A stretch of DNA of 64,000 nucleotides. It comes from Brevundimonas sp. G8 (GTDB lineage Bacteria > Pseudomonadota > Alphaproteobacteria > Caulobacterales > Caulobacteraceae). A program made the position numbers and the translations under genes. Numbering within the stretch: the first letter of the stretch is position 1; each line of letters opens with the position of its first letter. The notes beneath the pieces were generated by a model. The model was not told the origin of the DNA and searched no databases. It saw only the letters and a program-made list of their open reading frames with translations. The stretch covers positions 2,802,993-2,866,992 of the forward strand of contig NZ_LR732816.1 of NCBI RefSeq assembly GCF_902506205.1, written 5' to 3'. Positions 1 to 64,000 of the stretch are shown one piece after another.

Positions 1-1077
1 TTCCTGTTCCACTACATCGACGGCGGGGCCTACGCCGAGCAGACCCTGCGCCGCAACGTCGAGGACTGGCAGGCCATCGCGCTTCGCCAGCGCGTGCTGC
101 AGGACATGACCAGCCTCAGCCTGGAAACCCGGCTGTTCGACGAGACCCTGCGTCTGCCGGTCATTCTGGCGCCCGTCGGCCTGACCGGAATGTACGCCCG
201 GCGCGGCGAGGTGCAGGCGGCCAAGGCGGCGGCGTCGCGCGGCGTGCCCTTCACCCTGTCCACCGTCTCGGTCTGTCCGATCGAGGAGGTGGCGCCCGCC
301 ATCGACCGGCCCATGTGGTTTCAGCTCTATGTGCTGCGCGACCGGGGCTTCATGAAGAATGCGCTGGAGCGGGCAAAGGCGGCGGGGGTGAAGACTTTGG
401 TCTTCACCGTCGATATGCCGACGCCCGGCGCCCGCTACCGCGACGCCCATTCGGGCATGAGCGGCGCCAACGCCGAGATCCGCCGCATGGTCCAGGCCAT
501 GACGCACCCAGCCTGGGCCTGGGATGTGGGGCTGAACGGACGGCCGCACGATCTGGGCAATGTCTCTGCCTATCTGGGCAAGCCGACGGGCCTGGCCGAC
601 TATATCGGCTGGCTGGCCAACAACTTCGATCCGTCGATCTCGTGGAAGGACCTGCAATGGATCCGCGATTTCTGGGACGGGCCGATGATCATCAAGGGCA
701 TTCTGGACGCCCAGGACGCCCTTGACGCGGTCAGCTTCGGCGCCGATGGCATCGTTGTGTCGAATCATGGTGGGCGTCAGCTGGATGGGGTGCTGTCGTC
801 AGCCCGGGCGCTTCCGGCCATCGCCGAGGCGGTGAAAGGCGATCTGAAGATCCTGGTCGATTCCGGCATTCGCAACGGTCTGGACGTGGTCCGCGCCATC
901 GCCCTGGGCGCCGACGCTGTCATGCTGGGTCGGGCCTTTGTCTACGCCCTGGCGGCAGGCGGTGAGGCCGGCGTCGGCAATCTGCTCGACCTGTTCGAGA
1001 AGGAGATGCGGGTGGCCATGACCTTGACCGGGGCGAAGTCGGTTGGCGGGATTACGCGGGACATGCTGGCGCTCTGA
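1..1077 (+). CDS. lldD: FMN-dependent L-lactate dehydrogenase (5' truncated)
   Basis: The reading frame is open from the first base, so the N-terminus lies outside the window. It begins with [19 protein letters not shown], the usual early segment of the FMN-dependent alpha-hydroxy-acid dehydrogenase family. These enzymes oxidise L-lactate to pyruvate at the inner membrane. Visible family landmarks are an IKGIL segment carrying the FMN-contacting lysine, [10 protein letters not shown] with the catalytic His and Arg, and [23 protein letters not shown], the phosphate-binding part of the TIM barrel. About 359 residues are present, so little is missing. Substrate choice within the family (L-lactate versus mandelate or glycolate) cannot be proven from motifs alone. 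Confidence 0.9.
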
Positions 1078-1087
1078 CCTCTCGTTT

Positions 1088-1231
1088 CTTCTCCCTTTGG
1101 GAGAAGGTGGCCGCGAAGCGGTCGGATGAGGGTCAGGTGGTGGGCTAGGTCGCAGACCCGACCCTCACCCTTTCGCCTGACGGATCGCCTGCGGCTCTCC
1201 GAGGCTCAAGCCCTCTCCCAACGGGAGAGGG
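1088..1231. repeat. Intergenic palindromic repeat element
   Basis: A perfect hairpin at 1088-1106 (CTTCTCCC, loop TTT) opens the element and another at 1211-1231 (CCCTCTCCC, loop AAC) closes it. Between them GATGAGGGTC and GACCCTCACC are complementary, so the whole segment can fold. This arrangement is common in dispersed intergenic repeats of alphaproteobacteria. It lies between lldD and the end of the convergent pectate lyase gene and may also help end transcription. Confidence 0.55.
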
Positions 1232-1241
1232 ATATGTGCGC

Positions 1242-2885
1242 CTACGCCCCCAACGCCTCGATCAGGTCGCCCATGTTGCGGATGAAGACCGAGGTCGAGA
1301 CGCCCTCAACCGGGAAGTCGGTGTTGTAAGGCGAGGTGTCCCAAAGATCGCCGACGCGGGTCATCTGATATTCGCCGCCGGTCACCACCGTGGGTGAGGG
1401 GCCGTTGTAGGGGTTCGAGGTGGTGGTCAGCGGCGTGGGCCAATAGCCCCGCGTGTTCAGCCCGGCCATCACCTCGGCGGCGCGATTGGCGTGCGGTCGG
1501 GTCGGACGACGGGCGTCGCTGGACATGTCCCAGACATCCACGTCCTGAAGCGTGAAATATTTCGGCAGGTTCAGCGAGCCGGGGCGCGCCTTCAGCGGCG
1601 AGCCTTGCGTCGCTTCCTCGACCGGCAGGGCCGACAAGCGCGCATATTCGGCGCGCAGGGCAGGGGTGTCCACATTGCGGAAAGAGCCATAGTGGACGAT
1701 CAGATTGGTGGGGTTGTCGTCGGCGTAATACTGGCCGTTGGCGATATTGGACCCACGCCGGTGGATGTAGATCGGCGTGTTAGCGCCCTCCAGGACGAAG
1801 GTCGGATGCGTGCGGCCCGGCGTGTTCAACGGCGGCTTGGTCGCCACCTGATCCAGCCAATCCATCGCCTCGGGCAGGCGCGCCAGATATTTCCGGTCGC
1901 CAGTCAGGCGATAGAAGCCCAGCATCGACTTGATGTTCGTACCCGTCGCATGTGTGACGAAGGCTTGGGGTTCGATGGTCCGCGCGCCGGCCGGCTTCAG
2001 CGTGTCGGGGAAGTGTTGCAGGCCCCAGGCAGGTTGCGGCTGCGGCTGCTGGGTCTTCACGAAGATGTCCATGCCGCGGTTGATCGCGTCCAGAATCTTC
2101 GCATCGCCCCGGCCGTTCCGCGCCAGGCCATGATAGGCGTAGATCAGGAACTCCAGGTTCTCGCCCGCCACGTCGTCGTTGAAGGTGATGTAGGGGGTGT
2201 AGTCCGCGTGCCCGTGCAGGCCGCCGTTCTCGACGAATGGATAGCGCTGGGGCCAGCCGCCGTTTTCGTACTGGCTTTCCAGCACGAAGCTGATCGCCTT
2301 GTTCAGGGGCGCCAGATATTTGCGGTCCTTCTTCTCCAGATAGACCCGCAGCAGCAGTTGCGACGCCTCGGCCGTGCCCGCGTCGTCGAAGGTGGCGTTG
2401 CCGTAATAGTGGTGGAATTCCTCCAGCCGCCAAGCATTGGCGGCGACCGTGCCGTACCACTGCTTCAGCGACTCTTCGCCGGCGGTGTCGATGACATAGT
2501 TCCAGCCGCCCAGCGGGTGCTGGCCCTTGACCAGGGCGTCGGCGGCCTTCTTGGCGGCCTCGTAGTAATATTCGTCGCCGGTGGCGTGATAGGCGTCCAG
2601 GAACAGGTGGCCCACGGTCGCGGTTCCGGGCGGCTGGACCCAGATCATGGTCGGGCTGGCTTCCAGTTCGCCCCAGCGGCGCGAGAAGTCAGGCAGGTAC
2701 TGCCAGACATAGCCGCCCTCGACGGCGGCCTCCTCGCTCATGAACCGGGCGGCGCGCTTCATGGCTTCCAGGACGGCGGGGCGCTCGGGAGAGGCCTGGG
2801 CGAAGGCGGGGCCGGATGCGGCGACGAACGTGGCGGCGGCGCCGGCGGCCAGCAGGGCGCGGCGGTTCATGGACGTGACGGACAT
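1242..2885 (-). CDS. Secreted pectate lyase, PL10-like
   Basis: Predicted to cleave polygalacturonate by beta-elimination, giving 4,5-unsaturated oligogalacturonides. The 547-residue protein starts with a Tat-like signal (MNRRALLAAGAAATF, then AFAQA), so it acts in the periplasm or outside. The first part has helical repeats with Gly-Trp motifs. The segment ENGGWPQRYP followed by YTPYITFNDD is characteristic of the PL10 pectate lyase (Pel-15/PelA) fold. The start at 2885 has AGGAG seven bases upstream; 2870 is an alternative. It is separated from the upstream kdgK gene by an intrinsic terminator and has its own operator at 2955-2968. The family call rests on motifs and the pectin gene neighbourhood. 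Confidence 0.82.
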   Translation of the reverse strand: MSVTSMNRRALLAAGAAATFVAASGPAFAQASPERPAVLEAMKRAARFMSEEAAVEGGYVWQYLPDFSRRWGELEASPTMIWVQPPGTATVGHLFLDAYHATGDEYYYEAAKKAADALVKGQHPLGGWNYVIDTAGEESLKQWYGTVAANAWRLEEFHHYYGNATFDDAGTAEASQLLLRVYLEKKDRKYLAPLNKAISFVLESQYENGGWPQRYPFVENGGLHGHADYTPYITFNDDVAGENLEFLIYAYHGLARNGRGDAKILDAINRGMDIFVKTQQPQPQPAWGLQHFPDTLKPAGARTIEPQAFVTHATGTNIKSMLGFYRLTGDRKYLARLPEAMDWLDQVATKPPLNTPGRTHPTFVLEGANTPIYIHRRGSNIANGQYYADDNPTNLIVHYGSFRNVDTPALRAEYARLSALPVEEATQGSPLKARPGSLNLPKYFTLQDVDVWDMSSDARRPTRPHANRAAEVMAGLNTRGYWPTPLTTTSNPYNGPSPTVVTGGEYQMTRVGDLWDTSPYNTDFPVEGVSTSVFIRNMGDLIEALGA

Positions 2886-2954
2886 GGAAACTCCTGGTGT
2901 GACCTCTCTCGGACGGTTCTTCGCGACCGTTTCGAAGCGTCACTCAAGCATGAC

Positions 2955-2968
2955 TGACACCGGTTTCC
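2955..2968 (-). promoter_or_regulatory. LacI-type operator upstream of pectate lyase
   Basis: TGACACCGGTTTCC, one of five copies of a palindrome with central ACCGGT found only in promoter regions of the pectin locus. It lies 70 bp upstream of the pectate lyase start. An even palindrome with a central CG step is typical of LacI-family operators. The regulator at 6629-7678 is the obvious candidate binder. Confidence 0.7.
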
Positions 2969-2987
2969 TAGTCCTTCGTCGCCAATG

Positions 2988-3021
2988 AAAAAAAGGCCGC
3001 ATGGACTTCTCCACGCGGCCT
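2988..3021 (-). terminator. Intrinsic terminator of the kduI-kduD-kdgK operon
   Basis: On the minus strand a 12-bp stem with one mismatch (arms 3010-3021 and 2994-3005, loop at 3006-3009) is followed by a run of seven T. It sits 25 bp past the kdgK stop codon and before the pectate lyase operator. Confidence 0.85.
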
Positions 3022-3046
3022 CCACCAAATCACGATGCTTGCAGCC

Positions 3047-4102
3047 TCAGCGGCGGATATCGAACCCGCCGTCGCCCGTGGCCGCGCGCACCTCGTCGGC
3101 GGTAAACAGGTTGAAGTCGCCGGGCACCGAATGTTTCAATCCGGCGGCGGCCAGGCCGAAGTTCAGCGCCTCTTGATCCGACCATCCGCTCCACAGACCG
3201 AACAGCACGCCCGAGGCGAAGGCGTCGCCGCCGCCGACCCGGTCAACGACGCCCGCCATGTGGATGGCCTCGGCGTTTGTCTCGATCACGCCGTCACCCG
3301 ACTCAGGTGTGGCGCGGGTCAGCATCACCGCCGAAAGGGCCTGGTCGGCGACGCTGTCCTGGACGCGCAGGGTGCAGGCGATGCGTTGCAAGCGGGGGAA
3401 GGCGGCGAAGGCGGCCTTGGCGGCCTCGCGACGGCGCACGGCCGGATCGGCGCTGTCGAATCGGGTCTTCAGCACCAGGGCGAAGTCCCGGTCATCGGCG
3501 AAGGCGACGGTGGCGCCGGCCAGCATCTTGCCCAGGGTGGCGGGCGGATCGCCGTCCCACTGTTCCCAAAGCTTGCCGCGGAAATTGCCGTCATAGCTGA
3601 CCTTCACGCCCTTCTTGACGGCAGCCTCGATGATGGCCACGGCGGCGACCGATCCGTTCGGCCCCGTCGCCGGCGTCACGCCCGAGGCGTGCAGCCACTC
3701 GACTCCGTCCAGAAGCTGGTCCCAGTCGAAGGCGGTATCGACATGTTCGACGAAGGCCGAACCGGCGCGGTCGTAAAGCACTTCCGACGGGCGACGCACG
3801 GCGCCAGGCGTCAAAAAATACAGGCCCATCCGGCCCGGCTTGAACACGACCTGCGAGGTGTCAACGCCGTGCTTGCGCACCTCGTCGCGCACGCCGCGTC
3901 CCAACGCATTGTCGGCCAGGACCGTCGCCATGCCTACGGCTGCGCCGAAGCGGGCCAGGGACACGGCGACGTTCGCCTCGGCCCCCGCCGGACGGATCGT
4001 CAGGGCGGGGGACTGCATCAGCATTTCGTTGTCGTTGGGCGAGAACCGCAGCAGCATCTCGCCGAAGCAGAGGATGCGGCCGCCCGAGGCATTGTCAGTC
4101 AT
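3047..4102 (-). CDS. kdgK: 2-keto-3-deoxygluconate kinase
   Basis: A PfkB-family sugar kinase of 351 residues that phosphorylates 2-keto-3-deoxygluconate to KDPG, feeding the Entner-Doudoroff aldolase (not in this window). The N-terminal GRILCFGEMLLRFSP and the C-terminal VDRVGGGDAFASGVLFGL are PfkB signatures; the Asp of GGGDAF is the catalytic base. It is the last gene of a leftward operon with kduI and kduD (21-bp gap to kduD) and is followed by an intrinsic terminator. The neighbours supply its substrate, which makes KDG kinase much more likely than fructokinase or ribokinase. Confidence 0.92.
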   Translation of the reverse strand: MTDNASGGRILCFGEMLLRFSPNDNEMLMQSPALTIRPAGAEANVAVSLARFGAAVGMATVLADNALGRGVRDEVRKHGVDTSQVVFKPGRMGLYFLTPGAVRRPSEVLYDRAGSAFVEHVDTAFDWDQLLDGVEWLHASGVTPATGPNGSVAAVAIIEAAVKKGVKVSYDGNFRGKLWEQWDGDPPATLGKMLAGATVAFADDRDFALVLKTRFDSADPAVRRREAAKAAFAAFPRLQRIACTLRVQDSVADQALSAVMLTRATPESGDGVIETNAEAIHMAGVVDRVGGGDAFASGVLFGLWSGWSDQEALNFGLAAAGLKHSVPGDFNLFTADEVRAATGDGGFDIRR

Positions 4103-4123
4103 GGTCGAAAGGCTAGCCTTAGA

Positions 4124-4882
4124 TCAGCGTGCTTGCCAGCCGCCGTCGACCGGCAGGATGGCGCCCTGGACATAATCCGAGGCCCGGCTGGCCAGGAAGA
4201 CGGCTGCGCCGCCCAGGTCCGAAGGCTCGCCCCAGCGCCCGGCCGGGATGCGGCCCAGGATCTCGGCCGAACGGACCGGGTCCTCGCGCAGAGCCTGGGT
4301 GTTGGCCGTGGCGAAATAGCCGGGGGCGATGGCGTTGGCGGTGATGCGGTGCGGCGCCCACTCGTTGGCCATCAGCTTGGTCAGGCCGGCGACGCCCGAC
4401 TTGGAGGCGGTGTAGGAGGGGACGCGGATGCCGCCTTGGAAGGACAGCATGGAGGCGATGTTGATGATCTTGCCGCCGTCGCCCTGTTTGATGAACAGGC
4501 GGGCGACCGCCTGGCTCATGAAGAAGACGGTCTTCAGGTTGATGTTCATCACCAGGTCCCAGTCGGCCTCGGTGAAGTCCACCGCGTCGGCGCGACGGAT
4601 CAGGCCCGCGTTGTTCACCAGGATGTCGATCCGGCCCATGGCGGCCAGGGCTTCCTGAACCACGCGCTCGACCGGCTCGATCGAGGTCAGGTCGGCGCTG
4701 ATGGCGTGGGCGCGACGGCCCAAGGCCTGCACCTTGGCGACCGTGTCGTCGGAATCCGACAGGGCGACCGAGACGATGTCGGCGCCGGCTTCGGCCAGGG
4801 CCAGGGCGATGCCTTGGCCCAGACCCACGTTGCCGCCGGTGACCAGGGCGACCTTGCCGGTCAGGTCGAACGGATTACTCAT
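4124..4882 (-). CDS. kduD: 2-dehydro-3-deoxy-D-gluconate 5-dehydrogenase
   Basis: Short-chain dehydrogenase of 252 residues that reduces 2,5-diketo-3-deoxygluconate to 2-keto-3-deoxygluconate with NAD(P)H. The nucleotide-binding motif VTGGNVGLGQGIA is near the N-terminus. NNAG and the catalytic SYTASKSG (Tyr and Lys) follow at the usual spacing, and PVDGGWQAR ends the protein as in other KduD proteins. It lies between kduI (22-bp gap) and kdgK (21-bp gap), the order expected of one pathway operon. Confidence 0.93.
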   Translation of the reverse strand: MSNPFDLTGKVALVTGGNVGLGQGIALALAEAGADIVSVALSDSDDTVAKVQALGRRAHAISADLTSIEPVERVVQEALAAMGRIDILVNNAGLIRRADAVDFTEADWDLVMNINLKTVFFMSQAVARLFIKQGDGGKIINIASMLSFQGGIRVPSYTASKSGVAGLTKLMANEWAPHRITANAIAPGYFATANTQALREDPVRSAEILGRIPAGRWGEPSDLGGAAVFLASRASDYVQGAILPVDGGWQAR

Positions 4883-4904
4883 GTTTTTCTTCCTCTTGTC
4901 CTGA

Positions 4905-5762
4905 TTACTTCAACTGGCAGATGTCGAGCTTGTACATGTCGGTGTAGTCGAGATTCTCGCCGCCCATGCCCCAGATGAAGGTGTAGTTCGATGTGCCTGC
5001 GCCCGTATGGATCGACCACGGCGGGCAGATCACCGCCTCGCCGTCGGCGATGACGATGTGTCGCGATTTGTCCGGTTCGCCCATGAAGTGGAAGACACGG
5101 TCGTCCTCGCCCAGGCCGAAATAGAGGTAGGCTTCCGAGCGGCGGTCGTGAATGTGCGGCGGCATGGTGTTCCACACCGAGCCGGGCTTGAGCACCGTCA
5201 CGCCCAGCAGCAGCTGGCAGGACTTGACCTTCGCCGGCACGACATACTGGTAGATGGTCCGTTCGTTCGACGTCTCCAGCGCGCCCATTTCCAGCGGCAC
5301 GGCCTCGTCGATCGAGATCTTGGTCAGGTCGTAGCGGGCGTGGGCCGGGGTGGCGACCAGATAGAATTTCGCGGGCTCGGCGGCGTCGTTCGAGGCGAAG
5401 GTGACGTCGCTCGACCCCATCGGCACATACAGGCCGTCGCGGAAGCCCAGTTCGATGGTCTCGCCGTCGACGGTGATCGAACCGGCGCCGCCGATATTGA
5501 CCACGCCCAGTTCGCGGGCCTGCAGGAACGGCGCGCCGGCCAAGGACGGCGGCTCCGAATGGGTGGGCAGGGTCAGGGCGGTCCCGGCCGGGGTCGCGCC
5601 GCCGATGATCATGCGCTCGTGGTGCGAATAGTTCAGGCTGATCTTGCCCGGAACGAACAGGCCCTCGATCAGATAGCGATCCCGCAGCTGCTGGTTCGAG
5701 GCGCCGTCCATCATATCGGGATGGGTGGCCTGATAGACTTTGTCGTACATGGGGTCGTACAT
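4905..5762 (-). CDS. kduI: 5-keto-4-deoxyuronate isomerase
   Basis: Cupin-fold isomerase of 285 residues that converts 4-deoxy-L-threo-5-hexosulose uronate, from unsaturated galacturonate, into 2,5-diketo-3-deoxygluconate. The segment [16 protein letters not shown] carries the HxH and Glu metal ligands of the KduI cupin, and the C-terminal [17 protein letters not shown] is a strongly conserved KduI ending. It is the first gene of the kduI-kduD-kdgK operon. It is divergent from the RpiB-like isomerase gene, with an operator at 5832-5845 between them. Confidence 0.95.
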
Positions 5763-5831
5763 GCGGGTCTCCCTAGGAGCTCGCAGCGCGAGCCACAGTG
5801 ACGGATCTTGCGTCCGTCCTTCTGTAGACTA

Positions 5832-5845
5832 GGTAACCGGTGTCA
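5832..5845. promoter_or_regulatory. LacI-type operator in the kduI / RpiB-like divergent promoter
   Basis: GGTAACCGGTGTCA is the reverse complement of TGACACCGGTTACC, so it matches the locus operator. It sits between two divergent uronate isomerase genes, 70 bp from the kduI start and 79 bp from the other start, and could control both. Confidence 0.7.
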
Positions 5846-5923
5846 TATTATGATGCAATGGATTACACCATAATCGCCGACATCTGTTCGGCATCGCTTC
5901 GCCACCGTCTTGAGGATTCCCCC

Positions 5924-6586
5924 ATGAAGATCGCTCTCATCATCGAAAACAGCCAGGCCGCCAAAAGCGAGACGGTGCATGCCGCGCTGACCGCTGTCGC
6001 GGAGCCCCTGGGCCATGAAGTCTTCCACTATGGAATGTATGCGGCCGAGGACAAGGCGTCGCTGACCTATGTGATGAACGGCGTCCTGACCGGCATCCTC
6101 CTGAACTCCGGCGCGGCCGATTTCGTCGTCACCGGCTGCGGCACGGGCACAGGCTCGATGCTGGCTGCCAACGCCATGCCGGGCGTCTTCTGCGGTCTGA
6201 TCATCGACCCGACCGACGCCTTCCTGTTCGGCCAGATCAATGACGGCAACGCCATCGCCATGCCCTACGCCAAGGGCTTCGGCTGGGCGGCGGAACTGAA
6301 CCTGCAGGATGTCTATCGCAAGCTGTTCGAAGGCGAGCGCGGTCTGGGCTATCCCAAGGAGCGGGCCGAGATTATGCGCAAGAATCGCGGCGTTCTCAGC
6401 GACCTGAAGGCCGTGACCTGCCACGACATGCTGACGGTGCTGAAGACGATGGACCAAGACCTGCTGAAGGCGGCCATCGCCGGCGAGCGGTTCCAGGACT
6501 ACTTCTTCGCCAACGCCACCGACGAAGGCGTCCGCGACTATCTGAAGGGTGTTCTCGCCGCCAAGCCCGTTCTCGAAACGGCTTGA
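5924..6586 (+). CDS. RpiB/LacAB-family sugar isomerase (DhuI-like)
   Basis: A 220-residue protein of the RpiB/LacA/LacB fold. VVTGCGTGTGSMLAAN matches the active-site loop of that family, and DAFLFGQINDGNAIAMP the second conserved block. The family includes ribose-5-phosphate isomerase B and DhuI, which isomerises the same unsaturated uronate product as KduI. With kduI across the shared promoter, a role in uronate isomerisation is the best inference. ATG 5924 was chosen because GAGGA lies just upstream and the preceding codons do not resemble the family. The operator overlaps the upstream region. A plain RpiB role is possible but less likely here. Confidence 0.8.
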   Translation: MKIALIIENSQAAKSETVHAALTAVAEPLGHEVFHYGMYAAEDKASLTYVMNGVLTGILLNSGAADFVVTGCGTGTGSMLAANAMPGVFCGLIIDPTDAFLFGQINDGNAIAMPYAKGFGWAAELNLQDVYRKLFEGERGLGYPKERAEIMRKNRGVLSDLKAVTCHDMLTVLKTMDQDLLKAAIAGERFQDYFFANATDEGVRDYLKGVLAAKPVLETA

Positions 6587-6593
6587 GGCTAGG

Positions 6594-6621
6594 GGTCGGC
6601 GCGCGATCCCGCGCGCCGACC
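6594..6621. terminator. Bidirectional hairpin between convergent genes
   Basis: A perfect 12-bp G+C stem (6594-6605 with 6610-6621, loop ATCC) lies in the 42-bp gap between the isomerase gene and the convergent lacI-type gene. There is no strong T run, so termination efficiency is uncertain. Confidence 0.6.
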
Positions 6622-6628
6622 GACCTTC

Positions 6629-7678
6629 TCAGGCCGCCGGGATCGCCGACTTGCGCACCACCAGGGCCGGTCGGACTTCCGGCTGCTGCATCTTGGCCGG
6701 ATCGACGCCGCGCATCGGCGCCAGCAGCTTCTCGGCCGCCATCCGCCCCATGTCGCGGATTGGCAGGCGCACCGACGTCAGATTGGGCCAGACCCGCGCC
6801 GCCATGGGCAGGTCGTCGAAGCCCACGACCGACAGATCACGCGGCAGTTCCAACCCACGATCCCGCGCGGCCTGCATCACGCCGATGGCCATGTCGTCGT
6901 TCAGGGTGAAGATGGCGGTCGGCGGCGTCTCCAGCGCCAGCAGGGCGTGCCCCGCCTCGACGCCCGATTCGAACGTATAGGCGCCCTTGAAGTCATAGGC
7001 CGGGTCCAGCGGTATGCCGCGCTCGGCCAGGGCGTCCAGGAAGCCCTTGCCCCGCACGGCCGACGACCGGAACAGGTCCGGGCCGCGCACCAGGCCGATT
7101 CGCCGGTGCCCCAGGTCGGCGAGATGCGCCGCCGCCTCGGCCGCGCCGATCCAGTCGTTGGTAACCACCATGGCCTGCGGCTCGTCCAGCGCCACCGAGG
7201 CGATGCGGACATAGGGGCAGTCCAGGTCGCGCAGCAGGTCGATGACCTGTTCGTCCTCAGACACCGACGGCGGCATGATGACGCCATACAGACGCTGGCG
7301 CTCGACGAAGCCTCGGATGTCTTCCAGCAGGGTAGGGGAGTTGCGGTTGCACGGGTGGACGACCAGTTCCAGACCCGAACCCTTCAGCGCATCCAGCACG
7401 CCCTGCTGCATGTTCACGACATAGGTCGGGCTGGGGTTGTCGTAGATCAGGCCGACCAGGAACGAGCGCCGGAATGCCAGGCCGCGCGCCTGGGGATCGG
7501 GGGTGAAGCCCAGGGTCTTGATGACGGCGTTGACCCGTTCGCGCGTGTCTTCCTTGACGAACGGCGATTGGTTGATGACCCGCGAGACGGTCTTCTTGGA
7601 GACCTGCGCTTCTCTGGCGACATCGTTGATCGTGGCCCGCTTGCCCGGTTTGCCGGATCGCGGATCGTCCTGAGCCAA
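6629..7678 (-). CDS. LacI-family transcriptional regulator of the pectin locus
   Basis: A 349-residue LacI/GalR repressor. The N-terminal helix-turn-helix and hinge helix are clear (ATINDVAREAQVSKKTVSRV, then LGFTPDPQARGLAF), followed by a periplasmic-binding-protein-like sensor domain. The ligand is probably a pectin breakdown product such as 2-keto-3-deoxygluconate, inferred from the neighbours. Five matching palindromes lie in the promoter regions of this locus, including one at 7760-7773 between this gene and the divergent hydratase gene, which suggests autoregulation as well. No rival DNA-binding protein is encoded in the locus. Confidence 0.9.
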   Translation of the reverse strand: MAQDDPRSGKPGKRATINDVAREAQVSKKTVSRVINQSPFVKEDTRERVNAVIKTLGFTPDPQARGLAFRRSFLVGLIYDNPSPTYVVNMQQGVLDALKGSGLELVVHPCNRNSPTLLEDIRGFVERQRLYGVIMPPSVSEDEQVIDLLRDLDCPYVRIASVALDEPQAMVVTNDWIGAAEAAAHLADLGHRRIGLVRGPDLFRSSAVRGKGFLDALAERGIPLDPAYDFKGAYTFESGVEAGHALLALETPPTAIFTLNDDMAIGVMQAARDRGLELPRDLSVVGFDDLPMAARVWPNLTSVRLPIRDMGRMAAEKLLAPMRGVDPAKMQQPEVRPALVVRKSAIPAA

Positions 7679-7759
7679 GGTTCGGCTCCTTCCCTATGTG
7701 CAATGCAAAGGCATAGCCGCGACTCGCGGTCAGCGCCATGGGGCGTTGCTAAAGCGCAT

Positions 7760-7773
7760 TGACACCGGTTTCC
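7760..7773. promoter_or_regulatory. LacI-type operator between the regulator and the hydratase
   Basis: TGACACCGGTTTCC, identical to the copy upstream of the pectate lyase. It lies in the 135-bp divergent intergenic region, 40 bp before the TTG start of the hydratase gene and 81 bp before the regulator start. Confidence 0.7.
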
Positions 7774-7813
7774 TTCGTCGCTCTTATCGAAGCTTATTCA
7801 CGAGGCGACCCTT

Positions 7814-8650
7814 TTGACTTCGACCCCTTCTCTCGCGAGCCAGGCCGATGCGCGGCCGGCGGATCCCGCCGCGATCGCACAGCAGTTCGTCGCAGCACGC
7901 CTGGCTGCGCGCAACACACCCGATTATCCAGGCGTGATTCCTCAGAGCATGGCCGAGTCCTACGCTATTCAGGACATCGCCATCGGCCTGTTTCCCGATG
8001 AGGTCGTGGGTTGGAAGGTGGGCGGCGTGCCGCCGGCGCAGCAGCCGAAACTGGGCATCCATCGCCTGGCCGGCGCGATCTTCGCCCGCAACGTCTGGCC
8101 CGCGCCCGGCGACACCGTCGTGCCGCTGCCCGAGATCGAGGGCGGGTTCGCCGCCGTCGAATCGGAGTTCATCGCCCGGATCGGCGCCGACGCCGATCCC
8201 GCCAAGACGGACTGGACCATCGAGGAGGCCACGGCCGCCGTGGACAAGGTCTTCATCGGCGTCGAACTGGCCGGCAGCCCGCTGTCGGCGATCAACGACT
8301 TGGGTTCGGCCGTCGTCGCCTCCGACTTCGGCAACAACGGCGGGCTGATGATCGGCCCCGAGGTCGAGAATTGGCGCGAGCGTCTGGACGGCATCGAGGT
8401 CGAGACCGTCATCAACGGCGCCAGCGTCGGCACGGGCGGTTCGCTTTCGCTGGCCGGCGGGGCCATGGAATCGGTGCGCTTCCTGCTGGAGCATTGCGCG
8501 CGCTGGGGCCGTCCGCTGAAGGCGGGCACGCTGGTCTCGACCGGCGCCGTCACCGGCGTCCACCGTGTCCACGCGGGCGACGAGGCCGTGTGCATCTTCA
8601 AGGGTATCGCAGAACTTCATTGTTCGGTCGTCAGGGCCGAGGCCAAGTAA
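7814..8650 (+). CDS. 2-keto-4-pentenoate hydratase-like protein (FAH fold)
   Basis: A 278-residue protein resembling 2-keto-4-pentenoate hydratase, with the fumarylacetoacetate hydrolase fold. GWKVGG, the acidic cluster AVESEFIARI and the C-terminal LVSTGAVTGVHRVHAGD (family: LVS TG ... v.aGD) support this. These enzymes hydrate or hydrolyse 2-keto acids at a Mg2+ site. No such step is established in the classical pectin pathway, so its substrate here is unknown. The start is TTG with GAGG eight bases upstream; the next in-frame Met is well inside the domain. The operator at 7760-7773 and the MFS gene 88 bp downstream place it in the pectin regulon. Confidence 0.78.
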   Translation: MTSTPSLASQADARPADPAAIAQQFVAARLAARNTPDYPGVIPQSMAESYAIQDIAIGLFPDEVVGWKVGGVPPAQQPKLGIHRLAGAIFARNVWPAPGDTVVPLPEIEGGFAAVESEFIARIGADADPAKTDWTIEEATAAVDKVFIGVELAGSPLSAINDLGSAVVASDFGNNGGLMIGPEVENWRERLDGIEVETVINGASVGTGGSLSLAGGAMESVRFLLEHCARWGRPLKAGTLVSTGAVTGVHRVHAGDEAVCIFKGIAELHCSVVRAEAK

Positions 8651-8738
8651 ACATCATCGGACGTCAACCCCGCCGCCGTTCAGGGACGGAAAGAGCAAGG
8701 GACGCGTCGAGGAAATTTAGGAACGGGTTTTCATAACC

Positions 8739-10025
8739 ATGTCAGACGCTTCCGTCGCGCCGCCGATTCAGATCAAGGCGCCGTCACCGGGCAAATACCG
8801 GTGGCTGATCATGTGGCTGCTGTTTGCGGCCATGGTCATCAACTACGTCGACCGGCAGATGATCGGCTTCCTAAAGCCGACCCTGTCCGTCGAAATGGGC
8901 TGGTCGGAGACCGACTACGCCGACATCGTCTTCTACTTCCAGGCCACCTACGCACTGTTTTATGCGATCTGGGGCCGGCTTATGGACAAGATCGGGGCCC
9001 GGTGGGGCCTGGGGATCGCCTTCGCCATCTGGCAGGTCGGCCATATCCTGCATGCCGGCGCGCGCGATCTGTCCCACTTCATCATGGCCCGGATGGTGCT
9101 GGGCGCCGGTGAGGCCGGGGGCTTCCCCGGCGGTATCAAGGCCGTAACCGAGTGGTTCCCCAAGAAGGAACGCGCTCTGGCCACCGGCCTGTTCAATGCC
9201 GGCACCAACATCGGAGCCATCGTCACGCCCCTGATCGTGCCGATCCTGGTGCTGTCCTTCGGCTGGCAAATGGCCTTTGTCATTACCGGCGCATTGGGTC
9301 TGATCTGGCTGCCGATCTGGCTGCTGGTCTATCGCAAGCCACGCGATCAAAAGCGCCTGTCCGCGACTGAACTGGCCTATATCGAACAGGATCCGGCCGA
9401 CACCGACGAGAAGGTGGGCTGGCTCAAGCTGCTCACCGTCAAGGAAACCTGGGCCTATGCGGCGGGCAAGTTCCTGATCGATCCGATTTGGTGGATGTTC
9501 CTGTTCTGGCTGCCGGACTTCCTGGGGAAGCGTTACGGCCTGGACCTGAAGACCTTCGGTCCGCCTATCGTCGCCATCTATCTGTTGTCGGACGTGGGTT
9601 CCGTGGGCGGCGGCTGGCTGTCGTCGCGGATGATGCATATGGGCATCAGCCTGAACAAGGCGCGCAAGCTGACCATGCTGTTGTGCGCCGTGCTGGCCGT
9701 GCCGGTCATGTTCGCCGCAGAGGCGTCGAACCTGTGGGTCGCGGTCTTGATCATCGGCCTGGCCACAGCGGCGCACCAAGGCTTCTCGGCCAACCTCTAT
9801 GCCCTGCCGGGCGACGTCTTCCCGCGCAAGGCCGTAGGATCGGTGGTCGGCATTGGCGGGATGCTGGGCGGTATCGGGGGGATGGTCTTCTCCAAATATG
9901 TAGGCCAAATCCTGGAGAAGATCGGCACCTATACGCCCATCTTCATCGTGGCCGGTTCGGTCTATCTGATCGCGCTTCTGGTCATTCACCTGGTCATGCC
10001 GAAGTACGAGCCGGCCAAGGTCTGA
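8739..10025 (+). CDS. MFS hexuronate transporter (ExuT-like)
   Basis: A 428-residue major facilitator with about 12 hydrophobic segments, in the inner membrane. INYVDRQMIGFLKP near the first helix is typical of the anion:cation symporter branch that includes ExuT and related hexuronate/glucarate transporters. GRLMDKIGARWGLG is the MFS loop 2-3 motif. It probably imports galacturonate or unsaturated uronates with protons. It follows the hydratase by 88 bp with no terminator between, and a terminator lies at 10067-10102 after it. The substrate is inferred from context. Confidence 0.85.
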   Translation: MSDASVAPPIQIKAPSPGKYRWLIMWLLFAAMVINYVDRQMIGFLKPTLSVEMGWSETDYADIVFYFQATYALFYAIWGRLMDKIGARWGLGIAFAIWQVGHILHAGARDLSHFIMARMVLGAGEAGGFPGGIKAVTEWFPKKERALATGLFNAGTNIGAIVTPLIVPILVLSFGWQMAFVITGALGLIWLPIWLLVYRKPRDQKRLSATELAYIEQDPADTDEKVGWLKLLTVKETWAYAAGKFLIDPIWWMFLFWLPDFLGKRYGLDLKTFGPPIVAIYLLSDVGSVGGGWLSSRMMHMGISLNKARKLTMLLCAVLAVPVMFAAEASNLWVAVLIIGLATAAHQGFSANLYALPGDVFPRKAVGSVVGIGGMLGGIGGMVFSKYVGQILEKIGTYTPIFIVAGSVYLIALLVIHLVMPKYEPAKV

Positions 10026-10066
10026 CGAACGGCGCTGGGGGCCTAGGTCCCGACGCATCGAGGATT

Positions 10067-10102
10067 ACGGCCGGGCGAGCGATCGTCCGGCCGTCGTCTT
10101 TT
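10067..10102 (+). terminator. Intrinsic terminator after the MFS gene
   Basis: A 12-bp stem with one G-U pair (10067-10078 with 10083-10094, loop GCGA) is followed by CGTCTTTT. It lies 41 bp past the transporter stop codon and ends seven bases before the Shine-Dalgarno of the next gene. Confidence 0.75.
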
Positions 10103-10120
10103 CAGCATGGAGGCATGACG

Positions 10121-11113
10121 ATGGATATGGAACGCAGGACCCTTCTGGGGCTGGCTTCGGCGGCCGGGATGGCCTTAAGCGTCACAGGCGCACGGGCGCA
10201 GACGATCGCCGACGGCGGGCGCGCCGGCCCTGCCGACCCGACTGAGATCATCCGCCTTTGGCCCGACGGCGCGCCGGGCGGGCAGGGGGTGACGGTCACG
10301 CCGATCGTGCTGGAACGCTCGACCGATCCCGCGTTCCACGACCGTTACGCCCAATATACGACCGACCCGATCCTGACCGTTTTCCGGCCTGAGCGGCCGA
10401 ACGGATCGGCCATGCTGCTGATCCCCGGCGGCGGCTATCGCTGGGCCGTGCTGGACAAGGAAGGATACGATGTCGCGCGCGTCCTCGCGGCCAGCGGCAC
10501 GACCTGTTTCGTGCTGCGATATCGCCTGCCGGCCGACGGATGGGCCGCCGGCGCCGACGCGCCGCTTCAGGACGCCCAGCGTGCGATTCGGCTTATCCGC
10601 AGTCGCGCCGCCGACTATGGCGTCGATCCAAAGAAGATCGGCGTCCTTGGCGCTTCAGCCGGCGGGCATCTGGCGGGTCTGGCCAGCGCGCGGACGGAAG
10701 CGACCTATGCGGCCGTGGACGCCGCCGATGCTGTGTCTCTCCGGCCGGACCTGACCGTGTTGATGTATCCGGTGGCGACCATGGCGGACCCTCATGTCCA
10801 CGCCGGATCGCGCACCAACCTGCTGGGCGAGACGCCGTCGCCCGAGCGGATCGCGGCCTATTCTCTGGAACTGATGGACTGGCGAGGCGCGGCGCCCGTC
10901 TTCCTGCTGCACGCCATCGACGACGCCTCGGTGCCGGTCGAGAACAGCCTGCAACTGCTGACCACGCTGAAGGCCGCCGCTGTCCCGACCGAGGCGCATC
11001 TGTTCCAGGAAGGCGGCCATGGTTTCGGCGTCCGCTTGATCCAGGACAAGCCCGCCCAGGTTTGGCCCGAGCTGGTCCGCGCCTGGGCCGCGCGGCTCGA
11101 TTTCGCGCTCTAG
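10121..11113 (+). CDS. Secreted alpha/beta-hydrolase esterase
   Basis: A 330-residue alpha/beta hydrolase, probably an acyl esterase on plant polysaccharide. After a Tat-like signal (ERRTLLGLASAAGMALS, then ARAQ) come an oxyanion-type IPGGGYRW segment, the nucleophile motif LGASAGGHLAG, an Asp in HAIDDASVP and the His in EGGHGFG, a complete triad. The pattern resembles the acetylxylan esterase / BD-FAE group. ATG 10121 was preferred over 10115 because GGAGG is seven bases upstream of it. Its stop codon overlaps the stop of the convergent esterase by three bases. Acetyl or feruloyl removal from pectin is an inference from the locus. Confidence 0.8.
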   Translation: MDMERRTLLGLASAAGMALSVTGARAQTIADGGRAGPADPTEIIRLWPDGAPGGQGVTVTPIVLERSTDPAFHDRYAQYTTDPILTVFRPERPNGSAMLLIPGGGYRWAVLDKEGYDVARVLAASGTTCFVLRYRLPADGWAAGADAPLQDAQRAIRLIRSRAADYGVDPKKIGVLGASAGGHLAGLASARTEATYAAVDAADAVSLRPDLTVLMYPVATMADPHVHAGSRTNLLGETPSPERIAAYSLELMDWRGAAPVFLLHAIDDASVPVENSLQLLTTLKAAAVPTEAHLFQEGGHGFGVRLIQDKPAQVWPELVRAWAARLDFAL

Positions 11114-12663
11114 GTTCCCGGCTGGATGTAGGGAATGGCCGAGAAGAAGGCCCGTTCGTCGCCGCGGGGGTCGTCGGCCATGCGCGGCTGCACGTCCATC
11201 AGCATCGTCTGGCGGCGCGGCAGCTCATAGCGGTCCCAGCGCGGCAGGCCCGCATGGTTGGGATCGCCGTCACGAGCCAGGGCGATGAAGGCGTCGCTCA
11301 TCCGGTCCGCCAGGCCTTGCGCGCCCGGTCCCCGCGTCCGCGATCCGGCCGCCTCGACATTGTCGAATACCAGAGGGATGTCGGCGGTGTGGAAGGCGCC
11401 CTTGCGACCCGCGGCCAACTCACCGGGGAAGTCGAGTTGATAGACCCAGGCGGGCGCCCCGGCCTTGGCCCGCTCCTCCGCTTCGATCACCGCCCCACGC
11501 CAGGACCGGCCCGCCGTCGTTGCGGCGATCAGCACCTGATCGGGCGACCAGTCGGGATGCATGGCGCGATAGCCGGCGATCACCGCCTCGGGCGTGATGT
11601 CGATCCGCATGACGCCGGGCGATAGCCGATCCGCCAAAGTCCCCCACGTCAGGCCGACATTCTTGGGGTCGTTGCCCATGAAGCCCAGCGTCTCTTCACG
11701 GGTGTTGCCGATGATCATCGGGATCGACCGGCCCAGGGGCGCGGCGTCAGGATAGAAGGGGTGGCGGGGCAGGGTGCGGAAATCCAGCACCGGCCCGAAA
11801 TACACGCCGCCGAAGCCCAGGATCGGATCCTCGGCGCCTTGTGCTTCCAGCAGCCTTTCGACCGGCATCGTCGCCGCCTCGGCCGCCCGATCCGGCGTCA
11901 GGTCCAGCGCCTTCAACCAAGCCGTCGCCCGTGTCGTGGCGTTGATCGGGCCGGACGCCGTGACCTGCTGGCCGCTCATCGTCGCGGCGCGGTGGAACAG
12001 GTCATGGGCTGCGGGCGTCGCCATCAGGGTGGCGATCTTGGCGCCCCCGCCCGATTGGCCGAACAGCATGACCCGCGACGGGTCGCCGCCGAAGGCCGTG
12101 ATATTGTCCCGCACCCACTGCAGCGCCAGGATCAGATCCAGCTGGCCCGCATTGCCCGAATCCTCGAACCCCGGCGCCAACCGCGCCAGATAGGCGTAGC
12201 CGAAGACGTTCAGCCGGTGGTTCAGCGTCACCACCACCACATCGCCTCGTGCCGCCAGACGCGCGCCGTCATACAGCGGGTCCGATCCCGATCCGCTCGA
12301 ATAGGCACCGCCATGGATATAGACCATCACCGGCCGTCGGGCGGCGTCGGTCCCAGGGGTCCAGACGTTCAGAAACAGGCAGTCCTCGCTCTGGTTCGCC
12401 TCATCACCTCGCTGGGGGCTAGCCGCGCCATAAGTCGTCGCGCGAACAGGCTCACGCCACGACGTCGGGCGCTCCGGCGGCTGGAAACGTCGCGTCGGCG
12501 CGCCGTAACGCACGCCCTCGAAAACGCTGATTCCTTCGCGCCGAACACCGACGACGGGACCGGCCCTGGTCTGCACTCGCGGATCGCGAGAATCGGCCCT
12601 GGCGACGAAGGGCATGGCGGCGCCGGCGAGGCCTGCGGCTATAGCGATGCGTCGGTTAATCAT
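11110..12663 (-). CDS. Type B carboxylesterase, exported
   Basis: A 517-residue carboxylesterase/lipase of the para-nitrobenzyl esterase type. GQSGGGAKI carries the nucleophile Ser; SEDCLFLNVW and YIHGGAYSSGSGSDP are the second family signature and oxyanion hole; the His lies in GAFHTADIPLVFDN. The N-terminus (MINRRIAIAAGLAGAAMPFVARA) looks like a signal peptide, so it probably acts in the periplasm. It is divergent from the TonB-dependent receptor, sharing a promoter region with two operators, and converges on the other esterase. The natural ester substrate is not known; a pectin or phenolic ester fits the context. Confidence 0.85.
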   Translation of the reverse strand: MINRRIAIAAGLAGAAMPFVARADSRDPRVQTRAGPVVGVRREGISVFEGVRYGAPTRRFQPPERPTSWREPVRATTYGAASPQRGDEANQSEDCLFLNVWTPGTDAARRPVMVYIHGGAYSSGSGSDPLYDGARLAARGDVVVVTLNHRLNVFGYAYLARLAPGFEDSGNAGQLDLILALQWVRDNITAFGGDPSRVMLFGQSGGGAKIATLMATPAAHDLFHRAATMSGQQVTASGPINATTRATAWLKALDLTPDRAAEAATMPVERLLEAQGAEDPILGFGGVYFGPVLDFRTLPRHPFYPDAAPLGRSIPMIIGNTREETLGFMGNDPKNVGLTWGTLADRLSPGVMRIDITPEAVIAGYRAMHPDWSPDQVLIAATTAGRSWRGAVIEAEERAKAGAPAWVYQLDFPGELAAGRKGAFHTADIPLVFDNVEAAGSRTRGPGAQGLADRMSDAFIALARDGDPNHAGLPRWDRYELPRRQTMLMDVQPRMADDPRGDERAFFSAIPYIQPGT

Positions 12664-12878
12664 CGTACGCCGCCATTTGCGGCTTTGAAGCGAGCGCCGC
12701 CTGATATGAAAATGCCGACACGCATGATCTCGATGTTTGCAGACATTATTTCCCTCCGTCGCCGGCGTGTCGCGCGCCTGATCTTTCGTTCGAACGCCGG
12801 GGATCGCCGTAGGTTACAAATTGGAGATCAAGGCGGTCATGTTCTTGCCACACGCTGGCAACTGTGGCTAAACATTTA

Positions 12879-12892
12879 TGACACCGGTAGCA
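12879..12892. promoter_or_regulatory. LacI-type operator, distal copy at the receptor promoter
   Basis: TGACACCGGTAGCA keeps the left half-site and ACCGGT core exactly, with a weaker right half. It lies 34 bp upstream of a second, stronger copy, a spacing near three helical turns that would place two dimers on a similar face. Confidence 0.6.
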
Positions 12893-12912
12893 GCAGCTTG
12901 GCGAACAAGTTC

Positions 12913-12926
12913 TGACACCGGTGTCG
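12913..12926. promoter_or_regulatory. LacI-type operator, proximal copy at the receptor promoter
   Basis: TGACACCGGTGTCG is the closest to a perfect palindrome of the five copies (TGACACCGGTGTCA). It lies 68 bp before the receptor start and could also control the divergent carboxylesterase. Confidence 0.75.
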
Positions 12927-12993
12927 CCCGCCAGCAGCGGGAGGCTTGAACGAGGACATTTCGATCCTCGAGACGCCAGACCTGGGAGGAGAA

Positions 12994-15882
12994 ATGACAA
13001 TGACCCAACGCCATAAATTTGCGCGCCAAGCGCTGGTCGCCACCGCTTCGCTGGGGGCGCTCGCCCTGGCCATGATGGCGCACGACGCCGCCGCCCAGGC
13101 AGCTGAAGTCGCCGCGCCTCAACAGGATGACGCCGCTGAAGTCGACGACATCGTCGTCACCGGCTTCCGCGCCAGCCTGCAAAACGCCCTGAACATCAAG
13201 CGCCGCGAAGCCGGTGTCGTCGACGCCATTTCGGCCGAGGACATCGCCGACTTCCCCGACACCAACCTCGCCGAATCCATCCAACGCATTCCCGGCGTCT
13301 CCATCGACCGCGATGCGGGCGAGGGACGTTCGATCACCGTGCGCGGCCTGAGCTCCGAGTTTACCCGCACCCGCATCAACGGCATCGAAGCCCAGTCCTC
13401 GACCGGCGCGACCGACTCCTCAGGCGGCGTGAACCGCGGCCGTGGTTTTGACTTCAACGTCTTCGCGTCCGAGCTGTTCAACAACATCACGGTTCGCAAG
13501 ACCGCCTCGGCCGAGGTCGAGGAAGGCTCGCTGGGCGCCACCGTCGATCTGCAGACTAGCCGTCCGTTCGACAAGATGGGCTTCCAGGGCGCAGTTTCGG
13601 GCCAGTACGGCTACAACGACTTGTCGCAAGACTGGAGCCCACGCTTCGCCGCCCTGGTGTCCAACACCTGGGCCGACGACCAACTCGGCGCCCTGTTCTC
13701 CATCGCCTATAGCGAACGCGACAGCCTGGAAGAGGGCTTCAGCTCGGTCCGTTGGGGGCCGGCCAGCGCCGACGGCGGCTTCCAGAACGGCAGCGTTTTA
13801 ACAGGTCCCGGATTGCCCGGTGCAGCGAAAACCTATCACCCGCGGATTCCACGATACGGCAGCCTTGAGCACAGCCAGGAACGTCTGGGGGCGACATTGT
13901 CGCTGCAGGCCCGACCCGGCAATGGGCCGACCCTGTTCACCATGGACATGCTGTATTCAAAGCTCGATTCGACCCGCAGCGAGAACTTCCTGCAGGCATG
14001 GTCGCTCAGCCGTGACGCCACCCAGGGCGGCAAGCCTCAGGTCGATATCGTCAACTTCGAGATCGATCCGACCACCGGAGAAATGATCTACGCCCAGCTC
14101 GACGATATGGACATCCGCAGCGAGCAGCGGTTCGACGTGCTGGAAACCGAGTTCAAGCAAATGACTTTTGGCGTCGAGCATGAATTCTCAGATAAATTGC
14201 GTTTCAGCGGCCTGGTCGGCCGCGCCGAATCCAACTTCGGAAACCCGGTTCAGGTCAGCGCGATCATCGATCGCCAGGACGTCGACGGCTATTCCTACGA
14301 CTTCCGTCAAAACCGCAATCTGCCCGCCATCAACTGGGGCTTCGACGTCACGAACCCAGCCCTTTGGAGCATCGTCGGCCCGACCGGCGCACAGCCTCGT
14401 TCGGAACTGCGTTCAAGCCAGAATTTCCAAGAAAACGTCTACACGACTGGCGAGGCAAATATTGAGTTCGACGCCACCAGCTGGCTGACCGTGAAGGCTG
14501 GTGTCAGCCGGAAAGAATACGAATCCAGCAGCCGCCAGTTCGCTCGCGCGGCCAATGGAGCGCCCGCACTTCCGGCCGGAGTGACCATCGCCTCTGTAAC
14601 TAATCTACTGGATGGGTTCGGGCGCAATCTCGACCTGCCTTCAGGCTCGGTTACGTCCTGGGTTCGGCCTGACTTGGCGGCCCTCCAGGGTGTCTGGAAC
14701 TACAACTGCAACTGCAACACAGGCGTGGCTGGTGGTGACTTCCGTCTTCTGGGCCTGAACGGCGGCACATCGACCTATGGCAACTGGCGCGATGTGACCG
14801 AGACCGACACCGGCGCTTATGTGCAGGCGGACTGGGACACCGAGGTGATGGGTGTGCCCTTCCGAGGCAACATCGGCGTCCGTCAGGTCAAGACAGAAAT
14901 TGAATCGCTTGGCTATTCCAATGTCGGCGGCATCGCGACGCCGGTGAAAGGTGAGAACGAATACACCGATACCTTGCCTTCGTTGAACCTGTCGATCGAG
15001 CCTGTGAAAGATCTAATCGTGCGGGTCGGCGCCGCCAAGGTGATGGCGCGGCCGCCGGTCACGAATCTAGTTCAGGTCTTCACTCTCAGCGCCGTCGGCG
15101 CCTCCAGCAACACGGCGTCACGGGGCAATGTCGATCTGGACCCGTATCGCGCCACGACCTACGACCTGTCGGTCGAATACTATTTCGCACCAGAGGCCCT
15201 GCTGTCCTTCGCCTACTTCTACAAGGACATCTCGACCTATGTGCAGACCACCAATCAAACGCTGACCTACGCCGATTTGACGGCGCTGAACCCCATCGTT
15301 TTCCCGGTCGATCCCACGAACAGAGATCGTCCTGCGACCTCGCAGTACGTGCTGAGCACGCCCGTCAATACAAAGGGCGGACCGCTGAAGGGTTTCGAGA
15401 TCAGCTACCAGCAGACCTTCAGCTTCTTGCCTGGCCTGCTGTCCAATGTCGGCACCCAGTTGAACTACACCCACGTCGAGTCTGAGATTGATTACTGCAC
15501 CTCGGCTGCGTGCAACGCCTTTGTGACCGCCGACCTCGTGAACCTGTCGCCCAACGCCTGGAACGCGACGCTGTATTACGATGACGGCAAGTTCAACGCG
15601 CGCGTCTCGGCCGCCTATCGCGATACCTACTTCCAGAACGTTCCGGGATCGAACGGCGCGACGGGTCTGATCCCTTATCAGGGCAAGACTGAAACCACGA
15701 CGATCGACGCGTCCGCGTCGTACAACCTCACTGACAATCTCAGCATCTCGTTGGAAGGTCTGAACCTGACAGATGAAGAAAACCGTCAGAATCACGGTGA
15801 CATCGGTGGGCCGCGTGACAGCACCTACGTCTATCACCACACCGGTCGCCAGGTTTACGTCGGCGCGCGGTATCGCTTCTGA
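12994..15882 (+). CDS. TonB-dependent outer-membrane receptor for pectin fragments
   Basis: A 962-residue receptor. A signal peptide (HKFARQALVATASLGALALA, ending near AAAQA) is followed by a TonB box (DDIVVTGFR), a plug domain (DIADFPDTNLAESIQRIPG, then ITVRGL) and a long beta-barrel ending in YVGARYRF with the terminal Phe of outer-membrane proteins. It would import oligogalacturonides using ExbBD-TonB. ATG 12994 follows GGGAGGAG directly; 13000 is a possible alternative. Two operators upstream tie it to the LacI-type regulon, and the GAAA-loop terminator at 15937-15967 ends it. The substrate is inferred from the locus. Confidence 0.92.
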   Translation: MTMTQRHKFARQALVATASLGALALAMMAHDAAAQAAEVAAPQQDDAAEVDDIVVTGFRASLQNALNIKRREAGVVDAISAEDIADFPDTNLAESIQRIPGVSIDRDAGEGRSITVRGLSSEFTRTRINGIEAQSSTGATDSSGGVNRGRGFDFNVFASELFNNITVRKTASAEVEEGSLGATVDLQTSRPFDKMGFQGAVSGQYGYNDLSQDWSPRFAALVSNTWADDQLGALFSIAYSERDSLEEGFSSVRWGPASADGGFQNGSVLTGPGLPGAAKTYHPRIPRYGSLEHSQERLGATLSLQARPGNGPTLFTMDMLYSKLDSTRSENFLQAWSLSRDATQGGKPQVDIVNFEIDPTTGEMIYAQLDDMDIRSEQRFDVLETEFKQMTFGVEHEFSDKLRFSGLVGRAESNFGNPVQVSAIIDRQDVDGYSYDFRQNRNLPAINWGFDVTNPALWSIVGPTGAQPRSELRSSQNFQENVYTTGEANIEFDATSWLTVKAGVSRKEYESSSRQFARAANGAPALPAGVTIASVTNLLDGFGRNLDLPSGSVTSWVRPDLAALQGVWNYNCNCNTGVAGGDFRLLGLNGGTSTYGNWRDVTETDTGAYVQADWDTEVMGVPFRGNIGVRQVKTEIESLGYSNVGGIATPVKGENEYTDTLPSLNLSIEPVKDLIVRVGAAKVMARPPVTNLVQVFTLSAVGASSNTASRGNVDLDPYRATTYDLSVEYYFAPEALLSFAYFYKDISTYVQTTNQTLTYADLTALNPIVFPVDPTNRDRPATSQYVLSTPVNTKGGPLKGFEISYQQTFSFLPGLLSNVGTQLNYTHVESEIDYCTSAACNAFVTADLVNLSPNAWNATLYYDDGKFNARVSAAYRDTYFQNVPGSNGATGLIPYQGKTETTTIDASASYNLTDNLSISLEGLNLTDEENRQNHGDIGGPRDSTYVYHHTGRQVYVGARYRF

Positions 15883-15889
15883 TCGGAAG

Positions 15890-15913
15890 GACGAGCCGCT
15901 TTGGCGGCTCGTC
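15890..15913 (+). terminator. First hairpin after the receptor gene
   Basis: A perfect 10-bp stem GACGAGCCGC (15890-15899 with 15904-15913, loop TTTG) begins seven bases after the stop codon. It has no T run of its own, so it may be an mRNA-stabilising or accessory terminator hairpin. Confidence 0.5.
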
Positions 15914-15936
15914 TGTAGAACCTCGAATCGTTCTGG

Positions 15937-15967
15937 AAGAGGTGGTCGAAAGGCCGCCTCTTTTTTT
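15937..15967 (+). terminator. Intrinsic terminator of the receptor gene
   Basis: An 11-bp stem with two G-U pairs (15937-15947 with 15952-15962) closes on a GAAA tetraloop and runs into seven T (15961-15967). It is the strongest terminator at this end of the pectin locus. Confidence 0.88.
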
Positions 15968-16065
15968 GTGTGGGAAAGGCGACAGCGAGCGCGACGAGCT
16001 GTCACTGCCCGCTTTAACCTTCAACGATTTCTAGATTTTGGGCGGTCGTCAGCGGCGGGCTGACG

Positions 16066-16081
16066 GATGGCGGAGAGGGTG
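16066..16081. repeat. Left attachment repeat (att)
   Basis: GATGGCGGAGAGGGTG copies the last bases of tRNA-Ser on the minus strand (T-arm edge, acceptor 3' strand and CCA). The match stops sharply on both sides, as expected for a recombination core. Confidence 0.85.
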
Positions 16082-16232
16082 CCCGCAGGACGCTCATCCG
16101 CCGTTGTGCCTAGCTGTCCAAATCACGTTTATTAACAGTTGTTTATCGTGGTTTCCGTCCAGCGGTGTCCACCACCGTTGCTGGCAATCCAACCGGTTGT
16201 TTTAGGGTCGGGCTTAGGGCCACGTCGCCCTC

Positions 16233-17396
16233 ATGAGCACAACAAATCGCCTTACCGCACTCGCCGCCAAGTCCCTTGGTATTGGTTTTCACAATGATGG
16301 AGCAGGCCTTTATCTCCGCGTCGCTGAGCGTCGGAAAAGCTGGGTCTATGTATACCAGTGGAAGGGTCGTCGCCGTGAGATGGGCCTCGGCAGCTTCTCC
16401 GATACGTCATTGGCCGAAGCTCGCATTAAGTGCTCAGCCGCACGAACACTGGTGAAATCTGGCGTGGACCCGCTAGCCAAGTCAGATCAGAAAAGCTCCG
16501 CCCCCTCGTTCAGCGCAATGGCTGAGGAATTCATCGCTCTCAAGGGAGGTGGCTGGCGCAACGATAAGCACCGTCAGCAGTGGTCCAACACTCTCAAGGA
16601 CTATGCGAAGCCGATTGCTGACACGCCGGTTGATGCAATCACCACCGAAGATGTGCTCGCATGTCTGGTGCCCATCTGGAAGGCGAAGCCAGAGACCGCA
16701 TCACGGGTGCGGATGAGGATCGAGAACGTTCTCGACGCAGCGAAGGCTCGTGGTCATCGGTCGGGTGAAAATCCGGCTGCTTGGAAGGGGAATCTTGCCC
16801 ATCTTCTGCCCGCCCGCTCAAAGCTCAGCCGGGGACATCAGCGCGCCCTCCATTACGACCACGTCCCTGCGTTTATCCAAAGCCTCAGGCAGCGTCAGGG
16901 CGTAGCCGCAAAGGCTCTGGAGTTCACTGTTCTGAACGCTGTGCGTACATCTGAGACCCTCAACGCAACGTGGTCCGAGTTCGATCTGGACGCCAAGGTT
17001 TGGACCATTCCCGCCAGCCGTACGAAAACGTCCACGCAGCTTCGCGTTCCGCTGTCTGACGACGCCCTCTCGGTTGTTGATGAGGTGCGGGGCCTAGGGA
17101 GTGATTTCGTATTCCCGGCGACATCGTTGGACGCACCGCTCTCCATCAACGCTATGCGCTCGGTCTTGATCCGAATGGGAACCGGAGAACAGGCGACGGT
17201 GCATGGCTTCCGTTCGTCCTTCCGGGATTGGGCAGGAGAGACCACCGACTTCCCCCGAGACATTGTCGAAATGTGCCTTGGACACGCAGTCGGTAGCGCT
17301 GTGGAGCGAGCCTATCGCCGTGGCGATGCTCTGGATCGGCGCAGGGCAGTCATGGAGGCTTGGGCCGCCTATCTCTCCGGATCACGGAACATGTGA
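16233..17396 (+). CDS. Tyrosine-type integrase of the island
   Basis: A 387-residue site-specific tyrosine recombinase of the P4/prophage integrase type that would insert and excise the island at tRNA-Ser. The N-terminal arm-binding domain has the usual DGAGLYLRV and REMGLGSFSDTSLAEAR motifs. The catalytic domain has the first Arg in NAVRTSE, the HGFRSSFRDWAGE box with His and Arg, LGHAVGSAVERAYRRGD with the second His, and the nucleophile Tyr. All pentad positions look intact, so the enzyme is probably active. It reads away from the left att repeat. Confidence 0.95.
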   Translation: MSTTNRLTALAAKSLGIGFHNDGAGLYLRVAERRKSWVYVYQWKGRRREMGLGSFSDTSLAEARIKCSAARTLVKSGVDPLAKSDQKSSAPSFSAMAEEFIALKGGGWRNDKHRQQWSNTLKDYAKPIADTPVDAITTEDVLACLVPIWKAKPETASRVRMRIENVLDAAKARGHRSGENPAAWKGNLAHLLPARSKLSRGHQRALHYDHVPAFIQSLRQRQGVAAKALEFTVLNAVRTSETLNATWSEFDLDAKVWTIPASRTKTSTQLRVPLSDDALSVVDEVRGLGSDFVFPATSLDAPLSINAMRSVLIRMGTGEQATVHGFRSSFRDWAGETTDFPRDIVEMCLGHAVGSAVERAYRRGDALDRRRAVMEAWAAYLSGSRNM

Positions 17397-17581
17397 AGAG
17401 GCTAAAATCCAGCGTTTCCGGGCTTTCCATTCTAGTTAAGTGTCGATTGTTTTTAGCTTTTGACACCCGAAAATCTGGTCCTAATGGGGTTGGTCCTCCG
17501 ACGCACTTCCGCTGTCGGTCACAGAGGATCAGACATGTTTCCCACCTTCAGTATTTGTCCGTCGGCAACGGAGAGTGCGAG

Positions 17582-17767
17582 TTGAGCCGCACCGTCCCGA
17601 GCCACTCCTTGACGATGACGATCAATGAGGCGTGCGTTTATATGCGCGTCAGTCGGTCCACGATCTACAACCTCGCCAAGGACAATAAGCTGCCCATCCG
17701 CAAGGTTGCCGGACGCTCGCTAATCCTCCGGAGTGATATCCACTCTCTGCTGGGGGTCGGCGGGTGA
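17582..17767 (+). CDS. AlpA/excisionase-like helix-turn-helix protein
   Basis: A 61-residue DNA-binding protein. The core MTINEACVYMRVSRSTIYNL, then IRKVAGRSLILRSDIHSLL, is a MerR-like winged HTH of the excisionase/AlpA type. Such proteins direct excision or switch on integrase genes. TTG 17582 was chosen because GGAGAG lies six bases before it; ATG 17615 is the alternative. The stop overlaps the GTG start of the next gene by four bases, so the two are translationally coupled. Which of the two roles applies cannot be told from sequence. Confidence 0.75.
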   Translation: MSRTVPSHSLTMTINEACVYMRVSRSTIYNLAKDNKLPIRKVAGRSLILRSDIHSLLGVGG

Positions 17768-19047
17768 CCGGCTGCGCAGAAGGCACGTACACCAACACGA
17801 CTGAGTATCGTTCTGCGGTGCTGAAGGTCGTTCCGTCTCCTAGCCCTGCGCTGGTTGCCCTGACCGATGACTTATATGCGCGGATCAGGGCGTCTCAGAC
17901 CCCGACGAAGAAGCCTAAGCAGTCAGATGATGAGGCGTTCCACGCATCGCTCCTCGCGTTTGTGGAAGCCATTGCAACAGTTGCACTGCTGCGCATCCAG
18001 CCGGATCGCGAAGTGAATGTCGCGTTTGGCTACGGGAAGTACACAGGCTCCAAAATCAGCGCTGTCCACCTCAGAAAAATTAGGGAGGCCATGAGGGATG
18101 CCGGCCTTATCGAGGTTGCATCTCATTTCTTCGACAGCACAGGGGAGAAAAAATCCTATGCCACGCGCATCAAGCCCACTGCGGCTTTCAAAGCGCTGGT
18201 TCAGTGGCATGGCGTCGAGCTTCCTCCGCTCGAACCTCCGTTCCCAGCCTACGTCCTCCACAAACAGCAGCATGGGGTGGGCGCTGCGCCTGAGGACATA
18301 GTTGCTCTGGATGCAGTGATTCAGCGCTACAACGAGTTCACACGTCAGTTTCGCCTAACGCTGCCCGACAGCGCGTGGGTCGAACTTGAAGCCTATATGG
18401 TCGGTGCTGACCCAACCGGGAACACGAAGAAGCTGCACTACGGCTTTGACGAGCGCCGTATCTTTTTGACGCGCATCTTCACTGGAACATGGGAGCGTGG
18501 AGGCCGGGCGTATGGCGGCTATTGGCAGGGCATGCCGAAACGCTTCCGCAATCAACTGCTTATCGACGGCCAGCCTACCGTTGAACTGGATTACAGCCGC
18601 CTTCATCCCACGATGCTCTACAATGAAATTGGCATGGACTTGCCTAACGGTTTCGACCCCTACACGGTCCCCGGCTTTAAGGTGGAGCTAGCTGGGGCTA
18701 AACAGACCTTCAATCGCCTCTTGAATCACGACCGGCAGATTACGTTCATCAAGGCCGATCAGGGCGAGTGGTTTGATGATGCTAAATCATTCAACGAATA
18801 TCGCGATGCCATGGTTGAACACCTAGCTCCAATCGCTCACTATTTTCGAGACGATATGGGTGCACGGCTTCAGAAGAAAGACAGTCTGTTGGCGCTAAAT
18901 GTCATAACGCGCTGTATGGATGAGAACATCGCGGCATACCCGGTACATGATAGCTTCATCGTTAGGCGCGATAATGCTCAAAGATTGAAGGTAATTATGG
19001 AAGAGGAATATTTCGAATTGATGAGATTTAGTTGCATGGTGAAATGA
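17764..19047 (+). CDS. Unrecognised protein with polymerase-palm-like motifs
   Basis: I do not recognise a named family for this 427-residue protein. The N-terminal part (about 55-145) is helical and may bind DNA. From about 240 it shows YGGYWQGMPKRFR, then VELDYSRLHPTMLY, with Asp276 placed like motif A of family A DNA polymerases. Lys313 and Asn317 in AKQTFNRLLN could serve as a motif B. VHDSFIV, with His395 and Asp396, resembles motif C (VHDE). The order and spacing suggest a palm-type polymerase or primase, possibly the replication protein of the excised island. It overlaps the HTH gene by four bases (GTGA). The polymerase reading is inference. The codon use is less G+C-rich than the flanking core genes, especially near the 3' end. 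Confidence 0.6.
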   Translation: MTGCAEGTYTNTTEYRSAVLKVVPSPSPALVALTDDLYARIRASQTPTKKPKQSDDEAFHASLLAFVEAIATVALLRIQPDREVNVAFGYGKYTGSKISAVHLRKIREAMRDAGLIEVASHFFDSTGEKKSYATRIKPTAAFKALVQWHGVELPPLEPPFPAYVLHKQQHGVGAAPEDIVALDAVIQRYNEFTRQFRLTLPDSAWVELEAYMVGADPTGNTKKLHYGFDERRIFLTRIFTGTWERGGRAYGGYWQGMPKRFRNQLLIDGQPTVELDYSRLHPTMLYNEIGMDLPNGFDPYTVPGFKVELAGAKQTFNRLLNHDRQITFIKADQGEWFDDAKSFNEYRDAMVEHLAPIAHYFRDDMGARLQKKDSLLALNVITRCMDENIAAYPVHDSFIVRRDNAQRLKVIMEEEYFELMRFSCMVK

Positions 19048-19248
19048 GTTAACTCAATTCCTTATTGTTATAGCATCTATATAGATAATAGTGGCATTCG
19101 CCTATGCAGTGAAGCTAGCTATAAGGCGCGGTAGAGGGAGCCCAGCCACGCTGTTCTCCATTATTGGCAGCCGTAACTATTGCAATAGTTGCAATGGAAT
19201 GAGCGTCTTTACCGTGGTAGATCGACTTACATTGTGACGGAGATTTTT
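19048..19248. other. AT-richer intergenic spacer before the MucR-like gene
   Basis: No gene is seen. The stretch is rich in A+T around 19050-19120 and contains a short palindrome-like TTGCAATAGTTGCAA near 19180. It probably holds the promoter and control sites of the MucR-like gene. Confidence 0.4.
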
Positions 19249-19677
19249 ATGACTGAATCCACGACTGAACTGACGGTCCTCACTACCGAAATAATCGCCG
19301 CCTACGTCGAAAATAACCGGGTTGAGGTCGATGCCTTGCCGAACCTCATAAGGGCTGTGTACGGCGCTCTAAATGGCCTTGGCGTGGACGTTGTGGAGGT
19401 CGAGGTGGAGCAGCCGAAGCCGACAGCGTTGCAGGTTCGGAAATCCATCACGGATGCGGGTTTGGTCAGCTTCATTGACGGTAAGACGTACCAAACCCTC
19501 AAGCGCCACATCGGCCGTCACGACATGACGCCAGACGACTACAGGGCTCGGTACGGCCTATCTGCCGACTATCCCATCGTCGCCCCTGCCTACGCCGCTC
19601 GCAGATCGGAACTGGCCAAGGCCATTGGCTTGGGAACGAAGCCGCGTCAGGCAACGAAGTCGCGCAAGAAGGCATAA
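19249..19677 (+). CDS. MucR/Ros-family regulator lacking the zinc cysteine
   Basis: A 142-residue member of the alphaproteobacterial Ros/MucR family. The N-terminal TTEIIAAYVENNRVEVDALPNLI is the oligomerisation region. The DNA-binding part is LKRHIGRHDMTPDDYRARYGL, then YPIVAPAYAARRSELAK. Family members usually have Cys-x2-Asp/Cys before the two His; here Ser74 replaces the first Cys, while Asp77, His87 and His91 remain. Some family members fold without zinc, so it may still bind DNA. It could silence island genes in H-NS fashion, an inference from MucR biology. ATG 19249 follows GACGGAG; the 20 codons upstream are not family-like. Confidence 0.85.
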   Translation: MTESTTELTVLTTEIIAAYVENNRVEVDALPNLIRAVYGALNGLGVDVVEVEVEQPKPTALQVRKSITDAGLVSFIDGKTYQTLKRHIGRHDMTPDDYRARYGLSADYPIVAPAYAARRSELAKAIGLGTKPRQATKSRKKA

Positions 19678-19678
19678 G

Positions 19679-19768
19679 GGCCTCGTCACACGAAGCCAGA
19701 TTTTTTGTCGCGCTCACTACCCCTCTCAGGAAGGGGGCACCCTTCAAGATTGCTGAAACTCGACAACC
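19679..19768 (+). repeat. Direct repeat copy A
   Basis: Starts with GGCCTCGTCACACGAAGC, identical to copy B. It shares TTTTGTCGCGCTCA and ends in ATTGCTGAAACTCGAC against ATTGCTAGAACTCAAC in copy B. It lies just after the MucR-like gene and 68 bp before the HNH gene. Confidence 0.7.
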
Positions 19769-19836
19769 CGCAGGTATCTGATCCTCACGTAGGCTATGCT
19801 GGTTAGAGCTTGCTGCTGTGAACTTGAGGAGACCGA

Positions 19837-20856
19837 ATGGCCTTAGGCGATCTGACTCGTGATGCCGTGATCGCTGCAATCAGCGAATATGATGTCGCTG
19901 GCCGTCAAAGCTTTTTGGCGAAGTATGGCTTCGCAGACTCAAAGCGATACTGGCTCGTTTGGAATGGAAAGCACTACCCGTCAAAGGCGATTGCCGGCGT
20001 CGCACACCGCTTCATCGACGGTAGGCCAATCCTAGGCTCGGCCACCTTCACGGGTGGTGAAGCGTCCGTGGGCAAGAAGCTTCGGCAGTTAGGGTTTGAC
20101 CTCTACATCGTCCCGCCCAATCCGGATTGGTCTAGAGACGAACTCATCCTAGCGTTGGACCTCTATTTTGAGAACACGCAGGTCATTCCGGGCAAAGAGA
20201 GCAGAGCTGTAGACGACCTGTCGGCGCTGCTGAATGCCATGCATCAGGCCATGGGAACGCAAGCAGGAAGCACGATCCGCAATGCCAACGGCGTGTATCT
20301 GAAGCTCATGAACATTCGCTCCCTTGATCCGGCCTATCTAGCTCAGGGCAAGGTCGGAATGCAGTCAGGCGGTAAGATAGAGAAGGCGTTGTGGGCCGAG
20401 TATGTTGGCAGGCGAGAGCAGTTGGCAAAAGATGCCGCCGACATACGTACGGCGATCACATCTCTGGACGTGAAAGCTATTGGCACCATCGACGCCGATA
20501 CCGCGTATGAGGGGGAGGAAGGTGGAGTTATTATCCGCCTGCACAAACGATACGAACGAGACTCGCGCCTCATTGCGGAGAAGAGGATGGCTGCGAAGGC
20601 GTCTGGCTCGCTCAAATGCGAGGCCTGCGATTTTGACTTCGCGATGGTCTACGGCGCGCTTGGCAGCGACTACATTGAAGTCCACCACACCAAGCCAGTC
20701 CATTTGATGGAGCCGGGCTCAAAGACCCGCTTGAGCGATCTCGCGCTGCTTTGCGCTAATTGCCATCGCATGGCCCACCGCAAGCGAGTTCCGTTGACTG
20801 TCGATGAAGTACGACGTGCACTTGCGGTAGCGAGAAAGCTCGTCGTGCAGCCGTAA
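19837..20856 (+). CDS. McrA-like HNH restriction endonuclease
   Basis: A 339-residue predicted nuclease. The N-terminal region (about 10-95) with YWLVWNGKHYPSKAIAGVAH resembles the head domain of ScoMcrA-type modification-dependent restriction enzymes. The C-terminal domain has the zinc cysteines Cys261, Cys264, Cys306 and Cys309. It also has the HNH core with His283-His284 in EVHHTKPV, Asn308 and His310. A role in cutting modified or foreign DNA is likely, since no partner methylase gene is adjacent. It starts with ATG after a GAGGAGA Shine-Dalgarno. Target modification cannot be read from sequence. Confidence 0.82.
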   Translation: MALGDLTRDAVIAAISEYDVAGRQSFLAKYGFADSKRYWLVWNGKHYPSKAIAGVAHRFIDGRPILGSATFTGGEASVGKKLRQLGFDLYIVPPNPDWSRDELILALDLYFENTQVIPGKESRAVDDLSALLNAMHQAMGTQAGSTIRNANGVYLKLMNIRSLDPAYLAQGKVGMQSGGKIEKALWAEYVGRREQLAKDAADIRTAITSLDVKAIGTIDADTAYEGEEGGVIIRLHKRYERDSRLIAEKRMAAKASGSLKCEACDFDFAMVYGALGSDYIEVHHTKPVHLMEPGSKTRLSDLALLCANCHRMAHRKRVPLTVDEVRRALAVARKLVVQP

Positions 20857-20911
20857 GTTACCGTTGTGGAGGTGTGTCTAATTCGCAAATCGATGCGTTG
20901 CAGAATCTCAT

Positions 20912-22315
20912 TCATCGGAATGTCTCAGGGCGCCTTTTGGCGGCTGACGCCATCGCTCTCAGTTGCCGCTCACTGGGTTGATAGCCGATGGCCTTGTAGG
21001 CTGCTGGAATGCTCCCGAAGCGCCGCCGATACGTACTGGAGCCGGGCTTGCCATGGGAGTTTAAGACCTGCTCACTAAGGTAACCATGCTCCGCTAACGC
21101 TGACCGAAGGCGCGCTGTAAGTTCATCCATCGTATAGGTTTGGCAATGATCCTGACGCTTCCTGTTCGATGCCCTCAGGTGCGCGTCGAGATAGGCGTAG
21201 CGCGGCGGGAGCGGCATATTGAGTAAGATCCTGAGTTGGCCGATCGACCCGAATATCCGCCCATAAACCCCCGCGCTATACTGCCCATGCAGTCGCAAGA
21301 GCCTCTGACTGATGTCTCCATGTTCGACGGCTACGCGTCTGACATCTGCGAGTGCGGCCTCTCTTGTAATTGGTCCTGCTCTCCGGAGGCGTTTACGACG
21401 GGTCGATTGGAAGGTCGCTTCCGAAACGATTGCCGGCACCGCGTCTTCAGCCACTATCCATTGCTCACGCGGAGCAGGAACGCCCCATGGCTCTCCGACG
21501 CCCTTGATCCTGCGACCACCGATCAGCCGCCCGACATATGTCTCGTTCCGAAGGGTGTCGGCGACGCGCTTGGGTGACCAAAAGCCCATTGAGTCACGGA
21601 CCCCTTGATCCCTAGCCAATGCACGAGACACGGTGCTGAAAGTCGCCGCGCTCCGAAGGTACATTCGGAAAATTCTTCGAACCAGCGAGACCTCAGCATC
21701 CGGACCGTGGACGAGGCGAGTGCGAACTCCTTGCTGTTTTCGCATGAGCGCATCTGTGACGGCTGGCACAGCCGGCCCGCCTCGATAGGTGAACACGCGC
21801 CGGAAGCCGAAGGGAACCTTTCCACCGATCCAGTACCCCTCGGCCAGTAGGCCCCTTTGTGCCCGGCTTACTTTCTGTGAGAGGTCGCGGCTGTATTCTG
21901 CCGCCATCGCTCGCTTGAGATGCTTCAGGAGCGCTGAGGTGGGGCTGCCGTCGTTCTCGAAAGGCTCCGCACAGTAAGCGACCCGGACTCCGGCTTCAGA
22001 GCATATGAACTCATAGTGCGCGGCTTGGTCTGGGTTCTGGAACCTGCCCCAGCGGCTTACGTCGTAGACAAGAATGGTCGCGAAATCGGTCTCACCCGCC
22101 ACGACCTCCGCCAATAGCTGTTTCAGTCCTGCTCGCTTTTCCAGACTAAGGCCGCTGATCCCGGCGTCCTCATAGGTCCGTACGATCTCTAGACCATGTT
22201 CCATCGCGTAGGCGGTGTTGGTCGCCATTTGGAAATCGATAGAATAGTCCTGTCGCTCTGTGGACATGCGCACGTACTGCACTGCCCTCTGAGTTCGCCG
22301 CTGGTTCTTCGCCAT
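20912..22315 (-). CDS. Large serine recombinase
   Basis: A 467-residue serine recombinase. The N-terminal catalytic domain has YVRMSTERQDYS with the nucleophile Ser, and DVSRWGRFQN with the conserved Arg pair. It is followed by a recombinase domain (GYWIGGKVPFGFRR) and a C-terminal region rich in basic residues. No obvious Cys-rich zinc ribbon is seen, and the total length is at the short end for large serine integrases. It converges on the HNH gene (55-bp gap) and probably mobilises the flanked unit or acts as a site-specific invertase. Confidence 0.9.
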   Translation of the reverse strand: MAKNQRRTQRAVQYVRMSTERQDYSIDFQMATNTAYAMEHGLEIVRTYEDAGISGLSLEKRAGLKQLLAEVVAGETDFATILVYDVSRWGRFQNPDQAAHYEFICSEAGVRVAYCAEPFENDGSPTSALLKHLKRAMAAEYSRDLSQKVSRAQRGLLAEGYWIGGKVPFGFRRVFTYRGGPAVPAVTDALMRKQQGVRTRLVHGPDAEVSLVRRIFRMYLRSAATFSTVSRALARDQGVRDSMGFWSPKRVADTLRNETYVGRLIGGRRIKGVGEPWGVPAPREQWIVAEDAVPAIVSEATFQSTRRKRLRRAGPITREAALADVRRVAVEHGDISQRLLRLHGQYSAGVYGRIFGSIGQLRILLNMPLPPRYAYLDAHLRASNRKRQDHCQTYTMDELTARLRSALAEHGYLSEQVLNSHGKPGSSTYRRRFGSIPAAYKAIGYQPSERQLRAMASAAKRRPETFR

Positions 22316-22471
22316 CGAGACCTCGCCAAGCTGACTAGTTCGCTGGACACTAACTTAGGGGGGCTGACTGAGCCAGTGCTTCACCTTAAGGCAGCCCCGA
22401 CAGGCTGTTCCGCTTTCCACTCATGACGCACGTTCGTCACGCCTTCTCGCCGGCATTGAACTCTTTCCAAC

Positions 22472-22560
22472 GGCCTCGTCACACGAAGCTATATATTTTG
22501 TCGCGCTCATTCCTCCTGTCAGAACCGGCCGGGGGTGTCGGGATTGCTAGAACTCAACGA
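22472..22560 (+). repeat. Direct repeat copy B
   Basis: The same 5' block GGCCTCGTCACACGAAGC as copy A, then TTTTGTCGCGCTCA and a diverged middle. It lies between the serine recombinase start and the resolvase control region. Confidence 0.7.
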
Positions 22561-22604
22561 CGGCTTGCGACCACCGGATCAGGTGACTCGAAAACGACCG
22601 GTTC

Positions 22605-22688
22605 CGATACAGCACCGCTAGCCGTATCGTAAAATAGCTTGTTCACCGTTTCGATACATGTAGAATTTCGCTACAAGTTTTCGATACA
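22605..22688 (+). promoter_or_regulatory. Repeat cluster upstream of the resolvase (res-like or operator)
   Basis: TTTCGATACA at 22649-22658, TTTCGCTACA at 22666-22675 and TTTCGATACA at 22679-22688 are tandem direct repeats just before the start codon. CGATACA also occurs at 22605-22611 and inverted as GTATCG at 22624-22629. Such clusters upstream of resolvase genes often serve both as the recombination site and as autoregulatory sites. Confidence 0.6.
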
Positions 22689-22698
22689 GGAGCAGCCA

Positions 22699-23295
22699 AT
22701 GAGCCGCGTCTTTGCATATCTCCGGGTCAGCACCGCAGATCAAACAACGGAAAACCAACTTCGGGAGATTGAGGGGGCTGGCTTCACCATCGAGCCGCAA
22801 CGAGCGATAGCCGAAACTATCTCAGGGTCGGTTGCCGCTATCGAGCGGCCTGCATTCGCGAAGTTGCTCGACCGCCTTGAAGAGGGGGACGTTCTCTTGG
22901 TGACCAAGCTTGATCGCCTAGGCCGAAACGCTATGGACGTTAGGGCTACCGTAGAGCGTCTAGACCGGTCGGGCGTGCGAGTTCACTGTCTCGCTCTAGG
23001 TGGGGTCGATCTGACCAGCGCGGCTGGCAAGATGACAATGTCGGTCATCGCTGCCGTAGCGGAGTTTGAACGTGATCTGCTGATCGAGCGGACGCAGGCT
23101 GGGTTAAAAAGAGCAAAGGCAGAAGGCCGATCGCTTGGTCGGCCGCCAACCCTGTCTCAAGCGCAGCAAGAAGAAGTGAGAGCCCAGCGCGCCGCTGGTG
23201 TGTCGTTGGGGGCCTTGGCGGCAGCCTACAAGGTAACCCGTTCGGCAATACAGCGCGTTGAAAAGCGCGCTGATCGCAGCCGAGACCTCCTGTAA
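22699..23295 (+). CDS. Small serine recombinase (resolvase/invertase)
   Basis: A 198-residue resolvase. [18 protein letters not shown] carries the nucleophile Ser; TKLDRLGRN is the second catalytic block; [21 protein letters not shown] is the dimer helix. The C-terminus ([14 protein letters not shown] to [13 protein letters not shown]) is the Hin/Tn3-type HTH. ATG 22699 follows AGGAGCAGCC; the earlier in-frame codons run through the repeat cluster and are not family-like. It could resolve island multimers or invert DNA. No transposase is nearby. Confidence 0.92.
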
Positions 23296-23362
23296 GTCAA
23301 TCTTGAAGAGCACAACGAGCCGGCTTCGCGGGCGCGCCTGCACATGTGCTGACGGCTGTGGC

Positions 23363-23935
23363 CTAAGCTGCGGCATCACTTTTTGGAGGTGAGGTCAGGT
23401 CAACGTGGCGACCTATGGTCTGTATGGACAGAGCGCCGCTTAATCCCATAGCATCGACGCTATTTAGAAGGTTCCGACACCCGGCTAAATCTAAATTTTG
23501 ATCCAAGCTATTGCTAACATTAGAGACATCAGTCTGAAACGTATGAAGTACTGCGCGCTGCTCTCTTGGAAGCATGGCGGCAGTCTCTATGATCTTCCAA
23601 TTTAGTTTTGCGAGAACTTTACGTGCATTATCTATGGACTCCTTAGGGGCGCTTTTTCCGTCAGCCACCGCATAGTTTATGCTGGAAACTTCAACATAAA
23701 CGTCAGCAACCAGAGAGTTTAGCTCTCTGAGATTTCCAAGCACATACTCAGAAGACATCCTCTGTCGCTCGTATTTTTCAGTGATGTGCGGGGATAACAC
23801 TGCGGCTGCAATTGCAAGTCCAATGGTAATGATAAGCGGAACTTCCGCATTCCAAAGCACCCGACACACTACTAACAGGAAGCGTCTGATGGCTGACCCA
23901 GCACTAGTTAGGCAGCGTGATATTATCGTGCTCAT
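23363..23935 (-). CDS. Unrecognised single-pass membrane protein
   Basis: I do not recognise this 190-residue protein. It has one strong membrane helix at about residues 33-49 (PLIITIGLAIAAAVLSP) after a basic N-terminus. A largely helical domain of about 120 residues follows, without catalytic motifs I can identify. Its start overlaps the stop of the upstream gene by four bases (ATGA), so the two are translationally coupled and probably work together. In an island next to a restriction-like nuclease, a membrane effector of a defence system is a reasonable but unproven reading. Confidence 0.7.
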   Translation of the reverse strand: MSTIISRCLTSAGSAIRRFLLVVCRVLWNAEVPLIITIGLAIAAAVLSPHITEKYERQRMSSEYVLGNLRELNSLVADVYVEVSSINYAVADGKSAPKESIDNARKVLAKLNWKIIETAAMLPREQRAVLHTFQTDVSNVSNSLDQNLDLAGCRNLLNSVDAMGLSGALSIQTIGRHVDLTSPPKSDAAA

Positions 23936-25041
23936 TTGACTTTCGCCGGAACTGATAGCCCAAGCTTCTTTTTCGAGTCCGCAGCTTGATTTTCAGCACG
24001 TGTAAGGACCGCTTTTGGCGCTTTTGTCGCAAGACCTATCATGGCCGTAAGGTCGCCCGTCGCAGGGTCGTTCGGGGACTGGCTGTTTTCTGCTGCAACT
24101 GAATTGCCCGAAGCGCCACATGCAGACAGCGCTCCCGCTAGAGCCAGCGCAATAAAGGCATTGATAAATTTTGCTAGCCGAGCGTCGCGATCTTTAAGGT
24201 TGTAGCGCCCGGGAGACATAAATTTTAGCTGGGCGTCAGCGAGCGCGTTCTCGTCGTAGAAAGCTGTGACGATTTGATCGTACGATAGCTGCGACACATC
24301 CGCATGCTTCTCTGCAGCGTTAAACAACGCTACCGCCAATGCTATCAACTGTGCAGGCGCTACTGCACCCAAGAAATCTGATCCGTCGTAAGACGGCGCA
24401 TTAACAGAGACCCATGACGTGCTCGCAGTACTATAAGCGTCATAGGCGTAATCGAAAAACGATTCCGTATATTTATCGCGAGCAACTTCAGCAATAGCTG
24501 GCGGTTTCTCAAAGTACCTAACTAAATATGACGGCAAATCCGATTTTAGCCGATTCTGAAGCCATTTAACTCGTCTAACCGGCACGTCTGCGTAAGGCAT
24601 GCTAGGCACGCGGATAACTTGTTGCGGAAAGAAATCTCCACTCACTTCACCAAACAGGACTTGGCCGCCAGCGCCTCGTGTGGGAACAACTACTAGATCG
24701 CCCCGCATCATCCGGTTGGTCAGATGCTTCACGGTTCGGAGATGCACGGAAACGTCGGTTCCGGCGGCCGCTGCGAAATCAGAAAGTAGGATGGGTGATC
24801 CGTCGCTCCGGACAAATCCCTTGTTAGACTTAACGGCACCGGACTGACGAATCGATTGCCTAAGTGCGTTGTCATCTTGAAGGTGCGACGGGCGCAACGT
24901 TAGCCCCGGAAACTCAAGAAAGATTGCGTTTTCGGATAGGAAGGTATCAGCGTGGCTGCGAACTCGACCGGGGTGCACCACCCAAATCTTCTGCTCAGGC
25001 GCAATGACTTTCGAATTTAGATCGACAACGAACTTCGTCAT
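23932..25041 (-). CDS. Unrecognised protein with PUA/Mrr-N-like domain and hydrophobic segment
   Basis: A 369-residue protein I cannot name. The N-terminal part has WVVHPG (20-25), FPGLTL (44-49), a block RGDLVVVPTRGAGGQVLFGEV (113-133) and RRVKW (156-160). This 'GDxVVxP ... GE' pattern resembles the N-terminal PUA-like domain of Mrr-type and related DNA-sensing proteins. No PD-(D/E)xK nuclease core follows. Instead there is a helical region, then a hydrophobic stretch at about 293-308 and a polar tail. It is coupled to the membrane protein downstream and follows an XRE regulator by 76 bp. A sensor that signals to the membrane partner is my inference. Confidence 0.68.
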   Translation of the reverse strand: MTKFVVDLNSKVIAPEQKIWVVHPGRVRSHADTFLSENAIFLEFPGLTLRPSHLQDDNALRQSIRQSGAVKSNKGFVRSDGSPILLSDFAAAAGTDVSVHLRTVKHLTNRMMRGDLVVVPTRGAGGQVLFGEVSGDFFPQQVIRVPSMPYADVPVRRVKWLQNRLKSDLPSYLVRYFEKPPAIAEVARDKYTESFFDYAYDAYSTASTSWVSVNAPSYDGSDFLGAVAPAQLIALAVALFNAAEKHADVSQLSYDQIVTAFYDENALADAQLKFMSPGRYNLKDRDARLAKFINAFIALALAGALSACGASGNSVAAENSQSPNDPATGDLTAMIGLATKAPKAVLTRAENQAADSKKKLGLSVPAKVK

Positions 25042-25064
25042 AGGCTCCCCGATTTTGAGCCTGA

Positions 25065-25080
25065 GCTACAACCATGTAGC
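25065..25080. promoter_or_regulatory. Palindrome between the XRE gene and its neighbour
   Basis: GCTACA-ACCA-TGTAGC is a perfect inverted repeat 24 bp upstream of the 369-residue protein start. CATGTAGCG at 25073-25081 recurs at 25108-25116. This is a fitting operator for the neighbouring XRE regulator. Confidence 0.55.
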
Positions 25081-25117
25081 GAGCGTGTCCATTGCTTTGA
25101 TTGCGCACATGTAGCGG

Positions 25118-25351
25118 CTATCGCTCGATTTGACGTAAAAGACATTCGGTCGCAACGCCCAGCGCGCGGGATATATCGATAAGCTCGACAATATCTATCC
25201 TCCGCTCCCCACGTTCGATCTTGGAAACGTAGGATTGAGGTTTCCCGAGGCGAGTAGCCAACTCCGCCTGAGTTAGGCCCGCTTCTCGACGCGCCTTCAC
25301 GAGTGTTTCTCGCAACTGGTCGTAGCGCGCGGAAAATACCGATTGGGTCAT
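25118..25351 (-). CDS. XRE-family transcriptional regulator
   Basis: A 77-residue Cro/C1-type DNA-binding protein with almost nothing beyond the HTH: LVKARREAGLTQAELATRLG, then QSYVSKIERGERRIDIVELI. It heads the leftward three-gene cassette and probably represses it, with candidate sites at 25065-25116. Small XRE regulators in this position are frequent in island-borne defence and toxin operons. Confidence 0.88.
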   Translation of the reverse strand: MTQSVFSARYDQLRETLVKARREAGLTQAELATRLGKPQSYVSKIERGERRIDIVELIDISRALGVATECLLRQIER

Positions 25352-25432
25352 GTGCGCCGATCCAAAGAACGACGCTTCCCCTAAAACCCGATTTGGAATA
25401 TCCCATCTTAGGTTATCGACTTGGGGGTATGC

Positions 25433-25939
25433 ATGCGAAACACAGTTAGCCAGACAGATGGAACCTTGAGGTTGTCATTTACGATTGCTCGCGCTGCATC
25501 ATTAGGCGTTTTCGGCTGCATTAGTTTGGCGGGGTCGGTTCACGCAGCGCAAGCAGGCAATGCCATATCGACGAAGGAGCAGCACATTCGAGAGCAAGTG
25601 CGCCAAGCCAGAGATATACTGGAAGAGGCGACATTCGACTTTCCTTCGGCACGGGTCCGGAACGTCAAAGCCGGAATGTCGGGTGACACGATGACGTTCA
25701 TCTGCGGCTCCATAAATGGCAAGAACCGTCTTGGTGCTTACGTTGGGTGGCAGAGGTTCTTGATAGCTGGTGACCAGTTGATATCGGAGCCGCAAAATCT
25801 TGATGATCCCGGTGCTGTTAGAGCTTCGGCGGCGATCCAGACGATCTGCGGTACGGGAGGCGCGTTAGAGAAGGGTGGCCTACAGAATGGCTACTCGTCG
25901 CCTACGGACTGGACGTCGGTGCTGTCGCCCACAGCCTGA
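25433..25939 (+). CDS. Secreted protein of unknown function
   Basis: A 168-residue protein with an N-terminal signal (about 1-37, hydrophobic FTIARAASLGVFGCISLAG, then VHAAQA). The mature part has DFPSARVRNV, FICGSINGKNRLGAYVGW and a second Cys in IQTICGTGG, so a disulfide between the two Cys is possible. Proteins with this 'PSARFR-V ... FICG-xxN-K/R' pattern are scattered, unnamed, in alphaproteobacteria. ATG 25433 follows GGGGGT; TTG 25421 is an alternative. It is divergent from the XRE gene (81 bp). Confidence 0.65.
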   Translation: MRNTVSQTDGTLRLSFTIARAASLGVFGCISLAGSVHAAQAGNAISTKEQHIREQVRQARDILEEATFDFPSARVRNVKAGMSGDTMTFICGSINGKNRLGAYVGWQRFLIAGDQLISEPQNLDDPGAVRASAAIQTICGTGGALEKGGLQNGYSSPTDWTSVLSPTA

Positions 25940-26157
25940 AAACATTAAGTCAGCAAGAGAGGAACAGGCATCCGACATATTCTTCGGGTCGCCCTATTCC
26001 ATACTGACAGGCTGCTTTGCGGCCCCTGCTGAAGGTAGACTCGGCTTATTTCTCAGTGGCGGCATATCGCACACCAGACTAGGTCCCGAGACCGGCTCAA
26101 CACCCTATCAGGCTCAACGCAACGATCTGTTTGGGGTCTGCCCCTTAGCGTGATCCG

Positions 26158-26727
26158 ATGGCACCTGTACGCAAATCAAAGCCACAGCTTCGCAGGCCAA
26201 GACCCCGTGTGGATCGGCCTAGACGGCGCAAAGATCATCGTAATGCGCGGTTCGCCGTTGCAATCCTTGCAATGATGGCTGTGATTTTCGTGGGAGTGCT
26301 CCTCTGGCCTTCTCCTGACCCACTCGGGTTGGTTAGTAGAGCAGCTTCACCACAGCCCGTTGCATCTTTAGAACGACCGGCTGGTCGGTTCTCCTGCCAA
26401 GTCGCCTATGTGAACGACGGTGACACGTTCAGGTGTGAGGATGGCACTAGAGTTCGTCTTCATGCCGTAGCCGCTCGGGAGAGCGACGAGACGTGCTCGC
26501 CGGGTCATCCTTGCCCACAAGCGTCGGCAGCTTCGGCGACCGCAACCCTGAGGGCTCTAGTGTCTGGGCAGAGACTCTCCTGTGAGAAGACGGGCACGAG
26601 CTACAACCGCATCACTGCCATCTGTTGGACGCCGTCAGATGAGGAAGTGAACTGCGCCATGGTTCGCAGCGGGACCACCGTCCTTTGGGATCGGTTCAGT
26701 CGCCAGCGTGCGATCTGCGCGTCGTAA
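26158..26727 (+). CDS. Membrane-anchored thermonuclease-like protein, site incomplete
   Basis: A 189-residue protein with a very basic N-terminus, one membrane helix (about 32-50) and an SNase-like domain outside. VNDGDTFRCEDGTRVRLHAVAARESDETC aligns with the staphylococcal nuclease active-site region. Asp89, Arg100, Glu108 and a later Arg151 match, but the position of Asp40 is Ala105. Catalysis is therefore doubtful. Four or more Cys suggest disulfides in the periplasm. It is the last island gene before the tRNA-Ser. Confidence 0.72.
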   Translation: MAPVRKSKPQLRRPRPRVDRPRRRKDHRNARFAVAILAMMAVIFVGVLLWPSPDPLGLVSRAASPQPVASLERPAGRFSCQVAYVNDGDTFRCEDGTRVRLHAVAARESDETCSPGHPCPQASAASATATLRALVSGQRLSCEKTGTSYNRITAICWTPSDEEVNCAMVRSGTTVLWDRFSRQRAICAS

Positions 26728-26825
26728 CCCAACTTATGCACAGCGAAATGAACCCTTAGGGCCGAGCTTAGGGCCCGTCTAAGTCGGCTCGGCAGCTACT
26801 TGAAAACTATCACCATTTTGATGGC

Positions 26826-26917
<92 letters not shown>

Positions 26918-27004
26918 GCGGCGCCGATATCGCTTGGTCGAGCGAGGGGCTTCTCTAATCGGAGCCGCAGCGCTTCGCAACCCGTCTGTGAAAGAAATCC
27001 GACG

Positions 27005-27937
27005 CTATCTTTGAGCAGGCAGGGACAGGCCCGGCGCGGCGCCGGTTTGGGCGTCCACGCCCTTGAATCGAAACAGTTCGGCGGGCCGGCCACCCGTGGT
27101 CGAGGAGAGCTGTCCGGTGGGTTCGACCAGGCCCGTGCGCTCCACCCCGCGCCGGAAGTTCTGCTTGTGCAGGCTGAGGCCCGAGACGGCCTCGGCGCCC
27201 GCCTGAAGCTGGGACAGGGTGAAGACGCCGGGGGTCAGGTCGAACAGGACTGGGCGGTATTTCAGCTTACTGCGCAGACGACCCAGGGCGGTCGCCAGGA
27301 TGCGTCGGTGATCTGAGGTCATCATGCGGCCGGGCAGGGGCTGGGGCGAGGACTGACTGGCGTCGCGCCAGGCCTCCGCGATCAGGCGCGCCTCGTAGAG
27401 CAACTCGTAGCGTTCGAGCACCCGTTCCTCGTTCCAGCGGTGCTCGGGCGACAGGGCGAACAGGGCGCGGGCGCGGGCGAGGCGGTGCTCGTCGCCGGCG
27501 GCCCAGGCGAGCAGACCGTCGGTCAGGACATCGGAATGGTCCCCGCGGCGATCTTCCCAGGGAAAGAAATCGAAGACGGCGTCCCAGCGGGCGTCGTGGG
27601 TCTGGCCCTCGGCGGCGTCGGGCGTCAGGGCCAGATAGCCGACGGAGACCTCGCGGTGGCGCCCAGGGCCGGGCGTGGCGCGCGGAGAAGCGCGTCCAGC
27701 GTCGCCGAAAGTGTAGAGCTGTTCGACGAAGCCCAGGCGGAAACCGGTCTGGGCCGTCACGAAGTCACGCAGGGCGCGCTCGAAGGTGCGGTCGCGCAAC
27801 GGATCGAACGGGCCGAAGGGCAGGGCGCGCGAGCCGTCTTCGGCTGGGGTGGTCAGGACGACGGCCTGGCGGGCCTTCAGCGTCATGACGACGGCCGACA
27901 GACCGATGCGAACGCCGTCCTGCGCCCCCTGCGTCAT
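27005..27937 (-). CDS. NUDIX-domain winged-helix regulator (NrtR/NadQ-like)
   Basis: A 310-residue protein with an N-terminal NUDIX-fold domain and a C-terminal winged helix (LFDLTPGVFTLSQLQAGAEAV to LHKQNFRRGVERTGLVE), the layout of NrtR-type regulators of NAD metabolism. LPFGPFDPLRDRTFERALRDFV sits where the NUDIX box would start, but the catalytic glutamates are degenerate, suggesting ligand sensing rather than hydrolysis. It follows the HD phosphohydrolase by four bases in one leftward operon. The NAD link comes from family knowledge. Confidence 0.78.
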   Translation of the reverse strand: MTQGAQDGVRIGLSAVVMTLKARQAVVLTTPAEDGSRALPFGPFDPLRDRTFERALRDFVTAQTGFRLGFVEQLYTFGDAGRASPRATPGPGRHREVSVGYLALTPDAAEGQTHDARWDAVFDFFPWEDRRGDHSDVLTDGLLAWAAGDEHRLARARALFALSPEHRWNEERVLERYELLYEARLIAEAWRDASQSSPQPLPGRMMTSDHRRILATALGRLRSKLKYRPVLFDLTPGVFTLSQLQAGAEAVSGLSLHKQNFRRGVERTGLVEPTGQLSSTTGGRPAELFRFKGVDAQTGAAPGLSLPAQR

Positions 27938-27941
27938 GGTT

Positions 27942-28583
27942 CTATTCCGTGTGCCAGGCGTCGTCGGCGGGGATCAGGCCGACGGCCCCGGCCAGGACGC
28001 GGTAGCGTTCCAGATAGCGGGCCTGGGCGACCGGGGCGGGTTGAGGCTCGATGGTCAGGCTGTAACCCTCGGGCGGGCTGCCGAAGAAGCCGAGCGATTC
28101 CTTTTCGGTGAAGCCGGCCAGCTGCGTCGCCTCGAAGAAGGCGCAGGCCTTGTCGGCCTTCTTGATCAGGGTCTTGATCGTCTGGGGCGTCTTGGGCGGC
28201 AGGCCGTATCGCAGGTGGATGGCGGCCTCCAGCCGAGCTTCGAAGTCCTTGTAGCCCGAACCCAAAGCAGCCTTGAACGGCGAGATCATGTCGCCGATGA
28301 CGTATTCCGAGGCGTCGTGCAGCAGGGCGGCCAGTCGCCATTTGGGATCAAGGCCGGGCTTGATGTGGGCGGCGATCTCTTCGACGACGCAAGAGTGCTG
28401 AGCGACTGAAAAGGCATGCTCGCCGATGGTCTGGCCGTTCCAGCGGGCGACGCGGGCTAAGCCGTGGGCGATGTCTTCGATCTCGATGTCGAAGGGCGAG
28501 GGATCGAGCAGGTCCAGGCGACGGCCTGACAGCATGCGCTGCCATGCGCGGGGGGCGTTCTTCTTGGGTGTGCGCTCGGCCAA
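27942..28583 (-). CDS. HD-domain phosphohydrolase (YfbR-like)
   Basis: A 213-residue HD-superfamily hydrolase, probably a 5'-deoxynucleotidase or related nucleotide phosphatase. The metal site is visible: RWNGQTIGEHAFSVAQHS with an early His, LAALLHDASEYVIGD with the HD pair, then a later helical part. I chose TTG 28583 because CAGGA lies eight bases upstream; a GTG at 28649 would add 22 unlikely residues. It is cotranscribed with the NUDIX regulator gene, so its substrate may be an NAD-related nucleotide (inference). Confidence 0.82.
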   Translation of the reverse strand: MAERTPKKNAPRAWQRMLSGRRLDLLDPSPFDIEIEDIAHGLARVARWNGQTIGEHAFSVAQHSCVVEEIAAHIKPGLDPKWRLAALLHDASEYVIGDMISPFKAALGSGYKDFEARLEAAIHLRYGLPPKTPQTIKTLIKKADKACAFFEATQLAGFTEKESLGFFGSPPEGYSLTIEPQPAPVAQARYLERYRVLAGAVGLIPADDAWHTE

Positions 28584-28698
28584 AGGGCGTGTCCTGATCG
28601 CTTGTCGGGGGGTCAGGTGACGCAAAGATGCGCCGGGATCAAGCCGCACGGCCCCAGCCGCGCCGATGGGCGGGGAAAACCGGCCCTTTCGACGGGTG

Positions 28699-29505
28699 TC
28701 AGCGGCCGACGTTCAGCGCGACCAGATCCTTGGCGTCGTCGAAGATCTGACCGTTCTGGCGATCCTTGGAGCGGACCACCGCGACTACGATGGGGCCGCC
28801 GCCGGGGCCTCTGGCCTCGAAACCGACCTGGCGCCAGCCGGCGTCGCCGGGCTGGTCATCGGCCAGGATATAGGTCATGCGCGTGGCGGCGCCCGGTGCG
28901 CGGGTGCGCACGCGCGTGGAATTATCGTTGGTGTCGATGCTGACGCTGGAGGTTTCCGTGCGGGTGTTCTGGCCATCCTTGGCCTGGATGTTGATGCCGC
29001 CGATGCGGACGCTGGCGTTGTCGCCCTGGGTTTCGATACGCAGTCCGGGCAGGCGCACCGAGGCGTTGTCGCCGCGCGCCTGGATATCGACACCGGGCGC
29101 CTGGACCGAGGCGGTCTCGGTCGGCTCGGTTGTTTCGGATGGCTCGATCTTGGGGGCGTTCGGGCGGGTCGCCAGTTTGGCCGTCGTCTGGGGCAGGTCC
29201 GCGCTGACTCGCGTCTCGAAGTCGCGCAGCACGTCATCGACCGACCGTCCGTCCAGCTTGACCAGATGCAGAACCACGTCGGCGCCTTTGGGCCCGCCAT
29301 AGACGCAGCTCGTGCCGCCGGCAGCAACCAGACCCTTGCGCGTCAGCACGCCGAGACTGTCGGGGCATTGCAGGGCGTCGATCACCTTCAGCACGCCCGC
29401 CCCCTGGTCGTCGTTGGACGATGTGGTGGTGATGCGGACCGAGTTGTCGCCTTCGCAGGCGGCCAGGCTGACGCTCAGGGCTAGGTAAAGCAGGACATGA
29501 CGCAT
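28699..29505 (-). CDS. Lipoprotein with repeated GDNASVR motifs
   Basis: A 268-residue exported protein with a lipobox at its N-terminus (LALSVSLAAC), so it should be lipid-anchored. The middle carries short beta-like repeats: PGVDIQARGDNASVRLPG, then RIETQGDNASVRIGG, then INIQAKDGQN. The C-terminal half (DAGWRQVGFEARGPGGGPIVVAVVRSK) resembles a methyltransferase-like or sensor fold often left unnamed. ATG 29505 has GAGAGG upstream. No function can be assigned. Confidence 0.72.
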   Translation of the reverse strand: MRHVLLYLALSVSLAACEGDNSVRITTTSSNDDQGAGVLKVIDALQCPDSLGVLTRKGLVAAGGTSCVYGGPKGADVVLHLVKLDGRSVDDVLRDFETRVSADLPQTTAKLATRPNAPKIEPSETTEPTETASVQAPGVDIQARGDNASVRLPGLRIETQGDNASVRIGGINIQAKDGQNTRTETSSVSIDTNDNSTRVRTRAPGAATRMTYILADDQPGDAGWRQVGFEARGPGGGPIVVAVVRSKDRQNGQIFDDAKDLVALNVGR

Positions 29506-29578
29506 GGTCGAACCTCTCGTGGCCCCCATTCTGCGCGACGCGGCCGTGCGATCCAGTGAAATCGCGGTAATCACGGGA

Positions 29579-30439
29579 TCAGCCGCCGGGGCGCGAGCCT
29601 TCGCGGCGATTCAGGAAGGCCAGGCGTTCGAACAGATGCACGTCCTGCTCGTTCTTCAGCAGGGCGCCGTGCAGCGGCGGGATCAGCTTGTTGGGCGTCT
29701 TTTCGCGCAGGGTCTCGGCGTCGATATCCTCGACCAGCAACAGCTTCAGCCAGTCCAGAAGTTCTGACGTGGACGGCTTCTTCTTCAGGCCCGGCGTGTC
29801 GCGGATCTCGTAGAAGGTCTTCAACGCCTCTGAAACCAGGCGCGGCTTGATGCCGGGGAAATGGACATCGACGATCGCCGACAGGGTCTCGGCGTCGGGG
29901 AAGCGAATGAAGTGGAAGAAGCAGCGACGCAGGAAGGCGTCGGGCAGTTCTTTCTCGTTGTTGGAGGTGATGATGACGATGGGGCGCACCTCGGCGCGGA
30001 TCGTCTCGTCGGTTTCCTGGACGTAGAATTCCATCCGGTCGAGCTCCTGCAGGAGGTCGTTGGGGAACTCGATGTCGGCTTTGTCGATCTCGTCGATCAG
30101 CAGGACGGGGCGGGCAGGGGCGGTGAAGGCCTCCCACAGCTTGCCCTTCTTCAGATAGTTGCGGACGTCGTGGACGCGTGCCTCGCCCAGCTGGCTGTCG
30201 CGCAGGCGGCTGACGGCGTCATATTCATAAAGGCCGCTGTGGGCCTTGGTCGTGGACTTGACGTGCCAGGTGATCAGGGGGGCGTCGAAAGCCTTGGCGA
30301 TCTCATAGGCCAGGACCGTCTTGCCGGTGCCCGGCTCTCCCTTGATCAGCAGGGGACGTTCCAGCGCGACGGCGGCGTTGACCGCAACCTTAAGATCGCT
30401 GGTGGCGATGTATCGATCAGTGCCTTCGAACCGGCTCAT
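29579..30439 (-). CDS. MoxR-family AAA+ ATPase
   Basis: A 286-residue MoxR ATPase. Walker A is GEPGTGKT, Walker B VLLIDEIDKAD, and sensor 1 lies near IVIITSNNEKELPDAFLRRC. MoxR proteins act as chaperones, often with a von Willebrand factor A partner, but none is adjacent here. ATG 30439 was taken; the GTG at 30451 lies inside a terminator hairpin. No good Shine-Dalgarno is seen because a T run directly precedes the ATG. Confidence 0.9.
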   Translation of the reverse strand: MSRFEGTDRYIATSDLKVAVNAAVALERPLLIKGEPGTGKTVLAYEIAKAFDAPLITWHVKSTTKAHSGLYEYDAVSRLRDSQLGEARVHDVRNYLKKGKLWEAFTAPARPVLLIDEIDKADIEFPNDLLQELDRMEFYVQETDETIRAEVRPIVIITSNNEKELPDAFLRRCFFHFIRFPDAETLSAIVDVHFPGIKPRLVSEALKTFYEIRDTPGLKKKPSTSELLDWLKLLLVEDIDAETLREKTPNKLIPPLHGALLKNEQDVHLFERLAFLNRREGSRPGG

Positions 30440-30473
30440 GAAAAAACCCACTCCGTGTCTCCACGAAGTGGGT
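30440..30473 (-). terminator. Intrinsic terminator abutting the moxR start
   Basis: On the minus strand a 12-bp stem with one mismatch (30462-30473 with 30446-30457, loop GAGA) runs into six T at 30441-30446. It ends one base before the MoxR ATG. It would stop transcripts from the small upstream genes and leave moxR dependent on readthrough or an unusual start. Confidence 0.8.
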
Positions 30474-30501
30474 AGCGGATCGCAATCCGTGTGAACAGCG
30501 A

Positions 30502-30696
30502 TCAGGTGATGCGTTTGGCCGAGACCGGGTCGCTGGCGGGGAAGGTTTCTTCCAGGCCTTCATCGACCAAGGCCTCCTGGCGGCTTTCGTTCTCGTCGAT
30601 CTTGTCCAGTTGATCCGGCATTCCGTCCTCTGAGGCGCAAGACTTCGCGTGCGGCGTGTCCGACGAGGCGTCGCTGCGGGCTTTGGTGTTGTCCAT
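30502..30696 (-). CDS. Small acidic protein with ETFPASDPVS tail
   Basis: A 64-residue protein beginning MDNTKARSDASSDT after an AGGGAGAG Shine-Dalgarno. The C-terminal EALVDEGLEETFPASDPVSA is a motif shared by many small uncharacterised proteobacterial proteins. It lies 13 bp behind another very acidic small gene and before a terminator. Function unknown; stress association is only a guess. Confidence 0.7.
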   Translation of the reverse strand: MDNTKARSDASSDTPHAKSCASEDGMPDQLDKIDENESRQEALVDEGLEETFPASDPVSAKRIT

Positions 30697-30709
30697 GTCG
30701 ATCTCTCCC

Positions 30710-31153
30710 TTATCGAGTCGGGCTGTCTTGATCGCCGTCCGGGCCATAGCCCAGGTCGGAGATGTCGTCATCTGAGAGGCGTTTGGCTTCCCAGTGTGCG
30801 GCGCTGGCCTGCGCGCCGCGTTCATTTTCCATCAGGCCGGAATAGACGAGTTCGATCTCGTCCGGGCCTGACTGGGGTTCGCCGTCGGCATCGGACTGGC
30901 TGCGGGTCTCGCCATCCACGCCCAACAGGGCGTCAGCTTCCCGTTCGATGCCGTCAAGCGCGAGTTGGTCATCCAGATCGACCTCAGCGTCCTCGTCGAA
31001 ATCCTCTTCGTCGGCGTCACCGTCGGCCTGGGTCACGTCCAGAACCTGATCGGCCTCGTCCAGCAGGAGGTCGCCTTCGCCTTCGTCGTCCAGATGGGTT
31101 TCGTCGAAGGTTTCCGACTGTTCCTGATCGTCCTGATAATCGTTGTCCGGCAT
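30710..31153 (-). CDS. Highly acidic hypothetical protein
   Basis: A 147-residue protein with more than a third Asp and Glu, no hydrophobic core and no recognised domain, so probably disordered. The C-terminal LSDDDISDLGYGPDGD looks conserved-like. Its start follows GAGGAGATCCCA. It forms an operon with the 64-residue gene. I cannot name it. Confidence 0.68.
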   Translation of the reverse strand: MPDNDYQDDQEQSETFDETHLDDEGEGDLLLDEADQVLDVTQADGDADEEDFDEDAEVDLDDQLALDGIEREADALLGVDGETRSQSDADGEPQSGPDEIELVYSGLMENERGAQASAAHWEAKRLSDDDISDLGYGPDGDQDSPTR

Positions 31154-31310
31154 TGGGATCTCCTCTTCGGGAAATCAACGCAACGGCGACGATACGCGTT
31201 CCAGCGGAGGCGGCGGACAAGGGATGGTTAACTGATGGCGGGCTAAGGTTCGACTCAACTGGGCCGGTCCACGCGTGACCGGCTCGCCCCTCTCTGGAGT
31301 TCGGTTCTCA

Positions 31311-31733
31311 ATGGCCCTGAAGCTGTCGCTGAAACCCGGCGAGAAGTTCGTCCTGAATGGCGCCGTGGTCCAGAACGGCGACCGTCGCGGCGTGCTGATC
31401 CTGCAGAACCGCGCCAGCGTGCTGCGCGAGAAGGACATCATGCAGGCCGAGGACGTCACCACGCCCGCCCGCCGCATCTATTTCCCGATAATGATGATGT
31501 ATCTGGAAGAGAGCGCAGCGGCGAAATTCTATGACGAGTTGGCGCTGCGGATTACGGAGTTTATGGGCGCGACGCAGAACCCCGACATCCTGGCGGAATG
31601 CGTGTCGGCCTCGCGGCATGTGCTGGCGCGCGAGTATTATAAGGCCCTGATGTCGGCGCGTAAGATTGTCGAGTATGAAGAGAGAGTGCTGAATGTCGCT
31701 TCAGGCCTACACAGCGGCGACAGCGAGAGCTGA
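31311..31733 (+). CDS. flbT: Flagellin post-transcriptional regulator FlbT
   Basis: A 140-residue FlbT, which in Caulobacter binds flagellin mRNA and limits its translation until the hook is built. [29 protein letters not shown] and the [14 protein letters not shown] segment are family hallmarks. ATG 31311 gives the usual N-terminus; the 12 codons upstream are not family-like. The 3' end overlaps flaF by 41 bases in another frame, so expression of the pair is linked. Confidence 0.95.
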
Positions 31734-32058
31734 GAGCCCGCGCGACCTGGAGTACCGTCTGTTCGGTCAGGTCACGCGCGCTCTGGTTCACGCCTCGACC
31801 GTCGACGAATCCGACATCGCTACGCGTATCGACGCGCTGGACTGGAACCGGCGCCTGTGGTCGACGCTGGCCGGCGACTGCAGCGATCCCGCCAATGCGC
31901 TGGGGGCGCCCATGCGCGCGCAGATCATTTCGCTGAGCCTGTTCATCAATCGCCATTCCTCGGCAGTGATGCGAGGCGAGGAGACGTTCCAGGACCTGAT
32001 CGACATCAACCGGATGATCATGCAGGGTCTGTCGGGCGGCGTATCGCCGACGCAATAA
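31693..32058 (+). CDS. flaF: Flagellin assembly/secretion regulator FlaF
   Basis: A 121-residue Fla[31 protein letters not shown] is the characteristic N-terminus, and [13 protein letters not shown] the central motif. FlaF promotes flagellin synthesis or secretion, counter to FlbT. It starts inside flbT with a 41-base overlap. The gene order here is flbT-flaF. Confidence 0.95.
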
Positions 32059-32156
32059 AGCCTTCCGGTTCACGAAAACGCGAAGCCTCTTGGCGCAAGG
32101 CGTTGAGACGTCTTATGTTTCATCTCCCTGTTCAACAGTCGAAAGGAGGTGATCCA

Positions 32157-32222
32157 GTGTCTCATTGTCATCAATCGCGAGCGGCAGCCGCGACCCTGGT
32201 CCTCGGAGAGGGCCTGGTCTGA
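32157..32222 (+). CDS. 21-residue ORF behind an extreme Shine-Dalgarno
   Basis: GTG start, product beginning MSHCHQSRAAAATLV and ending GEGLV. GGAGG lies seven bases upstream, ideal spacing, within a 14-base perfect complement to the 16S tail. No family is recognised, and no codon run suggests attenuation of a neighbour. Whether the peptide or the RNA matters is unknown. Confidence 0.45.
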   Translation: MSHCHQSRAAAATLVLGEGLV

Positions 32223-32270
32223 TCCTTTCAGACTGAGTTGCGGCCGGACCGTTCGCGGTCAGGCAATGAA

Positions 32271-32301
32271 GGGCCGCCGGGGAAACCCGGCGGCCCTTTT
32301 T
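32271..32301 (+). terminator. Strong intrinsic terminator
   Basis: A perfect 11-bp stem GGGCCGCCGGG with a GAAA loop, then TTTTT. It ends the small transcript and lies 8 bp before the convergent exoD-like stop codon. Confidence 0.9.
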
Positions 32302-32308
32302 GTTGGGT

Positions 32309-33073
32309 TTAGTGGAGCAGGCGGGCGAACCAGCCGGCGACGTGATGAGCCACCTCGACAACGGTCGCCCAGATCAGGAACAGGTAAAGCGCGCTGGCGG
32401 CCGTGGCCAGAATGCCCAAAAGGATCGCAACGCCGTCGCGCTGCATCATGCCCAGAGCGAACAGGACCAGAGCGATGCCGGGCAGGGCGTCTCCGAACGG
32501 GATAGGCAAAGCCATGATCAGCGCCAGCACCACGCAGACAAGGCCGGTGAAGGTGTCGGCGATATCGCCCGTCAGCAGCGGTAGGCGCGGACGGGTCAGC
32601 TTTTCAATGGCGCGAACCAGTTTGAGGACGCTGACGCCATTGGGCCTTCTGCGCACGGCGCGCCGCATGCGATCGGAGAAGATATAACGACGCCCCGCTA
32701 TACGGACCTTCGCCGATAGCACCCAGCGGCGCAGCCAGGCCGGAGCGGCCACAGGCGTGGCGATCAGAGCGTTATAGGCCGCGCGCGACACGGATGCCCG
32801 CAGCATCCACCGCGGCAACCAGACGCTTCGTCTCTGGAAAGCGAGCTCCAACGACATCAGGATGATCGGCACGGCGAACACCGCCTTGCCGCCTGGCGGC
32901 CAGGGCAGGAGCGCCAGCAGCGACAGGATCAGGATCATGGCCCCGAAGCCGCGCTCACCGAAGGACGCGACCAGTTCGGCCATGCTTAGCTTGGGTTCGG
33001 GGGCGTAGCCGAGATCTTCGAGGACATCGGAAAACCGCCGCAGGTCGTCGTTCGGAGGCGGTTGGGCGGACAT
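32309..33073 (-). CDS. ExoD-family exopolysaccharide synthesis protein
   Basis: A 254-residue integral membrane protein of the ExoD family, linked in rhizobia to exopolysaccharide production and alkaline tolerance. GFGAMILILSLLALLPWPPGG is the family signature, followed by further hydrophobic segments (GLVCVVLALIMALPIPFGDALPG and ALGMMQRDGVAILLG). ATG 33073 is taken; 33106 is an alternative with equally weak ribosome binding. It stands alone on this strand. Confidence 0.85.
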   Translation of the reverse strand: MSAQPPPNDDLRRFSDVLEDLGYAPEPKLSMAELVASFGERGFGAMILILSLLALLPWPPGGKAVFAVPIILMSLELAFQRRSVWLPRWMLRASVSRAAYNALIATPVAAPAWLRRWVLSAKVRIAGRRYIFSDRMRRAVRRRPNGVSVLKLVRAIEKLTRPRLPLLTGDIADTFTGLVCVVLALIMALPIPFGDALPGIALVLFALGMMQRDGVAILLGILATAASALYLFLIWATVVEVAHHVAGWFARLLH

Positions 33074-33172
33074 CAGGCGGGGCGCTCGGCTGGAGATTGC
33101 GCCCATCTAGGCGGTCGGCGTGCGGATCGCCACTTACAGAACGGAAAGGCGATCAGATAATTCGCCTATGTC

Positions 33173-33358
33173 TCAGTCCTGCACATGGTCCGGCTTACCC
33201 TTGCGCTTGGTGGCGGCGAGCTCTTCGAGTTGGGGTTCGGTCATGGACGCGGCCATGGATTTGGACGCGCCCTTCAGTTTCGACTTCGGCGTCTCGCCGC
33301 GCTTGGCGGACAGGGCGGCGCCGGCGGCCTTCTGCTGAGCTGCGGACTTGGCTGGCAT
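33173..33358 (-). CDS. Small basic protein, DUF3008-like
   Basis: A 61-residue lysine-rich protein (MPAKSAAQQKAAGAALSAKR, then KLKGASKSMAASMTEPQLEELA and KRKGKPDH). This short, charged arrangement fits the DUF3008 family of unknown function. A Shine-Dalgarno AGGAGA is present upstream. It lies 29 bp before the isovaleryl-CoA dehydrogenase stop codon. Confidence 0.75.
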   Translation of the reverse strand: MPAKSAAQQKAAGAALSAKRGETPKSKLKGASKSMAASMTEPQLEELAATKRKGKPDHVQD

Positions 33359-33387
33359 CGGTTGTCTCCTTCTGCGGAGACAAGCCG

Positions 33388-34557
33388 TCAGCTTCCCAGC
33401 AGTTCCCGGCCGATCAGGAAGCGACGGATTTCGTTGGTGCCGGCGCCGATGTCGTAGAGTTTGGCGTCGCGGACCAGGCGTTCGACCGGCCATTCCTTGG
33501 TGTAGCCGGCGCCGCCCAGGGCCTGGACGGCTTCCAGCGTGACCTTCACAGCGTTTTCCGAGGCCAGGAGGATGGCGCCCGCCGCGTCATAGCGGGTGGT
33601 CTTGCCCTGATCGCAGGCTCGGGCGACGGCATAGACATAAGCGCGGGCGCTGTTCAGGGCGACGTACATGTCGGCCACCTTGCCCTGCATCAGCTGGAAC
33701 GAGCCGATGGGCTTGCCGAACTGCTTGCGATCGCGAACATAGGGCAGGACCACGTCCAGCGCGGCCTGCATGATGCCCAGGGGACCGGCCGAAAGGACGG
33801 CCCGCTCATAGTCCAGGCCGCTCATCAGCACGCCGGCGCCGCCCCCCAGCGGGCCCATGATGTTTTCCTCAGGCACTTCGCAGTCCTCGAACACCAGTTC
33901 GGCGGTGTCCGAGCCCCGCATGCCCATCTTGTCCAGCTTCTTGGAGACGCTGAATCCCTTCATGCCCTTTTCGATCAGGAAGGCGGTGCATCCCTTCGAT
34001 CCCGCTTCAGGATCGGTCTTGGCGTAGACGACCAGGGTTTCGGCGTGCGGTGCGTTGGTGATCCAGAATTTGGTGCCGTTCAAGACGTAGCGGTCGCCCC
34101 TCTTGTCGGCGCGGGTGCGCATGGACATCACGTCTGAGCCCGATCCGGCTTCGGACATGGCCAGCGAGCCGACGTGTTCGCCGCTGATCAGTTTGGGCAG
34201 ATATTTCTGCTTCTGCTCGGGCGTGCCCCAGCGACGGATTTGGTTGACGCACAGGTTGGAGTGGGCGCCATAGCTCAGGCCGATCGAGGCCGAGGCGCGC
34301 GACACTTCTTCCATCGCCACGACGTGTTCGAGATAGCCCAGACCCAGGCCGCCGTACTCTTCCTCGACAGTGATGCCGTGCAGGCCCAGTTCGCCCATCT
34401 CGGGCCACAGCTCACGCTTGAACTCGTTCTTTTCGTCGATCTCGGCGGCCAACGGGGCCAAGCGGTCGGCGGCCCAGCGGGCGGTCGTGTCGCGGATGGC
34501 GTCGGCGTTTTCGCCAAGGCCGAATTCCATGGATTGGGGCGCGAAGGGAATGCTCAT
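33388..34557 (-). CDS. Isovaleryl-CoA dehydrogenase
   Basis: A 389-residue FAD-dependent acyl-CoA dehydrogenase that oxidises isovaleryl-CoA in leucine breakdown, passing electrons to [22 protein letters not shown] and [14 protein letters not shown] are the flavin-binding motifs. [21 protein letters not shown] carries the catalytic Glu at the position specific to isovaleryl-CoA dehydrogenases, unlike most acyl-CoA dehydrogenases. [23 protein letters not shown] ends the protein. The rest of the leucine pathway is not in the window. Confidence 0.93.
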
Positions 34558-34600
34558 GCGCTAGGGCGTAGCATCGCGCACGGCTGTTCGCCAAGCGTTG

Positions 34601-35746
34601 TCAGACGCGGTCGGCCCGTCCCCAGCGACGATACAGATTATAGCCCGACACCCCGACGCAGGCGACGGCGATCAGGGCCAGCACCCAGGCGACGGTGGCC
34701 GTGTCGCTGCTGTTCGACACCGACGCCCGTCGAAACGCCGCCATGGCGACGCCCAGCGACAGCATGCCCAGGCCGCCCATGATCAGGAAGGTGGCCGTCT
34801 CGCCCCAGCCGGGGCGTTTGGCGGCCCTGGCGCGGGCGACGACTTCGCGCGTGGTCAGCGTCTGTTCGACGGGCGCCGCATTCGGTTCGGAGGTCAGTGA
34901 GGCTTCACCATCGACGGGCGCAACGGCGTCCGGTTCCGAAAGGCCCGGCGCGGTCAGGACGACGCTGGTTTTCTCGGGGCCGGAAAACTCTGTCGTGGGG
35001 GCGGTGGGCTGAGCTTCCAGCGGCGCCTGTAGGTCATTGGCGACGACGATCGGCGCCTGGGTCGATACGACTTCCGATTGGCCCATCAGCGGGGCGATGT
35101 CTGCGACAGGGCCGACGACCGTGGCGGGATAGATGGACTGGGGTTGGGGCGCAGCCGACGCGGCGGTCTCGTCATGGGCAGGGAAGGGGGCGATGGCCTC
35201 GTCCAGCGCACCCTCGACGGCGGCCAGGGTCGGTTGTGGCGTCTCGAATGGAGACGGCAGGGGGGCGGCCAGCAGGTCCGCCAGGGTCACGGGCGCGCCG
35301 GGCGCAGCATTGAACAGCGCATGTTCGGCCGAGCGTCGGCGTGTCGGCTTTTCGGCGGCGGCCTCGTCCGCCCATTCGGACAGGGCGAAGGCGGCCTGGC
35401 GGGCGGCGCCGGCGTTCAACTGCTCGACCACGTCGGACGAAGCGAACCGATTGGCGCCGATGGAGAAGGCGAAACTGGCCAGGGCGTCGAACTGGTGCTG
35501 GTTGAGGGGAACGCGGACATGATCGGTCACGGCCTTCACGATCGGGATCAGGTCGTATTGCATCAGCAGTTCGGCGTCCGCTTCGGACACCGTGGCGCCC
35601 TCGCGGGCCGAATGGGTGTGGCCGTAGCCGATGACCCAGCGGCCGTCGCTGCGCTGCATGGCGCGAGGACGGAAGCCTTCGAAGCTCTTGATCAGCAGGA
35701 CACCCTCGCGGGACACCTTGCTTGGTTTGGGGAGGACGTCAGACAC
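34601..35746 (-). CDS. GH24-type lysozyme with linker and C-terminal membrane segments
   Basis: A 381-residue protein. The N-terminal 140 residues are a phage-type lysozyme: LIKSFEGFRPRAM with the catalytic Glu, GRWVIGYGHTHSA, and LNQHQFDALASFAFSIGANRFASS. A long low-complexity Pro/Ala/Glu linker follows. The protein ends with two hydrophobic segments (FLIMGGLGMLSLGVAMAAF and VAWVLALIAVACVGVSGY). The domain would therefore be tethered to the inner membrane. No signal peptide is seen. GTG 35746 gives the family-like N-terminus SDVLPKPSKVSREGV. Its role may be peptidoglycan remodelling rather than lysis. Confidence 0.82.
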   Translation of the reverse strand: MSDVLPKPSKVSREGVLLIKSFEGFRPRAMQRSDGRWVIGYGHTHSAREGATVSEADAELLMQYDLIPIVKAVTDHVRVPLNQHQFDALASFAFSIGANRFASSDVVEQLNAGAARQAAFALSEWADEAAAEKPTRRRSAEHALFNAAPGAPVTLADLLAAPLPSPFETPQPTLAAVEGALDEAIAPFPAHDETAASAAPQPQSIYPATVVGPVADIAPLMGQSEVVSTQAPIVVANDLQAPLEAQPTAPTTEFSGPEKTSVVLTAPGLSEPDAVAPVDGEASLTSEPNAAPVEQTLTTREVVARARAAKRPGWGETATFLIMGGLGMLSLGVAMAAFRRASVSNSSDTATVAWVLALIAVACVGVSGYNLYRRWGRADRV

Positions 35747-35825
35747 AGTTGACCCAATTGGAAACAGGCGCGCGGCGCTCGCACGATCATCAGCAAGGCC
35801 CGCGCCGGATCGGCGTGGATGATGT

Positions 35826-37244
35826 CTAGAGCAGCACCAGTGTGGCCAGACCAAGGAAGATCAGGAAGCCGAAGAAGTCGGTCGTCGCCGTGACAAACAC
35901 GGCGGACGAGACAGCGGGGTCGAACTTCAGCTTGGACAGGGTCAGGGGCGTCAGGACGCCGATAGAGGCGGCGATCAGCAGGTTCAGGATCATGGCCGCG
36001 CCAATGACCAGGCCGATCTTCCAGTCTTCGTCGCGGAACCAGAAACCGGCTGCGATGCCGATCAGGGGCGCCAGGATCAGACCGTTGGCCAGGCCCACCA
36101 TCATCTCGCGCCAGAAGGTGCGGGGGGCGTTGGAGCTGTTCAGTTCGCGCGTCGCCAGGGCACGCACGGTCACGGTCAGGGCCTGGGTGCCCGCGTTGCC
36201 GCCGATGGCCGAGACGATGGGCATGAGGACGGCCAGGGCGACGATCTGCTGGATCGTGCCTTCGAACAGGCCGATGACGCTGGCGCCCAGGGCCGCCGTC
36301 GCCAGGTTGATCGCCAACCACGGCACTCGGCCGCGCACGATCTCGGACACGGACGAACCGCGATCCTCGTCGGAAACACCGGCCAGACGCAGGATGTCCT
36401 CGCGGTTCTCTTCCTGAATGATGTTGACGATGTCATCGACGGTGATCTGACCCACCAGACGGCCGGCCGCGTCCACGACGGGCGCCGAGATCAGGTGGTA
36501 TTTCTCGAAGATGTAGGCGACTTCTTCCTGGTCCTGGCCGACGTCGATGACGTTGATCGGCTCCATCAGCTCGGTCAGGGCGGTGCTGCGCGCGGCGCGC
36601 AACAGACCGCTGATCGGCACGCCGCCGACGGGGCGGTTGACCGGATCGACCACATAGATGTCGAAGAAGAGCTCCGGCAGGTCGTCGCCCTGTTTGCGGA
36701 TGTGGTCGATGGTGTCGCCCACGCTCCAGAACTGGGGGGCGGCCATCACCTCGCGCTGCATCAGGCGGCCGGCGGACTCCTCGTCATAGCCCAGGCTGCT
36801 CTCGATCGCGGCGCGGTCGACCTCGGGCATGGCGGCCAGGACGCGTTCGCGCTGGTCGTCTTCCAGGTCCTCCACCACGGCGGCGGCGTCGTCGGAATCC
36901 AGTTCCTGAAGCGCCACGGCCAGGGTGCCGTGCGGCACGCGCTCCAGCACCTCCTCGCGAATGTTGTCGTCCAACTCGGGCAGGGTCTCGGCCAGCAGTT
37001 CCGGCGGCAGCCACAGCACCACGACGGCGCGGTGTTCCGCCGTCAGAAAGCCCATCAGGTCGGCGACATCGGCCGGGTGCAGATCTTCCAGCAGCGACCG
37101 CAGTCGCACCCCATCGCCGTCGTCGGCGGCGTCCACGACTTTCTCGACGAATTGAGGGGTGAGGACATAGTCCTCGTCCAGGGCGGCGTGGTCTTCGTTA
37201 TCAGGCGCTTCGGCTGGAGCGAAGGCGGAGTCCGTGGTGTTCAC
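35826..37244 (-). CDS. mgtE: Magnesium transporter MgtE
   Basis: A 472-residue MgtE Mg2+ channel of the inner membrane. The N-terminal superhelical domain (EDLHPADVADLMGFL) is followed by two CBS domains (VGDTIDHIRKQGDDLPELFFDIYVVD, then ISAPVVDAAGRLVGQITVDDIV). Five membrane helices follow, with the pore motif MPIVSAIGGNAGTQALTVTVRALA. The CBS part gates the pore by sensing cytosolic Mg2+. It stands alone on this strand. Confidence 0.95.
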   Translation of the reverse strand: MNTTDSAFAPAEAPDNEDHAALDEDYVLTPQFVEKVVDAADDGDGVRLRSLLEDLHPADVADLMGFLTAEHRAVVVLWLPPELLAETLPELDDNIREEVLERVPHGTLAVALQELDSDDAAAVVEDLEDDQRERVLAAMPEVDRAAIESSLGYDEESAGRLMQREVMAAPQFWSVGDTIDHIRKQGDDLPELFFDIYVVDPVNRPVGGVPISGLLRAARSTALTELMEPINVIDVGQDQEEVAYIFEKYHLISAPVVDAAGRLVGQITVDDIVNIIQEENREDILRLAGVSDEDRGSSVSEIVRGRVPWLAINLATAALGASVIGLFEGTIQQIVALAVLMPIVSAIGGNAGTQALTVTVRALATRELNSSNAPRTFWREMMVGLANGLILAPLIGIAAGFWFRDEDWKIGLVIGAAMILNLLIAASIGVLTPLTLSKLKFDPAVSSAVFVTATTDFFGFLIFLGLATLVLL

Positions 37245-37306
37245 GTGGTCGCCTCCCTTGGTATGTCCAGCCGTAGTTAGCCGATGAATCGCCCTGTTTA
37301 GCCAGA

Positions 37307-37391
37307 TGGTGCGGTCGAGAAGACTCGAACTTCCACGGGTTGCCCCACAGCGACCTCAACGCTGCGCGTCTACCAATTCCGCCACGACCGC
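37307..37391 (-). tRNA. tRNA-Leu (anticodon GAG)
   Basis: An 85-base class II tRNA. The acceptor GCGGUCG pairs with CGACCGC, with discriminator A and encoded CCA. The loop GUUGAGGUC gives anticodon GAG. Confidence 0.96.
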
Positions 37392-37478
37392 TCGCATCGG
37401 AGCGGCGGCGAATAGACGAAGCCGCCGGAAAAGGAAAGCGGGAATTGAACGGTTCGTGGAGAGTAGCGAATGCGAGCC

Positions 37479-37730
37479 TCAGGCGGACCCGGCCATGAAG
37501 TCATAGACGTCGGCCTGGCGGGTGACGGTGATGGCGATTCGGTCGTCGCGGATCTCGATCTCGCCGCGCGCCACGGGATAGTTGTTGGCCAGAATCCAGA
37601 CTTCGTCGCCCTCTGCGGCGTCCAGAGGAATCACCGCGCCACGGCCCATGCGCAGCAGTTGCGACATCGGCAGCACCGATCGACCCAGAACCACGGAGAT
37701 TTCGACATCGACGGCGTTGATTTGAGTCAC
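37479..37730 (-). CDS. Short FliN/SpoA-domain flagellar switch protein
   Basis: An 83-residue protein that is essentially one SpoA (FliN C-terminal) domain: VDVEISVVLGRSVLPMSQLLRMGRGAVIPLD, then VWILANNYPVARGEIEI. FliN forms the C-ring with FliM and controls rotation. It is shorter than usual FliN proteins (110-140 residues), lacking the N-terminal extension, and may be a second copy. GTG 37730 was chosen because the upstream codons are not family-like. Confidence 0.82.
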   Translation of the reverse strand: MTQINAVDVEISVVLGRSVLPMSQLLRMGRGAVIPLDAAEGDEVWILANNYPVARGEIEIRDDRIAITVTRQADVYDFMAGSA

Positions 37731-37796
37731 GGAAAGCTCTCGTTCACTGAAAGGCCGTCCCTTGCGGAAACGCCTTAGGGTGCACATTGAAGCGTC

Positions 37797-38513
37797 ATGC
37801 TTGCTGAGCCGTTAAGCCCGTCCCTTCAGAAACTGCGTCTCGACGACGGGCGACCCGTCGAATGGGCCGTGTCGAAGGGCTATGTCGACTATGCCGCCGC
37901 CGAGGCCTTTATGGAGGCGCGCGTCGCCGCCATCGCGGCCGGGGAGGCGCAGGAGATGGTGTGGCTGCTGGAACATCCGCCGCTCTACACAGCCGGTGTC
38001 TCGGCCAAGGACGAGGATTTGCTGGATGCGGGTCGGTTCCCGGTGCACCGGACGGGGCGGGGCGGGCAGTTCACCTATCATGGGCCCGGCCAGCGCGTGG
38101 CCTATGTGATGCTGGACCTGAACCGACGCGGCAAGGACGTGCGGTGTTTCGTGCGCGGGCTGGAGTTGTGGCTGATCGGCGCCCTGGACCAGTTCGGCGT
38201 CGAGGCGGACATCCGGCCGGGACGCGTCGGCGTGTGGGTCGAGCGCAAGGGACCGGGCTGGTCGCGCGAGGACAAGATCGCCGCCATCGGCGTCAAGGTC
38301 CGCAAATGGGTCAGCTTTCACGGCATCAGCCTGAACGTCGAGCCAGACCTGGACCATTTCGGCGGCATCGTGCCCTGCGGCATTCAGGAACACGGCGTCA
38401 CCAGCCTGGTCGATCTGGGCGTGCTGGCGACGATGGATGAGGCGGACAAGGCCCTGAGACGCAGCTTCGGCCGGATCTTCGGCGCGGCGGTCGAGGCTGA
38501 CGCGCCGTTCTGA
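37797..38513 (+). CDS. lipB: Octanoyl-ACP:protein N-octanoyltransferase
   Basis: A 238-residue LipB that moves octanoate from acyl-carrier protein to lipoyl domains, the first step of lipoate assembly. [15 protein letters not shown] is the substrate-binding signature; [22 protein letters not shown] carries the catalytic Lys and [16 protein letters not shown] the catalytic Cys. LipA is not adjacent. The start is 66 bp from the divergent FliN-like gene. Confidence 0.96.
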
Positions 38514-38641
38514 GCGCGCCGCATCGCCGCAGGTCGTGTGACAATCGGGCGAAATCCTGTCCGCCGGGGTTGGCAAGCGCGTGACGCATGAGGTTTAACC
38601 TTCATCACGAGCTTGAAAATCAAAGGCCGCAGGAAACCTCC

Positions 38642-40126
38642 ATGAACCGCATGATCGCCGCCGCATCGGCCGCCGTCCTGTCGCTGACCGTCGCCGCCGG
38701 CGCCGCAGTCGCACAGGATTTTCGCGCCCTGGCGCAACAGGACCTTCAGACCGCGCATGACGCACTCGCGGCCAACCACCCCGCCGCCGTCATCCCCGGC
38801 GCGCCCAGCGAAGCTTTCCGCACCTGGATCGACGCCGGCCTGGCCGATGCGCAAGGCAAGGTTGGTCGCGTCAACAGCGGTGACAGCCACGCCTATCTGA
38901 TGCGCTATTACGCCAACGGTTTCCGCGATTCGAACATCGCGATCCGCCCGACCTACGAGGGCCTCGGCCCGTTCTTCGCGACCAGCTGGCCTGGCGTCGC
39001 CACGGCGTGGCGCAATGGCGAATATGTCGTCTCCTATGTGAAGCCGGGCGTGCGCAACGTGCCGCCGGTCGGTGCGGCTCTGGTCAAGTGCGGCGACAAG
39101 ACCGCCGCTCAATTGGCAGAAGAGCGGCTGGACCGTTGGGAAGGCGATCTGACGACCGAGGCCGGTCGCGTTCGTACCGCTCCCTATCTGCTGTGGAACC
39201 GCAACAACCCCTTCACCGGCGGCGTGCCCTCGCTGTGCACCTTCAAGGTCGGCCGCCGCGACCGTGACTTCCAGATGCAGCCCCAGCCGGCCGACGCCGC
39301 CAGCCTGGAAGCCGCCTATCGCGCCACCGTCTATACGCCCGGCGCCAATCCGCTGTCGGTCGAGACGGTCGACGGTCGTCCCTGGATCAACGTCCATACC
39401 CTGGCGGACGACGCTGGATGGGACGCCTTCTTCGCCGCAGCCGAGGGGCAGTTGCCCGCCATTCGCGGCGCGCAAGGACTGGTCATCGATCTGCGCGGCG
39501 CCAACGGCGCATCGCTGAACGCCACGGGCAAGGGCTACGGCCTGGCAAACCGTATCTGGACGCCGGAGTTCACCGTCAGCCGCCAGCCCGAAGCCGGCTC
39601 GATCACCTATCGCGCCACGACGGCCAACCGTCAGTGGTTCGCCGACACCCTGGCCCGGATGCAGGCCGATCCGCGCTTCGTCGCTGAGTCCGGCCCGGTG
39701 ATCGAACAGACGCAGGCCATCGTGGCCGCCTTCGATTCGGCGCTGGCGGCCAACCAGCCGACCTTCACCATGCCGGGCCGCGCGTCGGTGCCGGATACGG
39801 GTGCGGCCAACCCTGTCACAGGGCAGGTGGTGGTTCTGGTCGATAGCGGCTGCACCAGCGGCTGCCTGGATACGCTGGACCTTCTGACCCGTCTGCCGAA
39901 CGTGCGCCTGGCCGGATCGGTCACGGCCGAGGATTCGATCTTCATTGAGCCCACCGTGCTGCGCCTGCCGTCGAACTATGCCGAGCTGAGCTATGGCCAC
40001 AAGGCCTGGACCACGCGTCAGCGCGGCAATGACGCGCCCTTCACCCCGGCGCAGGGCCTCGCCTACACCGGCGCGGCGACCGACGAGACCGCCGTGCGCG
40101 CCTGGGTCGGCACGCTGTTCCAATAA
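38642..40126 (+). CDS. Secreted S41-like peptidase
   Basis: A 494-residue exported protein with a signal peptide (MNRMIAAASAAVLSLTVAAGAAVAQ). The C-terminal half resembles the S41/tail-specific protease core: GLVIDLRGANG, then QVVVLVDSGCTSGCLDTLDLL. In the usual enzymes the nucleophile lies in a TxSA(A/S)E motif; here Ser between two Cys (CTSGC) occupies it, which is atypical. ATG 38642 follows AGGAAACCTCC. Substrate unknown. It may be an active protease with a variant site or a non-catalytic relative. Confidence 0.78.
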   Translation: MNRMIAAASAAVLSLTVAAGAAVAQDFRALAQQDLQTAHDALAANHPAAVIPGAPSEAFRTWIDAGLADAQGKVGRVNSGDSHAYLMRYYANGFRDSNIAIRPTYEGLGPFFATSWPGVATAWRNGEYVVSYVKPGVRNVPPVGAALVKCGDKTAAQLAEERLDRWEGDLTTEAGRVRTAPYLLWNRNNPFTGGVPSLCTFKVGRRDRDFQMQPQPADAASLEAAYRATVYTPGANPLSVETVDGRPWINVHTLADDAGWDAFFAAAEGQLPAIRGAQGLVIDLRGANGASLNATGKGYGLANRIWTPEFTVSRQPEAGSITYRATTANRQWFADTLARMQADPRFVAESGPVIEQTQAIVAAFDSALAANQPTFTMPGRASVPDTGAANPVTGQVVVLVDSGCTSGCLDTLDLLTRLPNVRLAGSVTAEDSIFIEPTVLRLPSNYAELSYGHKAWTTRQRGNDAPFTPAQGLAYTGAATDETAVRAWVGTLFQ

Positions 40127-40201
40127 GATATCTTTACGTCTGATGGATCGAGGGGCGGGCAGGGGGTGGAACCCCGGCCCGCCCCTTCCCATTTGCAGAC
40201 C

Positions 40202-40696
40202 ATGACCGATTTCGCCCAAACACACGAAAGCCTGCGTTCGCCGTCGGGCTTCGACCTGACGCCGCCCGACGACGCCGAACGCGCGCGTCTGGAAGCCGAC
40301 CTTAGCCCCGAGGAGAAACGCGTCCTGCTGTCGCACGGCACCGAGGCGCCCTTCTGCGGCACTCTGCTGGGCGAGAAGCGGGCAGGGGTCTTCTGCTGCC
40401 GCGAATGCGGCCTGCCGCTGTTCAAGAGCGGCACCAAGTTCGAGAGCGGCACCGGGTGGCCCAGCTTCACCAAGCCGGTGGACGAGAGCCACGTCCACGA
40501 GATCCGCGACACCAGCTACGGCATGATCCGCATCGAGACCCAGTGCGCGCGCTGCGGTAGCCACCAGGGCCACGTCTTCCCCGACGGCCCGCCGCCGACT
40601 GGAAATCGCTATTGCATCAACTCGGTCGCCCTTAGTTTCGTGGCGGAGGGTGAGGCTCTTCCCGACCCATTGCACCGTGGCGACGGCGTCGCCTGA
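40202..40696 (+). CDS. msrB: Peptide-methionine (R)-S-oxide reductase
   Basis: A 164-residue MsrB that repairs methionine-R-sulfoxide. [29 protein letters not shown] and the second CxxC ([12 protein letters not shown]) bind zinc; [10 protein letters not shown] and [10 protein letters not shown] with the catalytic Cys complete the family pattern. Only the B domain is present. ATG 40202 fits the family N-terminus. No thioredoxin gene is adjacent. Confidence 0.96.
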
Positions 40697-40744
40697 CCTT
40701 GGCCTTAATCGCTGTGCTAGGATAATGTTGAACGGAGGTGGCCT

Positions 40745-41332
40745 ATGCTGATCGCAAGTCTCTTGGCGGGTGTGGCTCTGGCTGGGCCAGTGGGCGATCC
40801 TGACGGTGTTGTCACGACCGCGCCGACTAACGCTCCGACCTTGGCGCAAGCCATGGCCACCGCTCCTGAAGCATCCCTAACAGCTCCGACAGCCCAGGAC
40901 GCCGCTCCGCACGGCCTGACCACCGAACAGCAAATTCAGAACTGGATCAGCTCGCGTACGCCGGGCGCCAGCTTCGACGAAGGCGCCGGGGCCGGTCCGC
41001 CGGTTGAGCGCAAGATGCACGGCATGGTCGAGGCGGGAATCGGGACCGGCGGCTATCGCAGCTATGGCGCTGCCGTCTCCCTGCCTGTCGGAGAGAATGG
41101 CCGTCTGGACCTGGCGTATCGTGAGGGCCGCAACGAGCCCTGGGGCTATGGTTACGGCGGCTATGGGCTGCGTGGACCGGGCTTCTATTCGCCCTATGGC
41201 GGCGGATTACGCGGTCGGGGCTATGGCGCCGACACCACCACAAAGTCTCTGTCCATGGGCTTCAGTTGGAAAAAGGACGGCGACGCGGACGAGCGTGATC
41301 CGTATCGCCGAGGGCTGTACGGCTACGACTGA
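40745..41332 (+). CDS. Secreted Gly/Tyr-rich hypothetical protein
   Basis: A 195-residue protein starting at ATG 40745 with a preceding GGAGG. A signal peptide (MLIASLLAGVALAGP) is followed by a Thr/Ala/Pro-rich linker. A central region (GMVEAGIGTGGYRSYGAAVSLPVG, then GRLDLAYREGR) resembles part of an outer-membrane beta-barrel or porin-like repeat. A Gly/Tyr-rich stretch ends the protein. No family recognised. Confidence 0.72.
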   Translation: MLIASLLAGVALAGPVGDPDGVVTTAPTNAPTLAQAMATAPEASLTAPTAQDAAPHGLTTEQQIQNWISSRTPGASFDEGAGAGPPVERKMHGMVEAGIGTGGYRSYGAAVSLPVGENGRLDLAYREGRNEPWGYGYGGYGLRGPGFYSPYGGGLRGRGYGADTTTKSLSMGFSWKKDGDADERDPYRRGLYGYD

Positions 41333-41359
41333 CCGCCTCTGAGGCTAAGGCTGAACTCA

Positions 41360-41387
41360 AAAAGGCCCGGCGAAAGCCGGGCCTTTT
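41360..41387. terminator. Bidirectional intrinsic terminator
   Basis: A perfect 12-bp stem AAAAGGCCCGGC closing on a GAAA loop with TTTT at its 3' side. It lies between the secreted protein gene and the minus-strand tRNA-Thr and could serve both. Confidence 0.88.
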
Positions 41388-41398
41388 CAGTTCTCAGA

Positions 41399-41473
<75 letters not shown>

Positions 41474-41583
41474 CCCGACTGAGGAAGCGGCCGTATAGCC
41501 AAACCCTTCCGGGGAGGGAAGCGCCTTTTTGATCCTCCGAAAGAAAGTTTGGACATGGCCCGTTATCACGGCATCATCCGGCC

Positions 41584-41781
41584 ATGACTCATCCTCCGCA
41601 TGACGCCGATACGCCTGCCGCCGCCGCTGCGGCGACGCCGCCCGTCGAATCGGGGCCGGAGTTCGAGATCGCACGCGCCAAGGCCGAGAAGGCGATCCGG
41701 CTGGCCTCGGCCCTGCGCGCCAACCTGCGTCGTCGCAAGGCCCCGGCGCGGACGCCGGCTGCGCCGCGCGACAGCAACTGA
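41584..41781 (+). CDS. Small hypothetical protein
   Basis: A 65-residue frame, Ala/Pro/Arg-rich, with a helical middle EFEIARAKAEKAIRLASALRANLRRR. No recognised family and only a weak ribosome-binding site, but the helix looks protein-like and it lies just before murA in the same direction. Confidence 0.45.
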   Translation: MTHPPHDADTPAAAAAATPPVESGPEFEIARAKAEKAIRLASALRANLRRRKAPARTPAAPRDSN

Positions 41782-41897
41782 CGCCTCGCAACTGAAAGTC
41801 ATCGGCTCGCGACGTCGCAGCCCTTTGGCAAGTGTACAACGGCTTGCTAGAGAACCATCCCCCCGAGGCGTTTCCTTCGGGCGCGCTTAAGGACGTC

Positions 41898-43187
41898 ATG
41901 GACAGCATCGCCATTCAGGGCGGCGCCCAGCTTTTCGGGGACATTCCCGTCAGCGGCGCCAAGAACTCCGCCATCAAGCTGATGGCCGCCTCGATCCTGA
42001 CGGATCAGCCCTTGCTGCTGACCAATATGCCGCGCCTGGCGGACACACGGTTCCTGGGCCAACTGCTGCGCCAGTTCGGCATCGAGGTCACCGAGCGCGA
42101 CGGCGCGGATGGGCAGGAGAGCCTGTTCCACGCCAAGGATCTGACCTCGACCTTCGCCCCCTATGATCTGGTTCGTCAGATGCGGGCCTCGTTCAATGTG
42201 CTGGGACCCCTGCTGGCGCGCACCGGCGAGGCCAAGGTGTCTCTGCCTGGCGGCTGCACCATCGGTGCGCGTCCGGTGGACCTGCACCTCCAGGCGCTGA
42301 CCGCGCTGGGGGCCGAGATCGAGCTGGACGAGGGCTATGTCACCGCCCGCGCGCCCAAGGGGCTGCGTGGGGCCGAGATCGAGTTTCCGTTCGTTTCGGT
42401 CGGGGCGACCGAACACGCCCTGCTGGCCGCGGTCTTGGCGCAAGGGACGACAGTGCTACGCCGTGCCGCGCGCGAACCCGAGATCGGTGATCTGGCCCGC
42501 TGTCTGACCGCCATGGGCGCCAAGATCGAGGGCATCGACACCGACGTCCTGACCATCACCGGCGTCTCGTCGCTGAACGGTGCGAAATGGTCGGTCATTC
42601 CCGACCGGATCGAGATGGGCTCCTATGCCGTCGCCGCCGCCATGGCGGGCGGCGAGGTGCGCCTGACCAAGGCGCGGGCCGAGCTGATCGGCTCGCTGAC
42701 CGACAAGATGATCGAGGCTGGGGTCGAGGTATCGCCCACCGCCGACGGGGTGCTGATCAAGCGCGATCCGAAGCAGCGCCTGAAGGCCGTGGATGTGGAG
42801 ACGGCCATCTATCCCGGCTTCGCCACCGACTTGCAGGCCCAGTTCATGGCCCTGATGACGACGGCCGAGGGCGTCAGCACGGTGCGCGAGACCATTTTCG
42901 AGAACCGCTTTATGCACGTGCCGGAACTGGCGCGGCTGGGGGCGGACATCTCGGTCCATGCGGGCGAGGCGCACGTCAGCGGCGTGGAGGTGCTGCACGG
43001 CGCTCAGGTCATGGCGACGGACCTTCGGGCCTCGATGTGCCTGGTCATCGCGGGGTTGGTCGCCGAGGGTGAGACGACGGTCGGGCGCGTCTATCATCTG
43101 GATCGCGGTTTCGAGCGTTTGGAAGAAAAGCTCGGCGCGTGCGGAGCTGACATCCGACGGATAAAGGGAACAGGTGATGAGCACTGA
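41898..43187 (+). CDS. murA: UDP-N-acetylglucosamine 1-carboxyvinyltransferase
   Basis: A 429-residue MurA catalysing the first committed step of peptidoglycan synthesis in the cytoplasm. [21 protein letters not shown] is the N-terminal signature. [15 protein letters not shown] carries the catalytic, fosfomycin-reactive Cys. [19 protein letters not shown] and the closing [13 protein letters not shown] segment are typical. ATG 41898 gives the normal N-terminus. It starts an operon with DUF2948 and UPF0262 genes, overlapping the former by 11 bases. Confidence 0.97.
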
Positions 43188-43677
43188 GATCGACGGCGTC
43201 ATCACCGAACCCAAGGCGCCGGTCGAGCCGCTGCGCCTGCTGGCCGAGGACGCCGACGATCTTCAGATCATTTCCGCAGCGCTGCAGGACGCCATTCTGC
43301 GGCCGGTCGATATCGTGTGGGAGAAGAGTGCGCGCACGCTGACCATCGCCTTCAGCCGCTTCTGCTGGGAATGCGGCGGGACGCGGGTGATGTGCGCCAT
43401 GCAGTTCGGCGACGTGCTTGCGGTCAAGAGTCGTCGCCTGTCGCGTAACCCAGACGCCTCGCTGGAACTTCTGGCGCTCGATTTCATCCCGACTGAGACG
43501 CCCGGCGGCAAGGTCATCCTGATGTTCGCCGGCGGCGGGGATTTGCGGATCGATGTGGAATGCCTGGACGCCGTGGTCACCGACATTTCCGAGCGGTGGC
43601 CCGCGCGGGTCGCGCCGACCCACCTCGACGGCCCGGATTTGGACGCCCCCAAACGCGACGAAGGGAATGCGGCATGA
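43177..43677 (+). CDS. DUF2948 family protein
   Basis: A 166-residue protein of unknown function. [32 protein letters not shown] and FSRFCWE, then [21 protein letters not shown], match the DUF2948 family, which in alphaproteobacteria commonly follows murA and precedes hisD. hisD is missing here. It overlaps murA by 11 bases and UPF0262 by four (ATGA), so all three are translationally coupled. Confidence 0.9.
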
Positions 43678-44141
43678 GAGGTCCCCACAAGCTGGCCTCG
43701 GTCGAGCTGGATGCGGTGACATTGCCCGCCGCGACGGCCGAGATCGAGCACGAGCGCCGGGTCGCCATTTTCGATCTGGTCGAGAAGAACAGTTTCGAGC
43801 CGGTCGGCGCGGAGGGCGGATCTTATAAGCTCAAGCTGTCGCTGCAGGACAACCGGCTGGTGTTCGACATCGACGGCGAGAACTTCAATCGCACCTACGC
43901 CATCAGCCTGACGCCGCTGAAGGGCGTGATCAAAGACTATCTGCTGATCTGCGACAGCTATTACGAGGCCCTCCGCGGCTCTTCGCCCAGCCAGATCGAA
44001 TCGGTCGACATGGGCCGGCGTGGCCTGCACAACGAGGGGGCCGATCAGCTGAAGACGCGGCTGGATGGCAAGATCGTCGTCGATCACGAGACAGCGCGAC
44101 GGCTGTTTACGCTGCTGTGTGCGCTCTACCGTCGCGGCTGA
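43674..44141 (+). CDS. UPF0262 family protein
   Basis: A 155-residue conserved alphaproteobacterial protein. RRVAIFDLVEKNSFEPVG, LSLQDNRLVFDI and FNRTYAISLTPLKGVIKDYLLICDSYYEALR are family signatures. Function is unknown. The start overlaps the DUF2948 stop by four bases. Confidence 0.93.
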   Translation: MRGPHKLASVELDAVTLPAATAEIEHERRVAIFDLVEKNSFEPVGAEGGSYKLKLSLQDNRLVFDIDGENFNRTYAISLTPLKGVIKDYLLICDSYYEALRGSSPSQIESVDMGRRGLHNEGADQLKTRLDGKIVVDHETARRLFTLLCALYRRG

Positions 44142-44244
44142 CCTCGACTATCTCTGCGTTTTCGGGCATTAGGCCCCTCCATTCCGCCCCTCGCGCCCGC
44201 CCGGCGTGGGGTCGAACGCATTTTAATCGGGCGTGAGAGGCCGC

Positions 44245-44463
44245 ATGGCTAAGGAAGAACTGCTCGAGTTTCCCGGCACCGTCAGCGAACTGCTGCCGAA
44301 CGCCACCTTCCGCGTGACGCTTGAGAACGACCACGAGATCATCGCCCACACGGCGGGCAAGATGCGCAAGAACCGCATCCGCGTGCTGGCCGGAGACAAG
44401 GTTCTGGTCGAAATGACCCCCTACGACCTGACCAAGGGTCGCATCACCTATCGCTTCAAGTAA
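44245..44463 (+). CDS. infA: Translation initiation factor IF-1
   Basis: A 72-residue IF-1, a single OB-fold that binds the ribosomal A site during initiation. [27 protein letters not shown], then [22 protein letters not shown], is nearly invariant. It stops one base before the GTG start of maf, so the two are probably coupled. Confidence 0.98.
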
Positions 44464-45045
44464 GTGACGACGGCGCGTCCTGAATTGGTGCTGGCCTCGG
44501 CCAGCCCGCGCCGCATCGAACTGCTGGCGCAGGTCGGGATCACGCCCGACCATATCGATCCCGCCGACATCGACGAGACGCCCCTGAAGGGCGAGACGCC
44601 GCCGCGTCTCGCCGAACGCCTGGCGACCTCGAAGGCTAAGGTGGTCGCCGCACGGCGCCCTGAGGCCGTGATCATCGCCGCCGATACAGTCGTTTCGGTC
44701 GGCCGCCGCTTCCTGGAGAAGGCGGCGGACGAGGCCGAGGCGGTCCGTTTCCTGAAACTGCTGTCCGGCCGCAATCACCGTGTCTTCACCGGCGTGGCTG
44801 TTGTGCGTGACGGCAAGCTGTCGTCGCGGGTCAACGAGACGCGCGTGACCTTCAAGCCGCTGTCGGACCACGAGATCGCGACCTATGTCGCCACGGGCGA
44901 CTGGCGCGGCAAGGCCGGCGGCTATGGCATCCAGGGACCGGCCGGGGCCTTCGTTCAACGAATCGTCGGCAGCCATCCGTCGGTGATGGGTCTGCCGGTC
45001 TATGAGGCCGTCCAGCTGTTGAACGGCGTCGGCTGGCGCGCATGA
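44464..45045 (+). CDS. maf: Maf nucleotide pyrophosphatase
   Basis: A 193-residue Maf/HAM1-fold protein that hydrolyses non-canonical or pyrimidine nucleotides and is linked to septum formation. LVLASASPRRIELL is the N-terminal signature; IIAADTVVSVGRRFLEKA and GYGIQGPAGAFVQRIVGSHPSVMGLP are conserved blocks. GTG start directly after infA; four-base overlap with the next gene. Confidence 0.95.
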   Translation: MTTARPELVLASASPRRIELLAQVGITPDHIDPADIDETPLKGETPPRLAERLATSKAKVVAARRPEAVIIAADTVVSVGRRFLEKAADEAEAVRFLKLLSGRNHRVFTGVAVVRDGKLSSRVNETRVTFKPLSDHEIATYVATGDWRGKAGGYGIQGPAGAFVQRIVGSHPSVMGLPVYEAVQLLNGVGWRA

Positions 45046-46076
45046 GCGGCGCCGTCGAGGTCTTCCTCGACGAGACGCCGGGCGAGACGCGTGGCGCGGT
45101 CATGCGCGACGGGCGTTACACCCATCTTCTGATCCATCGCGAAGGCGACCCGGCCCAGACGCGGCTCGGCGCCCGGTCGATCGGCCGCGTGACCGAGGTG
45201 AATCAGGGCCTGCGCGGCGCCTTCGTCGACATCGGCGCGGACGCCGCAGCCTTCCTGCACTTCTCCCGCAACGACCGCCTGAGCCAGGGCGAACGATTGG
45301 AAGTCGTCGTCACCGCCGAGCCTCGGGCCGGGAAGGGCGCTGTCGTCCGTCGTCTAGGGCCGGGGGAGGGGACGCCCCGCCTGCTTCAGGCTGCGCCCAG
45401 CATCGCCGAACAGTTGCGCGACCTCGCGCCAGGCGAGGAATCAGTCGTCGGCATCGCCGCCATCGACGCCGTGATCGAGGCAGAGGAAGAGGCCCTGGCG
45501 CGGTCATGCGTCTTCGCGTCGCACGGAATCGATCTGGCTATCGAACGCACCCGCGCCCTAGTGGCTATCGACATCGATTTCGCTTCCATGCCGGGGCGGG
45601 ATCCGAAACAGGCGAGGGCGGTCGCGAATCGCGAGGGGCTTAGACAGGCGGCGCGGTTGATCGGCCTGCGGAACTGGGCCGGTCTGGTCGTCATCGACCT
45701 GGTCGGGGACGGTGAGGACGCCGAGGCGCAGTCCAAGGGCGCCAGGACCGCCTTCGCCCACGAACCTCAGGCCGTGTTCGGACCCGTCAGTCGATTCGGT
45801 CTGCTGCAACTGTCGCTGCCTTGGCGACGCATGCCGATCGAGGAAGTATTACTCGGCACGGATGGGCGCGCCTCGGCCCGGACGCGTGCCTTGTCTTTGG
45901 TGCGGGCTCTGCGGCGACAACTTTTGTCCGACACTCGATCTGCGCGCATCACCGCACGCTGTGCGCCGGAGGAGGCCGCTATCGCCGGCCCGCTGGCGGC
46001 TCGGCTCGGGCCGAGAGCGCATGTTCTGGCCGACGTCGCCGTCCCCGTCGGGCGCGGCGATATAGAAGAGAGTTGA
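45042..46076 (+). CDS. Short RNase E/G-family protein, no Zn-link
   Basis: A 344-residue RNase E/G relative, much shorter than RNase G (about 490). The S1-like part (IGRVTEVNQGLRGAFVDIGADAAAFLH) and the DNase I-like core (GLVVIDLVGDGEDAE, RFGLLQLS) are present. The first catalytic Asp of RNase E matches Asp219. The second seems replaced by Glu241, and the CPxC zinc-link motif is absent. Activity and tetramer formation are doubtful. The position maf-RNase-yacG is usual in alphaproteobacteria. Confidence 0.85.
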   Translation: MSGAVEVFLDETPGETRGAVMRDGRYTHLLIHREGDPAQTRLGARSIGRVTEVNQGLRGAFVDIGADAAAFLHFSRNDRLSQGERLEVVVTAEPRAGKGAVVRRLGPGEGTPRLLQAAPSIAEQLRDLAPGEESVVGIAAIDAVIEAEEEALARSCVFASHGIDLAIERTRALVAIDIDFASMPGRDPKQARAVANREGLRQAARLIGLRNWAGLVVIDLVGDGEDAEAQSKGARTAFAHEPQAVFGPVSRFGLLQLSLPWRRMPIEEVLLGTDGRASARTRALSLVRALRRQLLSDTRSARITARCAPEEAAIAGPLAARLGPRAHVLADVAVPVGRGDIEES

Positions 46077-46079
46077 GCC

Positions 46080-46244
46080 ATGGCGACCTGTCCCATCTGC
46101 CGCAAGGCCGACGCCGATCCCAAGTACAAGCCCTTCTGCTCGCGCCGCTGTTCCGAGGTCGATCTGCAGCGCTGGTTTACCGGCGGCTACGCCATTCCGG
46201 CCGCCCTGGACGAGGGCGCTGAAGATGATGGCGAAAAGGACTGA
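46080..46244 (+). CDS. yacG: DNA gyrase inhibitor YacG
   Basis: A 54-residue zinc protein: CPICRK near the N-terminus, then KPFCSRRCSEVDLQRWFTGGYAIP. The four Cys make the YacG zinc finger, and the C-terminal tail is acidic as usual. Too short for ordinary ORF cut-offs. ATG 46080 lies three bases after the RNase gene. YacG binds and inhibits gyrase in E. coli. Confidence 0.93.
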   Translation: MATCPICRKADADPKYKPFCSRRCSEVDLQRWFTGGYAIPAALDEGAEDDGEKD

Positions 46245-46307
46245 TTGGGCGCTGGACAGGCGGAAAAGCCTCCCCTATAGACCCGCCTCTCGCGACGCCG
46301 CGTCGGC

Positions 46308-46383
46308 GCCTGGATAGCTCAGCTGGTAGAGCAGCGGATTGAAAATCCGCGTGTCGGTGGTTCGAACCCGCCTCCAGGCACCA
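46308..46383 (+). tRNA. tRNA-Phe (anticodon GAA)
   Basis: A 76-base tRNA. The acceptor GCCUGGA pairs with UCCAGGC, with discriminator A and encoded CCA. The loop UUGAAAA gives anticodon GAA. It follows yacG by 63 bp. Confidence 0.97.
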
Positions 46384-46919
46384 TCTTCTTCCCTCACATT
46401 GATCGTCATGCGTTTGAGGCATCATCCGATGCTTCTGCGGCTGGATGTCGCCTGATCCTACCTATGGGTTGAGGCTTGATTGATCGTTCTTTGGGGCGAT
46501 CTGGTAAGATTTAGCCGCGTCGAAGCGATCTGCGACAAGCTTGCTCCAAATGATGCGCAATCATCATGAAAACGTCGCGCCCGCAGGTTTTAATGCCGGG
46601 GTCAGGTGGAACTTTTCTCCAACTCACGCGACGGGTTAAAAGCCGCTCTTGTCCCTTGACGCTCCGGTAAGGGTTCGTCAAAGGGTTGAGACGCCTTCCC
46701 AAGGAGGCGTTAATACGGATTACAGGAGACGCGTTCTCCGAAGGTTCGATCATCAGAGGCTGGGCGGGCGACCGGACAGTCTCTACCGAAGATTTCAGCG
46801 GGTTCTGATCCTCGAAAGGACGGGACGCGTTGAAGGAAACATTTCAGGTTGGGGGGCGGTCGCTGACTATGGCCGCACCTTTGGTTCCACGAGTCAGACC
46901 AAGCAGGAACTGGCGAATT
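46384..46919. other. Long intergenic region before exbB
   Basis: No convincing gene in 536 bp. It holds small hairpins (for example around 46690-46712, ACGCCTT with AAGGAGGCGT) and TTAATACGGATTACAGG near 46707. It probably holds the exbB-exbD-tonB promoter and control sites. The short minus-strand frame here has no protein-like features. Confidence 0.5.
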
Positions 46920-47801
46920 ATGCTGAACAGCAAAAAGACGAACATCCTTCTCGCCATGGCCGGCGCCGCCGCGCTGATGGCGAGCTCGCCGGTCCTGGCC
47001 CAGGCTCCGGCCGAGCCGACCCCGGCTGCCTCGACTGCGGCCCCGGCCGCGGCCCCGGCGACCCCGGAAGGCGACCCGGCGACCATCGCCGAAACCACCG
47101 GCGGCGCGCATGGCGGCGGCATCACCCCGATCTCCATGTTCATGGAAGCCACGGTCGTCGTTAAGGTCGTCATGGCCGGCCTGCTGCTGGCCTCGATCCT
47201 GTCGTGGACCCTGCTGCTCATCAAGCTGTTCGAGTTTGGCGCTCTGAACCGCAAGACCGACACCTTCCTCGAAAACTTCCGCGGCGCCCGCACCATCGCT
47301 GACATGCGCGCCGTCTCGACCCAGGAAGAGTTCGACGGCAACCCGCTGGCCGACATGGCCGCCGCCGCCACCGAGGAAATCGAACTGTCGCGTCAGTCGG
47401 GCCTGTCGGTCACCGGCGATCATCTGGACTCGGCCTTGGGTCGCGCTCAAGCCGCCGTCGCCGCCGTTCAATCCGGTCTGGCCAAGCGCCTGTCGGGCGG
47501 CCAGCAGTTCCTGGCGTCGGTCGGTTCGATTGGTCCGTTCGTCGGTCTGTTCGGCACCGTTTACGGCATCATGAACTCCTTCATCGGCATCGCGGAATCC
47601 AACACGACCAACCTGGCCGTCGTTGCTCCGGGCATCGCTGAAGCCCTGCTGGCCACCGGTATCGGCCTGTTCGCCGCTATCCCGGCCGTTGTGTTCTACA
47701 ACTACTTCAACACCCGCATCGCTGGTTACGGCACCCGCGCCGACGGCTTCGCCGCTGAGCTGCTGAACGGCATCTCGCGTCAGCTCGACAAGGGAGCGTA
47801 A
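46920..47801 (+). CDS. exbB: TonB-system proton channel ExbB
   Basis: A 293-residue MotA/TolQ/ExbB-family protein with an N-terminal signal-like segment (LAMAGAAALMASSPVLAQ), an Ala/Pro linker and three membrane helices. VGSIGPFVGLFGTVYGIMNSFIGIA, then IAEALLATGIGLFAAIPAVVFYNYF, is the channel signature. It energises TonB with ExbD. ATG 46920 follows AGGAA. The operon continues with exbD six bases after the stop. Confidence 0.93.
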   Translation: MLNSKKTNILLAMAGAAALMASSPVLAQAPAEPTPAASTAAPAAAPATPEGDPATIAETTGGAHGGGITPISMFMEATVVVKVVMAGLLLASILSWTLLLIKLFEFGALNRKTDTFLENFRGARTIADMRAVSTQEEFDGNPLADMAAAATEEIELSRQSGLSVTGDHLDSALGRAQAAVAAVQSGLAKRLSGGQQFLASVGSIGPFVGLFGTVYGIMNSFIGIAESNTTNLAVVAPGIAEALLATGIGLFAAIPAVVFYNYFNTRIAGYGTRADGFAAELLNGISRQLDKGA

Positions 47802-47806
47802 GACGG

Positions 47807-48244
47807 ATGGCCGCCAAGATTAAATCGGGCGGCGCTGGCAACAACCAGGTCGAGGCCAACAGCGATATCAACGTCACGCCTTTCGTTGATATCATGCTGG
47901 TCTTGCTCATCATCTTCATGGTCGCGGCTCCGCTTGCTTCCGTGTCGGTGCCGGTAGAGTTGCCAATCGCCGTCGCCAAGGCGGCCCCGAACCCGCCCAA
48001 GCCGGTCTATATTTCGATCCAGAACGACGGCGACGTCTATGTGGGCGACTTCAAGACCGACGTCGGATCCCTGGGCGCTGATCTGAAGGAACAGATCGGT
48101 GCTCGGAACCCGGCCGATGAGCGGATCTTCATTCGGGGCGACCAGAACACCCGTTACGGCGACTTCATGCAGGTCATGAATGCGCTCCAGGATAACGGCT
48201 TCTATAGTGTTGCACTGGTCGGTGAAGACCAGGCGACGAGTTAG
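47807..48244 (+). CDS. exbD: TonB-system protein ExbD
   Basis: A 145-residue ExbD with one membrane helix. INVTPFVDIMLVLLIIFMVAAPL carries the conserved Asp that takes part in proton transfer. The rest is the periplasmic domain (VYISIQNDGDVYVG, then ERIFIRGDQNTRYGDFMQVMN). Middle gene of exbB-exbD-tonB. Confidence 0.95.
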   Translation: MAAKIKSGGAGNNQVEANSDINVTPFVDIMLVLLIIFMVAAPLASVSVPVELPIAVAKAAPNPPKPVYISIQNDGDVYVGDFKTDVGSLGADLKEQIGARNPADERIFIRGDQNTRYGDFMQVMNALQDNGFYSVALVGEDQATS

Positions 48245-48258
48245 GGTGCGGAGATAGA

Positions 48259-48879
48259 ATGACAGACGTCGAATATCATCGCAGTCGTTACGACGTACCG
48301 AAGGCCAAGGGCTTCATGGGGGTGTCTTACCCTGTGCTGATCGTGTGCCTGCTGATCGTCACCATCCTGTTCGCTCTGCTGATCTTCTTCTTGCAACAGT
48401 CGAAGTTCAAGCTGAAGGAGTTCAACTACGTCGACGAGTCCGTCGAGGTCGAGTTGGTCGAGCCGGTTCCGCCGCCTCCGCCGGTGAACATCACGCCGAC
48501 GAAGAAGGAAGACCGCGTCGAATATACGGGCCCGCCCGTGAACATTCCGGGACCGCCGCCTCCGCCCGCACCTCCGGCTCCGCCGCGTCCGTCGACGATC
48601 ACCAACGTTCAGTGGTCGCGTCAGCCGCGTCCTACTGCTGACGACTTCCCGGCGCGTGCGCTGGAGCGGGAAATCAGCGGTTCGGCCACGGTCGAGTGCA
48701 CCGCGCGCTCGAACGGCGCACCGGCCAACTGCCGCGTGATCTCGGAAGAGCCCGCCGGCATGGGCTTCGGCCGCGCCGCCATTCGGGTGGTTCAGCGTGG
48801 ACAACTGTCCCCGCGGACTGTCGATGGTGCAGCTCAGGACGCTACGTTCCGCGTCCGGGTGCCCTTCACCCTCGGGTGA
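48259..48879 (+). CDS. tonB: Energy transducer TonB
   Basis: A 206-residue TonB. An N-terminal membrane helix (PVLIVCLLIVTILFALLIFF) is followed by a Pro-rich spacer with PPPP runs. The C-terminal domain (EISGSATVECTARSNGAPANCRVISEEP, then FRVRVPFTLG) contacts receptor TonB boxes. It would drive the pectin-locus receptor and others. It ends the operon and is followed by an intrinsic terminator. Confidence 0.93.
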   Translation: MTDVEYHRSRYDVPKAKGFMGVSYPVLIVCLLIVTILFALLIFFLQQSKFKLKEFNYVDESVEVELVEPVPPPPPVNITPTKKEDRVEYTGPPVNIPGPPPPPAPPAPPRPSTITNVQWSRQPRPTADDFPARALEREISGSATVECTARSNGAPANCRVISEEPAGMGFGRAAIRVVQRGQLSPRTVDGAAQDATFRVRVPFTLG

Positions 48880-48900
48880 TCGCCACGGCAATAGACAAGA

Positions 48901-48930
48901 CGCCCCGGAGAGCAATCTCCGGGGTGTTTT
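48901..48930 (+). terminator. Intrinsic terminator after tonB
   Basis: An 11-bp stem (48901-48911 with 48916-48926, loop GCAA, one G-U pair) followed by TTTT. Confidence 0.87.
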
Positions 48931-49029
48931 CGTTTGTCGGGCGTGCGTCTGAAATCTCTGACGAAATGTCACGAAGTTGCTTGATCGCTTCCCGCAGGCC
49001 CGGTAGAGAACGCGCCTCGCGATGAGCGG

Positions 49030-49106
49030 GCCGCCTTAGCTCAGTTGGTTAGAGCGCCGGTTTGTGGAACCGGAGGTCCTCAGTTCAAGCCTGAGAGGCG
49101 GTACCA
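49030..49106 (+). tRNA. tRNA-His (anticodon GTG), G-1 not encoded
   Basis: A 77-base tRNA with the loop UUGUGGA giving GUG. The acceptor pairs G1 with U72, the discriminator is A73 and CCA is encoded. Most bacteria have G-1 and C73; this arrangement is the known alphaproteobacterial variant recognised by a divergent HisRS. Confidence 0.96.
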
Positions 49107-49204
49107 TCGCAAAGCGCGGTCGGGCTTGAAGCCCGCCGTTGCAGCGACCATCTCCTGATCATCGACCAGGCGGTTGATCCCTCAAATCGACAGGAGAAGG
49201 CCTC

Positions 49205-50191
49205 ATGAAGACGCGCAAGCTAGGTCCGAACGGTCCCGAGGTTTCGGCCATGGGCCTGGGCTGCATGGGCATGAGCGCCTTTTATGGCGGTTCGGACGAG
49301 GCCCAGTCCATCTCGGTCATCCACCGCGCGCTCGACTTGGGAATCATCCTGTTCGACACCGCCGAGATGTACGGCCCCCACACCAACGAGGTCCTGGTGG
49401 GCAAGGCGCTTAGGGACAGGCGCGATCAGGCCTTCATCGCCACCAAGTTCGGCATCAACTACAACGCCGACCGCACCAAGCTGATGACCGACGGCGGCCC
49501 AGCCAATGTCCGCCGCGCCATTGAGGGCAGCCTGCAACGTCTCGGCGTCGATCACGTCGATCTCTACTATCTCCACCGCGTCGATCCGGACACGCCGATC
49601 GAGGAGACGGTCGGGGCGATGGCCGAACTGGTCCAGGAGGGCAAGGTCCGCTTCCTGGGCCTGTCCGAGGCCGCGCCCGACACCCTGCGCAAGGCCCATG
49701 CGACGCATCCAATCACGGCGCTGCAAACCGAGTATTCGCTGTGGACTCGCGATCCCGAGGACGAACTGTTCGAGGTCGTGCGCGAACTGGGCATCGGCTT
49801 CGTGCCCTACAGCCCGCTGGGCCGGGGCTTCCTGTCCGGCGACATCACCTCGATCGACGATCTGGACGCCGACGACTTCCGTCGCACCAATCCACGCTTC
49901 ATGGGCGAGAACTTCCAGAAGAACTTGGATCTGGTCGAGGCGGTGAAGACCATCGCCGCCGACAAGGGCGTCACCGCCGCCCAACTGGCGCTGGCCTGGG
50001 TCCTGGCGCAGGGCGAGGATCTGGTTCCGATCCCCGGCACACGCCGAATTGCCACGCTGGAGCAGAATGCGCAGGCGGCGGACGTCGTCCTGACGGCTGA
50101 GGACCTGTCACGCATCGAGGCGATCTTCCCCAAGGGCGCCGCGACGGGGCATCGCTACGCCGAGGCCGCGCGGGCGGCCCTGAACCGCTGA
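49205..50191 (+). CDS. Aldo/keto reductase
   Basis: A 328-residue NADP-dependent aldo/keto reductase of the (beta/alpha)8 class. [12 protein letters not shown], then [19 protein letters not shown] with the catalytic Tyr, ATKFGI with the Lys, and [10 protein letters not shown] with the His make the tetrad. IPGTRR near the C-terminus binds the cofactor phosphate. It resembles the YakC/AKR13 branch. Physiological substrate unknown; stands alone. Confidence 0.92.
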
Positions 50192-50213
50192 GGCCGATTA
50201 GGCCGACATGAAA

Positions 50214-50243
50214 AGGCCCGGTCGGATCGCTCCGGCCGGGCCT
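50214..50243 (-). terminator. Terminator between convergent genes
   Basis: A 13-bp stem with one G-U pair (50214-50226 with 50231-50243, loop TCGC). On the minus strand it is followed by TTTT, so it mainly ends the DUF2147 gene. Confidence 0.8.
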
Positions 50244-50266
50244 GTCGTCTGTCTGGCACCTCGATC

Positions 50267-50689
50267 CTACTGAATGCGGGTCCAGGTCTGGGTCTTGCAT
50301 AGAGGCGCGACAATGCAGCCGCGCAGACGCAGGCTGTTGTCGTTGGTCATGGTGATGGTGCCGCGATAGGTGCCGCCGTCGGCCGGATTATAGACCGAGC
50401 CGTTGCGCCATTCCGTCGGGCCGCCGGTGAAGCCGGTCAGCATAGGCAGGTTGCGCAGGGTGCGGCTGCGTTGGGCGGCGTCGCGATTGTGTTCGTCACG
50501 GGCGTTGGCGTCGGTGCGGATGTGATCCGAGGTCACCAGCGTGCCGCACAGGGCCTGACCGCAGCGCGCGATACGCACCTGGCCACCATTGGTCGGCGTC
50601 TGCCACAGGCCGGTCGGATCGCCAGCCAGGGCCGGAGAGGCGAGGGCGGCCGCCAGGGTGGCTGCGGCCAGCATGATCTTGATCTTCAT
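50267..50689 (-). CDS. Secreted DUF2147 protein
   Basis: A 140-residue exported protein. The signal peptide is MKIKIMLAAATLAAALASPALAG. The mature part begins DPTGLWQTPTNGGQVRIARCG and contains LCGTLV and YRGTITMTNDNSLRLRGCI, the DUF2147 lipocalin-like pattern. Four Cys could form disulfides. Function unknown. Good Shine-Dalgarno AGGGAACG upstream. Confidence 0.88.
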   Translation of the reverse strand: MKIKIMLAAATLAAALASPALAGDPTGLWQTPTNGGQVRIARCGQALCGTLVTSDHIRTDANARDEHNRDAAQRSRTLRNLPMLTGFTGGPTEWRNGSVYNPADGGTYRGTITMTNDNSLRLRGCIVAPLCKTQTWTRIQ

Positions 50690-50805
50690 AGTCGTTCCCT
50701 TTCATCGGGTCGGTTGCACGGCCCGTTGAAAGCGACGTTGATCCCGGTTTCAGTTGAAAACAAGGCTGAAACAACGGGTATCGCCAACGAAAACCGGACC
50801 TTAAG

Positions 50806-53235
<2,430 letters not shown>

Positions 53236-53266
53236 CTAGGGTCCGGGGTTCTGTGTTGGAGCTTGC

Positions 53267-54226
53267 ATGAATCGTTCGACCCTTTGCCTTGTCCTGACCG
53301 GCGCCGCCCTGGTCATCAGCGGCTGCAACGCCGTTCCCGTCGCAACGACGCCTGTCGCACAAGCGCCCGTCGCGACGGGGCCGACCCAACTACTGGAGGA
53401 TGTTCGTATCCTCTCGGCGGACGACATGCAGGGTCGTAACACCGGCTCTGAGGGCGGCGAGCGGGCGCGTGCCTATATCGTGTCTCGGCTGGAGGCCATC
53501 GGCGTGCAGGCGCCGCTGTTTGGGCGCTTGCAGCCGTTCGAGGCGCCGGGCCGCACGCGCGAAGGCGTCAAGACGTTCAGCGGGGTCAACATCGTCGGCC
53601 TGATTCCCGGACGGCGCATCGCCGACCGCTATATCGTCGTGACGGCGCACTATGACCACGTCGGGGTCAATGACGGCCAGATTTTCCATGGCGCGGACGA
53701 CAACGCCTCGGGCGTCGCGACCATGCTGGAACTGGCGGCGCGGCTGAAGGCGAACCCGCCGGAGCACAGCGTGCTTATCGTGGCCCTGGACGGGGAGGAG
53801 AGGGGCCTGTTGGGCGCCCGCGAGTTCGTCAAGGCGCCGCCCGTGCCGCTGTCGTCCATCAGTCTGAACCTGAACTTCGACATGACGGCGCGGGCCGAGA
53901 CCGACGGCCATCTGTGGGTCACCGGCACCTATCAGCATCCCAATTTGCGGCCGGTGCTGGAAGCCGTGCAGCCGAACGGGGCCGTGTCCTTCGCCTTCGG
54001 CAAGGATACGCCGCGGGATACGGGCGAGAACAACTGGGTCGATGCGTCCGACCACGGCGCTTTCCATGCGGCGGGCGTGCCGTTTCTTTACATGGGCGTG
54101 GACTATCACCCCGATTATCACCGCCCCAGCGACACCTTCGAGCGGATCACGCCGTCGGTATTCACCAGCGCGACCGAGATCGCCATCGCCGGCTTCCGCG
54201 CCCTGGATCAGGCGCTGGATCGATGA
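53267..54226 (+). CDS. M28-family zinc aminopeptidase, lipoprotein
   Basis: A 319-residue exported peptidase with lipobox LVISGC. Zinc-ligand motifs of family M28 are visible: TAHYDHVG, GADDNASGVATMLELA, DGEERGLLGAREF, NFDMTAR and the last His in YHRPSDT. Likely a periplasmic aminopeptidase. Its stop overlaps the next lipoprotein gene by four bases (ATGA). Confidence 0.92.
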   Translation: MNRSTLCLVLTGAALVISGCNAVPVATTPVAQAPVATGPTQLLEDVRILSADDMQGRNTGSEGGERARAYIVSRLEAIGVQAPLFGRLQPFEAPGRTREGVKTFSGVNIVGLIPGRRIADRYIVVTAHYDHVGVNDGQIFHGADDNASGVATMLELAARLKANPPEHSVLIVALDGEERGLLGAREFVKAPPVPLSSISLNLNFDMTARAETDGHLWVTGTYQHPNLRPVLEAVQPNGAVSFAFGKDTPRDTGENNWVDASDHGAFHAAGVPFLYMGVDYHPDYHRPSDTFERITPSVFTSATEIAIAGFRALDQALDR

Positions 54227-54714
54227 GATCCCGCCTCGGTGCGATTGTCGTCATGGGCGTGCTGGCCCTCAGCGCCTGCGAGCGTCGAGAGGCTGACGCG
54301 CCGCCGCCGGAAACCGCGCCGTTCAGTCATCGACTGAGCGCCGACATCTCGGGCGACTATCGCCCCGTTGGCGAGGGGAGCGGCAATCTGGTGTCGATGT
54401 TCGTCGGTCAGACTGCGGGGTTTACGGCCTGGGAGGCGGGACAAGGCGGCCCGCCGCCGCTGATCCTGTCGCTGGTCGGGCCGCAGGGGTCGATGCGGGT
54501 GACGCCCGACGCCTATGCAATCACCGACGACACGGTGCAGATGACGGGTTCGGCGCCGGGCGGGGGCGTGGTGCGTCTGCAGGGGCGGATCGACCAGGGC
54601 GCCCTGGCGACGGCGCGGCGCAATCTCGGCGACCAGACGCCCGTCATCACCGGAACGGTTTCGGTGGATGGGCAGCGCACGGCCTTCGCGCTGAGCTGGT
54701 GGGGCGGCGACTGA
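54223..54714 (+). CDS. Small lipoprotein of unknown function
   Basis: A 163-residue lipoprotein (MGVLALSAC lipobox). The mature region has SHRLSADISGDYRPVG, SMFVGQTAGFTAWE and a closing FALSWWGGD. No known family recognised. It is translationally coupled to the M28 peptidase gene, so it may assist it. Its stop abuts the stop of a convergent small membrane-protein gene. Confidence 0.78.
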   Translation: MRSRLGAIVVMGVLALSACERREADAPPPETAPFSHRLSADISGDYRPVGEGSGNLVSMFVGQTAGFTAWEAGQGGPPPLILSLVGPQGSMRVTPDAYAITDDTVQMTGSAPGGGVVRLQGRIDQGALATARRNLGDQTPVITGTVSVDGQRTAFALSWWGGD

Positions 54715-54873
54715 TCAGAGGATAGCGCGCACGGCCAGATAGACCCCGGTCGCGATCAGAATCCAAAGAAGGACGCTAAGGCCAACCATAAAACCGACGG
54801 ACCGGAGGCCGGACCAGCGCGGTTCGGAATCACCAGTGGGCAGTTCGCTGGATCGAGGAGGTTTCTTGGTCAC
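54715..54873 (-). CDS. Small single-helix membrane protein (52 aa)
   Basis: GTG start at 54873. The N-terminus is polar and basic (MTKKPPRSSELPTGD). A membrane helix (about 27-48, FMVGLSVLLWILIATGVYLA) is followed by VRAIL. It is too short for normal cut-offs, but the polar-then-hydrophobic layout with a stop exactly abutting the opposite gene looks real. Ribosome binding is weak. Function unknown. Confidence 0.6.
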   Translation of the reverse strand: MTKKPPRSSELPTGDSEPRWSGLRSVGFMVGLSVLLWILIATGVYLAVRAIL

Positions 54874-54985
54874 AATCAACTTATGGTAGCGCGTTGATTG
54901 ATGGTCAATGTTGATGCGAAGGCAGTCGCATTAAGGTTGATAATTTCGCAACCCTGGGAAATGATGCTCCTGAGGGGGCGGATGA

Positions 54986-55648
54986 ATGTCGACAGTGGAG
55001 GCTGCCGAGCGTCAGGTTGAACCTGCGCGTCGCACCGCGGTGTGGCGTGGAGCCGATGGTGCCTGGCTGATCCGCCTGCTGGATGTGAGCCTCTCGTCCT
55101 GCGCCATGATGTTCCTGTTGCCGCTGTTGGTGCTGACTGCCGTGGCGGTGAGGGCGCAGGATGGGGGACCGGCGCTGTTCCGCCAACAAAGGATCGGGCG
55201 AGGCGGGCAGGTGTTCGACTGCCTGAAGTTCCGGTCCATGAGCATCGACGCCGAGGCCAGCTTGCCCGACCTCGTGGATGCGGAATGGAATGCGGTGCGC
55301 AAGTTTCGACGCGATGCGCGGGTCACCCGCCTCGGCCGCGTCTTGCGGCTTTCCAGCCTGGATGAGCTGCCGCAGTTGCTGAATGTGCTGAAGGGCGAGA
55401 TGTCGCTGGTCGGACCGCGTCCCATCGTGATGGACGAGGCGACGCTGTATGGGCGGCGGCTGGCCGACTATTGCGCTGTGCGGCCGGGCCTGACGGGGCT
55501 GTGGCAGGTGTCGGGCCGCAACGACGTGCCCTATCCGCGTCGGGTGGCGATGGACGTCTGGCTGGTCAGGAACCGGACGGTGCGCGTCTATCTGACGATC
55601 CTGGCGCGCACGATCCCGGCGGTGCTGAGCCGCAAGGGCGTCTATTAG
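54986..55648 (+). CDS. Polyprenyl-phosphate sugar-1-phosphate transferase
   Basis: A 220-residue bacterial sugar transferase (ExoY/WcaJ C-terminal type) that loads the first sugar onto undecaprenyl phosphate for polysaccharide synthesis. One N-terminal membrane segment is followed by LFRQQRIGRGGQVFDCLKFRSMSIDAE, then LRLSSLDELPQLLNVLKGEMSLVGPRP, and PGLTGLWQVSGRN, all hallmarks. The large N-terminal multi-helix domain of WcaJ is absent. It overlaps rpiA tail-to-tail by four bases. Confidence 0.93.
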   Translation: MSTVEAAERQVEPARRTAVWRGADGAWLIRLLDVSLSSCAMMFLLPLLVLTAVAVRAQDGGPALFRQQRIGRGGQVFDCLKFRSMSIDAEASLPDLVDAEWNAVRKFRRDARVTRLGRVLRLSSLDELPQLLNVLKGEMSLVGPRPIVMDEATLYGRRLADYCAVRPGLTGLWQVSGRNDVPYPRRVAMDVWLVRNRTVRVYLTILARTIPAVLSRKGVY

Positions 55649-56328
55649 GGCAGGCGTTCCTCGAAGCCGCCATCCGTGCCGATGATAGCGAGATCAGCGA
55701 GATCCAGGAACAGCCCGTGCTCGACCACGCCGGTGATCAGCTTCAGATCGTCGGCCAGGCGAACCGGATCATGGATGGCCTTGCAACCCGCGTCGTAGAT
55801 CAGGTTGCCGCCGTCGGTGCGGACCAGACCGCGATCTGCCTGACGCACGCGGGCGGGCTGGTTGATGTCGTGATCGATCAGAACGTCGGCGATGCGGTTG
55901 GCCGTGGTCTTGTGACCGAAGGCGACCACCTCGATAGGCAGGGGGAAGGTTCCCAGCACCGGCACCACCTTGGCGGCGTCGGCGATGACGATGCACCGGG
56001 CCGAGGCCTCCCACACCAGCTTCTCCCTCAGCAGAGCCGCGCCGCCGCCCTTGATCAGGGCCAGGCCTGGGCCGACCTCGTCGGCGCCGTCGACGGTCAG
56101 GTCGATGCGGGGGGTGTCTTCCAGCGTCGACAGCGTCAGGCCCAGTTCGCGCGCCAGGTCAGCGGTCTTTTCCGAGGTCGGGACGCAACGCAGACCCGAC
56201 AGGTTGCGCGCCGCCAGAGCCTTGACGAACCAGGCGGCGGTGGAGCCGGTGCCCAAGCCCACGACCATGCCGGCCTCGACATGGGTGGCGGCGGCCTCGC
56301 CGGCGTTTTTCTTCTGGATATCGCTCAT
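55645..56328 (-). CDS. rpiA: Ribose-5-phosphate isomerase A
   Basis: A 227-residue RpiA interconverting ribose-5-phosphate and ribulose-5-phosphate. [21 protein letters not shown] and [15 protein letters not shown] are the phosphate and substrate loops. It overlaps glmU by four bases and follows it in a leftward operon. Confidence 0.95.
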
Positions 56329-57677
56329 TTGGACTTCGCGGCTTTCTTGGCTTTGGCATCTACGCGGAAGGCGGCGGCCGCTTCGAGTTTGACGGTCTGG
56401 CGGGCGCGGCCGAAGGCCATGGCGTCGGCGGGCACGTCCTCGGTGACGACGGAGCCGGAGGCGATCAAGGCGCCTTCGCCGATGACGACAGGGGCGACCA
56501 GGCTGGAGTTCGAGCCGACGAAGGCCCCGGCGCCGACCTGAGTCTGCGCCTTGTTGAAGCCGTCGTAGTTGCAGAAGATGGTCCCGGCGCCGATGTTGGC
56601 GCCCGCGCCGACCGATCCGTCGCCTAGATAGGCCAGATGGTTGGCCTTGGCGCCCTCGGCCATCTTGACGTTCTTGACCTCGACGAAGTTGCCGATCTTG
56701 ACCCCGGAGGCCAGGTCCGCGCCGGGGCGCAGACGGGCGTAGGGACCGACCTCGGCGCCGGAGGCGACGCGGGCGCCCTCGACATGGCTGAAGCTGCGGA
56801 TGCGGGCGCCGCCCTCGATCACCGCGCCGGGGCCGAAAACCACGAAGGGTTCGATGACGGTTCCGCCACCGACCTGTGTGTCCCAGGCGAAGTGGACGGT
56901 GTCAGGCGCGGCCATGGTGACGCCGGCCGCAAGGAAGGTCTGGCGCTGGACGGTCTGGAACAGGGCCTCGGCCTGGGCCAGCTCGGCCTGGGAGTTGACG
57001 CCCATGACGGCGTCCTCGGTGGCGAAGACGGCGTGTGTCGGATGGCCGGCCTGGCGCGCCAGTTCGACCACGTCGGTCAGATAGTATTCGCCTTTGGCGT
57101 TGTCGTTGCGCACATCCGCCAGCAGCGAGAAGAGCAGGGCGGCCGGCGCGGCCATAACGCCAGAGTTGCAGGCGGTGATGGCAAGGATTTCGGCCGAGGC
57201 TTCCTTGGCCTCCGTGATGGCGGTCAGGGCGTCGCCGTCTAAGATCAACCGGCCATAGGCGCCGGGATCGCGGGCCTCGAAGCCGATCACGGTCACACCG
57301 TCGGCATTGAACGCAGGCTCGATGTCGGCAGATTTCAGCAGGGGCACGTCGCCATAGGTGACGACCACCTCGCCGTCGAAGCCGGCCAGAGCCTGTTCGG
57401 CGGCGCGGACGGCGTGACCGGTGCCCAGCGGCGGGTCCTGGACGGCGATGGCGGCCTCGCCCAGGCGTTTGACCACATGGGCGCGGACCTCGGGCGAGTG
57501 GGTTCCGACGACGACGACGATCCGTTCGCAGCCCAGGCCTTCGGCCGCGTCGATGGCGTGGTCCAGCATGGCGCGATGAGCGACCGGATGCAGCACCTTG
57601 GGTAGGGTCGACTTCATCCGCGTGCCTTGGCCGGCGGCGAGGATGATGGCGGCGCGGGGGCGCGTCTGGCTGGTCAT
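56325..57677 (-). CDS. glmU: Bifunctional UDP-GlcNAc synthesis enzyme GlmU
   Basis: A 450-residue GlmU. The N-terminal uridyltransferase domain has [23 protein letters not shown] and [11 protein letters not shown]. The C-terminal acetyltransferase is a left-handed beta-helix of hexapeptide repeats ([44 protein letters not shown]). It makes UDP-GlcNAc, the substrate of MurA. rpiA follows with a four-base overlap. Confidence 0.97.
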
Positions 57678-57730
57678 GAATCGTCTCGCGGTCTAGTCGT
57701 CGTTCGCCGTCTACAGCGACCCCGCCGTTC

Positions 57731-57838
57731 CGTCATCCTCGGGCTTGACCCGAGGATCGGATTTGGCGAGCGCGGGTGCGTCGCCGTTTCGCACGCGCGG
57801 GGCGGCGCCCGATCCTCGGGTCAAGCCCGAGGATGACG
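57731..57838. repeat. Perfect 30-bp inverted repeat, intergenic
   Basis: CGTCATCCTCGGGCTTGACC at 57731-57750 opens a 30-bp arm (to 57760) repeated exactly in reverse complement at 57809-57838, with 48 bp between. Each arm is itself partly palindromic (CCTCGGG...CCCGAGG). This is a dispersed alphaproteobacterial repeat type. It lies in the divergent glmU / phosphatase region. Confidence 0.8.
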
Positions 57839-57856
57839 AATGGAAAGAGAGTGACC

Positions 57857-58570
57857 ATGACCGATCGCGACCTGGAAGGCTGGACCATCGCCTTCGATCT
57901 AGATGGGACGCTGGTCGATTCCGCACCGGACCTGATCGGAACGCTGAACAGATTGCTGGTCGAGGAGGGACTGCCGGCCGTGCCGATGGAGTCGGCCCAG
58001 ACCCTGATCGGTTCGGGCGCGCAGGCGCTGTTGGCGCACGGGTTCGAGGCGGCGGGCGCGTCGGTCGAGCGGGCGCGGTCCGACGAACTGTTCGAGCGGT
58101 TCCTGATCGATTACGCCGCCCACATCGCCGACGGTTCACAGCCGTACGGAGGCGTGGTCGAGACTCTGGAGCGGTTGAGCGTGCGCGGAGCGATCCTGGT
58201 CGTGGCGACCAACAAGCGTTCGGACCTGTCGGAACTGCTGTTGGAGAAGCTGGACCTGACGCGGCATTTCGCCGCCATCGTCGGGCCGGACCGGGTCAGC
58301 GCCCGCAAACCCTCGGGCGCGCATCTGAAGGAGGCGGTCGTCAAGGCCGGCGGCGATCCCGATCGGGCCATCATGGTCGGAGACGCGGCGCCGGACGCGG
58401 ATGCGGCCAAGGATGCGGGCATGCCGTGCATCCTGGTCACCTTCGGCTTCACGCTCGTGCCGGTCGAGGAACTGGGTGCCGACGTCCTGATCGACGATTT
58501 TGAGGATGTCGAAGAGGCCATCGACGGCATCCTGTCGGACTTCTACGTCATGAAGGCGCTGAAATTCTGA
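57857..58570 (+). CDS. HAD hydrolase, phosphoglycolate phosphatase-like
   Basis: A 237-residue HAD phosphatase. TIAFDLDGTLVDSAPDL is motif I with the nucleophile and acid Asp; VVATNKR is motif II; a Lys in SARKPSGAHL and VGDAAPDADAAKDAG supply motifs III and IV. The helical cap between motifs I and II suits phosphoglycolate phosphatase. ATG 57857 starts just after the inverted repeat. The exact substrate is not certain. Confidence 0.88.
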   Translation: MTDRDLEGWTIAFDLDGTLVDSAPDLIGTLNRLLVEEGLPAVPMESAQTLIGSGAQALLAHGFEAAGASVERARSDELFERFLIDYAAHIADGSQPYGGVVETLERLSVRGAILVVATNKRSDLSELLLEKLDLTRHFAAIVGPDRVSARKPSGAHLKEAVVKAGGDPDRAIMVGDAAPDADAAKDAGMPCILVTFGFTLVPVEELGADVLIDDFEDVEEAIDGILSDFYVMKALKF

Positions 58571-58670
58571 GGGACGCGGACAGGAAATCTGTCGGCTGAA
58601 TGATCGCCGGTGCGGTTGCGGATCGACGCGGCGATGGACAGATTGGCGCACCCCTGTTGAAAGCAACTCC

Positions 58671-59960
58671 ATGCTCGCCCGATTTTTCAAGATCCCGCTG
58701 TGGCAGCGCACCGCCGCCGGCTTCATCCTCGGCATCATCGCCGGGCTGATCCTGCGGGAGCGGGCCGAGGTCTGGCTTCAGCCGATCGGCGACGTCTATC
58801 TGAACCTGATCCGCATGGTGGTGGCGCCCCTGGTCCTGTTCACCATCGCAAGCTCCATCGCCAAGCTGGGCGAGGGAGCGGGGGCCGTGCGGCTGGGGGT
58901 GCGGACCATCGTCTGGTTCGCCATCACGTCGCTGCTGGCCGTGCTGGTCGGGTTCGCGTTCGGGCACATCATCAATCCGGGTGTAGGCCTGTCCAACCTG
59001 CCGCTGGGCGAGGTCAAGGACCGGGTGATCCCCACGCCGCTCGAAGTGTTGATCGGCGTGGTGCCGACCAATCCTTTCGCGGCGCTGGCCGAGGGCAAGG
59101 TGCTGCAGATCATCTTCTTCTCGGCCTTGGTCGGCATGGCGCTGGTGGCGCTGGGCGATCGGGCGCAGGGAGTGCGGCGCCTGGTGGACGAGGGCGCCGC
59201 CGTCATCTTCCGCATCACCCGCTGGGTGATCCAGCTGACGCCCATCGGCGTGTTCGGCCTGATCGGCTCGGTCGTCGGCGGTTATGGCTGGGAGGCGCTG
59301 CTGCCGCTGCTGAAGTTCATCCTCGCCATCTATGCGGCCTGCCTGTTCCACATCCTGATTGTCTATTCGGGCCTGCTGAAGGTGCACGGTCTAAAGGTCA
59401 CCAGCTTCTTCCGCGGCGCCTTCGCGGCCCAGCAGACGGCGTTTGCGACATCATCGTCGCTGGGGACGCTGCCGATCACATTGCGCCAGACAGTCGAGCG
59501 TCTGGGTGTGCCCCAGGCCTATGCCGCCTTCGCCGTGCCCCTGGGCGCCAATGTGAAGATGGACGGTTGCGGCGCCATCTATCCGGCCATCGCTTCGATT
59601 TTCATCGCCCAGTATTTCAAGATCGACCTGACCTTGACGCAATATATCCTGATCGGCCTGACGGCGGTGTTGGGGTCGCTGGGGACCGCAGGCGTGCCGG
59701 GAACCAGCATCGTCATGCTGACCCTGACCCTGTCCACGGCCGGTCTGCCGCTGGAAGGTATCGGCTATATCGTGGCCATCGACCGGATCATCGACATGAT
59801 GCGCACCGCGACCAACGTCACCGGCCAGATGCTGGTGCCGGTGCTGGTGGCCAAGGAGGAGGGCATTCTGAACGAAGACATCTACAACGGTCATGTCGCC
59901 TGGTTACCGGGCGACCCGGAAGCCGACACGCCCGAAGGGGTCCGCGCCGCCGGAATCTGA
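58671..59960 (+). CDS. Dicarboxylate/amino acid:cation symporter (DAACS)
   Basis: A 429-residue symporter of the GltP/DctA type in the inner membrane. AAQQTAFATSSSLGTLPITL is the serine-rich re-entrant loop; PLGANVKMDGCGAIYPAIASIFIAQ and GTAGVPGTSIVMLTLTL are the substrate- and cation-binding segments. It imports C4-dicarboxylates or acidic amino acids with protons or sodium. Stands alone. Confidence 0.94.
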   Translation: MLARFFKIPLWQRTAAGFILGIIAGLILRERAEVWLQPIGDVYLNLIRMVVAPLVLFTIASSIAKLGEGAGAVRLGVRTIVWFAITSLLAVLVGFAFGHIINPGVGLSNLPLGEVKDRVIPTPLEVLIGVVPTNPFAALAEGKVLQIIFFSALVGMALVALGDRAQGVRRLVDEGAAVIFRITRWVIQLTPIGVFGLIGSVVGGYGWEALLPLLKFILAIYAACLFHILIVYSGLLKVHGLKVTSFFRGAFAAQQTAFATSSSLGTLPITLRQTVERLGVPQAYAAFAVPLGANVKMDGCGAIYPAIASIFIAQYFKIDLTLTQYILIGLTAVLGSLGTAGVPGTSIVMLTLTLSTAGLPLEGIGYIVAIDRIIDMMRTATNVTGQMLVPVLVAKEEGILNEDIYNGHVAWLPGDPEADTPEGVRAAGI

Positions 59961-60016
59961 AACGGACTCTTGCGCAGGGCCGGCGACCGGGCTATGTCGC
60001 CGCCTCCGCAAGGCAA

Positions 60017-60091
60017 GGACGCGTAGCTCAGCGGGAGAGCACCTCGTTCACACCGAGGGGGTCACAGGTTCAATCCCTGTCGCGTCCACCA
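60017..60091 (+). tRNA. tRNA-Val (anticodon CAC)
   Basis: A 75-base tRNA. The acceptor GGACGCG pairs with CGCGUCC, with discriminator A and encoded CCA. The loop UUCACAC gives CAC, decoding GUG. Confidence 0.96.
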
Positions 60092-60108
60092 TTTCTCCCA
60101 TTTCCAAT

Positions 60109-61038
60109 CTAGCCTTGCATCGCCCAGTCTTGCGGCCATTGGCCTGTGACCGAGCGGTAGGCGAGGGCGAAGGCGCCGATCAGTCCGGCCGAGGCACCGG
60201 CGGTCGGAGCGGCGATATAGGCCTCCATATCGAGATCGCGGATGCTGGCGTCATAGCCGCCCAACTGCCGTGTCAGCGCGTGCCGGACCAAGCCATACAT
60301 ATGCGGCTGCATCACACCGCCGCCGATGATGATTCGCTCCGGACGTAGCGTGTAGGTCAGGTTGGTGCAGAGGCCGGCGATATATTCGGCCGCCATCGCC
60401 CAAGCGGGATGATCGCGGGCGAAGGTCTCGGCCGGCGCGCCCCATCGGGCGTGGAGCGCAGGGCCGCTCGCCAGGCCTTCCAGGCAGTCGCCGTGGAAGG
60501 GGCATGTGCCGGCGAATGTGTCGTCGCCCTTTGCGCGAGGCAGGCGGATATGACCGGCTTCGGGATGGTTCGCCCCGCCATGAGGTGCGCCGTTGACCAT
60601 CACGCCGACGCCCACCCCGGTCCCGATCGTGACGTAGCAGAAACTTTCCAGCCCTTGCCCGCTGCCGAACAGCCGTTCCCCGATCGCCGAGCCGTTCACA
60701 TCGGTGTCCAGCGTCATCGTCACATCCAACGTGCGCCGCAGATGGGCCAGCAGGTTGACGTTGCTCCAGCCGGGCTTGGGCGTTGTCGTGATCGCACCAT
60801 AATCGGCCGCGTCGGTTCGTAGGGAGAGGGGGCCAAAGCTGCCGATCGCCAGCGCCGCCAGCTTGCCGTGGCGCGACTGGGCCTCGACGAAGAAGGCGGC
60901 GACGGCATCCAGCGTTTCGTCAGGCGTGGTGGTGGCGATTCGGACCTGTTCGACGATCCTGCCATTGGCGTCCGCGACGCCGCAGATGAATTTGGTGCCG
61001 CCGGCCTCGACGCCGCCGAGCAGGATGGGATGGGTCAT
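60109..61038 (-). CDS. ROK-family fructokinase
   Basis: A 309-residue ROK sugar kinase. GGVEAGGTKFICGV is the ATP-binding phosphate loop; VTIGTGVGVGVMVNG, then HPEAGHIRLPR, and a zinc-type CPFHGDCLEGLASGPA segment match bacterial fructokinases. It phosphorylates fructose, perhaps other hexoses. Stands alone, converging on tRNA-Val. Confidence 0.9.
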   Translation of the reverse strand: MTHPILLGGVEAGGTKFICGVADANGRIVEQVRIATTTPDETLDAVAAFFVEAQSRHGKLAALAIGSFGPLSLRTDAADYGAITTTPKPGWSNVNLLAHLRRTLDVTMTLDTDVNGSAIGERLFGSGQGLESFCYVTIGTGVGVGVMVNGAPHGGANHPEAGHIRLPRAKGDDTFAGTCPFHGDCLEGLASGPALHARWGAPAETFARDHPAWAMAAEYIAGLCTNLTYTLRPERIIIGGGVMQPHMYGLVRHALTRQLGGYDASIRDLDMEAYIAAPTAGASAGLIGAFALAYRSVTGQWPQDWAMQG

Positions 61039-61281
61039 TGTTGCTCGCTTATGGGTGCGACGAAGATTCGCGGGAGTGAACGCAGGATGCCGTCAGGCGT
61101 TTATCGGCCATGACCCTTCTTGCTCGCATATTGATCACGCTGGACGCCACGACGAAGATTCTGACCCGCAAGGAACGGCTGCTCTGACGAGCAATCCGTG
61201 CGCGGCAGGATTTGGCGATTGCGTTGAACGCTATGCATCGCCACCTTTGCCTTCAGACTAAGACATGAGACGAGGACGCCG

Positions 61282-61422
61282 ATGGCCCGCAAACCCAACT
61301 ACAGCTTCGAACGCCAGGAACGCGAGCGCGCGGCGGCCATCAAGGCGGCCGAAAAGGCAGCGGCCAAGGCCGAACGCAAGGCTGAAACCGCGACCGAAAA
61401 GGCGCCGCCCGCCGAAGACTGA
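61282..61422 (+). CDS. Small Lys/Ala-rich conserved protein (46 aa)
   Basis: A 46-residue protein, MARKPNYSFERQERERAA, then a Lys/Ala/Glu-rich helix ending KAPPAED. Short proteins starting ARKPNYxFER are widespread in alphaproteobacteria with no known function. ATG 61282; GAGGACG upstream could serve as Shine-Dalgarno. It lies 66 bp before the DAHP synthase gene. Confidence 0.75.
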   Translation: MARKPNYSFERQERERAAAIKAAEKAAAKAERKAETATEKAPPAED

Positions 61423-61488
61423 CGCTTTGCAGCAAAATCCATCCGTCTTTTCGTTGTTTGGATAGGCGCAAAGCCCTATTCTTGCACG

Positions 61489-62859
61489 ATGACACGCTGG
61501 ACCCCCGATAGCTGGAGAACCAAGACCGCCCTGCACATGCCGGCGGACTATCCAGATCCCAAAGCCCTCGCCGTCGTCGAGGACGAGTTGCGCGCCCTGC
61601 CGCCGCTCGTCTTCGCCGGCGAGGCCCGCCGCCTGACGTCGAAACTGGCCCAGGTAGAGCGGGGTGACGCCTTTCTGCTTCAGGGCGGCGACTGCGCCGA
61701 GAGCTTCAAGGAGTTCTCGACCGACAATATTCGCGACACCTTCCGCCTGATCCTGCAGATGGCGGTGGTCCTGACCTTCGCCGGGCGCAAGCCGGTGGTG
61801 AAGGTCGGCCGGATCGCCGGTCAATTCGCCAAGCCGCGTTCGTCGCCGCTGGAAGAGATCGACGGCGTCGAGCTGCCCAGCTATCGCGGCGACATCATCA
61901 ACGGCATGGGTTTCACGCCGGAAGAGCGCGTGCCCGATCCGCAGCGCCTGATCCGGGCCTATAATCAGTCGGCCTCGACGCTGAACCTGCTGCGGGCCTT
62001 CGCCGGCGGGGGCTATGCCGATCTCTACAACATCCATCGCTGGACCTTGGGCTTTGCGGGCGACAATGCCGCCGGCGCCCAGTACCGCGAGTTGGCTGAC
62101 AAGATCACCGAGGCCCTGGCCTTCATGGAGGCGGTCGGCGTCACGCCCGAAACTCACCCGGACCTGAGTCGGGTCGAAGTGTTCACCAGCCATGAAGCCC
62201 TGCTGCTGAACGTCGAGAGTGCCCTGACACGTCTGGACGGCGGATCGGGCGAATGGTTCGACACCTCGGCGCACATGCTGTGGATCGGCGAGCGCACGCG
62301 TCAGCTTGATGGATCGCACGTGGAGTTCATGAAGGGGATCAAGAACCCTATCGGTGTGAAGTGTGGGCCGACCATGACGTCCGACGACCTTCTGCCGCTG
62401 ATCGACGCGCTGAACCCCGATAACATTTCGGGCCGTCTGACGCTGATCGGTCGCTTCGGTCACGACAAGGTGGGCGAACGTCTGCCCAAGCTGATGCGGG
62501 AAGTGAAGGCGTCTGGCCGCAAGGTCATCTGGTCGATCGACCCGATGCACGGCAATACGCTGAAGGCCGGAAACGGCTACAAGACCCGGCCGTTCGACCG
62601 GATCCTGGGCGAGGTGCGGACCTTCATCGACGTGGCCGAGGCGGAAGGGGTTCACCCCGGCGGCGTCCACCTGGAAATGACCGGCCAGAACGTCACAGAA
62701 TGCATCGGCGGCGCCCAGGCGGTGACCGAGGACGACCTGTCCAACCGCTATCACACCCATTGCGATCCGCGCCTGAACGCCGACCAGGCGCTGGAGTTGG
62801 CTTTCCTGGTGGCTGAGCGCCTCAAGGCGGGACGGGTCGCGCAGTCGGCGGCGGCCTAG
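61489..62859 (+). CDS. Class II DAHP synthase
   Basis: A 456-residue 3-deoxy-7-phosphoheptulonate synthase of the plant-like class II. It condenses PEP and erythrose-4-phosphate, the first shikimate step. [47 protein letters not shown] and PVGVKCGP-like IGVKCGPTM, then [15 protein letters not shown] with metal ligands, are typical. Residues for allosteric control are not resolved by eye. The aromatic genes downstream share its direction. Confidence 0.96.
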
Positions 62860-62950
62860 CCGCCGTCAGCGCCCCAAATGCGGGCCGATCCGGTCATGGT
62901 GACGCCATCTCTGCAGCGCCAGATCGAACCGATTTCGAAGGTAGTGATCA

Positions 62951-63526
62951 ATGGAAGTTGCGGCCCAGATTGACGACAAGCCCGGTCGGGTCGCCTATCA
63001 GGGCGCGCCCGGCTCGTTCAGCCACGAGGCCTGTCTGGCCTTGCGGCCATGGGACGAGGCGGTGGCGTTCGAGACCTTCGCCCAGGCTCTGGATGCGCTC
63101 AGGGTCGGTAACTGCGGTTGCGCCCTGATCCCTGTCGAGAACTCGACCATCGGCGTTGTTGAGCCGGCGGCGACGTTGGTGGGCGGGCTTGGCGTGGAGC
63201 CGGTCGCCGAGGTTTGGCGGCCCATCCGTCATGCGCTAATGGCGACGCCGGGGGCGCGGCTGTCGGATATCAAGACGGTCGAGAGCCACCCCATCGCCCT
63301 GGCTCAGTGCAAAGGCACGCTGGCCGGCCTGAACGTCGAGGTGATCGAGCATTTCGACACCGCTGGCGCGGCGCGCGATGTCGCTGAAGCGGGCGATCCG
63401 ACGCGAGCCGCCATCGCCCCGGTCGGCGCGGCCGAGGTCTATGGCCTGTCGATCCTGCGCAACGACTTGCAGGATTCCAGCGATAATCAGACGCGTTTTG
63501 TCCTGTTGAGCTTCCCTGAGGGTTGA
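62951..63526 (+). CDS. pheA: Prephenate dehydratase lacking the ACT domain
   Basis: A 191-residue prephenate dehydratase making phenylpyruvate for Phe synthesis. RVAYQGAPGSFSHEACL, CALIPVENSTIGVV and VESHPIALAQC are signatures, and NQTRFVLL contains the catalytic TRF motif. The protein stops there, so the usual C-terminal ACT domain (ESRP, GALV motifs) for Phe feedback is missing. No frameshifted ACT remnant is evident downstream. The leader-like ORF and a chorismate mutase follow. Confidence 0.92.
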   Translation: MEVAAQIDDKPGRVAYQGAPGSFSHEACLALRPWDEAVAFETFAQALDALRVGNCGCALIPVENSTIGVVEPAATLVGGLGVEPVAEVWRPIRHALMATPGARLSDIKTVESHPIALAQCKGTLAGLNVEVIEHFDTAGAARDVAEAGDPTRAAIAPVGAAEVYGLSILRNDLQDSSDNQTRFVLLSFPEG

Positions 63527-63559
63527 CGGCGCACGGTCTTTGCGTCCTTAAGACCTGCA

Positions 63560-63578
63560 CGGATCGCAAAACGATCCG
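63560..63578 (+). terminator. Hairpin after pheA
   Basis: A perfect 7-bp stem CGGATCG with loop CAAAA, 33 bp past the pheA stop codon and 18 bp before the leader-like ORF. No T run, so its role is uncertain. Confidence 0.35.
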
Positions 63579-63596
63579 CATAACCGGAACCGGACC

Positions 63597-63698
63597 ATGT
63601 CCCGCCAGCGCGCTCTTTCTGTTTCTTCCGACCGTTCGCGCGCGGTTTCCGGCCTCTATTTTGGCTACGGCTTTTACGGCTTTCGATACGCCGGCTGA
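63597..63698 (+). CDS. Putative Phe/Tyr leader peptide
   Basis: A 33-residue frame from ATG 63597 to TGA 63698. After an unremarkable start it contains LYFGYGFYGFRYAG: four Tyr and three Phe within 11 residues (21-31), immediately before the stop. Downstream, CCGCTCT/AGAGCGG (63739-63757) forms a hairpin, and GCCGG at 63690-63694 could pair instead with CCGGC at 63732-63736, overlapping its base. This layout fits ribosome-stalling attenuation of the chorismate mutase gene. No T run follows, so the mechanism (termination or translation) is open. Ribosome binding is weak. Confidence 0.6.
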   Translation: MSRQRALSVSSDRSRAVSGLYFGYGFYGFRYAG

Positions 63699-63738
63699 GG
63701 CGTCGGGCGCACTCCGTCCCTGACAGTCTCACCGGCGA

Positions 63739-63757
63739 CCGCTCTGAACCAGAGCGG
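63739..63757 (+). promoter_or_regulatory. Candidate attenuator hairpin
   Basis: CCGCTCT-GAACC-AGAGCGG, a perfect 7-bp stem that can be extended by GGCGA/TCGCC across a bulge. It lies between the leader-like ORF and chorismate mutase, 51 bp before the latter's ATG. Confidence 0.5.
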
Positions 63758-63807
63758 CTGTTCGCCCCTGCACATATCGAAATTCAGAATGCCGAAAGCC
63801 CAATCCC

Positions 63808-64000
63808 ATGCCCAATTCCAACGTCCAGCAAGTGTGGCCTGACATGGTCGACCTGACGCCCGAGCAGCAGGCGCTCGCCGCCCTGCGCGCCGAAATCGAC
63901 AGCATCGACGACCAGATTCTTGCCCTGTTCGAGCAGCGCCTGGCCGTCGCCGCCACCGTCGGCCGCGCCAAGGATGCGCCCAGCGGACCGCATACCAAGC
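63808..64000 (+). CDS. Chorismate mutase, AroQ type (3' truncated)
   Basis: The first 64 residues of a protein cut by the window edge. LAALRAEIDSIDDQILALFEQRLAVAATVGRAKDA is the first helix of the AroQ chorismate mutase domain, with the conserved Arg, Asp and Lys, converting chorismate to prephenate. ATG 63808 is taken; 63844 is possible. Whether another domain is fused further on cannot be seen. It supplies the substrate of the dehydratase upstream and may be controlled by the leader-like ORF. Confidence 0.85.
   Translation, partial: MPNSNVQQVWPDMVDLTPEQQALAALRAEIDSIDDQILALFEQRLAVAATVGRAKDAPSGPHTK

Follow-up and report, generated by a model that had tools for sequence, protein, structure and literature searches.

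A conserved long-range RNA pairing between aromatic leader codons and the chorismate mutase Shine-Dalgarno region in Brevundimonas

The window, a 64,000-nucleotide stretch of DNA from Brevundimonas sp. G8 (C1:2802993-2866992 of a 3.32-Mb single-contig genome), carries on its plus strand, in this order, the genes for a class II DAHP synthase and a prephenate dehydratase, a short leader ORF and the gene for a chorismate mutase (Table 1). The dehydratase is the sole PF00800 match of the genome, and we call it ACT-less in the sense that it matches just positions 5-181 of a 283-position NCBIfam model. The whole mutase has 252 amino acids (L002:3301-4059), and its closest match, at 98% identity, was from Brevundimonas intermedia B-10. 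Its Pfam CM_2 domain is a type II chorismate mutase domain; residues from about 108 to 252 make up a C-terminal domain of some 145 amino acids without a Pfam match. For this domain, the AlphaFold model (mean pLDDT 74.6) matched no PDB entry at an E value of 0.001 or below; its weak structural matches included GqqA (second-ranked, E 0.028) and LysR-type effector domains. The genome holds two CM_2 matches, the second a gene of about 110 amino acids in another place (L312:1471-1803; G000 C1:2928745-2928978), and among the ORFs of at least 25 amino acids listed around that gene none was rich in aromatic residues.

Table 1. Genes, sequence elements and helices of the chorismate mutase locus, in window coordinates
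Feature	Position	Strand	Basis
Class II DAHP synthase	61489-62859	+	
Prephenate dehydratase, 191 aa, catalytic domain alone	62951..63526	+	
-35-like promoter box TTGACG, which overlaps the dehydratase stop	63523..63528	+	conservation
7-bp hairpin CGGATCG-CAAAA-CGATCCG, after the promoter-like box and ahead of the leader; some clades only	63560..63578	+	sequence
Leader ORF, 33 codons, MSRQRALSVSSDRSRAVSGLYFGYGFYGFRYAG-TGA; 4 Tyr and 3 Phe codons, no Trp	63597..63698	+	
Element a, GGCTTTCGATA, anti-Shine-Dalgarno arm formed by leader codons Gly-Phe-Arg-Tyr	63678..63688	+	
Element b, CGCCGGC-TGAGG (end of Tyr codon, Ala, Gly, stop, two bases), pairs with e	63689..63700	+	
Inner hairpin c:d, arms about 63702-63709 and 63715-63724	63702..63724	+	added by eye
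Element e, TCTCACCGGCG, partner of b	63727..63737	+	
Hairpin f:g, CCGCTCTG-AAC-CAGAGCGG, perfect 8 bp, compensatory changes	63739-63746 with 63750-63757	+	
Element i, TATCGAAA, second site complementary to leader codons TTTCGATA	63775..63782	+	
Element j, GCCGAAAGCC, mutase Shine-Dalgarno region (GAAAG 63794-63798), complementary to leader GGCTTTCG	63791..63800	+	
Chorismate mutase start, CM_2 domain and C-terminal domain	63808..64000 (runs past window end)	+	

The leader ORF is real and conserved. A preliminary description of this DNA had pointed to 33 codons with seven aromatic codons among residues 21-31, then a stop, a hairpin and the mutase start, and this layout was confirmed from the sequence. 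The aromatic codons are numbers 21, 22, 24, 26, 27, 29 and 31; among 820 ORFs of 10-80 amino acids, the window leader alone has at least five Phe or Tyr within 12 residues, and it has seven. In a sample of the genus, 126 of 131 genomes gave a mutase match and 110 loci were fetched; we counted the 109 in which tblastn found both mutase and dehydratase, leaving out L106, whose stretch gave no mutase match. A Phe/Tyr-bearing ORF lies between dehydratase and mutase in all 109. It invariably ends in TGA, preceded by the residues FRYAG in 105 loci, FRRAG in three and FRHAG in one, and an ATG stands 24-42 codons ahead of that stop in 108. Richness varies from three to eight aromatics in the best 12 residues.

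Conservation of the aromatic codons in relatives had been proposed as a check on the leader, and they are indeed conserved and in frame: at codons -8 to -13 from the stop, Phe or Tyr accounts for 341 of 636 triplets, as against 38/636 and 105/636 in the other frames, and none of the 106 leaders counted has a Trp codon. Codons -5 (TTT), -4 (CGA), -2 (GCC) and -1 (GGC) do not vary in any of the 107 distinct leaders, whereas the Phe codon at -8 is split between TTT (36) and TTC (37); this invariant synonymous choice, set against mixed usage nearby, points to a constraint at the RNA level on element a. In a codon-position test, the N-terminal part of the leader showed 489, 563 and 806 differences at codon positions 1, 2 and 3, versus 348, 422 and 347 in a control stretch ahead of the ATG. 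Since its nonsynonymous codon changes (942) exceed the synonymous ones (634), the N-terminal peptide is just weakly constrained, as for a leader whose peptide matters little.

Upstream of the leader, TTGAC occurs near the dehydratase stop in 104 of the 109 loci, with the exact overlap in 93. A consensus scan for a sigma-70 site found none, so the promoter is a putative one. In clades with short leaders, the distance from TTGAC to the ATG is small enough for the mRNA of the leader to be possibly leaderless.

RNAalifold, given no structure and 47 sequences that begin at the aromatic codons and reach the mutase start, proposed the helices a:j, b:e and f:g. Helix a:j joins the leader codons G-F-R, GGCUUUCG (63678-63685), with CGAAAGCC (63793-63800) at the mutase Shine-Dalgarno. 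In b:e, CGCCGG-UGAGG, which contains the leader stop, pairs with the conserved downstream CCUC-CCGGCG. The structure work covered nested helices only, and both b:e (with c:d inside) and f:g are nested within a:j. The sequence of c:d differs between clades with pairing partly kept, and its innermost pairs are open in many rows. The hairpin had been described as having a competing pairing option. The consensus structure does not support this, as f:g and the other conserved downstream helix, b:e, use separate bases and are compatible. The conserved long-range pairing links the leader codons to the mutase Shine-Dalgarno region, not to the f:g hairpin.

Covarying stems, which the preliminary description had suggested looking for in related genomes, are present. 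Over all helices, c:d included, 92.0% of 1483 cells pair versus 40-51% with the partners slid, and 52 cells show double changes versus a shuffled mean of 20.4. For a:j alone, 96.5% of cells pair (22-68% when slid), with 4 double-change cells versus 0.8 in shuffles; its pairs are mostly invariant or vary from G-C to G-U, both sides change in just two of the eight, and 35 of 500 shuffles equalled two of five measures while none equalled the other three. An automatic rule (GAA(A/G)G 5-11 nt ahead of the start codon) placed a Shine-Dalgarno in 102 of 109 loci and none in seven; it misplaced the site in at least five rows (L019, L023, L024, L026, L108), which stay in the duplex, swap and 100-sequence folding counts. 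When leaders and ribosome-binding sites were swapped between species in 47 non-redundant rows, two of them with a misplaced site, the predicted duplex became weaker, with -17.41 for the native pairs versus a permuted mean of -16.76 (sd 0.26, permutation p 0.007). Individually, the duplex of element a with the ribosome-binding site was better than shuffles at 0.05 in 78 of 107 cases and not in the other 29. The minimum free energy structure of the window pairs leader GGCUUU, CGGC and UUUCGAUA with AAAGCC, GCCG and UAUCGAAA upstream of the start, a longer duplex than the consensus a:j helix. Of 42 other long ORFs of the window, chosen by length, none has YGAAAGYY before its start, two have GAAAG, and 18 have GGAG, AGGA or GAGG. 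In 63500-64000 no Rfam family, Phe_leader, Trp_leader and T-box included, matched at the gathering score, nor did any when E values up to 5 were allowed.

We simulated ribosome occupancy by masking a 32-nt footprint at successive positions in 41 sequences, the Shine-Dalgarno being sought near the start only and set by hand for L055. The mean unpaired probability of the Shine-Dalgarno was 0.22 in the free RNA versus 0.38-0.52 with the A site at codons -10 to +2. It was 0.20-0.24 with the A site at +3 to +9 and rose again with the mask further downstream. The conserved aromatic codons -8, -7, -5 and -3 fall within the open zone. With the A site at -11 to -14 the mean was as closed as in the free RNA or more so (0.146-0.197 versus 0.219), and it is here that the first aromatic codon stands in 72 of 107 distinct leaders, window included; in 26 more it is at -15 or -16. 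Given these early codons and the lack of opening at -11 to -14, severe starvation may fail to induce, or only five of the seven aromatic codons in the window may be regulatory. On this model, aromatic codons at -11 to -14 would at best delay the ribosome on its way and at worst reduce induction when starvation is severe.

The prediction for the window itself varies with the stretch folded: in one fold, placing a ribosome on the last Phe codon took the probability from 0.21 to 0.17, and in the 41-sequence simulation it went from 0.13 in the free RNA to 0.27-0.48 for codons -10 to 0. Over 100 sequences, a simulated stall raised opening in 78 and brought it above 0.5 in just 33. A simulated ribosome held at the leader stop also opens the site. 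The same switch is predicted in two more genera, g10 (L188, L189) and g9 (L192).

Taken together, the element is probably a translational attenuator of chorismate mutase that senses charged tRNA-Phe and tRNA-Tyr. When both charged tRNAs are plentiful, ribosomes would leave the leader fast, a:j and b:e would form, and the mutase start would be hidden. When charging is low, ribosomes would dwell on the Phe and Tyr codons, from about codon -10 to the leader stop, where they would cover a and b, free the mutase Shine-Dalgarno and turn the mutase on. The control codons thus most likely double as the Shine-Dalgarno blocker. A leader with Phe and Tyr codons and no Trp fits this reading, because chorismate mutase feeds both the Phe and the Tyr branch. 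We infer the stalling of the ribosome, the response to Phe and Tyr, and repression by helix a:j from the conservation and the folding predictions. As for attenuation by a stalled ribosome, which the preliminary description had proposed, exposure of the mutase start stands on average in the folding simulations; its classical, transcriptional form is not supported, there being no U-tract.

In that classical form, a stall would shift an antiterminator against f:g as terminator, whether intrinsic or Rho-dependent in the gap between leader and mutase. The leader with its control codons and the stable GC-rich hairpin that follows would suit such a mechanism, and Caulobacter, a relative, is reported to use it at an ilv operon (PMC4117421). 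Yet in 107 distinct segments there is no 8-nt window with five T just past the hairpin, and T-runs do not exceed four between a point 60 nt beyond the leader stop and the mutase start. With no U-run after it, f:g was rejected as an intrinsic terminator. A terminator scan found no terminator-like site at the locus, but the scan is not very sensitive, since it also found none downstream of the mutase, where a hairpin and T-run can be seen by eye. Helices b:e and f:g, sharing no bases, are not mutually exclusive, and the leader codons have the Shine-Dalgarno region as their conserved partner, a pairing that termination would not require. We therefore regard transcription attenuation as unlikely here. 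Even less probable is a protein- or ligand-binding RNA element whose leader is translated incidentally. The strong conservation of TTTCGATACGCCGG and CCGGCGACCG as nucleotides, even in g3 without Shine-Dalgarno pairing, would agree with it, and the same argument was made for the actinobacterial LEU element, in part because mutations of the leucine codons reportedly left regulation unchanged (PMC1262725). The in-frame enrichment of Phe and Tyr upstream of the core, the lack of Trp and the kept start codon would, however, be unexpected if the ORF went unread.

The leader peptide might instead act as a nascent chain, with the FRYAG-ending peptide responding to free Phe or Tyr by arresting the ribosome, much as TnaC does with Trp. 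The near-invariance of that C-terminus and the opening of the site by a ribosome at the leader stop speak for this. Selection on the peptide alone, however, leaves the invariant synonymous positions of TTT, CGA, GCC and GGC unexplained. Tyr at -3 (by Arg or His) and Gly at -6 (by Asp, Glu or Ala) are each replaced in 4 of 107 distinct leaders, and the variable upstream zone keeps its Phe/Tyr content and not its sequence; we consider nascent-chain sensing most improbable. A ribosomal frameshift from leader into mutase was also considered and rejected: the mutase frame hits a stop in the window, and leader-mutase distances differ by non-multiples of three. Read in the mutase frame, the conserved core gives AFDTPAEA, and at one locus (L188/L243) this frame continues without a stop into the mutase.

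A translational attenuator of the kind preferred here has partial counterparts elsewhere. The rtpA (anti-TRAP) leader of Bacillus subtilis is said to have been described by Chen and Yanofsky in 2003 and 2004 as a coding region that senses uncharged tRNA and controls the translation start of the next gene. Its codons are reportedly for Trp, and a ribosome at the leader stop is said to block the Shine-Dalgarno, whereas here the ribosome would free it. Nearest in layout is the LEU element upstream of leuA in Actinobacteria, where a run of leucine codons pairs with the leuA Shine-Dalgarno box and the authors thought control by leader translation unlikely (PMC1262725). Both systems have a leader ORF with a run of codons for a pathway product; pairing of control codons with the next Shine-Dalgarno is found in most Brevundimonas, in g9 and in g10, and not in g3. 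They differ in codons (Leu there, Phe and Tyr here), gene (leuA, chorismate mutase), group (Actinobacteria, Caulobacteraceae) and fold, a pseudoknot or alternative hairpin there and nested b:e and f:g here.

The enterobacterial pheL-pheA leader also precedes a gene that encodes a chorismate mutase, and it responds to Phe-charged tRNA (PMC11802643, PMC1183508). As described there, it acts on transcription and on Phe only, whereas the present element has both Phe and Tyr codons, no U-tract and a sequestered Shine-Dalgarno. It shares with pheL- and trpL-type leaders the richness in product codons, and lacks their U-run terminator and mutually exclusive helices. In Corynebacterium glutamicum, the aroR-aroF leader of aromatic biosynthesis has Phe-Tyr-Phe codons; its target is the transcription of a DAHP synthase operon, and supplying Tyr was reported to make no difference (PMC11802643). 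Ribosome profiling of Caulobacter named leaders at trpS and an ilv operon, and the word 'chorismate' does not occur in the main text of that study (PMC4117421). Our search of the literature on leader peptides and attenuation at chorismate mutase, in alphaproteobacteria, Caulobacter and Brevundimonas, with subscription papers mostly outside it, did not find the element described. It would be a well-sampled alphaproteobacterial case of control codons doubling as a Shine-Dalgarno blocker, an arrangement already described for actinobacterial leuA. More than 100 natural variants and covarying helices make the idea of codons as antisense directly testable.

A pattern search of 299 genomes of the order matched 26 of 27 Brevundimonas and, with one mismatch, one other genome. 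A covariance model built from 48 sequences was then searched in 259 genomes of the family. Its strong matches (E 1.9e-10 or better, one per genome) came from 59 of the 60 Brevundimonas genomes and from six others, in g3, g9 and g10, partly by construction, because five of those six and many of the Brevundimonas genomes had fed the model; G167 (g10) had not, and its strong match (L308) has the leader on a contig that ends before the mutase. Four more genomes gave weak matches of 27.7-35.4 bits (L306, L307, L309, L310), which on reading showed no aromatic leader ahead of a mutase and were taken as chance; G129 has a second, weak match. In g9 and g10 the leader stands directly ahead of the mutase, with the dehydratase elsewhere. 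The g3 genomes keep the leader, b:e and f:g, and their Shine-Dalgarno is not complementary.

We also compared the dehydratases. In 30 genomes of 21 other genera, a PF00800 search found the enzyme in 20 genera. In g3, g9, g10 and g17 it stops at most six residues past the catalytic domain (a contig end truncates a second g10 copy); in the remaining 16 genera it runs on for 88-110 residues. We call the latter ACT-bearing by these 88-110 residues after the PDT domain; the Pfam ACT model, run on three long dehydratases, gave a weak match (E 0.012) in one and none in two. Of five ACT-less genera, four (Brevundimonas, g3, g9 and g10, not g17) have strong matches to the element, versus none of the 16 long-form genera, many genera being represented by one genome. 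A search of one g17 genome turned up no leader. As the genera are related, the correlation amounts to one or a few events and is not a statistic.

The preliminary description had held that the leader supplies the feedback lost with the ACT domain of the upstream dehydratase. The correlation agrees with this, whereas g17 without a leader and the dehydratase lying elsewhere in g9 and g10 do not. With the leader at the mutase and the dehydratase elsewhere, what would be replaced is feedback on the pathway, not on the dehydratase. Tentatively, and with some doubt, we suggest that in one Caulobacteraceae lineage loss of the dehydratase ACT domain may have been offset by the self-antisense mutase leader. 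Control would have passed from allosteric to translational, by tRNA charging, and one step upstream, to the enzyme that feeds both Phe and Tyr. The link to ACT-less dehydratases makes it possible to test whether RNA attenuation can, over evolution, take the place of allosteric feedback.

Three further observations were made along the way. The near-complete genome G038, which carries the same genus label, is without the leader element and has a marginal mutase match (E 4.9e-5) and two PF00800 matches. At one g3 locus (L191:2013-2140), six T in a row stand about eight bases behind the leader hairpin, and the leader is without the stop that usually comes after FRYAG; g3 may work by a different mechanism. 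Elsewhere in the window, positions 32133-32297 match the Rfam model of the Caulobacter sRNA CC2171 at 91.2 bits.
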